Assembly: GCA_004299705.1 (NCBI GenBank)
Contig: SCQS01000041.1
Span: forward strand, 1 to 62,398
Length of the DNA: 62,398 bases
Source of the DNA: Rhodanobacteraceae bacterium
Lineage (GTDB): Bacteria; Pseudomonadota; Gammaproteobacteria; Xanthomonadales; Rhodanobacteraceae
Direction: 5' to 3'
Made by a program: the position numbers and the translations under genes. The number at the start of each line of letters is the position of its first letter. The stretch's first letter is position 1. This document shows, piece after piece, positions 1-62,398 of the stretch. The notes under the pieces are model-generated. The model saw only the letters and a list, made by a program, of their open reading frames with translations. It ran no database searches and was not told where the DNA came from.

Positions 1-1654
<1,654 letters not shown>

Positions 1655-4195
1655 ATGAGAATCCTCAAACGACTGACGCTGATCGGCCTGATCGTCATCC
1701 TCTGTTTCATCGTGCTGGGCGTCATCGCGGGTGCCGTCACGTACTGGCTGGTCGAGCCGCGAGTGCCATCGGTCGCGTCGCTCAAGGACGTGCAGATGCA
1801 GGAGCCGCTGCGCATCCTTTCCGCCGACGGCAAGCTGATCGCGGAATACGGCGAAATGCGCCGCCGGCCGGTGCAGATCCAGAACGTGCCGGACAACCTC
1901 AAGGATGCGGTGCTGGCGGCCGAGGATGCCGATTTCTACCACCACTCAGCCATCGACATCACCTCGACCCTGCGCGCGGCGATCCAGGTCGTGCTGCACC
2001 ACGGCGAGAAGGTCCAGGGTGGCTCGACCATCACCCAGCAGGTCGCCCGCAACTTTTTCCTGAGTCCGCAGAAAACCTACACCCGCAAGATCATCGAAAT
2101 CTTCACCTCGTTCCGGATCGAGCACGAGCTGACCAAGGATCAGATCCTGCAGCTCTATCTCAACAAGATGTTCCTGGGCCACCGCACCTACGGCGTGGCC
2201 GCCGCCGCGCAGTACTACTACGGCAAGACCATCGACCAGCTCAGCATCGCCGAGTGCGCGGCGATCGCATCGAGCTTCCAGTCGCCGTCCGTGGTCAACC
2301 CGATCGACCACAAGGATCGCCTGCTCGCACGCCGCAACTGGGTACTGGGGCAGATGCTGTCGCACCGCTTCATCGACCGCGCGCAGTATGAGCAAGCAAT
2401 TGCCACGCCGGACGACGCCGCGCCGCACGAGCCGCCGATCCAGGTCGACGCGCCGTACCTCGCCGAGATGGTTCGCCAGCAGGCGCTGCAGCGGCTAGGC
2501 AACCAGGCGCTCACCGATGGCTACGTGATCCGCACCACCATCAGCAGCCACTTGCAGGATCTGGCCAATCACGCGCTGCGCAGCCGACTGGAGGATTACG
2601 ACCACCGTCACGGTTATCGCGGCCCGACCGCGCAGGTCACGCTGCCCGATCCGGTGACACCCGCCGCGCTGGATCAGGCGCTGTCGAACTACAACGAAGT
2701 GAGCGGCTTGTGGCCCGCGATCGTCACCCGTGTCAACGCCAACGACGCGTCGGTCTACGTGCAGGGCGGCCAGACCATCAAGCTGGCCATCGCCGACATG
2801 AAGTGGGCGCTGGGTTACGCGCGCAAGGCCAAAACCGGCGGCAAGGGTGCGGCCTCGATCCTGCAGCCCGGCGACATCATCCGTGTGCGCGAAGTGGCCG
2901 ACAATCCATCGGTCGCCCCGGCCAAGCCGGCGCAGGCGAAGTCCAAAACCGCCGAGCAGGCCGCCGCCGATCCGAAGCACTGGGAACTGGAACAAATCCC
3001 CGCCGCGCAGGCGGCGATGGTGGTGCTGTCGCCCGACGACGGCGCGGTGCAGGCGCTGGTCGGCGGTTTCAATTTCGGCCTGAGCAAATTCAATCGTGCG
3101 GTGCAAACCGCCCGCCAGCCAGGCTCCAGCTTCAAACCCTTCATCTATTCCGCCGCCTTCAGCCGCGGCTACACGCCGGCATCGATCATCAACGACGCGC
3201 CGATCGCGCTGCCCGATCCGTCCAAGCCCGGCGGTTTATGGACGCCGCAGAACGATGACGGCAAGTTCCGCGGCCCGATGCGCCTGCGCGAAGCGCTGGC
3301 GCAGTCGGTGAACCTGGTCGCGATCAGATTGCTGGACGCTGTCGGCGTGCGCTACACCCGCGACTACGTGACCCGCTTCGGTTTTCCGCTCGACGCGATC
3401 CCGGCCAACCTGTCGATGGCGTTGGGCACCGCCTCGGTGTCACCGATGGCGATGGCACGCGGTTACGCGGTCTTCGCAAACGGCGGCTTTCTGATCACGC
3501 CCTATTACATCGCCGAAATCGACAACCGCGACGGCAAGGCGATCTACAAGGCCGATCCCCTGCGGGCCTGCCGCAACTGCGAAGCGCGCCTGCTGGACGA
3601 AGGCAAGACCACCGCGGCGCCCGCCCAATCCGAATCCGCCGCCGGCGATCCAGGGGCGATGAACGACACCACCAATGCGCTGAACGAATCCGCCAAGGGG
3701 CCGCTGCTGGCACCGCGCGTGATCGATCCGCGCAATGATTTCCTGATTACTTCGCTGATGCACAGCGTGATCGACAGTCCGCTCGGAACCGGCGCCGCCG
3801 TGAAGAAACTCGGGCGCAGCGACCTTGCCGGCAAGACCGGCACCTCCAACGACTACCACGACGGCTGGTTCTGCGGCTTCAACAACGACCTCGTGACCAC
3901 GGTCTGGGTTGGCTTCGACGATTTCAAATCGCTCGGCCACAAGGAATTCGGCGCCGAGACCGCGTTGCCGATCTGGATGGCGTTCATGGGTCCCGCGCTG
4001 CAGGGCAAACCGGAAGCCAGCTTGCCGATGCCGCCCGGCATCGTCACCGCGACCATCGATCGCACCACCGGCCTGCCGGCGCCCCCGGGCGACACCAACA
4101 CCATGACCGAGATGTTCACGATCGAGGACTTGGACCGCCTGCGCGAACAGGCCAAGCAGCAGCAGAACCAGGCGCCCGCGTATGACATTTTTTAG
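1655..4195 (+). CDS. mrcA: Penicillin-binding protein 1A, bifunctional
   Basis: Class A PBP (846 residues) that polymerises glycan strands and cross-links peptidoglycan at the inner membrane. An N-terminal membrane anchor (about residues 7-30) is followed by the glycosyltransferase domain with the catalytic-Glu motif AAEDADFY and the GGSTITQQVARNFF motif. The transpeptidase domain carries SSFK (Ser491), SVN and KTGT (from residue 727). One oddity: the usual HxGVD after the catalytic Glu reads HHSAID, so the conserved Gly is replaced. Proline- and alanine-rich inserts fit the long PBP1a form of this order. The stop codon TAG overlaps a hairpin repeat. Confidence 0.96.
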   Translation: MRILKRLTLIGLIVILCFIVLGVIAGAVTYWLVEPRVPSVASLKDVQMQEPLRILSADGKLIAEYGEMRRRPVQIQNVPDNLKDAVLAAEDADFYHHSAIDITSTLRAAIQVVLHHGEKVQGGSTITQQVARNFFLSPQKTYTRKIIEIFTSFRIEHELTKDQILQLYLNKMFLGHRTYGVAAAAQYYYGKTIDQLSIAECAAIASSFQSPSVVNPIDHKDRLLARRNWVLGQMLSHRFIDRAQYEQAIATPDDAAPHEPPIQVDAPYLAEMVRQQALQRLGNQALTDGYVIRTTISSHLQDLANHALRSRLEDYDHRHGYRGPTAQVTLPDPVTPAALDQALSNYNEVSGLWPAIVTRVNANDASVYVQGGQTIKLAIADMKWALGYARKAKTGGKGAASILQPGDIIRVREVADNPSVAPAKPAQAKSKTAEQAAADPKHWELEQIPAAQAAMVVLSPDDGAVQALVGGFNFGLSKFNRAVQTARQPGSSFKPFIYSAAFSRGYTPASIINDAPIALPDPSKPGGLWTPQNDDGKFRGPMRLREALAQSVNLVAIRLLDAVGVRYTRDYVTRFGFPLDAIPANLSMALGTASVSPMAMARGYAVFANGGFLITPYYIAEIDNRDGKAIYKADPLRACRNCEARLLDEGKTTAAPAQSESAAGDPGAMNDTTNALNESAKGPLLAPRVIDPRNDFLITSLMHSVIDSPLGTGAAVKKLGRSDLAGKTGTSNDYHDGWFCGFNNDLVTTVWVGFDDFKSLGHKEFGAETALPIWMAFMGPALQGKPEASLPMPPGIVTATIDRTTGLPAPPGDTNTMTEMFTIEDLDRLREQAKQQQNQAPAYDIF

Positions 4196-4283
4196 CGATC
4201 GTCCCTGATCGCTGCCTCGCGGAAACAAGTGGCGAGCACGCAGCAACCAAAATTATCGACAGCAGAACGGCCTTCCTCGGCCT
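4194..4283 (+). repeat. Post-stop hairpin and GGCC palindrome repeat
   Basis: AGCGATC-GTCCCT-GATCGCT (4194-4213) is a perfect 7-bp hairpin that starts inside the mrcA stop codon. About 55 bases later GGCC-TTCCTC-GGCC (4269-4282) is followed by TGACTTTCC. The same two modules in the same order follow the stop codons of the PilZ gene (26294) and the tetR gene (59242). The position suggests a terminator-linked intergenic repeat. The rest of 4196-4505 shows no gene. Confidence 0.6.
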
Positions 4284-4505
4284 GACTTTCCTCAACAGCA
4301 GCTTCGCTCGGAACCGGGAAGCGGGTGCAGCAAGCAACGCTGCGGCAAGTTTGCCGTGGTGTGTTTGGCGCACGATTCGACTCGCGATACCGTCCGGACT
4401 TGCGCCCCCGCCACCCATCCCCCGCCTCCTGTTCCTTCTACGCTTGCAATTCCACACGTCGATTCGCCACACTCGCACCCGACGCGGCTACTGGGTGTCA
4501 CCGCC

Positions 4506-5141
4506 ATGCACAAGACCGCCGGATATCACCAGCTTCACGCCGAGGGCCGTACCCATCAATTGCGGCGGCGCATCGCACTGGAAGCGGCCCGCCTGATCAG
4601 CGAACACGGCATCCGCGACTACCAGCTGGCCAAGCGCAAGGCCGCGCGCCACGTCGGCGTCAGCGACGAAGGTTACTTGCCGCGAAATCGCGAAATCGAG
4701 GAAGCCCTGCGCGAACACCAACGCCTGTTCCGGGCCGAAGAACAGCCGCGTGCGCTGCGCATACGGCGCGAGGCCGCGCGCGATGCAATGCGGTTGCTGG
4801 GGCGTTTCGAACCGCGCCTGGTCGGTGCGGTGCTGGAAGGCACCGCCGACATGCACACGCCGGTGAGCCTGCACGTGTTCGACGATTCACCTGAGGCCGT
4901 GGCCCTGTTGCTGCACGACCACGGCATCGAATTCGAGTCGCGCGCACGCACGCTGCGATTGGATCGCGAACGCAGCGGCGAATTCCCGGTGCTGTTGTTT
5001 GAGGCCGATGGCGTCGCGGTCGACGTCACCGTGTTCCCGCGCGATGCCTTGCGCCAGGCGCCGCTCGATCGCATCGCCGAGCGGCCCCAGCAACGCGCAT
5101 CACTGGCGGCACTCGATGCGATGTTGACGGGAAATACCTGA
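4506..5141 (+). CDS. Conserved nucleotidyltransferase-like protein
   Basis: A 211-residue protein of a family sometimes loosely annotated as nucleotidyltransferase; its true role is not known to me. The N-terminal half is a charged helical region (LAKRKAARHVGV about residue 40). The second half has LVGAVLEGTADMHTPVSLHVF and a later VDVTVFP strand, which could be the G-x(n)-D...D pattern of a nucleotidyltransferase fold. The ATG at 4506 matches the family N-terminus (HKTAGYHQLHAEGRT); an open frame continues upstream to 4356 but encodes a Pro/His-rich tail with no family likeness. It stands alone, convergent with gltA. Confidence 0.75.
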   Translation: MHKTAGYHQLHAEGRTHQLRRRIALEAARLISEHGIRDYQLAKRKAARHVGVSDEGYLPRNREIEEALREHQRLFRAEEQPRALRIRREAARDAMRLLGRFEPRLVGAVLEGTADMHTPVSLHVFDDSPEAVALLLHDHGIEFESRARTLRLDRERSGEFPVLLFEADGVAVDVTVFPRDALRQAPLDRIAERPQQRASLAALDAMLTGNT

Positions 5142-5171
5142 CTCGGGACTCGGGAAAGCGCAAGAGCTTTT

Positions 5172-5271
5172 ACCCTCTTCCAAAGGAAGGGGGGTCGCGC
5201 CGCAGGCGCGGGGGGATGGCAGACCCGCAAAAAAGCCATCCCCCTCGATCCCCCTTCCTGCGGAAGGGGGA
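5172..5271. repeat. Long imperfect palindrome (GGGGGATGGC family)
   Basis: The left arm (5172-5220) and right arm (5235-5271) are imperfect inverted copies with a perfect GGGGGATGGC/GCCATCCCCC inner stem, an A-rich loop, and an outer CTTCC...GGAAGGGGG stem. It sits between the convergent nucleotidyltransferase-like gene and gltA, so it may also terminate transcription in both directions. A related sequence lies after pckG near 61441-61490. Confidence 0.7.
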
Positions 5272-5286
5272 AGCAAAAAACCAGGC

Positions 5287-6573
<1,287 letters not shown>

Positions 6574-6703
6574 TGGGGACTCCTTGGAAGCTCTGCGACT
6601 CGCTGCATCGGTGTTGGTTAGCCCATCAATTATCGCACGATGCGGCGGCGTACGCAGGTGGTCGATCACAAACGCGGCCACGTGTCAGATTCACGCGCAC
6701 ACG

Positions 6704-6734
6704 AAAACGCCCTCCGTGGGAACCACGGAGGGCG
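6704..6734 (-). terminator. Rho-independent terminator of rpmE2
   Basis: A 12-bp perfect stem (6708-6719 with 6723-6734) with a 3-nt loop is followed, on the minus strand, by four T. It lies about 70 bases past the rpmE2 stop and before gltA. Confidence 0.75.
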
Positions 6735-6753
6735 TCGGATTTCGAAATACTGG

Positions 6754-6809
6754 ATCCCGTGTCACCGGCCGTCCATGGCCAGCACGGGATGAGTTCATCC
6801 TGAACTCAT
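6754..6809 (-). repeat. Nested hairpins at the 3' end of rpmE2
   Basis: ATCCCGTG (6754-6761) pairs with CACGGGAT (6783-6790) around an inner GGCC-GTCCAT-GGCC hairpin (6767-6780). Directly next to it TGAGTTCA-TCC-TGAACTCA (6790-6808) overlaps the rpmE2 stop codon. The inner hairpin belongs to the TCCAT-loop family found elsewhere in the window. Confidence 0.7.
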
Positions 6810-7057
6810 TTCTTGCCGGCGGCGTAGCGCTTCTTGAATTTGTCGATGCGGCCACCCGCGTCCATCACCTTCTGCTTGCCGGTGTAGAACGGGTGCGAGG
6901 CCGAGGAAATGTCGACCTTGACGACGGGGTATTCGTTGCCGTCTTCCCACTTGATGGTGTCCTCGCTCGTCATCGTCGAGCGCGTCAGGAACGCGAAGTC
7001 GGACGCGGCGTCCTGGAAGACCACCGGGTGGTAATCGGGGTGGATATCGGCTTTCAT
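6806..7057 (-). CDS. rpmE2: 50S ribosomal protein L31 type B
   Basis: An 83-residue L31 protein on the outside of the large ribosomal subunit near the inter-subunit bridge. It begins [14 protein letters not shown] and ends [11 protein letters not shown], typical of type B. No cysteine is present, so it is the zinc-free form that in other bacteria replaces zinc-binding L31 under zinc shortage; whether it is zinc-regulated here cannot be seen. The ATG at 7057 gives the family N-terminus. Its stop overlaps a hairpin and a terminator follows. Confidence 0.95.
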
Positions 7058-7202
7058 GGGTGTTCGCCTGGATTCAAATGCTGCGGGCAAGGGCGGAATT
7101 GTAGCCTGAAACCTGGATTGACGGCAAGCGCTATGCTGCGCCCACTCAAGCCCAATGCGCACGCAGGCCAGGCCGGGGGTGCGCCGCTGCCAGCCTTGAC
7201 GA

Positions 7203-9308
7203 TCAAGCCGACGCGAACCGCGCGGCGGCGCCGATCCAGCGTTCGGTCAGGCGGTGCGCCAGCACGGGATGCGCGCGCAGCATCGCCATGCCGACCCGCT
7301 GCACGGACGGCATCAAGGCGGCATCGCGCACGATGTCCGCGACCCGGAAACCCATCTCGCCGGTTTGGCGGGTGCCCAAGAGTTCGCCCGGTCCGCGCAG
7401 GCGCAAGTCTTTTTCCGCGATCGCGAAACCGTCGTTGGTTTCGCGCAGCGTTTCGATCCGCTGTTTCGCCAGCCCCGACAGCGGCGGCTGGTACAGCAGT
7501 ACGCAGGTCGAGGCCACGCTGCCGCGCCCGACCCGTCCGCGCAACTGGTGCAACTGCGCAAGACCCAATCGCTCGGCATTCTCGATCACCATCAGGCTGG
7601 CGTTGGGCACGTCCACGCCGACCTCGATCACCGTGGTCGCGACCAGCAAGGCGATGCGGCCTTCCTTGAAGGCATCCATCGCCGCCTGCTTCTCGCGCGG
7701 CTTCATGCGCCCGTGCACCAGGCCCACGCTGATCCCCGGCAACGCCGCGCTCAATTGCGCGTGCGCGACCTCGGCGGCCTGTGCCTGCAAAAGTTCGCTG
7801 TCTTCGATCAGTGTGCAGACCCAATAAGCCTGCCGCCCTTCCGCGCAGGCCGCGCGGATGCGCTCGGTCACTTCATCGCGACGGGTGTTGGCAAGCGCGA
7901 CTGTACGCACCGGCGTGCGCTCGGGCGGCAATTCATCCAGCGTCGACACATCGAGATCGGCGTAGGCGCTCATCGCCAGCGTGCGCGGGATTGGTGTCGC
8001 GGTCAGCACCAACTGGTGTGGCGCCTCGCCGGCGCCCGCACCCTTGTCGCGCAGGTTCATGCGTTGCTGCACGCCGAAGCGGTGTTGCTCGTCCACGATC
8101 GCAAGGCCCAGTCGCGTGAATTCCACGCCCGCCTGCATCAGCGCGTGTGTGCCGATCGCAATCGGCGCGCCTGCGGCCAGTTTCGCTAGTGCCGCCGCGC
8201 GCGCACGGCCGGTCACCTTGCCAGCCAGCCACACCACCTCGATGTCCAGCGGATCGAACCATGCTCGAAAACTGCGCAGGTGTTGTTCGGCCAGCAATTC
8301 GGTCGGCGCCATCAGCGCGGTCTGGCGGCCGTTTGCGATCGCGTGCAGCGCGGCCAGCGCCGCGACCACCGTCTTGCCCGAACCCACGTCGCCCTGCACC
8401 AGCCGCAGCATCGGCACGCGCCGGGCCAGATCGCGTGCGACTTCTTCGCTCACCCGACGCTGCGCGCGCGTGAGCGTGAACGGCAGCGCATCCAGAAACC
8501 GTTTTCGCAAATCCGGATCGACGGGCAATGCGGGTGCGCGATGCTTGCGGAACTTCGCGCGCAGGCGTTTCAGGCTGATGTGGTGCGCCAGCAATTCCTC
8601 GAAGGCAAGGCGCTGCTGCGCCGGATGCCCGCCTGCCAGCAACGCCGTCACATCGGAATCGGGCGCCGGACGATGCACGCCCAGCAATGCATCGCGCAAA
8701 GGCATCAGGCCCAATGGCCCCAGCAACTCTTGCGGAATCAATTCCAGCACCGCTGCATCAGGCAACCGCGCCAGGGCTTTTTCGATCACGCCGCGCAGGC
8801 GCTGCTGGCCCAGTCCTTCGGTGACTGGATAGATCGGCGTCAGGGTAGCTTCGACCGGCGTTTCGCCGTGCACGACACGGTATTGCGGATGCACCATCTC
8901 CAGTCCGTGCTGGCCGTGGCGCACCGCGCCGTAGCAGCGCAGGCGCGTGCCGGTCTTGAACTGTTCGATCTGCTGGCGTCGGAAATGAAAGAAACGCAAT
9001 ACCAGCGTTTCGCGCGATGCATCGCCGATCGCCACGCGCAATTGCGGCCGATAACGAAACCCCGTCTCGACCGCCTCGACCACGCCCTCGACCTGCGCCG
9101 ATTCACCCGCGACGAGATCGCGGATCGGTGTGATGCGCGTGCGATCTTCGTAACGCAATGGCAAATGGAACCAAAGGTCCTGCACCCGCTCGATGCCGAG
9201 CTTGCGCAGGGTTTCCGCAAGCGCCGGCCCGACGCCGGGCAGCGTCGCGACCGACGCGAGCCCGCTATCTTCCGGTTGTTGCTGGCGCTTGTCGGCGGAC
9301 GTCGTCAC
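7203..9308 (-). CDS. recG: ATP-dependent DNA helicase RecG
   Basis: RecG (701 residues) reverses stalled forks and migrates branched DNA. An N-terminal wedge/OB region (about residues 50-150) precedes the helicase core, with Walker A GDVGSGKT at 306-313 and DEQH at 406-409. Later come the TATPIPRT and RGRVGRG motifs and a C-terminal TRG-type region. The likely start is GTG at 9308, though no strong ribosome site is visible. It lies downstream of spoT and ridA, the common gammaproteobacterial order. Confidence 0.96.
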
Positions 9309-9347
9309 CCGCGCAAGATTAGCCGATGCTGCAGCGGCGGCGCGCGA

Positions 9348-9734
9348 TCAGCGGGGCGCCACCGCGATCACGTCGACCTCGACCGCGACGCCCTTGGGCA
9401 GCGCCGCCACGCCGATGGTCGAACGCGCGGGATACGGCTCGTGGAAGTAATGCTGCATGACTTCGTTGACCGCCCCGAAGTTGGAAAGATCGGTCATGTA
9501 AATGCCCACCCGCACCACGTCGTCGAACGTGGCCCCGCCCGCGGCCAGCACGGCTTTCAGGTTCTCGAACACGCGCGCTGCCTGCACGCCGATGTCGCCC
9601 GCGACGGCCTCGCCGGTGACGGGATCGATCGGCACCTGGCCCGACAGATACAGGGTGTTGCCCGCGCGCACGGCCTGCGAATAGGGGCCGATGGCTTTGG
9701 GCGCGGAATCGGAATGGATGGGAGTACGGGGCAT
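9348..9734 (-). CDS. ridA: RidA family deaminase
   Basis: A 128-residue RidA/YjgF trimer protein that hydrolyses reactive enamine/imine intermediates made by PLP enzymes. It shows GPYSQAVRAGNTLYLSGQ near the N-terminus, the substrate-carboxylate Arg in YPARSTIGVAALP, and the terminal EVDVIA strand. The ATG at 9734 gives the family start. It sits between spoT and recG. Confidence 0.95.
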   Translation of the reverse strand: MPRTPIHSDSAPKAIGPYSQAVRAGNTLYLSGQVPIDPVTGEAVAGDIGVQAARVFENLKAVLAAGGATFDDVVRVGIYMTDLSNFGAVNEVMQHYFHEPYPARSTIGVAALPKGVAVEVDVIAVAPR

Positions 9735-9867
9735 GGCGGGGTCGCTATTGGAATCGAGTTGTTCAGTGTAACGGGGGATTGGGGCAGGGTGCCGAGGGAA
9801 GAGAACCGACGCCGACACGACGTTTCTTCGAAGCGCCCCCACTACCTCTCCCCCGCCCCCGCTTCTG

Positions 9868-12057
9868 TCACAACGGATACCGATACACCCCGTTCACCAC
9901 CTTGGTGTTCCTGATCCGCCTCATCACATCGGCGAGATGTTTGCGGTGCTTGACCTCGATCGCGAAGATCAAGGTTGCGGCCTGGATGCCGCGCTCGATG
10001 TACTTGACGTCGTCGATGTTGGAATTGGCGTCCGCGATCGCGGACGACACGGTCGCCAGCACGCCCGGCCGGTTGACCACTTCGACCCGCAGTTCCACGC
10101 GGTAATCGCCCTGCACTTCGCTGTCCCAGCCGATCTCGACGCGGCGCTCGGGCAGCTTGGAAAGCTCCGCGACATTCGGACATTCGACGCGGTGCACGAC
10201 GATGCCCTTGCCCGGCGACAGGTAGCCCACGATGTCGTCGCCCGGGACCGGATGGCAGCACTGGCCGAAACTCAGGATGCCGCGCTCGGCGCCGCTGATG
10301 CGAATCTTCTCCGCGCGATGCTGTGCGGCGCCGATCACCGATCCGCCCAGCTCGACCAGCTTCAACGCCACCTGATCGGGCATGCGGTTGCCCAGCGCGA
10401 TCTCGGACAGCAGGTCTTCCAGCCGACGCAAATTGTTGTCGGCGAGATAGCGATCCAGCGCCTCGGGCGGAATCGCGTCCAAGCTGGAACCGCCGGCGTC
10501 CAGCGCGCTCTCCAGCATCCGGTGCCCGAAGTCAATCGCGTCTTCGTGCTGCAGGTGTTTCAGGTATTGTCGGATCGCCGCGCGCGCCTTGCCGGTCACC
10601 GCAAAATCCAGCCACGACGGATTGGGCACCGCGGAAGGCGCGGTGATCACTTCCACCGTCTGCCCCGAAGCCGGCTGCGAACGCAGCGATGCGAGTTTGC
10701 CGTCGACACGCGCCGCCACCGCGTGCATGCCGACGTCGGTGTGCACCGCGAAGGCGAGATCCAGTGCGGTTGCATTCTTGGGCAAGGCCTGGATGTCGCC
10801 GGCTGGCGTGAACAGGTACACCTCGTCCGGAAACAGGTCGACCTTGACGTTCTCGATGAATTCCAGCGACGACGGTGTCGCGGCCTGCGAGTCGGCGAGA
10901 CCGGCAACCCATGCGCGCGCGCGCGACTGCGCACTGTTGGAGGGAATCGCCTCCTGCTTGTACGACCAGTGCGCGGCCACTCCGCGCTCGGCCACGGCGT
11001 CCATTTCCTCGGTGCGAATCTGGATTTCGATCGGCGCGCCGAACGGCCCGAACAACACCGTGTGCAGCGACTGGTAGCCATTGGCCTTGGGAATCGCGAT
11101 GAAGTCCTTGAAGCGCTTCTCGACCGGCTTGAACAGCGAATGCGCCGTACCCAGCGCCTGGTAGCAATGCGCGACCGAGTCGGTGACCAGGCGAAACCCG
11201 TACACGTCCATCACCTCGTCGAAGGTCTTGTGCTCGCCCTTCATCTTCGACCAGATGCTGTAGGGCGCCTTGATCCGGCTGATGATGCGTACCGGGATGC
11301 CATCGGCAGCGAGCCGCTGGGCCAGTGCGTGCTCGATCTTGTCCATGGCCTCGCGGCGGTTGCCGAGCGTGCGCTTGATGCGCGAGGCGATGATCTTGTA
11401 GCGATCGGGGTACAAGCTGCGGAAGCCGAGATCCTGCAGTTCGGCGCGGATTGCATTCATGCCGAGGCGCGCCGCGATCGGTGCGTAGATCTCCAGCGTT
11501 TCGCGCGCGATACGGCGGCGCGCGTCCGGCGGCATCGCCGACAGTGTGCGCATGTTGTGCAGGCGATCGGCCAGCTTGATCAGGATCACGCGCAGGTCGC
11601 GCGCCATCGCCAGCAGCATCTTGCGGAAACTTTCCGCGTCGGCTTCGAGGCGGCTGGCGAAGTCCACGCGTTCGAGCTTGGTGACGCCATCCACCAGTTC
11701 GGTCACGACCGGACCGAAACTGGCCTCAAGCTGCACCCGGGTCATCCCGGTGTCTTCGAGGGTGTCGTGCAGGATCGCCGCGATGATGGTTTCGGCATCC
11801 AGGCGCAAGCCCGCCAGGATCGTCGCCACCGCGAGCGGATGCGTGATGTACGGCTCGCCGCTCTTGCGGCGCTGCGCGGCGTGCGCATGCGCGCCCACCG
11901 CGTAGGCACCACGCACGCGTTCGACCTGCTCGGGTGGAAGGTAAGCAGCAAGTTGCGCGGCCAGCGCGTCGATACCCGACGCGCCTGCGGTGCCCGCGGG
12001 TTTCCCCGCCGACCGCACCACCTCGCCTGCTTCCGATTTCGCCTTGCGCTTGCGCAT
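9868..12057 (-). CDS. spoT: Bifunctional (p)ppGpp synthetase/hydrolase SpoT
   Basis: Controls the alarmone (p)ppGpp. The 729-residue protein has an N-terminal HD hydrolase domain with the metal-binding pair H97-D98 (AILHDTLEDT), so hydrolysis should be intact. The synthetase domain follows (KMKGEHKTFDEVMDVYGFRL, GYQSLHT), then TGS (FTPAGDIQALPKNAT), a conserved Cys/His region (CCHPVPGDDIVGY) and a C-terminal ACT domain. A charged extension of about 30 residues precedes the HD domain. rpoZ lies about 200 bp upstream on the same strand, the standard pairing. Confidence 0.96.
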   Translation of the reverse strand: MRKRKAKSEAGEVVRSAGKPAGTAGASGIDALAAQLAAYLPPEQVERVRGAYAVGAHAHAAQRRKSGEPYITHPLAVATILAGLRLDAETIIAAILHDTLEDTGMTRVQLEASFGPVVTELVDGVTKLERVDFASRLEADAESFRKMLLAMARDLRVILIKLADRLHNMRTLSAMPPDARRRIARETLEIYAPIAARLGMNAIRAELQDLGFRSLYPDRYKIIASRIKRTLGNRREAMDKIEHALAQRLAADGIPVRIISRIKAPYSIWSKMKGEHKTFDEVMDVYGFRLVTDSVAHCYQALGTAHSLFKPVEKRFKDFIAIPKANGYQSLHTVLFGPFGAPIEIQIRTEEMDAVAERGVAAHWSYKQEAIPSNSAQSRARAWVAGLADSQAATPSSLEFIENVKVDLFPDEVYLFTPAGDIQALPKNATALDLAFAVHTDVGMHAVAARVDGKLASLRSQPASGQTVEVITAPSAVPNPSWLDFAVTGKARAAIRQYLKHLQHEDAIDFGHRMLESALDAGGSSLDAIPPEALDRYLADNNLRRLEDLLSEIALGNRMPDQVALKLVELGGSVIGAAQHRAEKIRISGAERGILSFGQCCHPVPGDDIVGYLSPGKGIVVHRVECPNVAELSKLPERRVEIGWDSEVQGDYRVELRVEVVNRPGVLATVSSAIADANSNIDDVKYIERGIQAATLIFAIEVKHRKHLADVMRRIRNTKVVNGVYRYPL

Positions 12058-12254
12058 GACAGCAAGCTAGACAGGCGCGGCGCGCGAGTCAATACGGATC
12101 GGAAAGGCGGTTACAAGCTGCGCGCTACGAAAGCAGCTTGATAGCAGTCGGCCTGCCCGCGACCACCCGATGCATTGGGCGGGCATCGAACGCTTCGATC
12201 GCCGCGTGAGGGGGGTACTCTCACCCCGAAGGGAGAGAGGAAAGCCAAAACACG

Positions 12255-12548
12255 TCAAACGTCGTCGAGACCCTTGGACATGTCCTCGTCGACTTCGGCC
12301 GCGGCCCATTCCATGGCCTCGCGGTCGCGGCGTTCGCGTTCGACGCGGTCGATCTCGTCGATGGTCGGCATGTCGATGGTGTGGTCCGCGATTTCGCGCA
12401 GGGCCAGCACGGTCGGCTTGTCGTTCTCGGGGTCGATGGTGGCCTCGACGCCATTCTCGAGCTGGCGCGCGCGGCGCGTCGCCATCAGTACCAGTTCGAA
12501 ACGGTTGTCGACCACCTTCAGGCAGTCTTCCACGGTGATGCGTGCCAT
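12255..12548 (-). CDS. rpoZ: RNA polymerase omega subunit
   Basis: A 97-residue omega subunit that helps assemble RNA polymerase around beta-prime and forms part of the ppGpp site. [20 protein letters not shown] and RRARQLENG are the family hallmarks. Usually gmk lies just upstream; here the whole mla locus lies between, so gmk and rpoZ are split. A good promoter lies 32-59 bases upstream of its start. Confidence 0.97.
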
Positions 12549-12579
12549 GTGAGCTTCCAGTCGTATCGCAAACTTCTAG

Positions 12580-12607
12580 ATTGTACCAGCACCTGCCTGT
12601 TTGTCGA
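12580..12607 (-). promoter_or_regulatory. Sigma-70 type promoter of rpoZ
   Basis: On the minus strand TCGACA (12607-12602) and TACAAT (12585-12580) are separated by 16 bases. Both match consensus at five of six bases. A start near 12573 would give a leader of about 25 bases. Confidence 0.6.
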
Positions 12608-12750
12608 ATGCGGGCAATGGAAGGTGAAATACGGCCGAGGCTTGCCTGAACACAACCTGCCCTGCAACATCACGCCCCGGCAATTGCTGGACCATGGCGT
12701 TCTAGAATTGCGCGCTTGCAACGCACGCCATCCGACCGCATTGATCGCCG

Positions 12751-13632
12751 ATGCCACGACTCCACTCCCGCTTCGCACAAAGCCTCATCGTCACCACCGT
12801 GGCCGTCGCCCTGACGGCGTGCGCGGTGGCACCGCCGCGTACCGACGATCCCTATCAGAACTTCAACCGCAAGATGTTCAAGTTCAACATGTTCGCGGAC
12901 AAGGTGGCGATCCGTCCGGTGGCCAAGGCCTACGTCAAGGTCACGGGGCCCAAGGGACGCGAACATATCAGCGATTTTTTCACCAACCTGCGCACGCCCG
13001 TCACGATCATCAACGAGGCGCTGCAGGGCCGCCCCGGACCGGCGCTGGATTCGACGGCGCGGTTCCTGATCAACAGTACTGCGGGCGTGCTCGGCTTCTT
13101 CGACCCGGCCACGCGCCTGGACGTGCCGCGGCACCCGACCGATTTCGGGGTGACGCTGGCACGCTGGGGCGTGCCGGAAGGCCCGTATCTGGTGCTGCCC
13201 TTCATCGGGCCGACCACTGCGCGCGACGTGTGGCGGCTGCCGGTGGACAGCTATTTCGATCCGCTCGGCTGGTACGCACGCGACCATGATTTCCAATGGC
13301 ACGCGCAATACCTGCCGTCTCTCGTGTATCTCGTGACACTGCGCGCCAGCCTGTTGCCGCTCGACTCGATCCTGGATTCGTCGTACGACCCGTACGCGTT
13401 CATGCGTGACGCCTATCGCCAGCGTCGCCTGTACATGAATTACTTCGGCAACCCGCCGATGTCGGCGATCGAAGAACTGCAGGGCACCACCCCGAGCGAA
13501 CAGAACGATCAGGACATCGAGCAGTTGTTGCAGCAGCAACAGCAGTACGAGAAGAGCCACGGCATCAACCAAAACGCCGTGCCCGCTTCCGGCGGCAGCG
13601 TCAATCCGCCACCGTCGAGTTCGGGCGCCTGA
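12751..13632 (+). CDS. mlaA: Outer-membrane lipoprotein MlaA (VacJ)
   Basis: MlaA removes mislocalised phospholipids from the outer leaflet and passes them to MlaC. The 293-residue precursor has a signal peptide with lipobox LTAC (Cys about residue 24), then the family block DDPYQNFNRKMFKFN and TPVTIINEALQG. Also present are the conserved LGFFDPA and DFGVTLARWGVPEGPYLVLP stretches. The C-terminus is Gln- and Ser/Pro-rich and poorly conserved. It is convergent with mlaB, so the OM partner sits next to, but on the other strand from, the inner-membrane genes. Confidence 0.95.
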   Translation: MPRLHSRFAQSLIVTTVAVALTACAVAPPRTDDPYQNFNRKMFKFNMFADKVAIRPVAKAYVKVTGPKGREHISDFFTNLRTPVTIINEALQGRPGPALDSTARFLINSTAGVLGFFDPATRLDVPRHPTDFGVTLARWGVPEGPYLVLPFIGPTTARDVWRLPVDSYFDPLGWYARDHDFQWHAQYLPSLVYLVTLRASLLPLDSILDSSYDPYAFMRDAYRQRRLYMNYFGNPPMSAIEELQGTTPSEQNDQDIEQLLQQQQQYEKSHGINQNAVPASGGSVNPPPSSSGA

Positions 13633-13638
13633 CGTCGG

Positions 13639-13971
13639 TCAAGCCGCCGCGGCGGGCGTGTCGAGCAAAGTCTCGACGTCGCACACCGCCGCGAGCGAAC
13701 GCAGTCCTTCCGGCCAATGCACCACCCTGATGTGCCGCCCGGCACGGCTCGCGGCAGCGGCCAAGGCCAGTACACACGCCAAGCCCGCACTGTCGGCGCG
13801 GGTCAGGCCGCCCAGGTCCAACTGCGTCTGTGTGCCCGCCGCCAGCGCGCGCCGCGCTTCCGCGAACGCGTGCGCCGCGGTGGCGAAGGTCAACGCGCCG
13901 GCCAACGCCAGCGTGTCGTGATCGGGCTGCGCCAGCGTCACCGCCTCGGCCGGATTCGAAGTACGCCGCAT
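13639..13971 (-). CDS. mlaB: STAS-domain protein MlaB
   Basis: A small STAS protein (110 residues) that binds the ATPase MlaF and is needed for MlaFEDB activity. The typical STAS layout is present: LALAGALTF strand, then the LDLGGLTRADSAGLACVLAL segment containing the conserved Asp-Ser, and a C-terminal helix. The ATG at 13971 lies four bases after the mlaC stop; a GTG at 13986, overlapping mlaC, is a possible alternative. Last gene of mlaFEDCB. Confidence 0.88.
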   Translation of the reverse strand: MRRTSNPAEAVTLAQPDHDTLALAGALTFATAAHAFAEARRALAAGTQTQLDLGGLTRADSAGLACVLALAAAASRAGRHIRVVHWPEGLRSLAAVCDVETLLDTPAAAA

Positions 13972-13975
13972 GGCA

Positions 13976-14626
13976 TCAGTGGCCACTGTCCTGCTGCTTC
14001 ATCTGGTCGATCGCGCCCGCGCCCTCGGTCTGCAGGCGCTTGATGAGGCCGTCGATGCCTTCCTTCTGGATTTCGGCGGCAACCTGGTTGCGGTAGTTGG
14101 TGATGTAGGAAATGCCCGCGATGATCACGTCATAGGCCTTCCATTCGCCGGACGCGGTTTTGCGGAACGCGTAGTCCACCGAAATGCTGTTGCCGTTCGC
14201 CAGCTTGACCTCGGTGCGCACCAGCGTGCGGTTCTGGTCCAGCGGCCCGCGTGCCGGCAGCACCTTCACTGCGCCGCGCGTGTAGGCCAGCAGGCCTTCG
14301 CCATAGCGATGGATCAGCGCGTTGTAGAACGCCTGCGAGAATGCGACGCGCTGGGCCGGCGTGGCCTGGCGCGCATACCGGCCCAGCACCAGCAGGGCGG
14401 CATAATTGGTATCGAAGTGCGGCAGGATGATGCCGTCGATCACCTTGACCATCTGCTCGGGGTTCTGCTGCAGTTCGGCCTGGTGGCCCTGCACGGCAGT
14501 ACCCAACTGGTCGGCGATCGACTGCACGATCTGCTGCGGGGTCTGCCCGACCGTGGCGAACGCAGGTGCGGTGAATGCGGCACCAATGCACAGCGCCGCC
14601 AGCAACATCAACGAACGTTTCAACAT
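13976..14626 (-). CDS. mlaC: Periplasmic phospholipid-binding protein MlaC
   Basis: Shuttles phospholipid between MlaA and the MlaFEDB complex. The 216-residue precursor has a signal peptide (LKRSLMLLAALCIGAAF...AFA), then the family signature region NYAALLVLGRYARQATPAQR and FRKTASGEWKAYDVII. The ATG at 14626 has an AAGGAG site seven bases upstream; a longer frame to 14665 lacks one. Confidence 0.95.
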   Translation of the reverse strand: MLKRSLMLLAALCIGAAFTAPAFATVGQTPQQIVQSIADQLGTAVQGHQAELQQNPEQMVKVIDGIILPHFDTNYAALLVLGRYARQATPAQRVAFSQAFYNALIHRYGEGLLAYTRGAVKVLPARGPLDQNRTLVRTEVKLANGNSISVDYAFRKTASGEWKAYDVIIAGISYITNYRNQVAAEIQKEGIDGLIKRLQTEGAGAIDQMKQQDSGH

Positions 14627-14672
14627 GCTCTGTCTCCTTGACCCCGCGGTCATGCCGCGAGGCAACGGTATG

Positions 14673-15191
14673 TCAGGGTTTGCCGGATGACGGCGGCGCG
14701 CTGGACGCGGGCGCGGAACTTCCGCTGCTCGATTTCGGGCCGCCGTTGACCAGGAACTTGCCGATCAGGTTCTCGATGCTCATCGCCGATTGCGTCAGCA
14801 CCATCTCGTCGCCGTTCTTGAGAAAGGTCGGCGACCCACCCGGCTCGATGCCAACGTACTGGTCGCCCAATAAACCGCTGGTGAATATCGCGGCCGAGGA
14901 ATCGTCCGGAATCTCGTTGTATTTCTTGCTGATCGACAGCAGCACCAGCGCGTCCATCCGCTGCGGTTCCAGCTGGATGGACTGCACGTCACCGATGCGC
15001 ACGCCCGCGATCTTGACCGGCGCGCGTTCCTTCAACTGGCCGATATTCTGGAAGCGCGCCTTCACGATGTAACTGTCGCCCGAATGGATATTGGCCACCG
15101 ACGTGGTCTGGGTGGCAAGGTAGGCCAGCGCGGCGAAACCGAGCAGGATGAACAGGCCAGTGCCGATGGCGTAGGAAGGTCTTGGATTCAT
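14673..15191 (-). CDS. mlaD: MCE-domain protein MlaD
   Basis: Inner-membrane-anchored hexameric MCE protein of the Mla transporter, 172 residues. One N-terminal membrane helix (YAIGTGLFILLGFAALAYLA) is followed by a single MCE domain (VKARFQNIGQLKERAPVKIAG, GLLGDQYVGIEPGG). The C-terminal tail is Ser/Pro/Ala-rich. It lies 24 bases after mlaE. Confidence 0.95.
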   Translation of the reverse strand: MNPRPSYAIGTGLFILLGFAALAYLATQTTSVANIHSGDSYIVKARFQNIGQLKERAPVKIAGVRIGDVQSIQLEPQRMDALVLLSISKKYNEIPDDSSAAIFTSGLLGDQYVGIEPGGSPTFLKNGDEMVLTQSAMSIENLIGKFLVNGGPKSSSGSSAPASSAPPSSGKP

Positions 15192-15215
15192 GCAATCACC
15201 AATGTTGCGTGCCGG

Positions 15216-15983
15216 TCAGGTCATGAAGGCCGTCATCACGAAGTCGAACGCGAGGATCACGATCGACGAGAACACCACCGTGCGGGTGGTCGAATACGCC
15301 ACGCCCTCGCTGGTCGGCGGCGCGGTATAGCCCTGGAACACCGCGATCAGGCTGACCACGCCACCGAACACGATGCTTTTGTATACCCCATCGAGAATGT
15401 CCCGCTGCAGCATCACGGTCGAGGTCATGTTGCCCCAGAAGGTGCCGTTGTCGAGGCCGAGCCACGTCACGCCGACAAGATGTCCACCGAAGATGCCCAT
15501 CGCGTTGAACACGCAGGCCAGCAGCGGCATCGCGATGATGCCGGCGAGGAAGCGCGGCGCGGCCACGTAAGCCAGCGGATCGACCGCCATCATCGACATC
15601 GCATCCAGCTGATCGGTGGCACGCATCAGACCGATCTCGGCGGTGACCGCGGTGCCCGCGCGACCCGCGACCAGCAGCGCCGTCACCACCGGCCCGAGCT
15701 CGCGGAACAGGCTCAACGCCACCGCGGTACCCAGCTCTGACGTGGCCCCGAATATCGACAGGGTGTTGAACAGCTGCAGCGCCAGCACCATGCCCACGAA
15801 CAGACCGCAGGTCATCACGATCACCAGGCTCATCGCGCCGACGAACCAGACCTGCCGGCACAGTTCGCGCCAGTAGCGCAGGCTTTTCGGCACCGCGCCG
15901 GCGACCGCGACGAAAAACAGTCCGCACTCGCCCAGCGAGACGACACCTTGCAACAGCCAGTTGCGGCGCAGGTTGGCGTTCAT
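15216..15983 (-). CDS. mlaE: Phospholipid ABC transporter permease MlaE
   Basis: Permease of the MlaFEDB complex, 255 residues, with about five to six membrane segments and the family block FRELGPVVTALLVAGRAGTA followed by GLMRATDQLDAM. The ATG at 15983 overlaps the mlaF stop (ATGA), indicating coupling; a longer frame to 16085 runs inside mlaF and is rejected. Confidence 0.95.
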   Translation of the reverse strand: MNANLRRNWLLQGVVSLGECGLFFVAVAGAVPKSLRYWRELCRQVWFVGAMSLVIVMTCGLFVGMVLALQLFNTLSIFGATSELGTAVALSLFRELGPVVTALLVAGRAGTAVTAEIGLMRATDQLDAMSMMAVDPLAYVAAPRFLAGIIAMPLLACVFNAMGIFGGHLVGVTWLGLDNGTFWGNMTSTVMLQRDILDGVYKSIVFGGVVSLIAVFQGYTAPPTSEGVAYSTTRTVVFSSIVILAFDFVMTAFMT

Positions 15984-16819
15984 CGATGCGCTTCCCTGAA
16001 ACCCAGTTCGGTCGCGTAGTCCGGCGCCGGGTAATGGAACGGCACCGGGCCGTCGGCCTCTCCGCCGAAGAACTGCCGCGTCCACGGCGAATCCTGCCGC
16101 GCCAGTTCGTCCGGCGCGCCCTGCGCGACCAGTTTGCCGTTCGCGATCAGGTACACGCGGTCGGCCACTTTCTGGATCGCCGCGAGTTCGTGCGCGACCA
16201 GGATGGAGGTGATGCCCAATGTGTGGTTGAGCGTGCGGATCAGGCGCAGCACCTGGTTCAGCGCAATCGGATCCAGCCCCACGAACGGCTCGTCATAAAG
16301 AATAAGCATCGGGTCGAACACGATCGCGCGCGCCAGCGCCACCCGTCGCGCCATGCCGCCCGAAAGTTCGCTGGGCATCAGCTGCGCGGCGCCGCGCAAA
16401 CCCACCGCCTGCAGCTTGGTCAGCACGATGTCGCGCAACAATTCTTCCGGCAACTTCGCGTGTTGGCGCAGCGGGAACGCGATGTTCTCGAACACGCTGA
16501 AATCGGTCAGCAGCGCCGAGTTCTGGAACAGGAAACCGATGCGCTCGCGCAACGCGAACAGGTCGCGCCGCGACAGCTTCGTCACTTCCTCGCCATCCAC
16601 CCGCACGCTGCCGGTGTCGGGCCGCAACTGGCCGGTGAGATGCCGCAGCAGCGTGGTCTTGCCGGTACCCGACGGCCCCATGATCGCGGTGACGCTGCCG
16701 CGCGGCACATCGAGATCGAGGCCGTCGAAGATCGTCTTCGCGCCGATGCGCGTGTGCAGGCCGCGCACCTGCACCAGCGCAGCGGCGGACGATTCGGGTT
16801 GGGCAACGCCAGGGTTCAT
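15980..16819 (-). CDS. mlaF: Phospholipid ABC transporter ATPase MlaF
   Basis: ATPase of the Mla complex, 279 residues. Walker A GPSGTGKTT, signature LSGGMARRVALAR and Walker B LILYDEPFVGLD are all present. First gene of mlaFEDCB; about 75 bp separate it from gmk upstream on the same strand. Confidence 0.95.
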   Translation of the reverse strand: MNPGVAQPESSAAALVQVRGLHTRIGAKTIFDGLDLDVPRGSVTAIMGPSGTGKTTLLRHLTGQLRPDTGSVRVDGEEVTKLSRRDLFALRERIGFLFQNSALLTDFSVFENIAFPLRQHAKLPEELLRDIVLTKLQAVGLRGAAQLMPSELSGGMARRVALARAIVFDPMLILYDEPFVGLDPIALNQVLRLIRTLNHTLGITSILVAHELAAIQKVADRVYLIANGKLVAQGAPDELARQDSPWTRQFFGGEADGPVPFHYPAPDYATELGFREAHR

Positions 16820-16893
16820 CGCGGATCGGGGAAACCAAACTCACAAGTTCACTAGATTAACGGAGCAGGGTTGCCGCGCCTAGCGCAAGATGC

Positions 16894-17505
16894 TCAATCC
16901 AGCAGGCGTTCGATCAGCGCTCGATGACGCTCGCCCGGCAGCGGCCGGCCCGCGCGCGCAGCATGCACGATCGCCTGCAGGCGCGCGACCGCTTCCTCGA
17001 AATCATCGTTGACCACGATGCAATCGAACTCGCCGGCGTGCGCGATCTCCTCGCGCGAGGCGGCCAGACGCTTCTCTATCGTCGCTTCGCTGTCGGTGGC
17101 ACGCGCGCGCAGGCGCCGTTCCAGCTCGGCGCGCGACGGCGGCAGGATGAAGATCGACACGCATTCCGGCATCGCGCGGCGCACCTGTGCGGCGCCTTGC
17201 CAGTCGATTTCCAGCAACACGTCACGCCCTGCACCAAGGATCGGCTCAACCGCGCTGCGCGAGGTACCGTAGTAGTTGCCGAACACGTCCGCGTGCTCCA
17301 GAAATTCGCCGCGCGCCACCATTTTCTCGAACGTGGCGCGATCGACGAAGTGGTATTGCACGCCGTCGACATCGCCCGGGCGCGGCGCGCGCGTGGTGTG
17401 CGAAATCGACAGCGAAATGCCGGGCTCGCGCGCCAGCAACGCGTTCACCAGCGTGGATTTCCCCGCGCCCGACGGCGCCGCGACGATGAACAATTTGCCG
17501 GTCAT
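16894..17505 (-). CDS. gmk: Guanylate kinase
   Basis: Phosphorylates GMP to GDP. The 203-residue protein has the P-loop APSGAGKST at residues 9-17, the GMP-binding SHTTRAPRPGDVDG and the lid region. It overlaps yicC by four bases (ATGA), as is common. rpoZ, its usual downstream partner, is displaced by about 4 kb. Confidence 0.97.
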   Translation of the reverse strand: MTGKLFIVAAPSGAGKSTLVNALLAREPGISLSISHTTRAPRPGDVDGVQYHFVDRATFEKMVARGEFLEHADVFGNYYGTSRSAVEPILGAGRDVLLEIDWQGAAQVRRAMPECVSIFILPPSRAELERRLRARATDSEATIEKRLAASREEIAHAGEFDCIVVNDDFEEAVARLQAIVHAARAGRPLPGERHRALIERLLD

Positions 17506-18362
17506 TCCAGGTTCTGCACTTGCTCGCGCATCTGTTCGATCAGCACCTTCAGTTCCACCGCCGCGCGCGTGGCGCGCTGATCGACCGACTTGGACGCCAG
17601 CGTATTGGCTTCGCGGTTGAATTCCTGCATCAGGAAATCGAGACGGCGACCGACGGGCTCGTCGAGCTTGAGGATCCGCCGCGCTTCGCCGACGTGCGCG
17701 GCCAGCCGGTCAAGTTCCTCGTCGACGTCCATGCGCGACAACTGCAGCACCAGTTCCTGCTCCAGCCGGCCAGGGTCGGCGGATGTTTTCAACTCCGCGA
17801 GTCGCGCTTCCAGTTTCGCGCGCAGCGCCGCGCGGATGTCGGGCAGCAACGCGCGCACCTCGCCGACGATGCCTTCGATGCCGTCCAGCCGCCCGCGCAA
17901 GGCGGCGCCAAGTTTTTCGCCTTCGCGCCCACGCCCGGCGATGAATTCATCCAGCGTGCGTTCCAGCAGCGCCAGCGCGGCCTGCGCCAAGCCGGCCTGG
18001 TCGAGCTCAGGCTTGACCAGCAAACCCGGCCAATCCAGCAAGCCCGCGAAGTCGGTCGCGAGCTGCGGAAAGTTCGATTTCAAAGCCCGCGCGACCGTGG
18101 CGAGCTGACTCGCGGTGCGCTCGTCCAGCAACAAATCGGCCGCCGCCGCGGGCGGGCGATAGCGGTACGTGACATCGACCTTGCCGCGCGACAGGCGCGC
18201 GGCGATGCGTTCGCGCAAGGCGGGTTCCAGTGCGCGCAACTCGTCGGGCAGGCGTACCCCGGTTTCGAGGAAACGCGAATTCACCGCGCGCACCTCGCAC
18301 GCCAGCCAGCCCTGCGGCGTCGAGTCTTCCATGTTGGCGTAGGCAGTCATGCTGCGGATCAT
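17502..18362 (-). CDS. yicC: YicC family endoribonuclease
   Basis: A 286-residue YicC/YloC protein; family members are reported endoribonucleases. The N-terminus [13 protein letters not shown] and the C-terminal region [19 protein letters not shown] are the family signatures; the protein ends in a helical [13 protein letters not shown] segment. The start overlaps the 5' leader of the divergent rph gene, so the two promoters are intertwined. Confidence 0.93.
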
Positions 18363-18429
18363 GCGTCGCGTCCGATCGTCGTTGAATGTCGCGATGTTAA
18401 ACTGTCACGCCCGGCGCCGATACCTTCCG

Positions 18430-19161
18430 ATGTCCATCTCCCGTCCTTCCGGCCGCGCACCCGACACGCTGCGCGCGGTCAGCATCGAACGTCACTACAC
18501 GCGTCACGCCGAAGGCTCGGTGCTGGTCGGCATGGGCGATACCCGCGTGCTGTGCACCGCCAGCGTCGAGGAACGCGTGCCGCCGTGGCTGCGCGGCAAG
18601 GGCGAAGGCTGGGTCACCGCCGAATACGGCATGTTGCCGCGCGCAACCGCCGAACGCACCCAGCGCGAAGCCGCGCGTGGAGGCCAGGGCGGACGCACCA
18701 TGGAAATCCAGCGCCTGATCGGGCGCAGTCTGCGCGCCTGCGTCGATCGTGCCGCGCTGGGCGAGCGCGTGATCACGCTGGACTGCGACGTGCTGCAGGC
18801 CGACGGCGGCACCCGCTGCGCCTCGATCACCGGCGCCTATGTCGCGCTGGTGGATGCCGTGAACGGATTGCTGCGGCGCGGCGTGTTGAAGACCAACCCG
18901 GTCCACGGCGCCGTGGCTGCGGTGTCGGTGGGCGTCTACCAGGGCACACCGGTACTCGACCTCGATTACGCCGAAGATTCCAACTGCGACACCGACATGA
19001 ACGTGGTGATGAACGACGGCGGCGGCTTCATCGAGCTGCAGGGCACCGCCGAAGGCCATGCGTTCCGGCGCGATGAACTGGATGCGCTGCTGGCGCTGGC
19101 GCAGAAGGGCGTCGGCGAGTTGATCGAAGCGCAACGCGCAGCACTTGCGGATGCAAGTTAA
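18430..19161 (+). CDS. rph: Ribonuclease PH
   Basis: Phosphorolytic 3'-exoribonuclease for tRNA maturation, 243 residues. It has [11 protein letters not shown] at the N-terminus, [17 protein letters not shown] and [20 protein letters not shown], and [13 protein letters not shown] with the metal/phosphate-site Asp. The ATG at 18430 is chosen over the frame start at 18349 because it gives the family N-terminus. Confidence 0.96.
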
Positions 19162-19171
19162 CAACCCTTGT

Positions 19172-19353
19172 CGTCATTCCGGGGCTGGGCGCGCAACGCG
19201 CGCGCAGAACCCGGAATCCATTTTGATTTGGTTGTTCCTGACCAAGAGCAAGATGGATTTACAAAGGCCATCCATGGCCTTTGCCCTCCGGGCCGGCTTG
19301 CAGCCGTTCAAATTCGTTCCAGACGAATTTGTCCGGCTTTCGCCGGAATGACG
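19172..19353. repeat. MITE-like element with 11-bp terminal inverted repeats
   Basis: CGTCATTCCGG (19172-19182) and its exact complement CCGGAATGACG (19343-19353) bound a 182-bp element between rph and rdgB. Inside are two perfect hairpins: AAAGGCCAT-CC-ATGGCCTTT (19263-19282) and CAAATTCGT paired with ACGAATTTG (19309-19331). It encodes nothing convincing. The structure resembles a small non-autonomous mobile or folding repeat. Confidence 0.7.
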
Positions 19354-19371
19354 ATCATGTGAGATCGTCGA

Positions 19372-19965
19372 ATGCGCAAGATCGTCCTCGCCAGCGGCAA
19401 CCCCGGCAAGCTCACGGAGCTGCGCGAACTGCTGGCCGGCAGCGGCATCGAACTGGTTTCGCAGCGCGAACTCGGCATCGACGATGCCGAGGAAACCGGA
19501 CTGAGCTTCGTTGAAAACGCGATCCTGAAAGCGCGCCACGCCACGCGCGCATCCGGCCTGCCCGCGCTGGCCGACGATTCAGGCCTGTGCGTGAATGCGC
19601 TGGACGGCGCGCCGGGCCTGTATTCCGCGCGCTACGCGGGCGTGCACGGTGACAACGCGGCCAACAACGCGAAGTTGCTGCATGATCTCGAAGGCGTTCC
19701 CGCTGCGCAGCGCACCGCACACTTCACCTGCGTGCTGGCACTGCTGCGTTCCGCCGCAGACCCCGACCCGATCGTCGCGACCGGCCGCTGGAGCGGGCGC
19801 GTGCTGCCCGCCCCGCGCGGCGCACACGGCTTCGGCTACGACCCGGTGTTCCTGCCCGACGACGGCGGCGGACTCGGTTCGGCCGAACTCGATCCCGCGT
19901 TGAAGAACCGCATCAGCCATCGCGGACAGGCGTTGGCGATGCTGCTTGAGGGATTGCGTCCTTAG
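19372..19965 (+). CDS. rdgB: dITP/XTP pyrophosphatase (RdgB/HAM1)
   Basis: Hydrolyses non-canonical purine nucleoside triphosphates such as dITP and XTP. The 197-residue protein begins IVLASGNPGKLTELRELL and has the core signatures SFVENAILKARHA, LADDSGLCV and GFGYDPVFLP, with a closing KNRISHRGQAL. Confidence 0.96.
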   Translation: MRKIVLASGNPGKLTELRELLAGSGIELVSQRELGIDDAEETGLSFVENAILKARHATRASGLPALADDSGLCVNALDGAPGLYSARYAGVHGDNAANNAKLLHDLEGVPAAQRTAHFTCVLALLRSAADPDPIVATGRWSGRVLPAPRGAHGFGYDPVFLPDDGGGLGSAELDPALKNRISHRGQALAMLLEGLRP

Positions 19966-20113
19966 GCTCTCCCGGTTTTCGGGCCGCCGGTTGGGCTGGG
20001 GGTTATCCCCGCGGCGCGCCGGGACTTGCCGAGGCGGACAGCCGGGGCCATCCTAGGACGCATTTTTACACGCGCGAACGTGCTCGACGCGTCTCCCGCC
20101 ATTGGAGGAAATC

Positions 20114-22138
20114 ATGAAGCATGCCGTATTGGCATCCCTGTCGGCGCTGGTGCTGGCAATCGCTCCCTTGGCCGCCCTGGCGGCCGGCGCTCCGATCACG
20201 CTGCGCGACTACCGCGCGCTCATCCGCATCGAGTCACCGCAATTCTCGCCGGACGGCAGGCAGCTCGCGTTCCTGACGGTCCGCCCGGATTTCGTGCACG
20301 ATCGCTACGACGCGACCCTGCGCGTGATGGATACCACAGGCGGTGCCACGCGGATCGTGGCGCAGGGCCTGCAGGACCTGCACAGCCCACGTTGGTCGCC
20401 GGACGGCCGCACGCTTGCCTTTATCGCCCAGGTCGGCAATGAGAAGCCGCAGATCTACGAGGTACCGGCGGCGGGCGGCACGCCCGAGCAACTCGGTGAT
20501 GCGCCCAATGGCGTTGAACAGTTCGCCTGGAGCCCGGACGGCAAGGCCATTGCCTACGTCACGCCGGACGATTCTCCCCTGAGCGCCAGGGATCGACGCA
20601 CCCACCACGACTTCTTCACCATCCATGACGACGACTATCAGACCGACAAGCAGGCGGTGTCGTCGCACATCTGGCTGTTGTCGGTCGCGAGCGGCAAGAC
20701 CCGCCAGCTCACGCAGGGTTCGACCAGCGTCGTCGAGGTGACGCCGCCCTTCGGCGGCGGCGTATCCGCGCCCGTCTGGTCGGCGGACGGACGCTGGATC
20801 GCGTATGCGCAACAAGCGACGCCCGACGACAGCGACAGCGACCGCACCCGGATCGTGGCGGTGAATGTCGCGACCGGCGCGGAACATCCGCTGACCGACC
20901 AACACAGCTATGAATACAACCCGAGCTTCGCGCCCAAGGGTGACACGCTTGCCTGGTTGTACCCGCACGGGCCCGGTCCGGTCAGCGACATGGACTTGTT
21001 CGTCGGGTCGGTCAATGGCGGCGGCGCGCGTGACGTCAGCGCCGACCTGGATCGCAACCTGCTGCCCGAGCTCGCGTGGTTGCCTGACGGCAGCGGCGTG
21101 GTCGGGATGGCGGACGACCACGTTGGCGTAAACCTCTACGTGCAACCGCTGCATGGCCAAGGCCGCCGGATCGATCTGGACGGACTGAACGCGCTCGACT
21201 TCGACGTGTCGTCCCAAGGCGCGTTGGCGGTGGTGGCGGACAGCGCCTCGCAAGCGCCGGAGCTGTATTTGCTGCGCACCCCGGACAGCAAGCCGGTTCG
21301 CTTGACCGACTTCAACGCCCGCTTCGCCGGCTACGCGCACGCCCGCAGCGTCGAGCTGCAATGGAAGGCTCCGGACGGCCAAGCGAACGACGGCATCCTG
21401 ACCTACCCGAACGCTTACGTCGCCGGCAGGAAATACCCACTCGTGGTCTGGGATCACGGCGGGCCCGAAGCTTCGTCGAGCGAAGGTTTCGACACCAACG
21501 AAATCGGACCGCTGCGCGCCCTGTTCGCGGCCGACGGCTACCTCGTGTTCGAACCGAATTATCGCGGCAGCGACAATCTGGGAACCGCGCACGAACACGC
21601 GATCTACCGCGACCCCGGCCAAGGTCCGGACAGCGACGTGATCTCGGGCATCCGGATGCTGGAAAAAATGGGCATCGTGGACGCATCGCGCATCGCCGCG
21701 GTGGGCCACTCCTACGGCGGCTACATGACGACTTGGCTGATCGGGCACCAGCACTTCTGGCGCTGCGCGGTGGTGGCCGATGGCGCCGTGGACTGGACCG
21801 AGGAGTACGAGCTTTCCGGTACCGGCAACTTGGCTTGGGCGCGGGATTCTCTGGGCGGCACGCCGTGGGACGCGGACAGCGCCGCGTTGTACCGGACCGG
21901 TTCGGCCATCACCTATGCCGGCCAGATCACCACGCCGACCTTGATCCTGTCGGGAACCGCGGACGTGGTGGTGCCGATCACCGAATCGTTCGCGCTCTAT
22001 CACGCGCTCGCCAGCCGCCACGTGCCGGTGCGGTTCATCGGCATCCCCGGTGCGCACCACACGCCGCAGGATCCGGTGCACCTCGAACTCTACTATCAGG
22101 CCATCGATCGATGGGTGGTCAAGCACCTTGGTGCTTGA
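20114..22138 (+). CDS. Secreted S9 family prolyl oligopeptidase-like peptidase
   Basis: A 674-residue serine peptidase, probably exported: MKHAVLASLSALVLAIAPLAALAA is a clear signal peptide. A beta-propeller region with PD40-type repeats (ESPQFSPDGRQLAF, SPRWSPDGRTLAF) precedes an alpha/beta hydrolase domain. The nucleophile is Ser533 in GHSYGGY; the acid is likely the Asp in SGTADVVVP, and the base the second His of GAHHTP. It is like dipeptidyl aminopeptidase/acylaminoacyl peptidases; the substrate cannot be told. GGAGGAA upstream supports the ATG at 20114. Confidence 0.9.
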   Translation: MKHAVLASLSALVLAIAPLAALAAGAPITLRDYRALIRIESPQFSPDGRQLAFLTVRPDFVHDRYDATLRVMDTTGGATRIVAQGLQDLHSPRWSPDGRTLAFIAQVGNEKPQIYEVPAAGGTPEQLGDAPNGVEQFAWSPDGKAIAYVTPDDSPLSARDRRTHHDFFTIHDDDYQTDKQAVSSHIWLLSVASGKTRQLTQGSTSVVEVTPPFGGGVSAPVWSADGRWIAYAQQATPDDSDSDRTRIVAVNVATGAEHPLTDQHSYEYNPSFAPKGDTLAWLYPHGPGPVSDMDLFVGSVNGGGARDVSADLDRNLLPELAWLPDGSGVVGMADDHVGVNLYVQPLHGQGRRIDLDGLNALDFDVSSQGALAVVADSASQAPELYLLRTPDSKPVRLTDFNARFAGYAHARSVELQWKAPDGQANDGILTYPNAYVAGRKYPLVVWDHGGPEASSSEGFDTNEIGPLRALFAADGYLVFEPNYRGSDNLGTAHEHAIYRDPGQGPDSDVISGIRMLEKMGIVDASRIAAVGHSYGGYMTTWLIGHQHFWRCAVVADGAVDWTEEYELSGTGNLAWARDSLGGTPWDADSAALYRTGSAITYAGQITTPTLILSGTADVVVPITESFALYHALASRHVPVRFIGIPGAHHTPQDPVHLELYYQAIDRWVVKHLGA

Positions 22139-22163
22139 ACCGCGCTGATCGCCCTTCCCCGCC

Positions 22164-23462
22164 ATGCACCACGCAACACTCCTCGCCCATTCCCTCGATT
22201 TGGCCAGCCACAAGCAAAGCCCGGCGGCGGATGCCGTGCCGCTTTCGCTCTACATCCACATCCCCTGGTGCGTGAAGAAGTGCCCGTACTGCGACTTCAA
22301 CTCGCACGGTCTGCACGGCGTGATGCCCGAACGCGACTACGTTGCTGCGTTGCTGGCCGACCTGGACGGTGACCTCGCCGATTTCGGCGAAGCGTTCGCA
22401 GGCCGCGAAATCAGCAGCCGTCCTCTGGAAAGCATTTTCTTCGGCGGCGGCACCCCCAGCTTGTTCGCGCCAGATTCGATTGCCGCGATCCTGGATGGCG
22501 CCGCTGCGCGTCTTCCGTTCGCACCCGATTGCGAAATCACGCTGGAAACCAATCCCGGCACGGTCGAGCACGGCCGTTTCGACGGCTATTTGAAGGCCGG
22601 CATCAATCGCATCAGCTTCGGCGTGCAGAGTTTCGATGACGAAAAACTGCGCGCGTTGGGCCGCATCCATTCGTCCGCCGAGGCCGAAGCCGCGGTGAAG
22701 CTGGCGCAGGATGCGGGCTACGCCAACATCAACCTCGACCTGATGTACGCGCTGCCGCGCCAGAACCTCGCTGGTGCGCTGACCGATGTCGAACGCGCGC
22801 TGGCCCTGCAACCCACGCACATTTCGCACTACCAGTTGACGCTGGAACCGGGCACGCCATTCGCGAAGAAACCGCCGCCGCTGCCCAACCACGACGCCGC
22901 CTGGGACATGCAGGAAGCCTGCGAGCAGCGCTTGGCCGAAGCCGGTTACGCGCAATACGAGGTGTCGGCCTACGCGCAAACCGGCCGGCGTTGCCGGCAC
23001 AACCTCAATTACTGGCGGTTCGGCGATTACCTCGGGATCGGCGCGGGCGCGCATGGAAAGCTGACCGGATCGGGAGACGGGGGACGGGGGATGGGAACAG
23101 CCAGCCAAACTGCCCTGCAAGTACGCCGGCGCTGGAAAACGAAGCATCCCCGCACGTATATGGAAACAGCCACGCAACGCGCGCGCATCGGCGGGGATGA
23201 AACGGTCACGTCCGGGCAACTCCCTTTCGAGTTCATGTTGAATACCCTGCGCCTGAACGACGGCGTGCCCGCCGCGGATTTCACCGCGCGCACGGGCTTG
23301 CCCCTCGACGCCATCGCGGCACCACTCGCCAAGGCGCGTGCCAACGGCTGGCTCACCGGAGACCCCGACCACCTGCAAGCCACGCCGCTCGGCCGGCGTT
23401 TCCTCAACGACGTGATCGAAGCGTTCCTGCCACCGGACAAACCGGAGCCCCGGCATGCCTGA
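22164..23462 (+). CDS. hemW: Radical SAM protein HemW
   Basis: HemW binds haem and is thought to deliver it; it resembles coproporphyrinogen dehydrogenase HemN but does not replace it. The 432-residue protein has the radical-SAM cluster motif C36-x3-C40-x2-C43 and the FFGGGTPSL block. It carries the shorter HemW-type N-terminus rather than the HemN one. Its 3' end overlaps the next gene by 8 bases. In many bacteria hemW follows rdgB, as it does here with one gene in between. Confidence 0.92.
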   Translation: MHHATLLAHSLDLASHKQSPAADAVPLSLYIHIPWCVKKCPYCDFNSHGLHGVMPERDYVAALLADLDGDLADFGEAFAGREISSRPLESIFFGGGTPSLFAPDSIAAILDGAAARLPFAPDCEITLETNPGTVEHGRFDGYLKAGINRISFGVQSFDDEKLRALGRIHSSAEAEAAVKLAQDAGYANINLDLMYALPRQNLAGALTDVERALALQPTHISHYQLTLEPGTPFAKKPPPLPNHDAAWDMQEACEQRLAEAGYAQYEVSAYAQTGRRCRHNLNYWRFGDYLGIGAGAHGKLTGSGDGGRGMGTASQTALQVRRRWKTKHPRTYMETATQRARIGGDETVTSGQLPFEFMLNTLRLNDGVPAADFTARTGLPLDAIAAPLAKARANGWLTGDPDHLQATPLGRRFLNDVIEAFLPPDKPEPRHA

Positions 23463-23637
23463 GCCCGTAACCCTCGCCTGCCCGTACTGCGGCGAACCCA
23501 TCGAACTGATCGTGGACGAAACGGCCGGCTCGGCGGCCTATGTCGAAGATTGCCCCGTCTGCTGCAACCCCATGCAGGTGCGGGTCGAGGTGGACGGCGA
23601 GCGCGTCTCGGTCACGGCCAGAACCGGCAACGAATAA
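23455..23637 (+). CDS. CPXCG cysteine-rich zinc-ribbon protein
   Basis: A 60-residue protein with two paired-cysteine knuckles, C9-P-Y-C12 and C33-P-V-C36, plus an extra C37. This is the CPXCG-motif family (small predicted zinc ribbons of unknown function). It overlaps hemW, implying cotranscription. Confidence 0.88.
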   Translation: MPEPVTLACPYCGEPIELIVDETAGSAAYVEDCPVCCNPMQVRVEVDGERVSVTARTGNE

Positions 23638-23737
23638 TGCCACCCGGCCGTGGCGCTTTGCCCCCGGCTTGCATAGAATCCCCCCGTTGTGGGCGGTGTT
23701 GGCAGGGAGCTTGCATCACCAGTCCACGGGGAAATCA

Positions 23738-25954
23738 ATGGACAAGCAGCCGCACATGCCGACATTGGCCGACCGCAGCGATCTCGCGCCGCGGGCGCGG
23801 CACCTGCTGGCGCAACAACTCGCCGAGTGCGACGGCCTGCTCGACCCGTTGCTGCGCAATGCAATGGATGACCTGGAACACGAACTGTTCCGGATCGCCG
23901 AACAGTCCTCGGGCGGCCAGGCCCAGCACGAAGCATTGGAAGCGCTGCGGGAGGTCAAGCGCACGCGCCCCCGCTTCCAGGGCCGGTTGATGGCCTTGCT
24001 GGAGCGGCGTTTCGCCGGCATCGGCCGCAGCGACGAGGCGCCACGCGCAACGGCCCGGCACAGCAGCGATGACCTGACGCTGGTGGATCCGCACGAATTC
24101 GACGAATCCATGGCGCTGGACGATCTTTCCACGCGCACGGAACTGCACGCCGGCAACGCGCTGTTCGACCTCTGTCACCGCTACGCGGTGCTGGTCGCCA
24201 CGCCGCCGCTGGAAAGCGACGCCCTGCCGCCGGGGCCGCACGCGCTGGCATCCGTGCTGAGCGAAGCCGCGCAGGATCTCGGCCTCGCACGCGAGCATCG
24301 CCTGCTGTTCTATCGCTTGTGCGACCGCCGCCTGTTCGGGGCCGCGGAATCGTTCTATGCGCGCTTGAACGAGCACCTCAAGACAGCCGGCATCCTGCCC
24401 GACCTCAAGAACTACCTGCCGCGACGTCCACCGGCCGCGCGGCCACCCCACCCCGAGGCCAACGCGGGCGCCTCCGAAACCCCGGACGCCTCCGCGCCGA
24501 TCGCGCCAGCGATCAACTTCACCGCGCCTGCGGAACCGCGCATGGGCGAACTGCACGCGCTGCTGGACGCGCGGCGGCGCGCGCTGAACCCGGAAGCCGA
24601 AGCGGCGGCGGCGCAGTCTGCACAGTTCGCCTCGATGCCGCAATTGCAGGAAGCATTGGCCGCCCTGCAGGCGATGCCCTCGCACAAGAACGGCACGCAA
24701 CCGGGTGCCCGGCTGAACGACGAGTTGATGTCGACGCTGCGCCGCAATGCGCAGGATGGCGCGGTGCAGCTGCAGCCCGAGCACCGCGACGCGATGGACC
24801 TGATCGACCTGCTTTACGACCAGTTGCTCAACGAAACCCGCAGCGAAGGCATCGCGCAGCAATTGCTGACCAGCCTGCAGGTGCCGTTGCTGCGCGTCGC
24901 GTTGGCCGACAGCAATTTCTTCACCGTGCGCAACCACCCGGCGCGGCGCCTGCTGAACCTGGTGCTGGAAACCGCCAACCTGTGGCTGGATCGCAGCGAA
25001 GAGAAGTTCGACACCGCGCTCAACCAACGCCTGCACCGCAGCGTCAAGCGCGTGGTCGACGAGTACCAGGGCGACCTCGGCGTCATCGAACGCGAGGCCG
25101 ACGACCTCGACGCGCACGTCAAGCAGATCGCGCGGCGCGCCGAAATCGCCGAGCGCAGGCATGTCGAGGCGGCGCAAGGCCGCGACCGCCTGCAGGACGC
25201 ACGCGCGGCCGCCGGCAAGGCCATCGACAAGCGGCTGGCAAAGCACAAGACCACGCCGCTGGTCCGCGCGATGCTGGAAAACGCCTGGAGCGACGCGCTG
25301 ACACTCACCCTGCTGCGCGACGGCGAACACAGCGAGGCCTGGCGCCGCCGGCTGGCCGCCGTCGACCAGTTGCTGGGTTCGCCGGTGCAACGCGACGACG
25401 CCCGGCTCGCGGCCGACCTCAACCACGGCCTGACCCAGGTCGGGTTGCAGGCGACCGAAGCCGACCAGATCACCCGCTACGCACTGGAACTGCCGCAACC
25501 ACGCGCCACGCCCGGCAGCACCCCGCCGCCCAGCCAGACCGAACTGCTGATCCGCCTGAAATCGCGCCACAAGCCCGACGAAGGCGAGGTACCCGCCGCA
25601 CCTGCCACGCCGCACAAGCTGGCGTTGACGCCCAGCGAGAAACGCGCGCTGGAAAGCCTGAAGAACCTGCCGTTCGGAAGCTGGCTGGAGTTCACCCTCA
25701 ACCAGCAGGGCCAGAAGGCCGCGCGCAAACTGGCCTGGTACGCGCCTTCCAGCGGCCGCTGCCTGGTGGTCAATGCGCGCGGCTCCGCCACGCCCGAACG
25801 CTCGCTGGAACAGATCGCGCGGATGATGGCGCGCGGGCAGGTGCGTGTACTGCCGAACCAGGATGGCGGTATGATCGACCGCGCCTGGAACGCACTGATG
25901 GCAGGGTTGCGGAAATTCAGTCGAACCAACGAGAACACGGAAACCGCGGCATGA
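23738..25954 (+). CDS. DUF1631 family protein
   Basis: A 738-residue cytosolic, helical, Arg/Ala-rich protein matching the DUF1631 type known mainly from gamma- and betaproteobacteria; no biochemical function is known to me. Predicted coiled regions lie around residues 440-490 (EREADDLDAHVKQIARRAEI). The C-terminal part (FGSWLEFTLNQQGQKAARKLAWYAPSSGRCLVVN) resembles a PilZ-like barrel. The ATG at 23738 is chosen because the longer frame overlaps the CPXCG gene. Its stop overlaps the start of a PilZ gene, suggesting the two work together, perhaps in c-di-GMP signalling (inference). Confidence 0.8.
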   Translation: MDKQPHMPTLADRSDLAPRARHLLAQQLAECDGLLDPLLRNAMDDLEHELFRIAEQSSGGQAQHEALEALREVKRTRPRFQGRLMALLERRFAGIGRSDEAPRATARHSSDDLTLVDPHEFDESMALDDLSTRTELHAGNALFDLCHRYAVLVATPPLESDALPPGPHALASVLSEAAQDLGLAREHRLLFYRLCDRRLFGAAESFYARLNEHLKTAGILPDLKNYLPRRPPAARPPHPEANAGASETPDASAPIAPAINFTAPAEPRMGELHALLDARRRALNPEAEAAAAQSAQFASMPQLQEALAALQAMPSHKNGTQPGARLNDELMSTLRRNAQDGAVQLQPEHRDAMDLIDLLYDQLLNETRSEGIAQQLLTSLQVPLLRVALADSNFFTVRNHPARRLLNLVLETANLWLDRSEEKFDTALNQRLHRSVKRVVDEYQGDLGVIEREADDLDAHVKQIARRAEIAERRHVEAAQGRDRLQDARAAAGKAIDKRLAKHKTTPLVRAMLENAWSDALTLTLLRDGEHSEAWRRRLAAVDQLLGSPVQRDDARLAADLNHGLTQVGLQATEADQITRYALELPQPRATPGSTPPPSQTELLIRLKSRHKPDEGEVPAAPATPHKLALTPSEKRALESLKNLPFGSWLEFTLNQQGQKAARKLAWYAPSSGRCLVVNARGSATPERSLEQIARMMARGQVRVLPNQDGGMIDRAWNALMAGLRKFSRTNENTETAA

Positions 25955-26289
25955 ACGACGAACGTCGCAGCGCCCCGCGCATCCCGACCTCGGTCCCCAT
26001 CGAGGTGACCGACAGCATCAGCGGCGAAAACATCGGCCGCATCGGCAACCTTTCCCGCAACGGCATGATGCTGATCTGCCACCGTCCGCTGCGCAACGAT
26101 GCGCTCTACCAATTGCGCTTCCGCCTGCCGGTCGCCCACGGCCCGCATGACGAGATCGAAACCGGCGTGCACGCCATGTGGACCGACCAGGCCGCGACCA
26201 ACGGCTACCAGTGGTCGGGGCTGCGCATCATCTCGATCAGCGGTGCCGCCGCGGCGACGCTGGACGAGTGGCTGCAAAACGCGGCGTAA
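25951..26289 (+). CDS. PilZ domain protein
   Basis: A 112-residue single-domain PilZ protein. It has the c-di-GMP-binding pattern: RRSAPR near residue 5-10 (RxxxR) and NLSRNG (D/NxSxxG) about 30 residues later. It is translationally coupled (ATGA overlap) to the DUF1631 gene. The likely role is as a c-di-GMP receptor; the output is unknown. Confidence 0.85.
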   Translation: MNDERRSAPRIPTSVPIEVTDSISGENIGRIGNLSRNGMMLICHRPLRNDALYQLRFRLPVAHGPHDEIETGVHAMWTDQAATNGYQWSGLRIISISGAAAATLDEWLQNAA

Positions 26290-26293
26290 CCTT

Positions 26294-26431
26294 GCGATCG
26301 TCCATGATCGCTGCTTTGCTGAACACCGTTGCGCTTTGTCGATTTCTTGGGCAACGAACATCAGAACGCCCTTCACAGCCGCCATCCTTGGCCGAGAGCT
26401 CCGTGGCGGACTTTTCACCGAAGCCCTCTTT
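26294..26431 (+). repeat. Two-module intergenic repeat (copy 2)
   Basis: GCGATC-GTCCAT-GATCGC (26294-26311) starts four bases after the PilZ stop. The second module, about 26376-26431, contains GCCATCCTTGGCC, AGAGCTCCGTGGC and GACTTTTCAC and closely matches 59323-59378. No gene is seen in 26290-26486 other than this element. Confidence 0.7.
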
Positions 26432-26486
26432 GCTTTGCGACGCGCATCGCCGCATCATGTCGGTTCGGATTTCGAATGCCGCCGCC

Positions 26487-27821
26487 ATGACCGCCAACCC
26501 GCAGGACAACCTTTCCGCGCTGTACCCCGCGCACCTTGCCGAAATCGAAAAGCGCTCCGCCGACGCGCTGGCCGCGTGCGGGCGCGACACGCTGGCGGTC
26601 GCGTCAGGCCAGCCGCACGGCTGGTTCCTTGACGACCAGGATTACGCGTTCAAACCCAACCCGCATTTCCTGCACTGGTTGCCACTCGCCGATGCGCCGG
26701 GAAGCTGGGTGATATACACGCCGGGCACGAAGCCGAAGCTGGTCTTCCTGCAGCCGCACGATTACTGGCACGTGGTGCCGGCAGCGCCCGCCGGTTACTG
26801 GACCGAACACTTCGACATCGCGATCATCCGCAAGCCCGAGGATGCGCGCGCGCACCTGCCGAAAGACCCGTCGCGCTGCGCGATCATCGGCGAAGCCAAC
26901 GCTGCGGTCGGCGACTTCGCGCCCGACAACCCCGCGGCCGCGTTGCACCTGCTGCACCACCGACGTGCGTTCAAGACGCCGTACGAAATCACCATGATGC
27001 GGGTCGCCAGCAAGCTCGGCGCGCACGGCCACCGCGCGGCGGCGCAAGCCTTCCGCGAGGGCTTGAGCGAGTTCGACATCCACTGCCGCTATCTCGAAGC
27101 CACGCGGCTGACCGAATCGCAACTGCCCTACGGCAACATCATCGCGCTGGATCAACACGGTGCGGTACTGCACTACATGCACTTCGACCGCAATCCACCC
27201 AGCCACGCGCATTCGTTCCTGATCGATGCGGGCGGCCAGTTCCACGGCTACGCCTCCGACATTACCCGCACCTACGCGTCGCCCGATGCGGGCGAATTCC
27301 AGGCGTTGATCGACGCCGTGGAAAAGGCGCAACAAGGCTTCTGCGCCAAGGTGCGCGCGGAACAAAGCTATCCCGAGCTGCACGTCCACGCGCACCACGT
27401 GCTGATGCAGGCCATGCGCGAGCAAGGTTTCATCACCTGTTCGCCCGAAGCCGCCGTCGCCAACGGCATCTCGTCGACGTTCTTTCCGCACGGCCTCGGG
27501 CACCTGATCGGCCTGCAGGTGCACGACGTGGCCGGTTTCGCGCGCGACGAGCAAGGCGGGACGATCCCCAAACCCGAAGGCCACCCGTACCTGCGCCTCA
27601 CCCGCACGCTCGCGCCAGGCATGGTCGTGACCATCGAACCCGGCCTTTATTTCATCGACATGCTGCTGGCGGAACTGAAAAAGAAACCCGCGGCAAACGA
27701 CGTCGTATGGTCGAAGGTCGATGCGTTCCGCAAGTACGGCGGCATCCGCATCGAGGACGACGTGGTGTGCACCGACGGCGAGCCGCTCAATCTGACGCGT
27801 GAGGCGTTTGCAGCGGCGTGA
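26487..27821 (+). CDS. pepQ: Xaa-Pro dipeptidase
   Basis: Cleaves dipeptides with C-terminal proline. At 444 residues it matches E. coli PepQ (443). The dinuclear metal ligands are visible: D247 (FLIDAGGQ), D258 (YASDITR), the His of FPHGLGHLIGLQVHD, the Glu of TIEPGLYF and the Glu of GIRIEDDV. The ATG at 26487 gives the expected length; the open frame upstream is repeat DNA. A diverged piece of its own 3' end lies about 0.8 kb downstream. Confidence 0.95.
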   Translation: MTANPQDNLSALYPAHLAEIEKRSADALAACGRDTLAVASGQPHGWFLDDQDYAFKPNPHFLHWLPLADAPGSWVIYTPGTKPKLVFLQPHDYWHVVPAAPAGYWTEHFDIAIIRKPEDARAHLPKDPSRCAIIGEANAAVGDFAPDNPAAALHLLHHRRAFKTPYEITMMRVASKLGAHGHRAAAQAFREGLSEFDIHCRYLEATRLTESQLPYGNIIALDQHGAVLHYMHFDRNPPSHAHSFLIDAGGQFHGYASDITRTYASPDAGEFQALIDAVEKAQQGFCAKVRAEQSYPELHVHAHHVLMQAMREQGFITCSPEAAVANGISSTFFPHGLGHLIGLQVHDVAGFARDEQGGTIPKPEGHPYLRLTRTLAPGMVVTIEPGLYFIDMLLAELKKKPAANDVVWSKVDAFRKYGGIRIEDDVVCTDGEPLNLTREAFAAA

Positions 27822-27872
27822 AGACGCAACCGCGTTGCAGGCAAGTATTTCTTGCGCGATCTATTCCCCCGT

Positions 27873-28301
27873 TCAATCACCGACACCGGATTTGAACGGA
27901 TTGACGATAGCCATGTTGTCCAAACGACGACCATGGTTGAAATCCTCGCTGTACAAAATCGCGCAGCGACTGCGGATCGCCGCCTCGGCAATCAGGGCAT
28001 CGAACCATGAAAATCGTTCCCTGACGGCAAGTTCATGTGCATCCAGCACCAGGTTCGCGTTGGTATCGACGACCTCGAACACCGCCAGCGCCTTCAACGC
28101 AGCCCGTGTGTCTGCAGCGGAAAAAACGGGCTTCAGCTTGCCGCTCAACACGGCGCGCAATTCGATCAATACCTGGGTGCTGACCACGATTTCGTGCTGT
28201 TCGGCAAGCTCACGCAGCCAGCCCGCGATGAAACGCGACTTTTCCGGCTGCCGTCGATCGAGTCGGTAAACCCACAAATTGGTATCGACAAAAACCCGCA
28301 C
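27873..28301 (-). CDS. PIN-domain toxin (VapC-like)
   Basis: A 142-residue PIN ribonuclease-like toxin. Acidic residues typical of PIN active sites are present: D6 (FVDTNLW), E46 (STQVLIELRAV), the Asp of FSWFDALIAEAA and the Asp of YSEDFNHG. The start is GTG at 28301, 15 bases after the antitoxin stop. The genes are ordered antitoxin then toxin, as in vapBC. Confidence 0.85.
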   Translation of the reverse strand: MRVFVDTNLWVYRLDRRQPEKSRFIAGWLRELAEQHEIVVSTQVLIELRAVLSGKLKPVFSAADTRAALKALAVFEVVDTNANLVLDAHELAVRERFSWFDALIAEAAIRSRCAILYSEDFNHGRRLDNMAIVNPFKSGVGD

Positions 28302-28316
28302 CGGCGCGGCGCCGCC

Positions 28317-28544
28317 TCAGCGCTTGTGCAAAGTTGCGCGCGACCAGCCACGTGCGCTGCGCGACTTGCTGCGCGTGGCAAGCGCATCCAGTGCATCCAG
28401 CGCGTCCAACCGCCGTGACTTGGCATCCGCGTAGCGGGTCAGGAAATCCCGCACCACCGCATTCACCGAGGTACGTTCGCGCAGCGCCGCCTCACGTGCG
28501 CGTTGCAGCACATCATCTTCCACGGTCAAGGTCAGGTTGGTCAT
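28317..28544 (-). CDS. Antitoxin, ribbon-helix-helix type
   Basis: A 75-residue antitoxin. NLTLTVEDDVLQRAREAALRE followed by TSVNAVVRDFL fits a ribbon-helix-helix DNA-binding N-terminus; the Arg/Leu-rich tail would wrap the toxin. The ATG at 28544 has GGAG six bases upstream. An inverted repeat GTGTA-N7-TACAC (28567-28583) just upstream overlaps a TACACT box and is a likely operator for autoregulation. Confidence 0.8.
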   Translation of the reverse strand: MTNLTLTVEDDVLQRAREAALRERTSVNAVVRDFLTRYADAKSRRLDALDALDALATRSKSRSARGWSRATLHKR

Positions 28545-28603
28545 ATTCGTCTCCATTGCGATGTCAGTGTAGCACGGGTACACGGGATCCGCGGTTGCTG
28601 CTG

Positions 28604-28745
28604 CACGAAGCCCGCTGTGAAAGATGTGGTGCGGTCAAAGCTCGACGCGTTCTGCAAATACGGCGGTATACGCATCGAGGACGACGTAGTGTGCGCCGAG
28701 GGTGATCCGGTCAACCTGGCGCGCGATGTGTTTGCGGCGGCATAA
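28604..28745 (+). pseudogene. pepQ 3'-end fragment
   Basis: In frame and ending in TAA, this stretch encodes a diverged copy of the last 46 residues of PepQ (residues 399-444). I count 33 of 46 residues identical, including YGGIRIEDDVVC and the FAAA terminus. No start or rest of the gene is present. It lies beyond the first toxin-antitoxin pair, so that pair sits between the true pepQ and this remnant. The divergence argues against a recent local duplication and for arrival from a relative or an old event. Confidence 0.85.
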
Positions 28746-28773
28746 CGGCGACGGGCCGGACTACGACCGGCAA

Positions 28774-29148
28774 CTACGACTTGCGCCAGAACTTTACGCC
28801 CGGCAGCCCTTCGAAATCTGCGTCCTGCGTCCAGACCCACGCATCGGCGGCTTGTGCGGTTGCATAGATGATGCTGTCGGCCAGCGGCAATTTGTGGCGC
28901 ATTCCGAGCTGCGCCGCACGCAGGGCAAGCGTTGCATCAAGATCCACGGTCGCGCTCTGCCGCATCGCTGCCACGTATTGCAGCGCAAGCGATTCATCAC
29001 GCTGCTGGGACACGCGCTTGAACACTTCGAGCAACGTTATCGAAGGCACCAACAATTCGCCCGGATTCTCGATGACTTTCGCGAAACGATCGGCGTTGGG
29101 CCCGCCGGCGAAGTATTCCAGCCACGCCGACGAATCGACCACGTTCAT
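28774..29148 (-). CDS. PIN-domain toxin VapC, second pair
   Basis: A 124-residue PIN protein with D5 (VVDSSAWLEYF), the Glu of LLEVFKRV, LADSIIYATA and WTQDADFEGL, the usual acidic PIN residues. The ATG at 29148 overlaps the antitoxin stop codon, so translation is coupled. An open frame extends upstream but runs through the antitoxin and is rejected. It is unlike the first toxin in sequence, so this is an independent pair. Confidence 0.88.
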   Translation of the reverse strand: MNVVDSSAWLEYFAGGPNADRFAKVIENPGELLVPSITLLEVFKRVSQQRDESLALQYVAAMRQSATVDLDATLALRAAQLGMRHKLPLADSIIYATAQAADAWVWTQDADFEGLPGVKFWRKS

Positions 29149-29351
29149 ACGCGGTCGCGGTCGCGTGGCACGGACGTATCGATGCCGCGCAACGTGCCGC
29201 GCAGGGACTTCGTGGAGCGTACTGGAATCATTTCGATGCGATCGTCGTACTGCAGCACTTGCAACTTGGAACCCGGCGTCAGGCCCATCGCTTCGCGCAC
29301 CGCTTGCGGGATGACCACCTGATATTTCGGCGAAACCGTGACGGCTTGCAT
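29145..29351 (-). CDS. AbrB/MazE-type antitoxin
   Basis: A 68-residue SpoVT/AbrB-fold protein: VTVSPKYQVVIPQAVREAMG and PGSKLQVLQYDDRIEMIPV are the classic swapped-hairpin barrel sequence. It precedes and overlaps the PIN toxin, forming a vapBC-like module. It probably binds the AT-rich palindromic promoter region directly upstream. Confidence 0.88.
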   Translation of the reverse strand: MQAVTVSPKYQVVIPQAVREAMGLTPGSKLQVLQYDDRIEMIPVRSTKSLRGTLRGIDTSVPRDRDRV

Positions 29352-29364
29352 GATGTTTCTCTCT

Positions 29365-29409
29365 TCCGATCGATACAAATATCGTAATACGTATATCGGA
29401 TCGATTCAA
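29365..29409 (-). promoter_or_regulatory. Promoter/operator of the second TA pair
   Basis: On the minus strand TTGAAT (29409-29404) and TACGAT (29386-29381) are 17 bases apart. CCGAT (29366-29370) and ATCGG (29395-29399), and CGATA/TATCG just inside them, form nested inverted repeats across the -10 box in an unusually AT-rich patch, as expected for an autoregulated antitoxin operator. Confidence 0.6.
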
Positions 29410-29566
29410 CGAGTGCAGCGCGCCACCCTCGATCGCCTCCCCTCGAAGGGAGGGCTTGTTCTCGCAGATGCGACGTTTCGCGGGCTTGCTCGCATGACCA
29501 TCGCCACACGTACGAGCGGGCCGTGATCTGCGATCATCGGGCCATGTTCCGGGGATGGGTTTTTGC

Positions 29567-31231
29567 ATGAGCAACGAATACGCGATTCGCCGCAACGTCG
29601 GCGCATGGGCGCTGATGTTCACGGGCCTGGGCTCGATCATCGGCTCGGGCTGGCTGTTCGGCGCATGGCGCGCGGCGCAATTGGCGGGGCCGGGCGCGAT
29701 CTGGGCGTGGATCATCGGCGCAGTGGTGATCCTGTTCATCGCGGTGACCTACGCCGAACTCGGCGCGATGTTCCCGGAATCCGGCGGCATGGTGCGCTAC
29801 GGCCAGTATTCGCACGGCACGCTGGTCGGTTTCATCGCGGCGTGGGCCAACTGGATCGCGATCGCCTCGGTGATTCCGGTGGAAGCGGAAGCCTCGGTGC
29901 AATACATGGCGTCGTGGCCGTGGCAGTGGGCGCAGAATCTGTACCACGTGGCGCCGGGCGGAATGGGCGAGCTCAGTCCGACCGGGCTCGGCATTTCGGC
30001 GATCCTGGTGATCGGGTATTTCCTCTTGAACTACTGGAGCGTGAACCTGTTCGCCAAGACCAATACCTGGATCACGATCTACAAGCTGGTGGTGCCGACG
30101 CTGACCGCGGTCGCGCTGATGGCGACCTCGTTCCATCCCGGGAACTTCCACATCGGCGCGCACGGCGGTCCGCACGCGTACAACATCTCGGCGATCCTGA
30201 CCGCCGTCGCGATCAGCGGCATCGTGTTCAGCTTCAACGGTTTCCAGAGCCCGGTGAACCTGGCGGGCGAGGCCAAGAATCCGGGCCGCAGCGTGCCGTT
30301 CGGGGTGATCGGATCGATCGTGCTGGCGACCTTCGTGTACCTGTTGCTGCAGGTCGCTTTCATTGGCGCCACCGAACCCGCCGCGCTCGCCAAGGGTGGC
30401 TGGGCCGCGATCGAGCATTCCTCGCCGTTCGCGCAACTGGCGCTGGCGCTGAATCTCAACTGGCTAGCGCTGCTGCTGTACTCCGACGCCTTCATCAGCC
30501 CGTCCGGCACCGGCGCCACCTACACCGCGACCACCGCGCGGATGATCTACGGCATGCAGCGCAACGGCACGCTGCCCAAGTTGTTCGGCAAGGTGCATCC
30601 GCGCTTCGGCATTCCGCGCCCGGCGATGTGGTTGAACCTCGTGGTGGCCTTCATCTTCCTGTTCTTCTTCCGCGGCTGGGCCACGCTGGCGGAAGTGATT
30701 TCGGTCGCGACGATTATTTCCTACCTGACCGGGCCGGTCAGCGTCAGCGTGCTGCGCCGCACCGCGCCGGAGTTGAATCGTCCGCTGCGGATTCCGCTGC
30801 TATACGTGATCGCCGGGCTGGCTTTCGTGTTCGCGACGGAGCTTTTGTACTGGGCGCGCTGGCCGCGCACCGGCGAAATCATTCTGCTGATGGTGGTCGC
30901 GCTGCCGGTCTGGTTCTGGTATGCGGTGCAACGCGGCGGCAGCGACTTGCTGCAGCAGGTGCGTGGCGCGTTGTGGCTGATCTTTTACTTGCCCGCGATC
31001 GCACTGCTGTCATGGGCCGGCAGCGCGAAGTTCGGCGGGCACGGATACTTGCCTTACGGCTGGGATCTGCTGATCGTCGCGCTGGTCGCGGTCGGTTTCT
31101 ACGCCTGGGGGCTCGCCTGCGGCTGGCGCACCCCGGAAGTCGAGGCGATCAAGCGGGAAGCCAAGACCCATCCGGGCGCGGTGATGGTGCCGCCGGATGA
31201 GGAGACGGCCGAGCGCGTGACGGGCAGGTGA
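29567..31231 (+). CDS. APC superfamily amino acid permease
   Basis: A 554-residue inner-membrane transporter with about 12 to 13 hydrophobic segments. The first helix has the APC substrate-binding signature GLGSIIGSGWLFG, followed by AELGAMFPESGGMVRYGQYSHG and FSFNGFQSPVNLAGEAKNPGR. A GGGGATGG site lies eight bases before the ATG at 29567; an ATG at 29555 is an alternative. The substrate cannot be told from sequence. Confidence 0.88.
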   Translation: MSNEYAIRRNVGAWALMFTGLGSIIGSGWLFGAWRAAQLAGPGAIWAWIIGAVVILFIAVTYAELGAMFPESGGMVRYGQYSHGTLVGFIAAWANWIAIASVIPVEAEASVQYMASWPWQWAQNLYHVAPGGMGELSPTGLGISAILVIGYFLLNYWSVNLFAKTNTWITIYKLVVPTLTAVALMATSFHPGNFHIGAHGGPHAYNISAILTAVAISGIVFSFNGFQSPVNLAGEAKNPGRSVPFGVIGSIVLATFVYLLLQVAFIGATEPAALAKGGWAAIEHSSPFAQLALALNLNWLALLLYSDAFISPSGTGATYTATTARMIYGMQRNGTLPKLFGKVHPRFGIPRPAMWLNLVVAFIFLFFFRGWATLAEVISVATIISYLTGPVSVSVLRRTAPELNRPLRIPLLYVIAGLAFVFATELLYWARWPRTGEIILLMVVALPVWFWYAVQRGGSDLLQQVRGALWLIFYLPAIALLSWAGSAKFGGHGYLPYGWDLLIVALVAVGFYAWGLACGWRTPEVEAIKREAKTHPGAVMVPPDEETAERVTGR

Positions 31232-31267
31232 TTGCCCGATCGGCGCCGTGGACGCTGCACGCTGCTC

Positions 31268-31375
31268 GTAGGAGCCTACCTGCAGGCGACCGCATGCAGA
31301 GGTCACGCACACCGGACGCGCGCAGGCGCGCTCCTACAAAAAGGCGGGTGGGTAGGAGCCTGCCTGCAGGCGACC
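31268..31375. repeat. Cluster of three GTAG-type REP sequences
   Basis: Two direct copies begin GTAGGAGCCT and end GCAGGCGACC (31268-31291 and 31352-31375), differing at one base. A third copy, inverted, lies between (31318-31337, ending CTCCTAC). REPs beginning GTAG are known from Xanthomonadales, where they depend on RAYT transposases. No RAYT gene is in this window. Confidence 0.85.
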
Positions 31376-31380
31376 CGCGA

Positions 31381-32460
31381 TTACGCCAACGCCAGAATGT
31401 CGCCCAGCAACGCCTGCGCGGTGACTTCCGGCCCGGCGCCCGCACCCTGGATCACCAGCGGGCGTTGCGCGTAACGGGTGGTCGAGAACGCGAACAGATT
31501 GTCCGCACCCAGCAGGTGCGCGGCCGGGTGCGTCGCGGGCACTTCGACCAATCCGACCCGCGCGCTGCCGTCGGCATCGAAGCGCGCGAGGTAGCGCAAC
31601 ACGTGGTCGTGTCCGCTGGCGTTTGCGTGTCGCGCCGCGATCGGCGCATCGAGTTCGCCCAGACGCCCAAGGAACTCATCCCGCGGCACTCCGCGCATCG
31701 CTTCCGGCACCAGGTTCTCGACTTCGATGTCGCTGCGCTGCAGTGGAAACCCTGCCGCACGCGCGAGGATCAGCAGCTTGCGTGCAACGTCTTCGCCGGA
31801 AAGATCGGCGCGCGGATCGGGCTCGGTGTAGCCGAGCGCGCAGGCTTCGCGCAGCAGGGTCGAGAACGGCTGCCGGCCGTCGTAATGGTTGAACAGGTAC
31901 GAGAACGAGCCCGAGAACACACCCTCGACGCGGGTCAATTTGTCGCCGCAGGCGTGCAAGCGACGCAGCGCCGACAGCGCCGGCAGTCCCGCGCCCACGG
32001 TCGCGCTGTCGCCGTAATGCACGCCCTGCGCGCAGGCCGCCTGCAACGCATGCCAGCCGCCGATCTCGCCGCCGGCCAGCGCCTTGTTGGCGGTGACGAC
32101 GTGACAGCCGCGTGCGAGCCACTCGGGATGCCGCGCCGCCAGTTCACCCGAGGCGGTGGCGTCGATGATCACCTTGTCCTGTGCAGTGCTCCCATGCAGC
32201 GTCGCGAGCAGCGCGCGATCGTCACGCGGTTCGCCGGCCGCATCCAGCCGCTCGCGCAAGCGGCGTTCGGCCAGCGCGGCGGGCTGCGTCTGCTGATGCC
32301 GCGAATTGGCTGCACCAACCAGCCGCAGGTTGGCGCCCGCCGGCGTGCGCAGCAATTGCAGGAACGCGCCGCCGACCTTGCCGGTCCCCAACAACACCAC
32401 GGCGACTTCCGGGCGCGTCGCCACGCGCGGACACTCGGCCTCGGCCAGCACGGCGTTCAT
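31381..32460 (-). CDS. hom: Homoserine dehydrogenase
   Basis: Reduces aspartate semialdehyde to homoserine, here supplying the methionine branch. It is a 359-residue monofunctional enzyme (no aspartate kinase domain). The nucleotide-binding segment VAVVLLGTGKVGGAFLQLL is near residue 20; later come VTANKALAGG and the catalytic-region block GVFSGSFSYLFNHYDG and GYTEPDPRADLSGEDVARK. Its ATG overlaps the metB stop, so metX-metB-hom is one operon under the SAM riboswitch. Confidence 0.93.
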   Translation of the reverse strand: MNAVLAEAECPRVATRPEVAVVLLGTGKVGGAFLQLLRTPAGANLRLVGAANSRHQQTQPAALAERRLRERLDAAGEPRDDRALLATLHGSTAQDKVIIDATASGELAARHPEWLARGCHVVTANKALAGGEIGGWHALQAACAQGVHYGDSATVGAGLPALSALRRLHACGDKLTRVEGVFSGSFSYLFNHYDGRQPFSTLLREACALGYTEPDPRADLSGEDVARKLLILARAAGFPLQRSDIEVENLVPEAMRGVPRDEFLGRLGELDAPIAARHANASGHDHVLRYLARFDADGSARVGLVEVPATHPAAHLLGADNLFAFSTTRYAQRPLVIQGAGAGPEVTAQALLGDILALA

Positions 32461-33647
32461 GCAGGCACCGCCTGACGTTTGGGCGCGGTCGCGGCTGCCC
32501 GCGCAAGCGCCGCGCGCAGGTGACGCGACAAATCGGAAATATCCTCGATGCCGACCGACAGCCGCAGCAGCGTGTCGGAAATGCCGGCTGCACGGCGCGC
32601 TTCCGGCGCCATCGCCGCATGCGTCATGGTGGCCGGATGCGCGATCAGGCTTTCCACGCCGCCCAGCGATTCCGCCAACGTGATGCACTGCAGGCCATTC
32701 AGGAATGCGCGCACCGCGCCTTCGCCGCCTTCCAGCTCGAAACTCAGCATCGCACCGAAACCCGATTGTTGGCGCGCGGCCAGCGCATGCTGCGGATGCG
32801 AGGCCAGGCCCGGATAGAACACCTGCGTGACCGCCGGATGTTGATCGAGCAGATCGGCCAGCGCCGCCGCATTTTCCTGATGCGAACGCAACCGCGCCGA
32901 CAGCGTGCGCAGGCCGCGCAGGGTCAGCCAACTGTCGAACGGTGCGCCGGTGAGGCCGAGGCAATTGCCCCACCACTTCAACTTTTCGGCGACCTCGGGT
33001 TCGCGCGCGATCACCGCGCCGCCCACCACGTCGCTGTGGCCGTTGATGTATTTGGTGGTGGAATGAACCACCACGTCGGCGCCCAGCGTCAACGGCTGTT
33101 GCAGCGCCGGCGACAGGAAGGTGTTGTCGACCACGCACAACGCGCCCACCGCATGCGCTGCGTGCGCGACGTGGCGGATGTCGGTGATGCGCAACAGCGG
33201 ATTGGAGGGTGTTTCCACCCACACCAGCGACGGATTTTCCGCGAGGCCGGCGGCCAGCGCGGTCGGGTTGGTGAGGTCGGCAAAACGCAGCGTGAAGCGG
33301 CCCTTCTTTGCCCACGCATCCAGCAGCCGCCAGGTGCCGCCATAGCAATCGTGCGCGGCCAGCACGCTGCCACCCGCGGGCACCAGTTCCAGCGCCAGCG
33401 CGACCGCGGCCATGCCGCTCGCCGTCACCACCGCACCGGCGCCGTGTTCCAGGTCGGCCAACGCGTCGGCCAGCAGGTCGCGGGTCGGATTGCCGCTGCG
33501 CGAATAGTCGTAGGCACGTTTCTGGTTGAAGCTTTCGAACGAGTAGTTGGTGGAAAGATGCAGCGGCGGCACCACCGCGCCGTGCTGGCTGTCGGTTTCG
33601 ATGCCGGCGCGCACCGCGCGGGTGCAGGAAGCGATCGTGGTGGTCAT
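32457..33647 (-). CDS. metB: Cystathionine gamma-synthase / O-succinylhomoserine sulfhydrylase
   Basis: A PLP-dependent Cys/Met-metabolism enzyme (396 residues) acting on activated homoserine. The PLP lysine lies in VVHSTTKYINGHSD and the substrate region is LWVETPSNPLLRITD; the active-site Tyr motif YDYSRSGNPTRDLL is present. Whether it uses cysteine (MetB) or sulfide (MetZ) is not certain from sequence. It starts two bases after the metX stop and overlaps hom. Confidence 0.9.
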   Translation of the reverse strand: MTTTIASCTRAVRAGIETDSQHGAVVPPLHLSTNYSFESFNQKRAYDYSRSGNPTRDLLADALADLEHGAGAVVTASGMAAVALALELVPAGGSVLAAHDCYGGTWRLLDAWAKKGRFTLRFADLTNPTALAAGLAENPSLVWVETPSNPLLRITDIRHVAHAAHAVGALCVVDNTFLSPALQQPLTLGADVVVHSTTKYINGHSDVVGGAVIAREPEVAEKLKWWGNCLGLTGAPFDSWLTLRGLRTLSARLRSHQENAAALADLLDQHPAVTQVFYPGLASHPQHALAARQQSGFGAMLSFELEGGEGAVRAFLNGLQCITLAESLGGVESLIAHPATMTHAAMAPEARRAAGISDTLLRLSVGIEDISDLSRHLRAALARAAATAPKRQAVPA

Positions 33648-33648
33648 T

Positions 33649-34683
33649 TCATTCTCCGCGGGCGTGCAGGGCTTCGCGCAGCAGCGATGCGAGGCGTTCG
33701 TGTTCTTTCAGAAAGCCATCGTGGCCATAACGCGTCTCGACGACTTCGAGGCTGGCCGGTGCGCCGAGTTGCTGCTGCAACGCGCACAGGTCGGCCAGCG
33801 GCACCAGCCGGTCGCTGGCGAATCCGATCAGCGTGGCCGGTACGCGCACGGTCTTGGGATCGATGTCGTGCAGGTCGATGGACTCGGACAACGCGAGGTA
33901 GCGCCGCGCGTCGAAGCGTGCCACGAACTTGCGGCCATGGTGTTCCAGCCAGCCTTCCACCGGCAACTGGAAACGGCCATCGCGGTATTCGGGTCCGCCG
34001 GCGAAGCGGCGTCCGATCTCTTCGCCACTGCGATAAGTCGTGACCGCCAACTGGCGCGCCAGCGACAGGGCATCCTCCACGCAGCCGTTGTCGAGCCCCA
34101 GCTTGACGATGCCGCGTTGCACCGCGCGCTGCGCGGTGGCGTAGGGATGCGGCCGGTGCGCGCCGGCCAGCGCAATCAAGCGACCCAGCCGGTCGCCGTG
34201 GCGGGCGGCAAATGCAAGACCCACCATCGCGCCGTAGGAGGCGCCGATGAAGGCTTCCACGCGCGACACGCCCAAGGCGTCCAGCAACGCCGCCAGCGCG
34301 TCGGCCTGGTCATCGCTGGAAACCGAGGGCGCCTTGAGGTCATCCGCATCCAACCAGTCGATCGCCAGCACGCGGACATGGCCGAGGTCGACCGCGCGGC
34401 CTGCACCGACCAGCATTCCCCACCAGCCCGGCCCGGCATGTTCGGCACTGGCACAGACATCGCGGTCGGCCGAGATGCCGCCCTGCACGACGATGGTGGG
34501 CGCGCCCGGCGCGCCGGCCCACAGATAACGCACTTCCGCCTCGACGGCACCATCGCCGTAGCGCGGCGCGATCCGCACCCGGCGGGCCGCGCGCTGGCAA
34601 GCAAACGGAACCGCAACCGGCATGTCACGCAAGGCTTCGGCGACGTGCGGTTCGGCGATTTGCGATGCGACGGCGAGGCTCAT
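33649..34683 (-). CDS. metX: Homoserine O-acyltransferase MetX
   Basis: Activates homoserine for methionine synthesis. A 344-residue alpha/beta hydrolase with the nucleophile Ser in FIGASYGAM, an Asp in FASDRLVP and the terminal His in YGHDGFLKEH. MetX proteins of Xanthomonadales mostly use succinyl-CoA (the MetXS subgroup), so succinyltransferase activity is likely but not proven by sequence alone. The ATG at 34683 follows an AAGGAGAACC ribosome site that can be sequestered by an upstream complementary octamer. Confidence 0.92.
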   Translation of the reverse strand: MSLAVASQIAEPHVAEALRDMPVAVPFACQRAARRVRIAPRYGDGAVEAEVRYLWAGAPGAPTIVVQGGISADRDVCASAEHAGPGWWGMLVGAGRAVDLGHVRVLAIDWLDADDLKAPSVSSDDQADALAALLDALGVSRVEAFIGASYGAMVGLAFAARHGDRLGRLIALAGAHRPHPYATAQRAVQRGIVKLGLDNGCVEDALSLARQLAVTTYRSGEEIGRRFAGGPEYRDGRFQLPVEGWLEHHGRKFVARFDARRYLALSESIDLHDIDPKTVRVPATLIGFASDRLVPLADLCALQQQLGAPASLEVVETRYGHDGFLKEHERLASLLREALHARGE

Positions 34684-34686
34684 GAC

Positions 34687-34726
34687 GGTTCTCCTTGGCA
34701 ACGGACATCGAGTCGTGCGGAGAACC
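34687..34726 (-). promoter_or_regulatory. RBS-sequestering stem (riboswitch expression platform)
   Basis: GGTTCTCC (minus strand, 34726-34719) is an exact complement of GGAGAACC (34694-34687), which is the metX ribosome-binding site. Pairing would close a 24-nt loop and hide the site. Another 8-bp stem (34741-34761) lies between this and the aptamer without a T-run, so control looks translational. Confidence 0.75.
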
Positions 34727-34767
34727 GGAAACGGCCGTCCAATCCCGCGAACGGCGGGATTGCGCGA

Positions 34768-34882
34768 CTCATCTCTCGGGCGGCGTGCTGCGCCTCCGCA
34801 GGAGTTGGCACCGTGCGGAACCTTGCGGTTCCGCGGGTTGCCCCGGCTTCCAAGGGCCTGTCCCTCAGCCGGTCTCGATGAG
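34768..34882 (-). promoter_or_regulatory. SAM-I riboswitch upstream of metX
   Basis: The minus strand shows the S-box layout: P1 CTCATC at the 5' end (34882-34877 side) pairing with GAGATGAG at the 3' end, GAGGGAC, AAGCCGGGGCAACC and GGTGCCAACTCC. The GGCAACC and GGTGC(C)AACTCC strings are the conserved SAM-I core, and a GC-rich P3 arm (GCGGAACC...GGTTCCGC) sits between them. High SAM should turn off metX-metB-hom. Confidence 0.93.
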
Positions 34883-34893
34883 CAATGACCCGC

Positions 34894-34922
34894 ACTCTAG
34901 CCATCGAACGCGGGCATGTCAA
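34894..34922 (-). promoter_or_regulatory. Promoter of the metX-metB-hom operon
   Basis: A perfect TTGACA (34922-34917) and TAGAGT (34899-34894) are separated by exactly 17 bases on the minus strand. Initiation near 34887 would begin the transcript just before the riboswitch P1 stem. Confidence 0.8.
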
Positions 34923-34927
34923 CCGTT

Positions 34928-34951
34928 ATATGGACGTCCAGACGTCCATAT
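34928..34951. promoter_or_regulatory. Perfect palindrome upstream of the met promoter
   Basis: Arms ATATGGACGTC and its complement surround a CA spacer, directly upstream of the metX -35 box (about -41 to -64 from the predicted start). The centre also reads as two tandem octamers GGACGTCC and AGACGTCC, close to the enterobacterial met box AGACGTCT. It is a probable regulator site; which regulator is unknown. It could also serve the divergent glutathione transferase gene. Confidence 0.6.
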
Positions 34952-35109
34952 TACAAATCATCATTTCACGACTGTGCGCACACCTGTCGCGACCACGGAC
35001 TTGCCGCGTCACCACGATCGGCGCGCGTCCCCGCCCGGCGTTGTCGATTTCGCCTTGCACCGTTCGTCGTCCACCCGGACATCCGGCAAAAAGCGGAGGC
35101 GAACCCGCG

Positions 35110-35733
35110 ATGAAACTCCATTGGTCCGACCTGTTGTCGCCGCGCAAGGTCTGCGCGGTCGCCAAATACTTGCAATCGCCGATTGAATACGTGTACGTCG
35201 ATGTCGGTCGCGGCGAACACAAGACGCCGGGATACCTGGCGTTGAACCCCAATGGACAGGTGCCGACCCTGGTCGACGACGGATATACGCTGTGGGAATC
35301 CGCCGCGATCATGTGTCACCTGGCCGCACGTTCGGATTCGGGCCTGTGGCCGCAGGACGCGCGCCAGTGCGACGTGCTGCGCTGGCTCAGTTGGGATCTG
35401 GCACGGGTTTACCCCTGTGCCGGCGAACTTTATTTCCAGTACATCATCAAGCCGCGTTTCGCGCTGGGCGAGGCCGATCCGGCCGCGGTGGAACACGCAA
35501 CCGACGCTTGGCGCCGCTGCGCCGCGATTCTGGACGACCACCTGCGCGGCCGCCGCTGGCTGGTGGGCGATGCGCTCAGCGTGGCGGATTTCGCGGTCGC
35601 GGTCACGCTGCCGTACGCCGAGCGCGCCCACATCCCGCTCGACGACTACCCGTCGATCCGGCGCTGGCACGAGCGCCTGAACGAGCTGGAAGCTTGGCGC
35701 GAGCCATTTCCCGCGCGGGCCGAGGTGGCCTGA
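35110..35733 (+). CDS. Glutathione S-transferase family protein
   Basis: A 207-residue cytosolic GST. The thioredoxin-like domain has LSPRKVCAVAKYL at the active-site helix, NPNGQVPTLVDDGYTLWESAAIM (cis-Pro and the glutathione-binding E-S) and a helical C-domain with VGDALSVADFAVAV. Length and motifs fit the theta/beta-like bacterial GSTs. The ATG at 35110 gives the normal start; the long upstream frame covers the met promoter region. Confidence 0.88.
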   Translation: MKLHWSDLLSPRKVCAVAKYLQSPIEYVYVDVGRGEHKTPGYLALNPNGQVPTLVDDGYTLWESAAIMCHLAARSDSGLWPQDARQCDVLRWLSWDLARVYPCAGELYFQYIIKPRFALGEADPAAVEHATDAWRRCAAILDDHLRGRRWLVGDALSVADFAVAVTLPYAERAHIPLDDYPSIRRWHERLNELEAWREPFPARAEVA

Positions 35734-35822
35734 TTCGAGCCCGTCACGGATGGTTGTCGATTTTCTGCCGTGCCGTTCGTCGGCAGAATGAACATCCCGC
35801 AATCGCCATCGAGGAGAGTCCC

Positions 35823-36245
35823 ATGCAACTCGTCAGCTACCTGTTTTTCAAGAACAACGCCGCGGAAGCATTCGATTTCTACGCCAAGTGTCTGGGCGGC
35901 AAGATCGCCATGAAGGTGACCTATGGCGACATGCCGGAGAGTGAACGGGTGCCTGCGGAAATGCGCAACCTGGTCGCGCATGTGCAGCTCGCGGTCGGCA
36001 ATGCCCAGTTGATGGGTTCCGACTGGTGCCCGCCGGGGGACGGAACGCCCTATCCGGGCATCCACGGCAGCCGGGTTTGCCTGGTCGTCGATAGCCCGGA
36101 AGAGGCCGAGCGCGTGTTCAAGGCACTCAGCGCGGGCGGCGAAGTGATGATGCCGATCGCCGAGACTTCCTGGTCGTTGCGCTTCGGGATGTTCACCGAC
36201 CGCTATGGCGCACACTGGATGGTCAACTGCAACAGGCCGGCATGA
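35823..36245 (+). CDS. VOC/glyoxalase-fold protein (PhnB-like)
   Basis: A 140-residue single-domain protein of the PhnB/3-demethylubiquinone-type VOC family: LFFKNNAAEAFDFYAKCLGGKI, then HVQLAVGNAQLMGSDW and SLRFGMFTDRYGAHWMVNC. No clear enzyme function can be assigned. AGGAGAG upstream supports the start. Its stop overlaps the start of the YceI gene. Confidence 0.85.
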   Translation: MQLVSYLFFKNNAAEAFDFYAKCLGGKIAMKVTYGDMPESERVPAEMRNLVAHVQLAVGNAQLMGSDWCPPGDGTPYPGIHGSRVCLVVDSPEEAERVFKALSAGGEVMMPIAETSWSLRFGMFTDRYGAHWMVNCNRPA

Positions 36246-36883
36246 ACCGGAAGCGTGCCATGCACCCGAACCGACGCGCGATTCATCTTGGCCTGCTGGC
36301 GCTGCCGCTTCTGGCGGCAACCGCCGCCGCCTCACCGCAGCGCTTCACCATCGACTCCGACCACACCTACCCGAGCTTCGCGGCCGACCACATGGGCCTC
36401 TCGACCTGGCGCGGCAAGTTCGATCACTCCAGCGGCACGATCACGCTGGATCGCGCGAAGCAAACGGGCACGGTGCACATCGTCACGCAGATCGCCAGCA
36501 TCGATTTCGGCAATCCGGTTCTGCAACAGACGGTGCTGAAGGCCGTATTTCCGCCTCCCCTGTGCAAGACCCAGTGCGCGTTCTTCGACGCCGCGAAATA
36601 CCCGACGGCCGTGTACGACGGCAAGCTCGCGGATTTCGTCGACGGCGCGCCCACGCGCGTGATCGGCAAGCTGATGCTGCACGGCGTGACACGCCCGCTG
36701 GATCTGAAGATCGAGCACTTCAAGTGCATCCCCGACCCGATGCTGCATCCGCGCGAGCGCTGCGGCGCGGAAGCGTCGGCCACTTTCAACCGCGCCGATT
36801 TCGGCATCGACGCCGGCGAGTCGTTTGGCTTCGACATGCGGGTGAACCTGCAGATCCAGGTCGAGGCGGTGCAGGACAAGTAA
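36242..36883 (+). CDS. YceI family periplasmic protein
   Basis: A 213-residue lipocalin-like YceI protein. A signal peptide (LGLLALPLLAATAAA) precedes FTIDSDHTYPSFAADHMGLSTWRG, GKLMLHGVTRPLDL and FNRADFGID, the family landmarks; YceI proteins bind isoprenoid or other lipophilic ligands. Four cysteines in the mature part could form disulfides. It is coupled to the glyoxalase-fold gene by a four-base overlap. Confidence 0.9.
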   Translation: MNRKRAMHPNRRAIHLGLLALPLLAATAAASPQRFTIDSDHTYPSFAADHMGLSTWRGKFDHSSGTITLDRAKQTGTVHIVTQIASIDFGNPVLQQTVLKAVFPPPLCKTQCAFFDAAKYPTAVYDGKLADFVDGAPTRVIGKLMLHGVTRPLDLKIEHFKCIPDPMLHPRERCGAEASATFNRADFGIDAGESFGFDMRVNLQIQVEAVQDK

Positions 36884-36936
36884 TTGCGTCGCCCATGCGG
36901 TACCCTGAAGTGGTTTCGAACAACCGGGGAAACTGC

Positions 36937-38334
36937 ATGCTGCCGAGAGCTCGCCTCACCTTGCTGGCCGGGTGTCTGGTCATGGCGCTGGCCAACGCTG
37001 CGCCGGCCATCGCGGAAACCACGGCCCAAGCCATGCCGGAATACATGGACATGCTGGGCCACGCCATCGCGATGCAGACGGTGGAAGGCAAGGACCAGGT
37101 TCCGGCGTTCGCGCGTTACCTCGCCGGCAAGCTGGAATCGGCGGGCTTCGCGAAATCCGACATCCAGATCATCCCGGTCGGCCACACCGCCGCGCTGGTG
37201 GTGCATTACCGCGGCAGCGGCAAGGGCAAGCCGATCCTGATCTCCGCGCACATGGACGTGGTCGCGGCCAACGCCGACGGCTGGACCGATCACGACCCCT
37301 TCAAGCTGGTCAAGGATGGCCCCTATTACTACGGCCGCGGCGTGGCCGACATGAAGGACAACACCGTCGCGCTCGTTGCAACCTTCATGCGCCTGAAGCG
37401 CGAGGGCTTCGTGCCCGGCCATGCAATGATCCTGGTGTTCTCGGGCGACGAGGAAACCGACATGGCCTCCACGCGCGAACTGGCGAAGCGCTACCACGAC
37501 GCCGAGTTCCTGCTGAACGGCGACGCGGGTGGCGGCACCTACGACGCGAAGCTCAAGCCCGTGATGTTCGAAGTGCAGGCCGCCGAAAAAACCTACGCGG
37601 ACTTCCAGCTCACCGCCACCTCGAAGGGCGGGCATTCCAGCGAGCCGAGCCCCGACAACGCGATCTACAAGCTGGCGGGCGCGCTCCAGCGCGTCGCCGC
37701 GTACCCGTTTCCGGTCAAGTACAACAAGATCACGCTGGCATCGTTCAAGGCCATCGGCGAACACGGCAGCGGCAAGCTCGCCGAAGCCGCGCGACAGTTC
37801 ACCGCCGATCCGGGCAACGCCAGGGCCGTGGCCGTGATTTCGGCCGACCCGGCGTACGTCGGCCAGATCCGCACCACCTGCGCCGCGACCATGCTGGGCG
37901 GCGGCCACGCCCTCAACGCCTTGCCGGAACGCGCCACCGCCAACGTCAATTGCCGCATCTTTCCCGGCACCAGCGTCGCCTCGGTCCAGGCAGCGCTGGT
38001 CAAGGCCGTCGCCAACCCCGCGATCGAGGTCAGCGTGCGCATGCCGCCGCCCGTGACCAGCCCCGCTTCGCCGTTGCGCCCGGACGTCATGGCCGCCGTC
38101 GCCACCACCGTCCACGAACGCTTCCCCGGACTGGACATCGTGCCTGGCATGTCCTCCGGCGCCACCGACAGCATGTATTTCCGCAATGCCGGCGTGCCGT
38201 GCTACGGCATCGATCCCAACTTCTCCAAGCCCGGCGACGCGCACGCCCACGGCTACAACGAAAGGCTGCTTGCCACCGAACCGCCCGCGGGCCTGGACTT
38301 CTGGCACAGCCTGCTGACGAAACTCACGAAGTAA
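36937..38334 (+). CDS. M20 family metallopeptidase, exported
   Basis: A 465-residue zinc peptidase with an N-terminal signal peptide (LTLLAGCLVMALANAAPAIA). Metal ligands fit M20: His in ISAHMDVV, Asp in GRGVADMKDN, Glu-Glu in SGDEETDM and the later Asp in LNGDAGG, with the terminal His in HAHGYNER. A dimerisation domain is inserted around residues 210-330. Substrate unknown; it is similar to carboxypeptidase/dipeptidase types. Confidence 0.88.
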   Translation: MLPRARLTLLAGCLVMALANAAPAIAETTAQAMPEYMDMLGHAIAMQTVEGKDQVPAFARYLAGKLESAGFAKSDIQIIPVGHTAALVVHYRGSGKGKPILISAHMDVVAANADGWTDHDPFKLVKDGPYYYGRGVADMKDNTVALVATFMRLKREGFVPGHAMILVFSGDEETDMASTRELAKRYHDAEFLLNGDAGGGTYDAKLKPVMFEVQAAEKTYADFQLTATSKGGHSSEPSPDNAIYKLAGALQRVAAYPFPVKYNKITLASFKAIGEHGSGKLAEAARQFTADPGNARAVAVISADPAYVGQIRTTCAATMLGGGHALNALPERATANVNCRIFPGTSVASVQAALVKAVANPAIEVSVRMPPPVTSPASPLRPDVMAAVATTVHERFPGLDIVPGMSSGATDSMYFRNAGVPCYGIDPNFSKPGDAHAHGYNERLLATEPPAGLDFWHSLLTKLTK

Positions 38335-38454
38335 AACTCTGGCCACACAAATCGGCAGGGGGTTAGTTAGCTTGCAAATTTTGCCGGGAGATTGCTGCGA
38401 GGATGGCACAGATGCAATCATTGATCCAGCCAAGACGGAAACATCAACCGCATC

Positions 38455-39285
38455 ATGAACAATGACCTGCTACTTCCTTACCTGAATGAAAAATTTCCGC
38501 TTACCCGCAGTTCCCCGAAGCAGTTTCGTGAACTACACGAGGCCGCAGAAAAACTTGCCGCAGCGAAAAGCGAACCTCATGTCATCGCGGCGAGCCTGGC
38601 CCTTTCGCAAACACTGGATGGAAGTCTTGAATTCTGGAGGGCCCAGTTCAAGGGCGATTCCGGGTACTCATACCTGCGGGGGACAGTGCTGGAGGCGATC
38701 ACCATCCAGCTCGCCATGGTCGTCGCGGGCTCCGGCGGATCGAAGCACGATCTCACGGTCGAGAAGATTTCGACCGGAACCGGGGTCATCACGGGGCTAT
38801 CGTTTCAGTTTCGGCGTGACAGCATCCCCAAAGATGTACCGCTGACCCTGCGGCGCGACCGGGATGACGTGATCATCGGGATCAAACGTACCATCGTCGT
38901 CACCGGCACTGACGGATCCCGTGCTTCGTTTGAAGATGAGTTGATTCCGATTTGTGTCGTCGCGTGCAAGATGTACATAGATGCAACGCGCCTCGAAAAC
39001 GTTTTGGCGAAAGCGCGCAGCATCCTCGCCAGTCACTCGCGTTGCAGCTTCCTTGTCGCTTCCGACTGGGACGCGCTGGGAGAAAAGGAATGGCACGATG
39101 CCGCCAGGCGGCTGCTGGATTCCCTCTACGCGCCCGTTGAGGACATCATCTTTCTGCGCGGAGATGGCGCGAGACGCCCGAAGAATTCGGATCTTGCCAA
39201 GAAATCACTTTCGAGCCCCTACCTGTCCACACAGTTGCAACGGTTGGCGCATGCCATGCGGGCTGCCATCAAAAAATGGAATTGA
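38455..39285 (+). CDS. Putative type II restriction endonuclease
   Basis: A 276-residue protein without a confident family match by eye. It has features of a Bpu10I-like type II restriction enzyme: YLRGTVLE (E80), an acidic strand RDRDDVIIG (D137/D138), and IPICVVACKMYIDATRLENVL, where K172 could be the Lys of a PD-(D/E)xK-type site, followed by a helix. It faces, tail to tail across 46 bp, a DNA adenine methyltransferase gene, which supports the call. Codon usage is less GC-rich than in flanking genes, suggesting acquisition. No separate control (C) gene is visible. Confidence 0.55.
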   Translation: MNNDLLLPYLNEKFPLTRSSPKQFRELHEAAEKLAAAKSEPHVIAASLALSQTLDGSLEFWRAQFKGDSGYSYLRGTVLEAITIQLAMVVAGSGGSKHDLTVEKISTGTGVITGLSFQFRRDSIPKDVPLTLRRDRDDVIIGIKRTIVVTGTDGSRASFEDELIPICVVACKMYIDATRLENVLAKARSILASHSRCSFLVASDWDALGEKEWHDAARRLLDSLYAPVEDIIFLRGDGARRPKNSDLAKKSLSSPYLSTQLQRLAHAMRAAIKKWN

Positions 39286-39331
39286 GGCAATCAAGCGAAC
39301 AGACAATACCGCGCCGCGAAGGCTGGACACT

Positions 39332-40225
39332 TCACATCACCGCAGACGCGGACGTTACCACCGCGTCTGCGTCGACCATCCTTCCACGACTGGGCTGACG
39401 CACATCAAGTACGGGTTCGAGCGCTGGGAACAAGGTTTTTTCCGCGTCGTTCATTGCCGCCTCCACCTCGGCGAGCCGTTGCTTCGCAACCTTGATGTAG
39501 TCCACCCGTTTCTGCTTGAACAGGTGAACTTCCCGGTTCTTCTCGACCCCAATGAACCTGCGCCCTTCAAGCGCAGCCGCCACCAAAAAACTGCCGCTGC
39601 CGAAGGCGTTGTCCAGCACCACATCGCCCGGAGCCGTGAACATTCGAATGAGATATCGCCCCAGCGCAACCGGCTTCTGGGTGGGATGCCATACGCGTCC
39701 GCCCGCCTCGCTCTCGGCCGTCTTGCAATAAATGGTGTCGGTCGGGAAACGTTCGCCAGCGCTCTTGACCTGCACTGGGCGGAAGTCACCATAGCTGCCC
39801 GTGAATTGAGCCTTGCGTACACCCTTGTCGTAAGGCTCGCCCGGGGACATGACGGGCCGATAGTCGGGCTGGCTACCGTAGAAAATGCAGATGTCCTCGT
39901 GCTGACGCAGTGGCTGGCGCCTCGCATTGAGGAAATTCGTGGGCTTGCTCTTGACCCAGACAAACTTGTAGCGAAACCAGCTCTCACAGCTCAAGATCAG
40001 CTTGGCTGTGAAGATGCCCTGCGAGGATAGCGCGATGACACCCTTGGGCTTGATGATGCGCTGGTATTCGGCCCACAGCCTGTCCAACGGGATTACGCTG
40101 TCCCATTTGTTCTGCGTCGTGCCATAGGGCAGGTCGCACAAGATCATGTCTATGGACGCATCACCCAGCCGTCGCATGACATCGAGGCAATCGCCTTCGT
40201 GGATATGACCACTCAAATATTTCAT
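39332..40225 (-). CDS. Site-specific DNA methyltransferase (beta class)
   Basis: A 297-residue DNA methyltransferase. Motif IV DLPYGTTQNKWD (residues 31-42) comes before the SAM-binding motif I LDNAFGSGSF (204-213), the beta-class order, with HPTQKP at 180-185. This is the usual layout of N6-adenine (or N4-cytosine) enzymes of type II systems. The ATG at 40225 is chosen because it directly precedes the family N-terminus; the frame runs on to 40324. Its convergent neighbour is probably the cognate endonuclease. Confidence 0.88.
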   Translation of the reverse strand: MKYLSGHIHEGDCLDVMRRLGDASIDMILCDLPYGTTQNKWDSVIPLDRLWAEYQRIIKPKGVIALSSQGIFTAKLILSCESWFRYKFVWVKSKPTNFLNARRQPLRQHEDICIFYGSQPDYRPVMSPGEPYDKGVRKAQFTGSYGDFRPVQVKSAGERFPTDTIYCKTAESEAGGRVWHPTQKPVALGRYLIRMFTAPGDVVLDNAFGSGSFLVAAALEGRRFIGVEKNREVHLFKQKRVDYIKVAKQRLAEVEAAMNDAEKTLFPALEPVLDVRQPSRGRMVDADAVVTSASAVM

Positions 40226-40356
40226 TGTGCAGAGCGATGCAGGAGGCGTGGAGCAAACAATAACACGGTAGACGGTGCAGCCCGCTGAAAATTTGATCGA
40301 GTGCCCAAGCATCCAGAACTTCAAAGCAGGCCCTCTCCTGGCGAAACCTCTTCTTC

Positions 40357-40385
40357 TTGGATCGCTCGATCAGGACCACTAAAAT
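40357..40385 (+). promoter_or_regulatory. Sigma-70 type promoter of prfC
   Basis: TTGGAT (40357-40362) and TAAAAT (40380-40385) are 17 bases apart, giving a leader of about 27 bases to the prfC start. Confidence 0.65.
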
Positions 40386-40418
40386 TGCGGGTTTGCGTCT
40401 GGCTCAAACCCGTCTTCC

Positions 40419-42014
40419 ATGTCCGACCACGCCACCGAAACCAAACGCCGCCGCACCTTCGCGATCATCTCGCATCCCGATGCGGGCAAGACCACGCTGA
40501 CCGAAAAACTGCTGCTGTTCGGCGGCGCGATCCAGATGGCGGGCGCGGTGAAGTCGCGCAAGTCCGCGCGCCATGCCACGTCCGACTGGATGGCGATGGA
40601 AAAGGAACGCGGGATCTCGGTGACGAGCTCGGTGATGCAGTTCCCCTACGCGGGCCGCATCGTGAACCTGCTGGACACCCCCGGCCACGCCGACTTTTCC
40701 GAAGACACCTATCGCGTACTGACCGCGGTCGATTCCGCGCTGATGGTGATCGACTGCGCCAAGGGCGTCGAGGAACGCACCATCAAGTTGATGGATGTCT
40801 GCCGGCTGCGCACCACGCCGATCATGACCTTCATCAACAAGCTCGACCGCGAGGGCCGTTCGCCGATCGAGCTGCTGGATGAAGTCGAATCGGTATTGAA
40901 GATCCAGTGCGCGCCGGTGACCTGGCCGATCGGGATGGGCAAGCGCCTTAAGGGCGTGTATCACCTCATCGACGACGAAGTGCATCTGTACGAATCCGGA
41001 CGCAATTTCACGCGCCAGGATTCGACGATCCTGAAAGGCCTCGACGATCCGCAACTCGTCGAACGCGTCGGCGCCGACGCACTCAAGGAACTGCGCGAGG
41101 AACTGGAACTGGTGCAGGGCGCATCGCACCCGTTCAACCTCGACAAATATCTTGCCGGTGAACAGACCCCGGTGTTCTTCGGTTCGGGCATCAACAACTT
41201 CGGGGTGCAGCCGCTGCTGGATTTCTTCGTCGAACACGCGCCGTCACCGCAACCGCACGCAACTTCGACGCGCGAGGTGTCACCCGACGAGGAAAAGCTC
41301 AGCGGTTTCGTGTTCAAGATACAGGCCAACATGGACCCGGCGCATCGTGATCGCGTGGCCTTCCTGCGCGTGTGCTCGGGTTCGTACAAGTCCGGCATGA
41401 AGACGCTGCAGGTGCGCAGTGGCAAGGAAGTGAAACTGGCCAACGCGCTGACCTTCATGGCGTCCGAACGCGAGATCGCGGAGGAAGCGTATCCCGGCGA
41501 CGTGATCGGCCTGCACAACCACGGCACCATCTCGATCGGCGACAGTTTCAGCGAAGGCGAAAAGCTTGTGTTCACCGGTATTCCCAACTTCGCGCCTGAA
41601 CTGTTCCGGCGCGCGCACCTGCGCGATCCGCTGAAGATGAAGGCGTTGCGCGCGGGCCTCGCGCAACTGTCCGAGGAAGGCGCGACGCAATTCTTCCGGC
41701 CGCTGATGTCGAATGACTTGATCCTGGGCGCGGTCGGCGTGTTGCAATTCGACGTTGCCGCGTATCGGCTGAAGGACGAATACAACGTCGATTGCGCGTT
41801 CGAGAACGTCGGCGTCGTGACGGCGCGCTGGGTGCATTGCGATGACGCCAAGAAACTGGCCGAGTTCCGCGAGCGCAACGCGATGCATCTTGCCGTCGAT
41901 GCCGCCGAGCAGTTGGTGTATCTCGCGCCCACGCGCGTGAACCTGCAGCTCGCGCAGGAACGCTGGCCGCAAGTCATGTTCACGGACACACGCGAGCACA
42001 TGGGCGCGGCCTGA
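40419..42014 (+). CDS. prfC: Peptide chain release factor 3
   Basis: RF3 is a translational GTPase that recycles RF1/RF2 after termination. The 531-residue protein has the P-loop SHPDAGKTT, the G2/G3 region with DTPGHADFS and the G4 FINKLDRE, and the RF3-specific insert with [13 protein letters not shown]. Length is standard (about 530). Confidence 0.97.
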
Positions 42015-42132
42015 ATTCCCCGACAAGGGGCTCACATACCGACGGCGCGATCCCACGCGCGTTTGCATCCGCTCCCGAATGGGCACACACTGACGGCCTG
42101 CCCACGAGGCAGGTCCGTGCACGGAGGTCGCC

Positions 42133-44118
42133 ATGGCCAACGCAATGCCCACGGGGTTCCATGCGTCGCAGGTTCTGCGCGCGGTGACGGAAAAGCGTGG
42201 CATCGACACGCTCGCGCCGCACATCGAGCGTTCCTGGAACCGCTGCCTGCACGAGTTCGGCATCCGTCCGCAGACGCCGCGTGACACTTGGGTACTGCCC
42301 GCCACCGGCCTGCGCGCACGCCAGCAGGAACTGGGCGGACTGCTGAACGTCGCGCGCTGCGAAATGGAAAATCTTTATGAATTGATTGCCGGCACCGGTT
42401 ACGCGGTGATCCTGTCCGACGCCGACGGCACCATCCTCAGCACAATTCTCGATTCCACCCTCAAACGCGAGTTTCAGCGCACCGGTCTGTGGCTGGGCGC
42501 GCGCTGGGACGAGCGCCACGAGGGCACCAACGGCATCGGCACCTGCCTCGCCGAAGGCAGCGCGGTCACCGTGCACCGCGACGAACACTTCCGCGATTAC
42601 AACATCCGCCTGTCTTGTTCGAGCGCGCCGATCCTTGATTCACACGGCAAGCTGCTGGGCGCGTTGGACGCGTCCTCGGCCAACAGTTCCGACACGCGCG
42701 CGATCCAGCGCCATACCGTGGCGCTGGTCAGCATGTCGGCCAGCATGATCTCGCGCTACCAGTTCCTGACCGAGTTTCGCGACGCCTGGATCCTGCGCTT
42801 CCACAGCCGCCCCGAGTTCGTGGGCCTGCTGCACGAGGCGTTGATGGCGATCGGCGGCGACGGCCGCGTGCTGGCTGCGAACGAAAGCGCACTGCTGCAA
42901 TTGGGTGTCGGTTCGCGCGCGGCGCTGGTCGGGCATCCCATCGATGAGCTGTTCCGCTTCGCTGCCGACACCATGCGCCAGCGTGCCGCGCATGCCGCCG
43001 CCACCATCTGGCCGATCCGCGACCTTGCGCGCGGGCGCCGTTTCTATGCGCTGGTGCAACCGCCGCACGCCCCGCACCCGGCATCCGGCGCAACTGGCAA
43101 ATCGCGAGCATCGATCGGTGATCCACTGCCGGGACACGTGGCGCTCGACCCGCGGATGCGACGCAACCTGGCCTCGGGCCACCAGTTGTTTGCCAAGCAG
43201 GTACCGATCCTGCTGCGCGGCGCGACCGGCACGGGCAAGGACGTGTTTGCGCGTGCGTTGCACGCGGGCAGCCTGTGGTCGGATCGTCCGTTCGTCACCG
43301 TGAATTGCGCCGCGATCCCCGAAAACCTGATCGAAAGCGAATTGTTCGGTTATCGCGCCGGCGCCTTCACTGGTGCTTCGCATGAAGGCCGCGCCGGCAA
43401 GATCCTGCAGTCGAGCGGCGGCACCCTGTTCCTGGATGAGATCGGCGACATGCCGATGCTGCTGCAGGCGCGCCTGCTGCGGGCCATCGAGGCGCGCGAA
43501 GTCACCCCGATCGGCAGCGACCAGGCCATCCCGGTCGACCTGCACGTGATCAGCGCCACCCACCGCGACCTGCGTCAGATGATTGCGGCGCACGAGTTTC
43601 GCGAGGATCTCTACTACCGTCTGGCCGGCACCACACTGGAACTGCCGTCACTCCACGAACGCGAAGACAAGGGCGACCTGATCCACGCGCTGCTGCGCGA
43701 GGAATGCGGCGACGAGGAACCGGTGGACATCGCCGCGGATGCGTTCGCCAGCCTGCTGCGCTACCTCTGGCCCGGCAACATCCGGCAATTGCGCAACGTG
43801 CTGCGCACTGCCGCCGCGTTGTGCAGCGACCGCATCATCCGGCTGTCCAACCTGCCGCAGGAAATCGTGGACCCGGAAGAAACCAGGTCGGCGGCGCCGG
43901 CCGAGGTGGCGCAGGCCACGACGGTCGAACAACCTGCGGTAAGCCTGCAAGGCGCGGAGCGCGCGGCGCTGGTGGGCGCGCTGGAACAGCACGACTGGAA
44001 CGTCAGCCACACCGCGCAGGCACTCGGGATCAGCCGCAATACGCTTTACCGCAAGCTGCACAAGCACGGTGTCATGCCGCACCCGCAAGCCGGCGACGAT
44101 CGCCCCGCGTCAGGCTAA
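42133..44118 (+). CDS. Sigma-54-dependent activator, AcoR-like
   Basis: A 661-residue enhancer-binding protein. The N-terminal sensory part (about 75-200) is GAF-like with GTNGIGTCLAE and LSCSSAPILDSHGKLLGALD, as in AcoR-type regulators of acetoin and alcohol use. The AAA+ domain has Walker A GATGTGKD (363-370), the sigma-54 contact loop GAFTGA (410-415) and Walker B LFLDEIGD (432-439). A Fis-type helix-turn-helix closes it (NVSHTAQALGISRNTLYRKL). GGAGG upstream supports the start. Its place beside the xoxF/formaldehyde genes and the sigma-54 promoter of xoxF make it the likely regulator of that operon. Confidence 0.9.
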   Translation: MANAMPTGFHASQVLRAVTEKRGIDTLAPHIERSWNRCLHEFGIRPQTPRDTWVLPATGLRARQQELGGLLNVARCEMENLYELIAGTGYAVILSDADGTILSTILDSTLKREFQRTGLWLGARWDERHEGTNGIGTCLAEGSAVTVHRDEHFRDYNIRLSCSSAPILDSHGKLLGALDASSANSSDTRAIQRHTVALVSMSASMISRYQFLTEFRDAWILRFHSRPEFVGLLHEALMAIGGDGRVLAANESALLQLGVGSRAALVGHPIDELFRFAADTMRQRAAHAAATIWPIRDLARGRRFYALVQPPHAPHPASGATGKSRASIGDPLPGHVALDPRMRRNLASGHQLFAKQVPILLRGATGTGKDVFARALHAGSLWSDRPFVTVNCAAIPENLIESELFGYRAGAFTGASHEGRAGKILQSSGGTLFLDEIGDMPMLLQARLLRAIEAREVTPIGSDQAIPVDLHVISATHRDLRQMIAAHEFREDLYYRLAGTTLELPSLHEREDKGDLIHALLREECGDEEPVDIAADAFASLLRYLWPGNIRQLRNVLRTAAALCSDRIIRLSNLPQEIVDPEETRSAAPAEVAQATTVEQPAVSLQGAERAALVGALEQHDWNVSHTAQALGISRNTLYRKLHKHGVMPHPQAGDDRPASG

Positions 44119-44288
44119 TACGGTTCCGCCCCAGCCTAGATTCGCGTGCAGCCATGGTCGAGGCACTCCGGACATGCGCGTGTCGGCCGGAACCCTGCAA
44201 CAAGTCGGTCAAGACTGGCCATGTACCTGCTCCCGCGAACGCCACGCCGAGCAGCACCGCGCACGTCGCCTTGCGCAGCCGCGAACGG

Positions 44289-44867
44289 TCAGGCCTTGAG
44301 CACACCCGATGCCTTCGCGGCGTGGGTGGCGACGATGTCCATCAGTTCCGGCGAATAGCAGTCATAAGGTTCGATGCCCAGTTCGCGCAACCGCCCGCGA
44401 ACCCAGGCCATGTCGCCCGGCGGCACGCCGCCCTCGATCGCTGAGGACACGAACGCGGCGAACGTCGGCGGCGCCCAGCCCGCCTGGGTTGAAAGTTCCG
44501 GATGGATGAAGGCGAAGCCATGGAATACGTGATCCGTCTTGTCGACCACGCCGTACATGTGCACGCCGCAATCCTTGCAGGCGTAGCGATGCAGCACCTT
44601 GGAAGGATCGGCGATCTTCAGTTTCTCCGCGTGCTTGGTCACCTTGACCTTGTCGCGCGGCACCGCCGCCAGCATCGAGAACGTCGCACTGCCGGGCTTC
44701 CAGCACTGTGTGCACCCGCACAGGTGGTTGAACAGGAATTCGCTGTCGACCGTGACCTCGACCGGATCGGTCTTGCACTTGCAAGCCAGCGTGGCGCCCT
44801 TGAAGCCGGGTTGCGCCTTGATGTTGACGCCAGCGTCGACCGCCGGATGGATGGAATGCTTGGCCAT
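44289..44867 (-). CDS. gfa: S-(hydroxymethyl)glutathione synthase (Gfa)
   Basis: Gfa-family zinc protein, 192 residues, proposed to speed the adduct of formaldehyde with glutathione. Cysteine zinc ligands: C29, C31, C50, C52, C55, C97 and C100 (ACKC, CGCTQC, CKDC). GGAGGATT upstream of the ATG. It is the last gene of the xoxF operon and feeds the dehydrogenase encoded next to it. Confidence 0.92.
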   Translation of the reverse strand: MAKHSIHPAVDAGVNIKAQPGFKGATLACKCKTDPVEVTVDSEFLFNHLCGCTQCWKPGSATFSMLAAVPRDKVKVTKHAEKLKIADPSKVLHRYACKDCGVHMYGVVDKTDHVFHGFAFIHPELSTQAGWAPPTFAAFVSSAIEGGVPPGDMAWVRGRLRELGIEPYDCYSPELMDIVATHAAKASGVLKA

Positions 44868-44897
44868 GTTCGAATCCTCCAGTTGGAATGCAGACGC

Positions 44898-46856
<1,959 letters not shown>

Positions 46857-46898
46857 TCACCTCTGGTGTTCGCGCGCCATGGCCCATCCGCCGCCCGC

Positions 46899-47735
46899 TC
46901 ATTGCACGCCCGCCACGCCCGGGCTGGGACTGCCCGATGCCGCGCCCGGATAGTGCACGCCGTGCGCTTCGAGCGCGCGGGTCAGTTCGTCCTGGTGCGC
47001 CTTGATCACTCCGTTGAGCTGGTCCAGCAAGGCCTTGTTGCCTTCACGCACGCCCATCGCCATCGGGAAGGTGTACTGCTCGGGCGGACCCATGTCGCGT
47101 TCGTTCGGCACCATCACGACCGCAAGGTCGGGGTAGTCCTTGAGGAACGCGCCAACCGACGGCTCCCACGTGATCATCACGTCGACCTTGCCGTCCTGCA
47201 CCGCCTGCAGCATCGCGCGCGGTGATTCACCCGGCGTGCCCGCAACGTCGAAGGGAGTGGCGGTCGTGACCATGCCGCGCAATTGCAGGCCCGTCTCGAT
47301 CGGCGTTTCGGATTCGAACCCGATCTTCAACCGGTGCAGCGCGGGCGAGTCCAGGCTGGTGATGTCGTAGCCCTTGGACTTCTTGAAGATGAACACGTAG
47401 GACGACACGTACCACGGATTGGTGGTTTGTTCTTCCTGGCTGCCGTAGGGCAGGCTCATCACCACGTCGCACTCGCCCTTGTCGAGGGTCTGTGAAAGGA
47501 ATTGCGAGAAACCGCCCTTGCCCCGGGTGTCGTACCACGTGTACTCGAGCTTGTCGTGCAGCGCGTCGGCGACGATCCTGGCGGCGGCATTCTCGAAGCC
47601 TTGCCCCGCACGATCCGAATACGGCAGGTACGCCGGATCCGAACATACCCGCAACGTACCTTCCGCGCGGGCGCCCATGGCGCCCGCGAGAAGACCCACC
47701 GCGACGACCGCAACAACCGGCCACCGATATTTCAT
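46899..47735 (-). CDS. xoxJ: XoxJ-like periplasmic binding protein
   Basis: A 278-residue solute-binding-fold protein with a signal peptide (VVAVVAVGLLAGAMGARA) and LRVCSDPAYLPYSDRAGQGFENAAARI near the mature N-terminus, as in MxaJ/XoxJ. Proteins of this family are always found beside PQQ methanol dehydrogenases and are thought to help activate them. The ATG at 47735 has AGGGAG upstream. It lies between xoxF and the cytochrome gene, the standard order. Confidence 0.9.
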   Translation of the reverse strand: MKYRWPVVAVVAVGLLAGAMGARAEGTLRVCSDPAYLPYSDRAGQGFENAAARIVADALHDKLEYTWYDTRGKGGFSQFLSQTLDKGECDVVMSLPYGSQEEQTTNPWYVSSYVFIFKKSKGYDITSLDSPALHRLKIGFESETPIETGLQLRGMVTTATPFDVAGTPGESPRAMLQAVQDGKVDVMITWEPSVGAFLKDYPDLAVVMVPNERDMGPPEQYTFPMAMGVREGNKALLDQLNGVIKAHQDELTRALEAHGVHYPGAASGSPSPGVAGVQ

Positions 47736-47754
47736 GGCTGCTCCCTGGCCGTCT

Positions 47755-49674
47755 TCAGTGGGTGGTGGTTTCGGCGACATTCTCGGCTTTCGCGCCCGTG
47801 ATGGCCGCGCTCTGGCCAACCGTTTGCGATGGCAAATTGTGATCCGGGATGTCGTTGTCGCCGAGCGCGAACACCAGCAGCGTGCCGCCGAGGTTCGTGA
47901 ATTGCGGCAGGGTCGCGGTTGCGTTCACCGCACCCAGGCCGGCCGTAGCCTTGGTCAGGCCGTTGCTGAGGCCGATCGCACCCCAGCCGCCGACGCCGGT
48001 CAGGATCGCAACGTACTGCTTGCCAGCATGCGTGTAGGTGATGGGATTGCCGACGATGCCGGACGGCGCCTTGAACTGCCACAGTATCTTGCCGGTCTTC
48101 AAGTCGACCGCGCGGAACCAGCCGGTGAGGGTTCCGTAGAACCCGATGCCGCCCTTGGTCGTCAGGATCCCGCTCCAGTCCTGGTACTGGTCGTTGATCG
48201 CCCACTTGGTCTTGCCCGTCATCGGGTCGAAGGCAATGAAGCGGCCACCGACCTTGCCGTCCCACGGGGCGTTGGTGGGCCGATACATCCGCACGATTGC
48301 GCCGACGTACGGGAATCCGGCCTTGTACTTCGCCGCGAACGCCTGGTAGTCCTCGCAGATCAGGTTGGTGCCCATGTAGAACAGCCCGGTGTTGGGGTCA
48401 TACGATCCCGGCTGCTCGTCCTTGCCGCCCTGGGACCCAGGGCAGATGTCCTTCACGTTCACGCCTTGCTTGGTCATCTTGGCCGGGTTGACGATGGGTC
48501 GGCCGGTCTTGAGGTCGATGGCCTTCGCCCAATTCAGATCCGGGATGAAGGAGTGCGCGGCATAGAGATGGCCGGTGGCTGCGTTGAGCACGTAAGCGTG
48601 GCCATTGCGATCGAAATGCGTCAGCGTCGTGACGTCCTTGCCGTCGATCCTGGTCTGCGTGATGATCGACTCGTTGACGCCGTCGTAATCCCAGCCGTCG
48701 TGCGGGGTCATCTGGTATGCCCACGCGGCTTCCCCCGTATCCGGGTTGCGCGCGATGATCGACATCGACCACTTGTTGTCGCCGGGGCGCGCGGTCGGGT
48801 TCCACGTACCCGGATTGCCGGTGCCGTAATAAACGAGATTCAACTTCGGATCGTACGAATACCAGCCCCACGTCGTGCCGCCGCCCAGCTTCCACTGGTC
48901 GCCCTTCCAGGTCTTGAGGCTGGAATCCGCGCCCACCGGCTTGCCGGTCGCCGCATTGATGGTCTTGTTGGGATTGAACAGCAGATCCTTGTCGGGGCCT
49001 TCGCTGTAGGCCCGCCACATCAGCTTGCCGGTGTGGATGTTGTAGGCGGTGAGGTATCCACGCACGCCGTATTCGGCACCCGACACGCCGGTCAGCACCT
49101 CGTCGTGGATCACCAGCGGCGCCATCGTCATGGTCTGGCCGATCTTCGGATCGGCATTCTGCTCATGCCAGATCACCTTGCCGGTCTTGGCATCGAACGC
49201 ATAGATGTTGCCGTCCAGCAGGTTCGCGAAGATCATCCCGTCGGCGTACGCGACGCCACGGTTGACCACGTCGCAGCACGCCACCGTTTCCGCGAACGCG
49301 TCCTGCGGGATGTTGGATTTCCACACGATCTTGCCGACGTTGCTGAGGTCGACGGCATACACGTAGTTCGGATACGAGCTCTCGAAATACATCATGTTGC
49401 CGACCACCAGCGGCTGGCCTTCCTGGCCGCGCAAGGTACCGGTCGACATCGTCCACGCCACGTGCAGGTTCTTGACGTTGGTCGTGTTGATCTGGTCAAG
49501 CGCGCTGTAGCGCGTGACCGAGTAGTTGCCACCGGGCATCACCCACTGATCGGGGTTCTGCGACATCTGCTGCAGCGATCCGGCGGACTGGGCGCCCGCA
49601 CTTGCCGCGAACAACGTCAACAATGCCGCACTCAACAGTGCGAGTGGAAAATGCCGAACCGGTAACGCAGCCAT
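47755..49674 (-). CDS. xoxF: Lanthanide-type PQQ methanol dehydrogenase XoxF
   Basis: Periplasmic eight-bladed propeller quinoprotein, 639 residues with signal peptide, that oxidises methanol to formaldehyde. The vicinal disulfide Cys133-Cys134 (VACCDVV) and metal ligands Glu201 (SGAEYG) and Asn287 (GTGNPGTW) are visible. The catalytic Asp329 is followed two residues on by Asp331 (WDYDGVNE). That second Asp marks lanthanide-dependent XoxF; calcium MxaF has Ala there. GGAGG precedes the ATG at 49674. A sigma-54 promoter lies about 75 bp upstream. No PQQ synthesis gene is in the window. Confidence 0.95.
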   Translation of the reverse strand: MAALPVRHFPLALLSAALLTLFAASAGAQSAGSLQQMSQNPDQWVMPGGNYSVTRYSALDQINTTNVKNLHVAWTMSTGTLRGQEGQPLVVGNMMYFESSYPNYVYAVDLSNVGKIVWKSNIPQDAFAETVACCDVVNRGVAYADGMIFANLLDGNIYAFDAKTGKVIWHEQNADPKIGQTMTMAPLVIHDEVLTGVSGAEYGVRGYLTAYNIHTGKLMWRAYSEGPDKDLLFNPNKTINAATGKPVGADSSLKTWKGDQWKLGGGTTWGWYSYDPKLNLVYYGTGNPGTWNPTARPGDNKWSMSIIARNPDTGEAAWAYQMTPHDGWDYDGVNESIITQTRIDGKDVTTLTHFDRNGHAYVLNAATGHLYAAHSFIPDLNWAKAIDLKTGRPIVNPAKMTKQGVNVKDICPGSQGGKDEQPGSYDPNTGLFYMGTNLICEDYQAFAAKYKAGFPYVGAIVRMYRPTNAPWDGKVGGRFIAFDPMTGKTKWAINDQYQDWSGILTTKGGIGFYGTLTGWFRAVDLKTGKILWQFKAPSGIVGNPITYTHAGKQYVAILTGVGGWGAIGLSNGLTKATAGLGAVNATATLPQFTNLGGTLLVFALGDNDIPDHNLPSQTVGQSAAITGAKAENVAETTTH

Positions 49675-49748
49675 GGTCGAACCTCCGTGCAAGACAGGAG
49701 TGGTGGATTGGCCGAACGATGCCGGCCGCCGCGAAGTCAGTGTCTTGG

Positions 49749-49766
49749 TTGCAGATTGCGTGCCAA
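49749..49766 (-). promoter_or_regulatory. Sigma-54 promoter of the xoxF operon
   Basis: The minus strand reads TTGGCACG-CAAT-CTGCAA. GG and GC are exactly ten bases apart, and the match to TGGCACG-N4-TTGCA differs at one base. Initiation is expected near 49740, giving a leader of about 65 bases. Confidence 0.8.
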
Positions 49767-49824
49767 GCCCATGCTCGATCGCAGCCCGCAAATTCAATCG
49801 CTTGCAAGCGTGCGTCCGATGATG

Positions 49825-49886
49825 TGCGACACACCGAGAGGACATTGCGCCAATTGCGCGACACTGTTGTGTCGCGTGCGTGACAC
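49825..49886. promoter_or_regulatory. Putative enhancer sites for the sigma-54 activator
   Basis: A perfect inverted repeat CGCGACAC-TGTT-GTGTCGCG lies at 49857-49876, about 125 bp upstream of the predicted start. Further half sites are TGCGACAC (49825-49832) and GTGACAC near 49880. Position and symmetry fit an upstream activating sequence bound by a dimeric enhancer-binding protein. It lies between xoxF and the divergent fghA and could serve both. The rest of 49675-50035 shows no gene. Confidence 0.65.
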
Positions 49887-50035
49887 TTGCAAGGGAATCC
49901 AGGGACAGACGAGGAAGCGGGGAGATCGCGGGCGTGCTGTTCGGCACGCATTCAAATAAACCGGCCGGCAAGCGCAAGTCGCAGCCGCGAAATGGTGCAT
50001 ACTGAAAAACCACTCGGCTGCAGCATGGCAGGGCA

Positions 50036-50884
50036 ATGACGATCGAAACCATTTCCGAACAACGCTGCTTCGGCGGCACCCAGGGTTTCTATCGTCACGA
50101 GTCCCGCGCCTGCGCGGGGCCGATGAACTTCGCGGTGTTCACGCCACCGCAGGCCGCGCAAGGCAAGGTGCCGGTGCTGTTCTACCTCGCCGGCCTCACC
50201 TGCACCCAGGAAACCTTCCCGATCAAGGTCGGCGCGCAGCGCGTCGCCGCCGAACTCGGCCTGATGCTCGTCGCGCCCGACACCAGCCCGCGCGACACCG
50301 GCATTCCGGGCGCGACCGGCGACTGGGAAGTCGGCGAGGGCGCGAGTTTCTACGTCGACTCCACCCAGCCGCCGTGGTCGTCGCGCTTCCGGATGGAAAC
50401 ATATGTCGTCGATGAATTGCCGGCGCTGATCGCCGAACACTTTCCTGCCGATTTCACGCGTTGCGGGATGATGGGCCACTCGATGGGCGGCCACGGCGCG
50501 CTGACGCTGGCGCTGCGGCATCCGGGGAAATACAGGTCGCTGTCGGCACTCGCGCCGATTTCGTCACCGACCCGGGTGCCGTGGGGCGAACGCAGGATTT
50601 TCGTGATGTACCTCGGCAGCGACCGCGCGGAATGGCAACGCCACGATGCCTGCGAACTGCTGCGTGCGGGCGCGCGCTTTCCCGGCACCATCCTGGTCGA
50701 CCAGGGCGAGCAGGATCCGTACCTCAAGGAACAACTGCGGCCCGACCTGTTGCAACAAGCCTGCGGCGAAACGGGGCAAGCGCTCACGCTGCGCATGCAT
50801 CCGGGTTATGACCACAGCTACTGGTTCGTGCAGAGTTTCATCGAGGACCACCTGCGGCATCATGCGGCGACGTTGTGCGCCTGA
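50036..50884 (+). CDS. fghA: S-formylglutathione hydrolase
   Basis: Esterase-D-family hydrolase (282 residues) that releases formate and glutathione from S-formylglutathione. The nucleophile is Ser149 in GHSMGGHG. LAGLTCTQETF and APDTSPRDTGIPGA at the N-terminal half and the terminal His in GYDHSYWFVQSF complete the family pattern. It is divergent from xoxF and completes the methanol-to-formate route. Confidence 0.95.
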   Translation: MTIETISEQRCFGGTQGFYRHESRACAGPMNFAVFTPPQAAQGKVPVLFYLAGLTCTQETFPIKVGAQRVAAELGLMLVAPDTSPRDTGIPGATGDWEVGEGASFYVDSTQPPWSSRFRMETYVVDELPALIAEHFPADFTRCGMMGHSMGGHGALTLALRHPGKYRSLSALAPISSPTRVPWGERRIFVMYLGSDRAEWQRHDACELLRAGARFPGTILVDQGEQDPYLKEQLRPDLLQQACGETGQALTLRMHPGYDHSYWFVQSFIEDHLRHHAATLCA

Positions 50885-50914
50885 CCACATCCGCCCCGAT
50901 ACTCGCCACTGCAC

Positions 50915-51877
50915 ATGCAAGACCACCAGCGCGTAAAAGTGATCGCACACCGGGGCGGCGCCGCGTTGCGCGTCGAGAACACGCTGGCGGCTTTCGAGCA
51001 CGCGGTGAGCCTGGGCGCCGATGGCGCGGAACTCGACGTGCACCTGAGCCGCGATGGGCAAGTCATCGTGCATCACGACGATGCACTGAATCCGGGCTAC
51101 TGTCGTGCGGCGGATGGTGCGTGGGTCGACGCAATCAACCGACCACGCATCGACGAACTCACCTTGGCACAATTGCAACGCTACGAGATTGGCGAGCCGC
51201 GGACCGGCAGCGACTACGCCCGACGACATCCCAGGGTCGAGCCGGTGGCCGGACAGCGCATTCCCCTGCTGCGCGACGTGATCCGGTTGGTGAAGGCGCG
51301 CTCGCCACGGTTCCGACTGGTGATCGAAATCAAGACGCCGATGCCGGAAGCCACCCGGCAATCGTGGCGCGGACTGGTTGCCGCGACACTCGACGCCATC
51401 CGCGAAGAAGGTTTCATCGAGCGCGCGATCCTGTGCTCATTCGACTGGGGCGCGCTGGTCCACGCAAAACGGCTGTGCCCGGAACTGCCGACCTGGTTCA
51501 CCACCGCGCCCTTGAGTTGGTTCGAGACCGGTACACCACCGCGTGAGGACGATCCTCCGGATGCCGACGAGCTGCACGAACTGCGCACGCTGTACGGGTC
51601 CGGCGACGCGCCATGGTTCGCGGGCCTCAACCCACGCCAGCTTGCGGGCGGTTACCCCGAAGCGATCGCATCGGAGGGCGGCGACGCCTGGTTCATGTAC
51701 GACCGCGATTGCACCGCGGAGCGCGTCCACGCATTGCATTCGCGCAGGCTGTCGGCCGCGATCTGGGGGCCAAACGTGCGCGACCAGGATAGTCTTGCCC
51801 GACTTCTGCGCACGGGCGTGGACGCAGTGTGCCTTGACGATCCCACCATTGTGGTGGATGACCCACTCTTGCGTTGA
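50915..51877 (+). CDS. Glycerophosphodiester phosphodiesterase
   Basis: A 320-residue GDPD TIM-barrel enzyme releasing glycerol-3-phosphate from glycerophosphodiesters. Catalytic elements: H12-R-G-G, ENTLAAFEHA, ELDVHLSRDG and VIVHHDD (second His), with VIEIKTP further on. No signal peptide, so cytoplasmic (UgpQ-like). It lies 30 bases after fghA but points toward glpD/glpK, which would use its product. Confidence 0.92.
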   Translation: MQDHQRVKVIAHRGGAALRVENTLAAFEHAVSLGADGAELDVHLSRDGQVIVHHDDALNPGYCRAADGAWVDAINRPRIDELTLAQLQRYEIGEPRTGSDYARRHPRVEPVAGQRIPLLRDVIRLVKARSPRFRLVIEIKTPMPEATRQSWRGLVAATLDAIREEGFIERAILCSFDWGALVHAKRLCPELPTWFTTAPLSWFETGTPPREDDPPDADELHELRTLYGSGDAPWFAGLNPRQLAGGYPEAIASEGGDAWFMYDRDCTAERVHALHSRRLSAAIWGPNVRDQDSLARLLRTGVDAVCLDDPTIVVDDPLLR

Positions 51878-51979
51878 TACGCGCCGTTCCGCGGCGGACG
51901 GATAACGTCATGCGGACTCTCGGCAAATCCCGGATCCACGCCCCGGGAAAAGCTGACCAAGCACCTGATCGAGCCAGCA

Positions 51980-53530
51980 TCACCCACATCCCGCAAGCAT
52001 GGCCTGGACACGCGGGCGTGCCTCGGTCGCGGCACGCGCATCCAGGAATGCGAGACGCATGCGCCGGGCCAGCACGTCTTCTGCGGTGATGGCCATTTCG
52101 TGCCGCTGCGCCCAGCACACTTCGGCTTCGATGTACGGGTGATCCGCTGCAAGGCGACGCATGCCTGCTGCGCCCGCTTCTTCCAGCAACTGTTCGGCCA
52201 GCCCGCCGTAGGCGTGCGCCAGGTGATCGGCAATGTCGGCATCGAGGTGATGACGCGTGGCCAACGCTTGCGGCAAATGTTCGTCGAAGCCTTCGGCACC
52301 GACCAGCCTGAGTTCGCGGGTACGGCACGCACTGTGCGCGTTCAGCCCGGCCGTCTCGACGAGACGGTCGACTGTCTCCTCGGCCATCCGGCGATACGTC
52401 GTCCACTTGCCGCCGGCGATGGTCACGAGCCCTTTCGGCCCCACCTCGATGTGATGCTCGCGCACGATGTTGGCGGTGCGCGTGGCGGCTTCGGCAATCA
52501 ACGGCCGCAGGCCCGCCCAACTCGCACACACCGCCGCGCGGTCCGGGGCCGGCTGCAACCATTCACCCAACTGGGCCAGCAGGTAATCGATTTCCGCGTC
52601 AGTCGGTTCGGGATCGAACGATGGCGCCGTGGCCACATCGGTGGTGCCGGCCAAGGCACCGCCCTGCCACGGCAGCAAAAACAGCACACGCCCGTCGGGC
52701 GTTTTCGGAATCAGCAGACCGTCGCCCTTGGGCACCCAGGCACGGTCGAGCGCCAGGTGCGTGCCGCGGCTGGGTTCAAGCAACGGCGTCGCCTCGGGGT
52801 GTTCCATGCGGCGCATGGCATCACTGCCGGGACCAGTAGCGTTGACGACCGCACGCGCATGCACGTTGAACGATCGACCGTCCAACCGGTCGCGTACATA
52901 CGCACCAGCCAGCCGTCCGCCGGCTTCCCGGAGCGCCACGACTTCGACTCGGTTGACCACGAGCGCGGATTCGCGTGCGGCGGTCGCGAGTACCGCAAGC
53001 GCCATGCGCGCATCGTCGAACTGGCCGTCGTAATAGGCGACCCCGCCCTTGAGGCCGCGCTGCTTGAGGCGCGGAAACGACGCGAGCATCTGCGCGCGCG
53101 AGAGGAAATGGCTGCGCCCGATCGCGGCGGCGCCGGCGGCGCGGTCGTACAGCCACAGGCCCACGCGATAGAAGATCGCCTGCCGCAACGTATACGCCGG
53201 CACCACCGTGCGCAGCGGATGCACCAGATGCGGCGCGATGTCCAGCAGGATCGCACGCTCGGCCAGCGCCTCGCGCACGAGGTGGAATTGCGCGCGGTCG
53301 CGTTGCATCACGGCGGCATCGAGATAACGCACGCCGCCGTGCACCAGCTTGGTGGAACGACTCGATGTGCCACTGGCGAAATCATCGCGTTCGACCAGCG
53401 CCACCGACAGGCCGCGTGACGCGGCATCCAGCGCCACGCCCGCGCCGGTCGCGCCGCCGCCGATCACCAGCACGTCGAACGATTCCCGTTCGAGCCTCGC
53501 CCGATTCTCCGCGCGGTTCATGCCGCTCAT
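51980..53530 (-). CDS. glpD: Aerobic glycerol-3-phosphate dehydrogenase
   Basis: Membrane-associated flavoenzyme oxidising glycerol-3-phosphate to DHAP with electrons to quinone. The 516-residue protein has the FAD fold VLVIGGGATGAGVALDAASRG, SRSTKLVHGGVRYL and the C-terminal GLVTIAGGKWTTYRRMAEE. The ATG at 53530 overlaps the glpK stop (ATGA). Confidence 0.95.
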   Translation of the reverse strand: MSGMNRAENRARLERESFDVLVIGGGATGAGVALDAASRGLSVALVERDDFASGTSSRSTKLVHGGVRYLDAAVMQRDRAQFHLVREALAERAILLDIAPHLVHPLRTVVPAYTLRQAIFYRVGLWLYDRAAGAAAIGRSHFLSRAQMLASFPRLKQRGLKGGVAYYDGQFDDARMALAVLATAARESALVVNRVEVVALREAGGRLAGAYVRDRLDGRSFNVHARAVVNATGPGSDAMRRMEHPEATPLLEPSRGTHLALDRAWVPKGDGLLIPKTPDGRVLFLLPWQGGALAGTTDVATAPSFDPEPTDAEIDYLLAQLGEWLQPAPDRAAVCASWAGLRPLIAEAATRTANIVREHHIEVGPKGLVTIAGGKWTTYRRMAEETVDRLVETAGLNAHSACRTRELRLVGAEGFDEHLPQALATRHHLDADIADHLAHAYGGLAEQLLEEAGAAGMRRLAADHPYIEAEVCWAQRHEMAITAEDVLARRMRLAFLDARAATEARPRVQAMLAGCG

Positions 53531-55017
53531 GGTTCTACGTCCCTGTCCCAATCGCGGGCGCGTTCGACCGCACGCCGCCATTGCCGATAACCGCGCTGGC
53601 GCAGGTCTTCGCTCCGGGTCGGCACGAAGCGCCGCTCCGCCTGCCACCATCCATCGAACCCATCGGCATCGACCGCACCCGAACCCGCCGCCGTCAACAT
53701 CGCCGCGCCCAGTGCGGTGGTTTCGGTGGTCCTGGGCCGGAGGATCGGCAGGCCCAGCACGTCGGCCTGGATTTGCAACAGCAAGTCATCGACGGCAGCC
53801 CCGCCATCGACGCGCAAGGATTCGATGGGCTGCGCGATTGCATCACGCATCGCCTCGACCACGTCGCGCGTCCGGTAAGCGATGGCTTCGAGGCTGGCGC
53901 GCGCGAGATGCGCGGCGGTGGTGCCGCGGGTGACACCCAGAATCGTGCCACGTGCCGCGGGATCCCAGAACGGCGCGCCGAGTCCGGTCAGCGCCGGCAC
54001 GATGCTGACGCCGCCGCTGTCGGGCACTTCGCGCGCCAAGGCTTCCACGTCCGCAGACTTCTCGATCAAGCCAAGCCCGTCACGCAACCACTGCACCAAT
54101 GCGCCGGCCACGAACACGGAACCCTCAAGTCCATACGCACGCGGTTCGCCCGGCAGGCTGCACACCGGCGACGCGATCAGTCCCTCGGCATGCAGCCGCC
54201 GCGCACCGCTGTGCATCAGCACGAACGCTCCGGTGCCGTAGGTGTTCTTGACGTCACCCGCCTTGCGGCATTGCTGGCCGAGCAAGGCAGCCGGCTGGTC
54301 GCCGGCCACACCGATCAGGTCGATCGCCCCGCCACCCAGTTGCGTGTTGCCGAAGCGGCCCGCAGACGGACGCACCTCCGGCAACAGCGCACGTGGAATG
54401 TCGAAAAGCTCCAGCAAGTCGGCATCCCAATCCAGCGTGTCGACATTGAACAGCAGGGTGCGCGACGCGTTGGTCACGTCGGTGGCGTGCACGCGTCCCT
54501 CGGTGAGGTTCCAGACCAGCCAACTGTCGACGGTGCCGAATGCGAGTTCGCCGCGATGCCCACGCTCGCGCGCGCCATCGACGTGCGCGAGTATCCAGGC
54601 AAGCTTGGTCGCGGAGAAATACGGATCGAGGCGCAGACCGGTCTTGGCGCGAACCATTTCTGCGGCGCCACGCTCGCTCAAATCCCGGCAGAGTGCCGCG
54701 GTGCGCCGATCCTGCCACACGATCGCGGGCGCGATCGGCTGGCCGCTTGTGCGATCCCAGACGACGGTCGTTTCGCGTTGGTTCGCGATGCCGAGCGCAG
54801 CCACGTCGCGCGCGCCGATACCGGCATGCACCATGACTTCTTCAGCGGCTTGCTGTTGCGAGGCACGGATTTCCAGCGCATCCTGCTCGACCCAACCGGG
54901 CCGCGGACAGGCCACCGCAAGCTCGCGGCGCGCCATCGCGACGATGCGACCACGCCGATCGAACAACATGGCACGACTGCTGCTCGTGCCCTGGTCCAGC
55001 ACCAGAAAGTGCGTCAT
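53527..55017 (-). CDS. glpK: Glycerol kinase
   Basis: Phosphorylates glycerol to glycerol-3-phosphate. The 496-residue FGGY kinase begins LVLDQGTSSSRAMLFD and has the FGGY patterns YFSATKLAWIL and GLEGSVFVAGALVQWLRDGLG. The ATG at 55017 gives the family start. It forms a two-gene operon with glpD; no glpF is present. Confidence 0.95.
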   Translation of the reverse strand: MTHFLVLDQGTSSSRAMLFDRRGRIVAMARRELAVACPRPGWVEQDALEIRASQQQAAEEVMVHAGIGARDVAALGIANQRETTVVWDRTSGQPIAPAIVWQDRRTAALCRDLSERGAAEMVRAKTGLRLDPYFSATKLAWILAHVDGARERGHRGELAFGTVDSWLVWNLTEGRVHATDVTNASRTLLFNVDTLDWDADLLELFDIPRALLPEVRPSAGRFGNTQLGGGAIDLIGVAGDQPAALLGQQCRKAGDVKNTYGTGAFVLMHSGARRLHAEGLIASPVCSLPGEPRAYGLEGSVFVAGALVQWLRDGLGLIEKSADVEALAREVPDSGGVSIVPALTGLGAPFWDPAARGTILGVTRGTTAAHLARASLEAIAYRTRDVVEAMRDAIAQPIESLRVDGGAAVDDLLLQIQADVLGLPILRPRTTETTALGAAMLTAAGSGAVDADGFDGWWQAERRFVPTRSEDLRQRGYRQWRRAVERARDWDRDVEP

Positions 55018-55050
55018 GGCTTTTAATACCACCGGTTGATCGCAGCGTAC

Positions 55051-55135
55051 AAAACCGGGGTCAGAGTACAATTTCCGGCTTGGCTCGCTTGGGTCGTGCA
55101 GGTTGCACCGGAAATTGCACTCTGACCCCGGTTTT
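55051..55135. repeat. Large hairpin element with 28-bp arms
   Basis: Arms 55051-55078 and 55108-55135 are inverted copies matching at 27 of 28 positions around a 29-nt loop; each contains GGGGTCAGAGT and AATTTCCGG. It fills the gap between the fadE stop and the glpK start and could act as a terminator for fadE. It looks like a mobile palindromic repeat. Confidence 0.8.
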
Positions 55136-55149
55136 GCCCGCCACGCCAG

Positions 55150-57627
55150 TTACGCCACGTGCAACGAACGCCTGGCATCGGCGCCGCCGTGCACCACCGC
55201 CGCGCGCAGTTCCTCGGGATCGAAATCGTCGACGTTGATGAACTCGGCGGTCGCGCGGCGCAGGCGTTCCAGCTGCGCACGTTCGGTTTCGCTGATCGCG
55301 CCGATGCGCTCGGCCTCGGCGAGCTGCGCGAAATAGTCGTGCGCGTGCACGCCGCCGGCCTTGACGGCTTTGAGGAACTTGCGCTCGACCGGTTCGGCCG
55401 CGACTACGTCGGGCAGCAGCGCGTGCATCCGTCCGACCGGATTGTTGGCGTTTGGCGTCAGGTACATGCCGTGCACCAATGCATCGCGCGCGCTGTTGGG
55501 CGCCGACAGGATCGCGGCGACACGGCGGCCCAGACGATCCGACGGCGGCACTTCGCGGCGTCCGAACGGGAACACCAACGTGTGCAGCAGCCATGCGACC
55601 GGTCGTACCGGGAAGTTGCGGATCACGCCATCCAGCGCCATCTGCATCCGCCACACCGCGTCGTGGAAAGCCCAAGCGAGCAGTGGACGCTCGGCTTCCG
55701 GGCGGCCCTCGTCTTCGTAGCGTTTCAGCATCGCCGAGCAGATGTAGAGATACGACAGCACGTCGCCCAGCCGCGCCGACAGTTTTTCCTTGAACTTCAA
55801 TTTCCCGCCCAACACGCCCATCGCGGTGTCGGCGGTCAGCGCCAGCGCTGCGGAATAACGCTCCAGCTTGCGGTAGTAACGCTGCGTGTAAGCGTCGCCC
55901 GGCGCGCGTCCGAACTTCGCGAACGTGAGGCCGAGCCAGAACGATCGAACCGCGTTGGAAAGGCCAAACCCGAAGTGGCCGAACAGCGCTTCGTCGAAAT
56001 CGTGCAGCGCCTTGGCCTGATCGGATTCGTGCGCGGCGTGCATTTCCTTCAGCACCCACGGATGGCAGCGGATCGCGCCTTGCCCGAAGATCATCAGACT
56101 GCGGGTCATGATGTTGGCGCCTTCCACCGTGATCGGGATCGGCGCACCCTGCCAGCAGCGGCCGAGGTAATTGGACGGCCCCAACTGGATGCCCTTGCCA
56201 CCGTGCACGTCCATCGCGTCCTGGATCGCCTCGCGGCCGAGCATCGTCGCGTGGCATTTCGCGATCGCCGATGCCACCGCCGGCTTTTCGCCGCGATCGA
56301 CCGCCGCCGCGGAGGCGCGCGACAACGCGGCGACCGCGTACGCATGCCCGCCGATCCGCGCCAGTGCTTCCTCGACGCCCTCGAAGCGCGCTACGCTAAG
56401 CCCAAACTGTTTGCGGATGCGCGCGTACGCACCCGTTGCGGCAACCGCGAGCCGCACAAAACCGGTGGCGTTCGAAGGCAACGAGATGCCGCGTCCGACC
56501 GACAGGACTTCCACCAGCATCCGCCAGCCGTGGCCGGCCATGTGCGGGCCGCCGATCAGCGTATCGATCGGCACGAACACGTCCTTGCCGTGCAGCGGAC
56601 CGTTCTGGAACGGGATGTTGAGCGGAAGGTGCCGGCGACCGATTTCGAGGCCCTTGGTTTCGCGCGGAATCAATGCGAGCGTGATGCCCAGGTCTTGCTT
56701 GTCGCCCAGCAGGTGTTCCGGGTCGTACATCCGGAACGCCAGTCCGACCAGCGTCGCGATCGGCGCCAGCGTGATGTAGCGTTTGTCGAAGGTCAGCTTG
56801 ATGCCCAGCGCTTCCTGGCCATCGACCGTCTGCTTGCAGACGATGCCGTAGTCGGGAATCGACGTCGCATCCGAGCCCGCGTACGGCCCGGTCAGCGCGA
56901 AACACGGCACCTCGCGGCCATCGGCGAGACGCGGCAGGTAGTGGTTCTTCTGTTCCTCGCTGCCGTAGTGCAGCAGCAGTTCGGCCGGCCCCAGCGAATT
57001 CGGCACCGCGACGATCGACGACAACGTGGCCGACACGCTGGCGAGTTTCTGCAGCACCGCCGAATGCGCGCTGGCGGAGAATTCCTTGCCGCCGTAGCGC
57101 TTGGGGATGATCATCGCGAAGAAACCCTCGCGCCTCACGAATTCCCAGATTTCCGGCGGCAGGTCGGCGATCTCGTGGGTGATGTGCCAGTCGTCGACCA
57201 TCGCGCACAGCTTTTCGCACGGGCCGTCGAGGAATGCCTGTTCCTCGGCCGAGAGCTGCGGCTTCGGTTCGGAAAGCAGCTTCGACCAGTCGGGCTTGCC
57301 CGAGAACAGTTCGCCCTCGAAGCCGACCGTGCCGGCGTCCAGCGCGATCTGTTCGGTTTCGGAAAGTTTCGGCAGCACGCGCCGGAAGAACTTCAGCAGC
57401 GGCGCCGAGAACAGTGCGCGCCGGATCGGCGTCGCGTTGAGCGGCAACGCGACCAGCACCACGAAGATGCCGAGCAACACCCAGGTCGGCGTCGGCGCGT
57501 GCAGGCCCAAGCCGACGACGAGAAGGGTCACGATGGTCGCCAGCGTCCATTGCCACAGCCGCACGCGGAAATACGCGCAGGCGAGTCCGACGATCGCGAC
57601 GCAAATCAGGGTGACGATGGTGCTCAT
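55150..57627 (-). CDS. fadE: Acyl-CoA dehydrogenase FadE
   Basis: First enzyme of fatty acid beta-oxidation. At 825 residues it matches the long FadE form: two or three N-terminal membrane segments (residues 1-65), then the acyl-CoA dehydrogenase core (GREVPCFALTGPYAGSDA, GGKGIQLGPSNYLGR) and the C-terminal FadE-specific domain (FPFGRREVPPSDRLGRRVA). Its start overlaps the upstream hydrolase gene (ATGA), so the pair is an operon likely under the divergent TetR. Confidence 0.94.
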   Translation of the reverse strand: MSTIVTLICVAIVGLACAYFRVRLWQWTLATIVTLLVVGLGLHAPTPTWVLLGIFVVLVALPLNATPIRRALFSAPLLKFFRRVLPKLSETEQIALDAGTVGFEGELFSGKPDWSKLLSEPKPQLSAEEQAFLDGPCEKLCAMVDDWHITHEIADLPPEIWEFVRREGFFAMIIPKRYGGKEFSASAHSAVLQKLASVSATLSSIVAVPNSLGPAELLLHYGSEEQKNHYLPRLADGREVPCFALTGPYAGSDATSIPDYGIVCKQTVDGQEALGIKLTFDKRYITLAPIATLVGLAFRMYDPEHLLGDKQDLGITLALIPRETKGLEIGRRHLPLNIPFQNGPLHGKDVFVPIDTLIGGPHMAGHGWRMLVEVLSVGRGISLPSNATGFVRLAVAATGAYARIRKQFGLSVARFEGVEEALARIGGHAYAVAALSRASAAAVDRGEKPAVASAIAKCHATMLGREAIQDAMDVHGGKGIQLGPSNYLGRCWQGAPIPITVEGANIMTRSLMIFGQGAIRCHPWVLKEMHAAHESDQAKALHDFDEALFGHFGFGLSNAVRSFWLGLTFAKFGRAPGDAYTQRYYRKLERYSAALALTADTAMGVLGGKLKFKEKLSARLGDVLSYLYICSAMLKRYEDEGRPEAERPLLAWAFHDAVWRMQMALDGVIRNFPVRPVAWLLHTLVFPFGRREVPPSDRLGRRVAAILSAPNSARDALVHGMYLTPNANNPVGRMHALLPDVVAAEPVERKFLKAVKAGGVHAHDYFAQLAEAERIGAISETERAQLERLRRATAEFINVDDFDPEELRAAVVHGGADARRSLHVA

Positions 57628-58568
57628 GGCAAACCTCGCGTGCTAAGCCCTTCTCCCTCCGGGAGCGGGGTGGGGGTGAGGGTTCGGCTCCGCGTGGAAC
57701 CCTCACGCGGGAGCGCATCCAGAAAGGGTTCTATCGCGGCCGTGAAGGCGGCGTTGTCATCGCCCGCGAGCGTGTGGGTCGCGTGCGGAACCACGACGTG
57801 CCGCGCGTGCGGCACGACCTGCAGGAATTCCGCAACGGTGTCTTCCGACACGATGTCGCTGCGCCCGCCCGATACCAGCAACACCGGCACGTCGATGTTG
57901 CGTGCGGCATCCAGCAGGCGCTGCTGGTGTCGCTCGGCCTCGGGTGCGATGGTGTCGAGCAGGGCCGGATCCCAATGCCAGCGCAGCCGGCCGTCGTCGC
58001 CACGCTTCAGCAGTTGCGCCAATTCGTAACGATCCTTGCGGCGCCGCCGTTGCGGAAGATACGCAGCCACTTCCGCAGCCGCCTCTTCCAGCGACGCAAA
58101 CCCACGCGGATGCGCGCGCATGAAACCGAGCATGCGTTCCACGCCGGCCGCTTCCCAGCGCGGCGTGATGTCCACCAGCACCAGCGCGCGGAACGGATCG
58201 GGGCGGGCTTCGCCCGCGGCGACCAGACCCAGCAATCCACCCATCGACGCGCCGACCAGCACCGGCGGTGTTGCGAATGAATGCGCGATGGTCAAAAGAT
58301 CGTCCACGAACTGTTCCAGCCGATAGCCACCATCAGCCAGCCGCGCGCTGTCGCCGTGACCACGCGCGTCGAAAGTCATGCTGCGCCAACCGTGTTCCGC
58401 CAACGTTTGCCCCGCACGGGCCCACGCGTGCCGGCTCTGGCCGAAACCGTGCGCAAACAACAACGCAGGCGCGCCGGCAGGGCCACGCGTTTCCATCGCC
58501 AACGGTAGACCGTCACGCGCGAGAACATGGCTCAAGGTACCGGATTGGTTGATAGAATCCGTTTCCAT
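57624..58568 (-). CDS. Alpha/beta hydrolase upstream of fadE
   Basis: A 314-residue alpha/beta hydrolase. The oxyanion segment LLFAHGFGQSRHAW, nucleophile Ser in LVGASMGGLLG, an Asp in SGGRSDIVSED and the His in HATHTLAG form a full triad. The substrate is unknown; linkage to fadE suggests an ester or acyl compound. The last about 25 residues (LTPTPLPEGEG...) are not part of the fold: they come from a repetitive intergenic sequence read in frame. The ATG at 58568 lies at the predicted transcription start, so the message may be leaderless. Confidence 0.82.
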   Translation of the reverse strand: METDSINQSGTLSHVLARDGLPLAMETRGPAGAPALLFAHGFGQSRHAWARAGQTLAEHGWRSMTFDARGHGDSARLADGGYRLEQFVDDLLTIAHSFATPPVLVGASMGGLLGLVAAGEARPDPFRALVLVDITPRWEAAGVERMLGFMRAHPRGFASLEEAAAEVAAYLPQRRRRKDRYELAQLLKRGDDGRLRWHWDPALLDTIAPEAERHQQRLLDAARNIDVPVLLVSGGRSDIVSEDTVAEFLQVVPHARHVVVPHATHTLAGDDNAAFTAAIEPFLDALPREGSTRSRTLTPTPLPEGEGLSTRGLP

Positions 58569-58617
58569 ACGCACCAGTATGGATTTGCGTCGCATGACTG
58601 TCAATACGCTACAGTAT
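58564..58617. promoter_or_regulatory. Paired TetR operators and divergent promoter
   Basis: Two copies of a motif with core ATAC-N6-GTATGG: TCCATAC-GCACCA-GTATGGA (58564-58583) and ATAC-GCTACA-GTAT (58604-58617). On the minus strand TTGACA (58604-58599) and CATACT (58582-58577) are 17 bases apart. The first operator covers that -10 box and the hydrolase start; the second covers the start of tetR. This fits repression of the hydrolase-fadE operon and autoregulation. Confidence 0.7.
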
Positions 58618-59236
58618 GGTCATGTTTGCCGATCCGGCCAAACCCGGCGTCACCAGCGAACCCGCACGCCGCGGCCGCCCACACGCGCGTCTTTCGGCTT
58701 CCGATTGGGAACGCGGCGCGCTGGAAATGATCGCGGACGAAGGCGTCGCGGCGCTGGCGGTGGAAGCGCTGGCGCGCCGGCTGGGCGTCACCAAGGGCAG
58801 CTTCTACTGGCATTTCAAGAACCGCGAAGCCCTGCTGCAGGCCGCGTTGAAACGCTGGGAAGCCGACGACGAACGCGAGCTGCAGCAGCACATCGGCGCG
58901 GCCGGCGACCACCCGCGCACACGTCTCGACGCATTGTTCCGCTGGGTTTCCGGCGAGGCCCAGGCGCACCGCATTTATGCTGCACTGCTGCAGGCGCTGG
59001 ATCATCCGCTGGTCAAACCCATGATGACCCGGGTGTCGCAACGGCGCATGGATTTCCTGGTGATGGCGTTCCGTCAGGCTGGCCTCGACCACGACGCGGC
59101 GCGCCACCGTGCGCGGCTCACCTATGCGGCCTACGTGGGTTTCCTGCAACTGAACCTGACGCTGGAACTGCCGCATCTTTCGCACCAACAGTACGACGCC
59201 TACGTCGAGCACGTGATCGCCACCTTGGTGCCGTAA
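58616..59236 (+). CDS. TetR family transcriptional regulator
   Basis: A 206-residue TetR repressor. The N-terminal helix-turn-helix is clear: ALAVEALARRLGVTKGSFYWHFKNREALL (about 42-70). The C-terminal ligand domain is unassigned. Two ATGs (58616 and 58622) are possible; neither has room for a ribosome site downstream of the operator, so a leaderless message is possible. It probably senses an acyl compound, given the divergent hydrolase-fadE operon (inference). Confidence 0.9.
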   Translation: MVMFADPAKPGVTSEPARRGRPHARLSASDWERGALEMIADEGVAALAVEALARRLGVTKGSFYWHFKNREALLQAALKRWEADDERELQQHIGAAGDHPRTRLDALFRWVSGEAQAHRIYAALLQALDHPLVKPMMTRVSQRRMDFLVMAFRQAGLDHDAARHRARLTYAAYVGFLQLNLTLELPHLSHQQYDAYVEHVIATLVP

Positions 59237-59241
59237 GTCGT

Positions 59242-59378
59242 GCGATCGTCCATGATCGCCGCATCACCCATGCATCCGGCAAGAAGTCGACTCAACCTGG
59301 GTTCGTCAACACCACCGCGGCCACAGCCGCCATCCATGGCCAAGAGCTCCGTGGCCTGACTTTTCACGAAAGCCTCTT
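59242..59378 (+). repeat. Two-module intergenic repeat (copy 3)
   Basis: GCGATC-GTCCAT-GATCGC (59242-59259) lies five bases after the tetR stop and is identical to 26294-26311. The second module (59323-59378) has GCCATCCATGGCC, AGAGCTCCGTGGC and GACTTTTCAC. The remaining sequence to pckG (59379-59639) shows a GC-rich imperfect stem near 59473-59501 and no gene. Confidence 0.7.
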
Positions 59379-59639
59379 CAAACAACACTTGGGCACAGGC
59401 GCGAATGCTGCAACGCACAACGCGGCGCCGGCGCCGCGCCTTGCAAAGCCTGCAGCCGCAGACTACCGTCACTTTCCCGCCCGCATTGGGCGCGGGAACC
59501 ATTCCACTGCATCAGGCTGACTCACACGCTCCGCCCGTCGGGCAAGGTCGACACCAGAAAAAGACTGCCCATCCACCACGACGGCTGCGCTGCCGGATGC
59601 CTACAACAACAATGATTTCCCTCTGGAGTATGACAAGCG

Positions 59640-61436
59640 ATGCCAAGCAAACTCGATGCATTGAACCGATGGGTTGACGAAGTCGCCAAGAAAACCAAAC
59701 CCGACCACATCCATTGGTGCGACGGCTCCGACGCCGAATACAGGAAGCTGGTCGACGAGATGCTCGCGAGCGGCGAGCTGATCGAACTGAACCAGCAAAC
59801 GCACCCGCGTTGCTACCTGCACCGCTCCGACCCGAAGGACGTCGCGCGCGTCGAAAAGCTCACCGTCATCTGCAGCAAGAACAAGGACGACGCCGGCCCC
59901 AACAACAACTGGATGCACCCGGCCGAGGCGCACGCGAAAATCGATGCACTGTTCGAAGGCTGCATGCAGGGGCGCACGCTGTACGTGATCCCCTACTGCA
60001 TGGGCCCGATCGGCTCGCCGCTGTCGCGCTGCGGCGTCGAGATCACCGACTCCAAATACGTGGTCGCCAACATGCGCATCATGACCCGCATGGGCACCGC
60101 TGCGCTGCAACGCATCGAGCGCGAAGGACGCTTCATCAAGGCCCAGCACTCCATCGGCCAGCTCGATCCCGAGCGCCGCTGGATCATGCACTTCCCGGAA
60201 GAACTCGCCATCAAGTCGTTCGGCTCCGGCTATGGCGGCAACGCGCTGCTCGGCAAGAAATGCCATGCGCTGCGCATCGGTTCGTACCAGGCCCGCACCG
60301 AAGGCTGGCTGGCCGAGCACATGCTGATCGTTGGCATCGAGAATCCGAAACACGAAATCCGCTATGTCGCGGCGGCATTCCCTTCCGCCTGCGGCAAGAC
60401 CAACCTCGCGATGCTGATTCCACCGGAAGGCTACCAACGCGAAGGCTGGAAAGTGTGGACGGTCGGCGACGACATCTGCTGGATGCGCCCCGGCAAGGAT
60501 GGCCGCCTGTACGCGATCAATCCGGAAGCCGGTTACTTCGGCGTCGCCCCCGGCACCTCGAAAAAGACCAATCCCAACGCGCTGGCGATGCTGCAGCACG
60601 ACACCATCTTCACCAACGTCGCGGTCACCGCCGACAATCAGCCGTGGTGGGAAGGACTGGACGACCGCAAGCCGGTGAAGGACTGGCAGGGCCGTGATTA
60701 CGATCCTGCCAACGGCCCCGCCGCGCACCCCAACTCGCGTTTCACCGTGCGCGCCAACCAATGTCCGAGTTGGTCGCCGGAAGCCGAGAACGACCAGGGC
60801 GTGCCGATCGACGCGATCGTGTTCGGCGGTCGTCGCGGCTCGCTGGTGCCGCTGGTGTTCGAGGCGCGCGACTGGGCCCATGGCGTGCTGGTCGGCGCTT
60901 CGATGGCGTCCGAAACCACCGCCGCCGCCACCGACGTCGGTGTGCCCATCCGCCGCGACCCGATGGCAATGAAACCCTTCTGCGGCTACAACTACGGCGA
61001 CTACTTCGCGCACTGGCTGTCGTTCGACCAGCCCGGCGCGCAGTTGCCCAAAGTGTTTCACGTCAACTGGTTCCGACGCGGCCAGGACGGCAAGTTCCTG
61101 TGGCCCGGCTTCGGCGACAACATGCGCGTGCTCGAGTGGATGCTGAAACGCGTCACCGGTGAAGCCGATGCGGTGGAAACGCCGATCGGCAACGTCCCGA
61201 ACAGCGACGACCTGAACCTCGAAGGCCTGCACTTGGGCGACGATGCGCTCGACGAACTGTTCCGCGTCGACAACGCCGACTGGCGCAAGGAACAGGCCGC
61301 GATCGGCGAATACCTCGCCGGCTACGGCTCGCACCTGCCGGATGCGTTGAAGGCCGAACACCAGCGCGTCGTCGATGCGCTGACTGCCGCGGATGCACAA
61401 GCGCAAGCGCCGGTGTGTGCTGCAGCGGCGTCCTGA
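59640..61436 (+). CDS. pckG: Phosphoenolpyruvate carboxykinase (GTP)
   Basis: Gluconeogenic enzyme converting oxaloacetate and GTP to phosphoenolpyruvate. The 598-residue protein has the kinase-1 loop with reactive Cys FPSACGKTN (247-255), YCMGPIGSPLSRCG near 119-132 and the GTP-region GFGDNMRVLEWM, so it is the GTP-dependent class, not the ATP-dependent one. CTGGAG upstream fits the ATG at 59640. Confidence 0.96.
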   Translation: MPSKLDALNRWVDEVAKKTKPDHIHWCDGSDAEYRKLVDEMLASGELIELNQQTHPRCYLHRSDPKDVARVEKLTVICSKNKDDAGPNNNWMHPAEAHAKIDALFEGCMQGRTLYVIPYCMGPIGSPLSRCGVEITDSKYVVANMRIMTRMGTAALQRIEREGRFIKAQHSIGQLDPERRWIMHFPEELAIKSFGSGYGGNALLGKKCHALRIGSYQARTEGWLAEHMLIVGIENPKHEIRYVAAAFPSACGKTNLAMLIPPEGYQREGWKVWTVGDDICWMRPGKDGRLYAINPEAGYFGVAPGTSKKTNPNALAMLQHDTIFTNVAVTADNQPWWEGLDDRKPVKDWQGRDYDPANGPAAHPNSRFTVRANQCPSWSPEAENDQGVPIDAIVFGGRRGSLVPLVFEARDWAHGVLVGASMASETTAAATDVGVPIRRDPMAMKPFCGYNYGDYFAHWLSFDQPGAQLPKVFHVNWFRRGQDGKFLWPGFGDNMRVLEWMLKRVTGEADAVETPIGNVPNSDDLNLEGLHLGDDALDELFRVDNADWRKEQAAIGEYLAGYGSHLPDALKAEHQRVVDALTAADAQAQAPVCAAAAS

Positions 61437-62034
61437 CCCACTCTCACCCCCTTCGAAACGAAGGGGGTCGATGCGAAGCATCGGGGGGATGATGGCATCC
61501 CTATCTCGATCCCTCGCGTTTTTTCCCGACACGCGGCTCGCTTTTTGTAGGAGCGCGCCATGCGCGCGACCGATTCTCGCACAGCGGTCGCGGGCGTGGC
61601 CCGCTCCTACACGCGCTTCTCGCACCAAGCGGGCCGGCGCGAACTGACACATCCATGGACTCGGACATGCGCGCCTTGCTCCCGCTTGGCGCTGCGATGC
61701 AACTCGCCACATCCATGTGGCTCGCCCTTGGCTGCGCTCAGGGCCGCCTTCGGCGTTCGCATCGGCAGTCCTGCCGATGCAGTCGGCGTCGTGCAAGGGC
61801 GCCACAAAAGCTCCACTCCGTTGACGGCCATCCATGGCCTGCTTCTGATAGCATCCGGCGCAATAGGCGCACCGGCGAGAGCCGACGCCATTGCTTACCG
61901 CCTCGGAACGGGGCCAGTAACAAAGCACCACTTCAAACACGCGGGATAATTGTTGTTAGGCGTAATGAAAAGAGCGGCGAGTCCCCAGCGGTTGTCAAAG
62001 GTTTTAATAGGTACCGGTCACTAAGGAGAGCAAC
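61437..62034. repeat. Repeat-rich gene-free stretch after pckG
   Basis: No gene is supported here. Seen in order: a palindrome related to 5172-5271 (CCCCCTTCG...CGAAGGGGG, GGGGGGATGATGGCATCC) at 61441-61490; a REP doublet, one copy from 61547 (GTAGGAGCGCGCCATGC) and one inverted ending CTCCTAC at 61610; GCCACAT-CC-ATGTGGC (61706-61721); GCATCGGCAG-TC-CTGCCGATGC (61759-61780, perfect 10-bp arms); and GGCC-ATCCAT-GGCC (61826-61839). Past about 61930 the sequence becomes AT-richer toward the small gene at 62035. Confidence 0.75.
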
Positions 62035-62283
62035 ATGCAATGTGCAATTCCAGGCTGCACCAATCCCGCCTCACACAATTTTGGCGTCCGATTGCGCAGG
62101 CCAGATACAACTGCAGTGTGGGCACCAAACACAGAAGCCTTTCTGTGTGATGATCATGCGTCACAAGGCCTACGCATCACCGTAGTTCTGGAACCAACCA
62201 ATACAGGACAGATCGAAACGGCGGTGTCTGGTACCGGGCCTTCGACAGCCAGTCGCATTACTCCGATAGTAAACGCTCCATAG
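62035..62283 (+). CDS. Small Cys/His protein, hypothetical
   Basis: An 82-residue protein not recognised by name. C3, C8, C38 and H41 (CAIPGC ... FLCDDHA) could bind a metal ion as a small zinc finger; the C-terminal third is Thr/Ser-rich and probably unfolded. A strong AAGGAG site lies six bases before the ATG. Base composition is clearly less GC-rich than in the housekeeping genes, and it sits beside an IS remnant, so it may be acquired DNA. Confidence 0.65.
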   Translation: MQCAIPGCTNPASHNFGVRLRRPDTTAVWAPNTEAFLCDDHASQGLRITVVLEPTNTGQIETAVSGTGPSTASRITPIVNAP

Positions 62284-62342
62284 AAGTGGCCCCGCTCGTT
62301 TGAACAGTCGAACCCGGTTCGATAAGTGGATGCCTGCTCGGT

Positions 62343-62398
62343 TCAAGCTGCCTTGGGTAGAGGCAGCGGTTGGTTGAAGTAGACCTGATCGGGTGTTT
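62343..62398 (-). CDS. IS3-like transposase OrfB, C-terminal end (partial)
   Basis: On the minus strand the last 17 codons before a TGA read TPDQVYFNQPLPLPKAA, the typical end of an IS3-family integrase-type transposase (TPxQVYFN). The rest lies outside the window. This suggests the contig ends in an insertion sequence. The 60 bases between this stop and the small gene would hold the IS terminus; no clear inverted repeat could be verified from one end. Confidence 0.6.
   Translation of the reverse strand, partial: TPDQVYFNQPLPLPKAA

Follow-up and report, generated by a model that had tools for sequence, protein, structure and literature searches.

Predicted sigma-54 control of xoxF by a linked EatR-type activator in Rhodanobacteraceae

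Conservation, co-occurrence, a motif that recurs at unlinked promoters, and a joint loss of activator loop and promoter strongly support the prediction that xoxF is under sigma-54 control by a linked activator in Rhodanobacteraceae. In the window analyzed here (the whole stretch of 62,398 nucleotides, positions 1 to 62,398 of contig SCQS01000041.1, GenBank assembly GCA_004299705.1, Rhodanobacteraceae bacterium), sigma-54 RNA polymerase would transcribe xoxF from a −24/−12 site at 49750 to 49765. We infer that xoxJ, cytochrome c, adhC, and gfa share the transcript behind xoxF and that an EatR-type activator, bound to two 18-bp dyads at 49846 to 49885 that are spaced by two helical turns, reaches the polymerase through DNA looping, perhaps with the help of IHF at 49792 to 49804. 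An aldehyde is the most likely signal for the activator's GAF-PAS-like sensor, with formaldehyde as the best guess, and flux through the pathway would then itself induce the cluster. For the model as a whole, i.e., xoxF transcription by sigma-54, the activator on the dyads, and an aldehyde signal, we estimate a probability of about 0.87. By contrast with this model, xoxF is usually described under lanthanide or two-component control, and, to our knowledge, no clear account exists of its induction outside the recognized methylotrophs.

The gene cluster, its activator, and the likely signal

The xoxF gene (47755 to 49674, minus strand, 639 aa) is predicted to encode a lanthanide-type PQQ methanol dehydrogenase. 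The best structure matches of its product were XoxF structures (6oc5, E 3e-212), and its WDYDG motif aligns with WDFDG of 6oc5, including the second Asp two residues past the catalytic Asp, a feature of lanthanide methanol dehydrogenases. Behind xoxF on the same strand follow genes for a xoxJ-like periplasmic binding protein (46899 to 47735; TIGR03871, just under the cut-off, with the start picked by eye within an ORF at 46899 to 47819) and a c-type cytochrome (46040 to 46852; PF13442), and then adhC, encoding S-(hydroxymethyl)glutathione dehydrogenase (44898 to 46025, 375 aa; TIGR02818), and gfa, encoding S-(hydroxymethyl)glutathione synthase (44289 to 44867; TIGR02820). Divergent from xoxF lies fghA, encoding S-formylglutathione hydrolase (50036 to 50884, plus strand; TIGR02821); the matches of adhC, gfa, and fghA were all above the cut-off, and no sigma-54 site scoring at least 8 was found upstream of fghA in the window. 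Several of the long ORFs scanned are probably antisense artefacts. Many relatives' clusters also carry a TonB-dependent receptor gene near the activator, between the activator and gfa/adhC (19 of 33 sequences searched matched, copies included; e.g., L094:11964-14444 and L066:9474-11780). Its product is a candidate lanthanide or lanthanophore receptor, and there is no such gene in the window.

Beyond gfa, and oriented towards it, an EatR/AcoR/DhaR-like sigma-54 activator is encoded at 42133 to 44118 on the plus strand (PF00158, PF25601, and PF02954). Its AAA+ domain has the Walker A motif GATGTGKD, the Walker B motif GTLFLDEIG, and GAFTGA at residues 410 to 415, and a Fis-type HTH follows (PF02954, E 1.7e-12), so the AcoR-like activator with an intact loop described in an earlier, sequence-only reading of this DNA was indeed found there. 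That reading had also given the activator a GAF sensor. Pfam could not serve as proof of this domain, as no GAF match was obtained at E ≤ 1, while the predicted fold of residues 1 to 330 (pLDDT 88.5) had its best PDB matches in DhaR(N), the sensor half of E. coli DhaR (Foldseek E 3e-15 to 4e-14 over 311 to 320 columns, 18% identity). DhaR(N) is a GAF-PAS pair. The domain arrangement differs from that of DhaR, since the TM-score was about 0.5 and the rmsd about 15, and DhaR is said to work with DhaK/DhaL, not with sigma-54. The fold thus supports a GAF-PAS-like sensor at the activator N terminus. The window genome also encodes a paralogue of the activator (38% identity), which adjoins exaC in a neighbourhood that includes a PQQ alcohol dehydrogenase (L082:6059-13982, contig C8). 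This locus has a −24/−12 match scoring 10 at L082:8131 and a palindrome, TGTCGC-N5-GCGACA, and the xoxF-type dyad is absent from the paralogue's intergenic region (best score 2.3).

Homologues in Pseudomonas and Azotobacter share 44 to 49% identity with the window activator. In the 20 loci chosen from 80, the gene divergent from the activator was in every case exaC, encoding acetaldehyde dehydrogenase, with eutB nearby in 17; in one of them (L147), an ethanolamine permease, ExaC, and EutB were recognized by family models. From this gene neighbourhood, rather than from the EatR sequence, the Pseudomonas homologues are probably EatR (PA4021), which, according to the consulted portion of a review, requires sigma-54 and senses acetaldehyde (PMC5821096). 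The system before us resembles that of the Pseudomonas ethanolamine promoter in its predicted sigma-54 control, its dyad motif, and its homologous activator. It differs in that EatR has ethanolamine/acetaldehyde gene targets and an acetaldehyde signal, that the homologues' dyads are mostly 33 to 34 bp apart, and that the Pseudomonas-type loop is GSFTGA (49 rows), whereas that of the window activator is GAFTGA. Moreover, the window activator is linked to xoxF, adhC, and gfa, not to the ethanolamine genes that would mark an EatR orthologue.

Formaldehyde is our best guess for the signal because EatR, the nearest characterized relative by gene neighbourhood, is a reported acetaldehyde sensor, because the in-genome paralogue adjoins exaC, and because one genome (G046) retains the activator with fghA-adhC-gfa and without xoxF. 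A serious contender, which we place somewhat short of even odds, is that sigma-54 control is right and the activator answers methanol, another alcohol, or lanthanide status. The sigma-54 activator BmoR answers alcohols, as stated in the portion of PMC6366067 consulted, the cluster starts with a lanthanide enzyme, and relatives' clusters often hold the TonB-dependent receptor gene, but the same three observations, on EatR, the paralogue, and G046, speak against such a signal.

The xoxF promoter and its upstream dyads

The −24/−12 element TGGCACGCAATCTGCA (49750 to 49765, minus strand) matches the consensus at 11 of 12 positions and lies 75 bp upstream of the xoxF ATG at 49674, where the sequence-only reading had placed a GG-N10-GC promoter, and it is conserved in relatives. 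Calculated from the −12 position, the predicted +1 is at approximately 49739, giving a 65-nt leader. Among random 460-bp segments, the best score reached at least 11 in 0.9% and at least 10 in 2.8%. A single match proves little, however, because the window held no more −24/−12 matches with up to two mismatches than shuffles did (11 versus a mean of 16.1). The exact sequence TGGCACGNNNNYTGCW occurs nine times in the 3.62-Mb genome, and among these sites only that of xoxF has upstream dyads, with scores of 15.0 and 8.0 compared to at most 6.4 for the others, although the matrix used here was trained on a set that included the xoxF promoter, making this an in-sample comparison. RpoN is encoded in the window genome (PF04552 over the cut-off) and in all 16 genomes tested. 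Between promoter and dyads lies an IHF-like site at 49792 to 49804 (minus strand; ATTCAATCGCTTG as read on the plus strand), which matches WATCAANNNNTTR at 8 of 9 positions (p = 0.010 versus shuffles). Across 16 scanned promoters, the best IHF-like match was similarly placed in the majority, and in 10 it reached no more than 7 of 9 positions, which is suggestive only of an IHF site between enhancer and promoter.

Further upstream, a perfect palindrome with 8-bp arms, CGCGACAC-TGTT-GTGTCGCG, was found directly at 49857 to 49876, about 127 bp before the predicted transcription start. It had been read from the sequence as the enhancer, with conservation of both it and the promoter in relatives as a check. 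Its location was confirmed and the −24/−12 site is kept, but the palindrome was not found in the eight other close xoxF upstreams inspected, of which three belong to the window's genus, and it was rejected as a conserved enhancer. The conserved feature is rather a pair of 18-bp dyads, TGTnnC-N6-GnnACA, which a palindromic EM search identified and which lie mostly 22 to 23 bp apart, and the palindrome corresponds approximately to the inner halves of such a pair, i.e., the right half of dyad A and the left half of dyad B. Predicted dyad B, TGTCGCGCAATTGGCGCA (49846 to 49863, minus strand), is centred at about −115 and had p = 0.002 with a matrix from adhC and distant-xoxF promoters only and p = 0.007 with its own genus left out; it is similarly placed in L066, L067, and L068. 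Predicted dyad A, TGTCACGCACGCGACACA (49868 to 49885, minus strand), lies 22 bp from dyad B with its centre at about −137 and was the second-best site in the window, with scores of 12.4 and 12.5 for the leave-genus-out and transfer matrices, respectively. That the perfect palindrome itself is the activator binding site is decidedly unlikely: its perfect arms, its 18-bp core with a single exact copy in the 3.62-Mb genome, and its suitable distance favor the idea, but the dyads persist in the eight upstreams from which it is absent.

Raw EM likelihood was discarded as evidence for the dyads, as the DNA upstream of the activator genes gave a comparable likelihood for a different palindrome, which 17 of 24 held-out loci carried at p ≤ 0.01 (24 activator loci chosen). 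Since raw motif scores were thus not decisive, transfer tests were used. When one genus at a time was left out, the held-out promoter had a dyad at p ≤ 0.01 in 26 of 29 cases. With adhC and distant-xoxF promoters as the only training set, sites (p ≤ 0.01) were found in all 13 close xoxF promoters, the two best dyads being 22 to 23 bp apart in 12 of them. In the reverse transfer, the matrix trained on close xoxF promoters found dyads in 12 of 21 other promoters and failed at nine, including that of Steroidobacter L128 (leave-one-genus-out p = 0.347). The same matrix detected no dyads at the 10 valid loci whose promoter score fell short of 10, four of which came from activator-bearing genomes, with L213 at p 0.018 and L215 at p 0.012. 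The palindrome upstream of the activator genes, which differs from the dyads, is AAATGYTGCRSTGCAGTT-like, resembles a PhaR box, and is conserved in L070, L072, L073, L093, L095, and others; it was not found in the three tested loci of the window's genus.

Conservation, co-occurrence, and joint loss

It is comparison among relatives that reveals the predicted promoter and dyads, shows both to be conserved, and ties them to the activator. Across 233 Rhodanobacteraceae genomes, XoxF (cut-off E ≤ 1e-140) was present in 37, the activator (at least 56% identity) in 35, and both in 30, a co-occurrence with a Fisher p of 5e-26, uncorrected for relatedness; activator candidates came from 36 genomes, the sole one below 56% being that of G050 (43%). 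Before xoxF, a −24/−12 score of at least 10 of 12 was found at 24 of 29 loci from activator-bearing genomes and at 1 of 7 from activator-lacking genomes. These tallies count loci, not genomes, ignore relatedness, and cover the 36 testable of 40 xoxF rows (L173, L175, and L229 begin inside the gene and L177 has 30 bp upstream). For close xoxF genes (at least 65%), the site scored at least 10 in 15 of 16 testable loci, between −91 and −114 relative to the aligned start, and the sixteenth (L068) scored 9 at the same place. The lone activator-lacking locus with a site belongs to G003, a draft genome of the window's genus, which retains promoter and dyads and in whose assembly the activator was not found. 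G215 has an intact loop, and no site of at least 10 was found within 320 bp of its xoxF, with one at −324. Thirteen distinct adhC upstreams not directly behind xoxF were also scored. Five (L075 and L087 to L090) reached 11, four of them with dyad pairs 21 to 23 bp apart, and the other eight were below 10 (three with altered-loop activators, L098 with a score of 9, and four from Xanthomonas). Distant xoxF-like genes linked to the same activator family were also seen in Xanthomonas (L095, L104, and L105), with −24/−12 scores of 11 and, in L095 and L105, dyads 35 bp apart.

The motif also recurs in the 20 Pseudomonas/Azotobacter loci, none of whose DNA was in the matrix training. A dyad at p ≤ 0.01 was found before the gene divergent from the activator in 13, while the test failed at the other seven, including L147 with weaker dyads (p = 0.060). 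The stretch scanned holds a −24/−12 match of at least 10 at every one of the 20 loci, and this match lies before exaC in 18; those in L133 and L150 fall inside exaC. All 20 homologues and the window activator have one and the same recognition helix, SRNTLYRK. It is therefore very unlikely that another regulator binds the dyads. Although G003 has dyads and no activator found in its draft, the motif is found at xoxF, adhC, and Pseudomonas exaC promoters alike, this activator family is what those promoters are known to have in common, and the recognition helix does not vary across the activators of those promoters.

The loop that would contact sigma-54 was GAFTGA in 6 of the 35 family activators (the window, G004, G015, G001, G266, and G215). 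Another 25 had GAFTDA, and the remaining 4 (G023, G046, G120, and G254) had altered loops. Among loci with a testable xoxF, the xoxF site was present in 24 of 26 with GAFTGA or GAFTDA activators versus 0 of 3 with altered loops, and in G046, which has no xoxF, no sigma-54 site was found before adhC or fghA. In a tree of 42 activator rows, from which the partial activators L080, L231, and L239 were excluded, the altered-loop activators formed one clade (support 100/99), so the joint loss of loop and sites was counted as one event and the idea of independent losses was dropped. With a −24/−12 site conserved at a fixed place and tied to activator presence and loop, and with no sigma-70-type match found in 49600 to 50100, there is only a slim chance that a lanthanide or two-component switch, the usual description for xoxF, acts at an unseen sigma-70 promoter and that the −24/−12 match is fortuitous, even if some sigma-70 promoters escape simple scans.

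Within the altered-loop clade, L091, L092, and L079 have a dyad before fghA (p ≤ 0.003) without a sigma-54 site. Dyads before xoxF2 in this clade are weak (p 0.02 to 0.24). Since fghA of the intact-loop genome G266 likewise has a dyad and no site of at least 10, the dyad at fghA may already have functioned independently of sigma-54 at the time of the loop loss. TAGAAT is conserved about 50 to 60 bp after the dyad upstream of fghA in L092, L091, and L079, and is possibly a sigma-70 −10 box in this clade without the sigma-54 loop. The GAFTDA loop of the 25 activators is identical to that of the NorR G266D mutant, which, in the section of PMC2941729 consulted, escapes GAF repression, and a survey, as far as its consulted text goes, counts GAFTDA as one of the variants in which activity would be retained (PMC4641369); the window activator differs from NorR G266D in that its own loop is GAFTGA. 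Tentatively, and at less than an even chance, a formaldehyde-sensing EatR-type activator would place xoxF in a single regulon with the glutathione formaldehyde pathway, product-induced rather than switched by methanol or lanthanides, in which most relatives carry a GAFTDA loop and one clade abandoned sigma-54, losing the loop and the −24/−12 sites and keeping the fghA dyad.

Relation to known systems and meaning

Two further known systems resemble the one proposed here. The butane monooxygenase regulator BmoR is a sigma-54 activator with an alcohol signal and an inverted repeat far upstream, according to the excerpt of PMC8899819 consulted. It is alike in being an alcohol-answering sigma-54 activator with a far-upstream inverted repeat, and differs in serving another enzyme and in having its UAS 193 bp from the −24/−12 boxes (PMC8899819, same excerpt). 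Soluble methane monooxygenase is under sigma-54 control through MmoR, and xoxF is described under rare-earth control, in the portion of PMC5874634 consulted. Here the likeness is a C1 oxidation operon under sigma-54, and the difference is that MmoR governs the methane step rather than methanol dehydrogenase. Alcohol, aldehyde, and methane genes are thus already known as sigma-54 targets. No report of sigma-54 control of xoxF was found in that open-access literature, most subscription papers lying outside it and the sources being covered in part, and the suggestion that such control may be undescribed holds for this scope and not beyond it.

The clade with the joint loss of loop and promoter would be an example from nature of an enhancer-binding protein that has parted with sigma-54. 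With a named activator, candidate sites, and a promoter in cultured genera (Dyella and Rhodanobacter), the question of xoxF induction becomes directly testable. In the Rhodanobacteraceae, bacteria of soil and water, xoxF appears to be switched on via sigma-54 by a neighbouring activator that resembles an aldehyde sensor.
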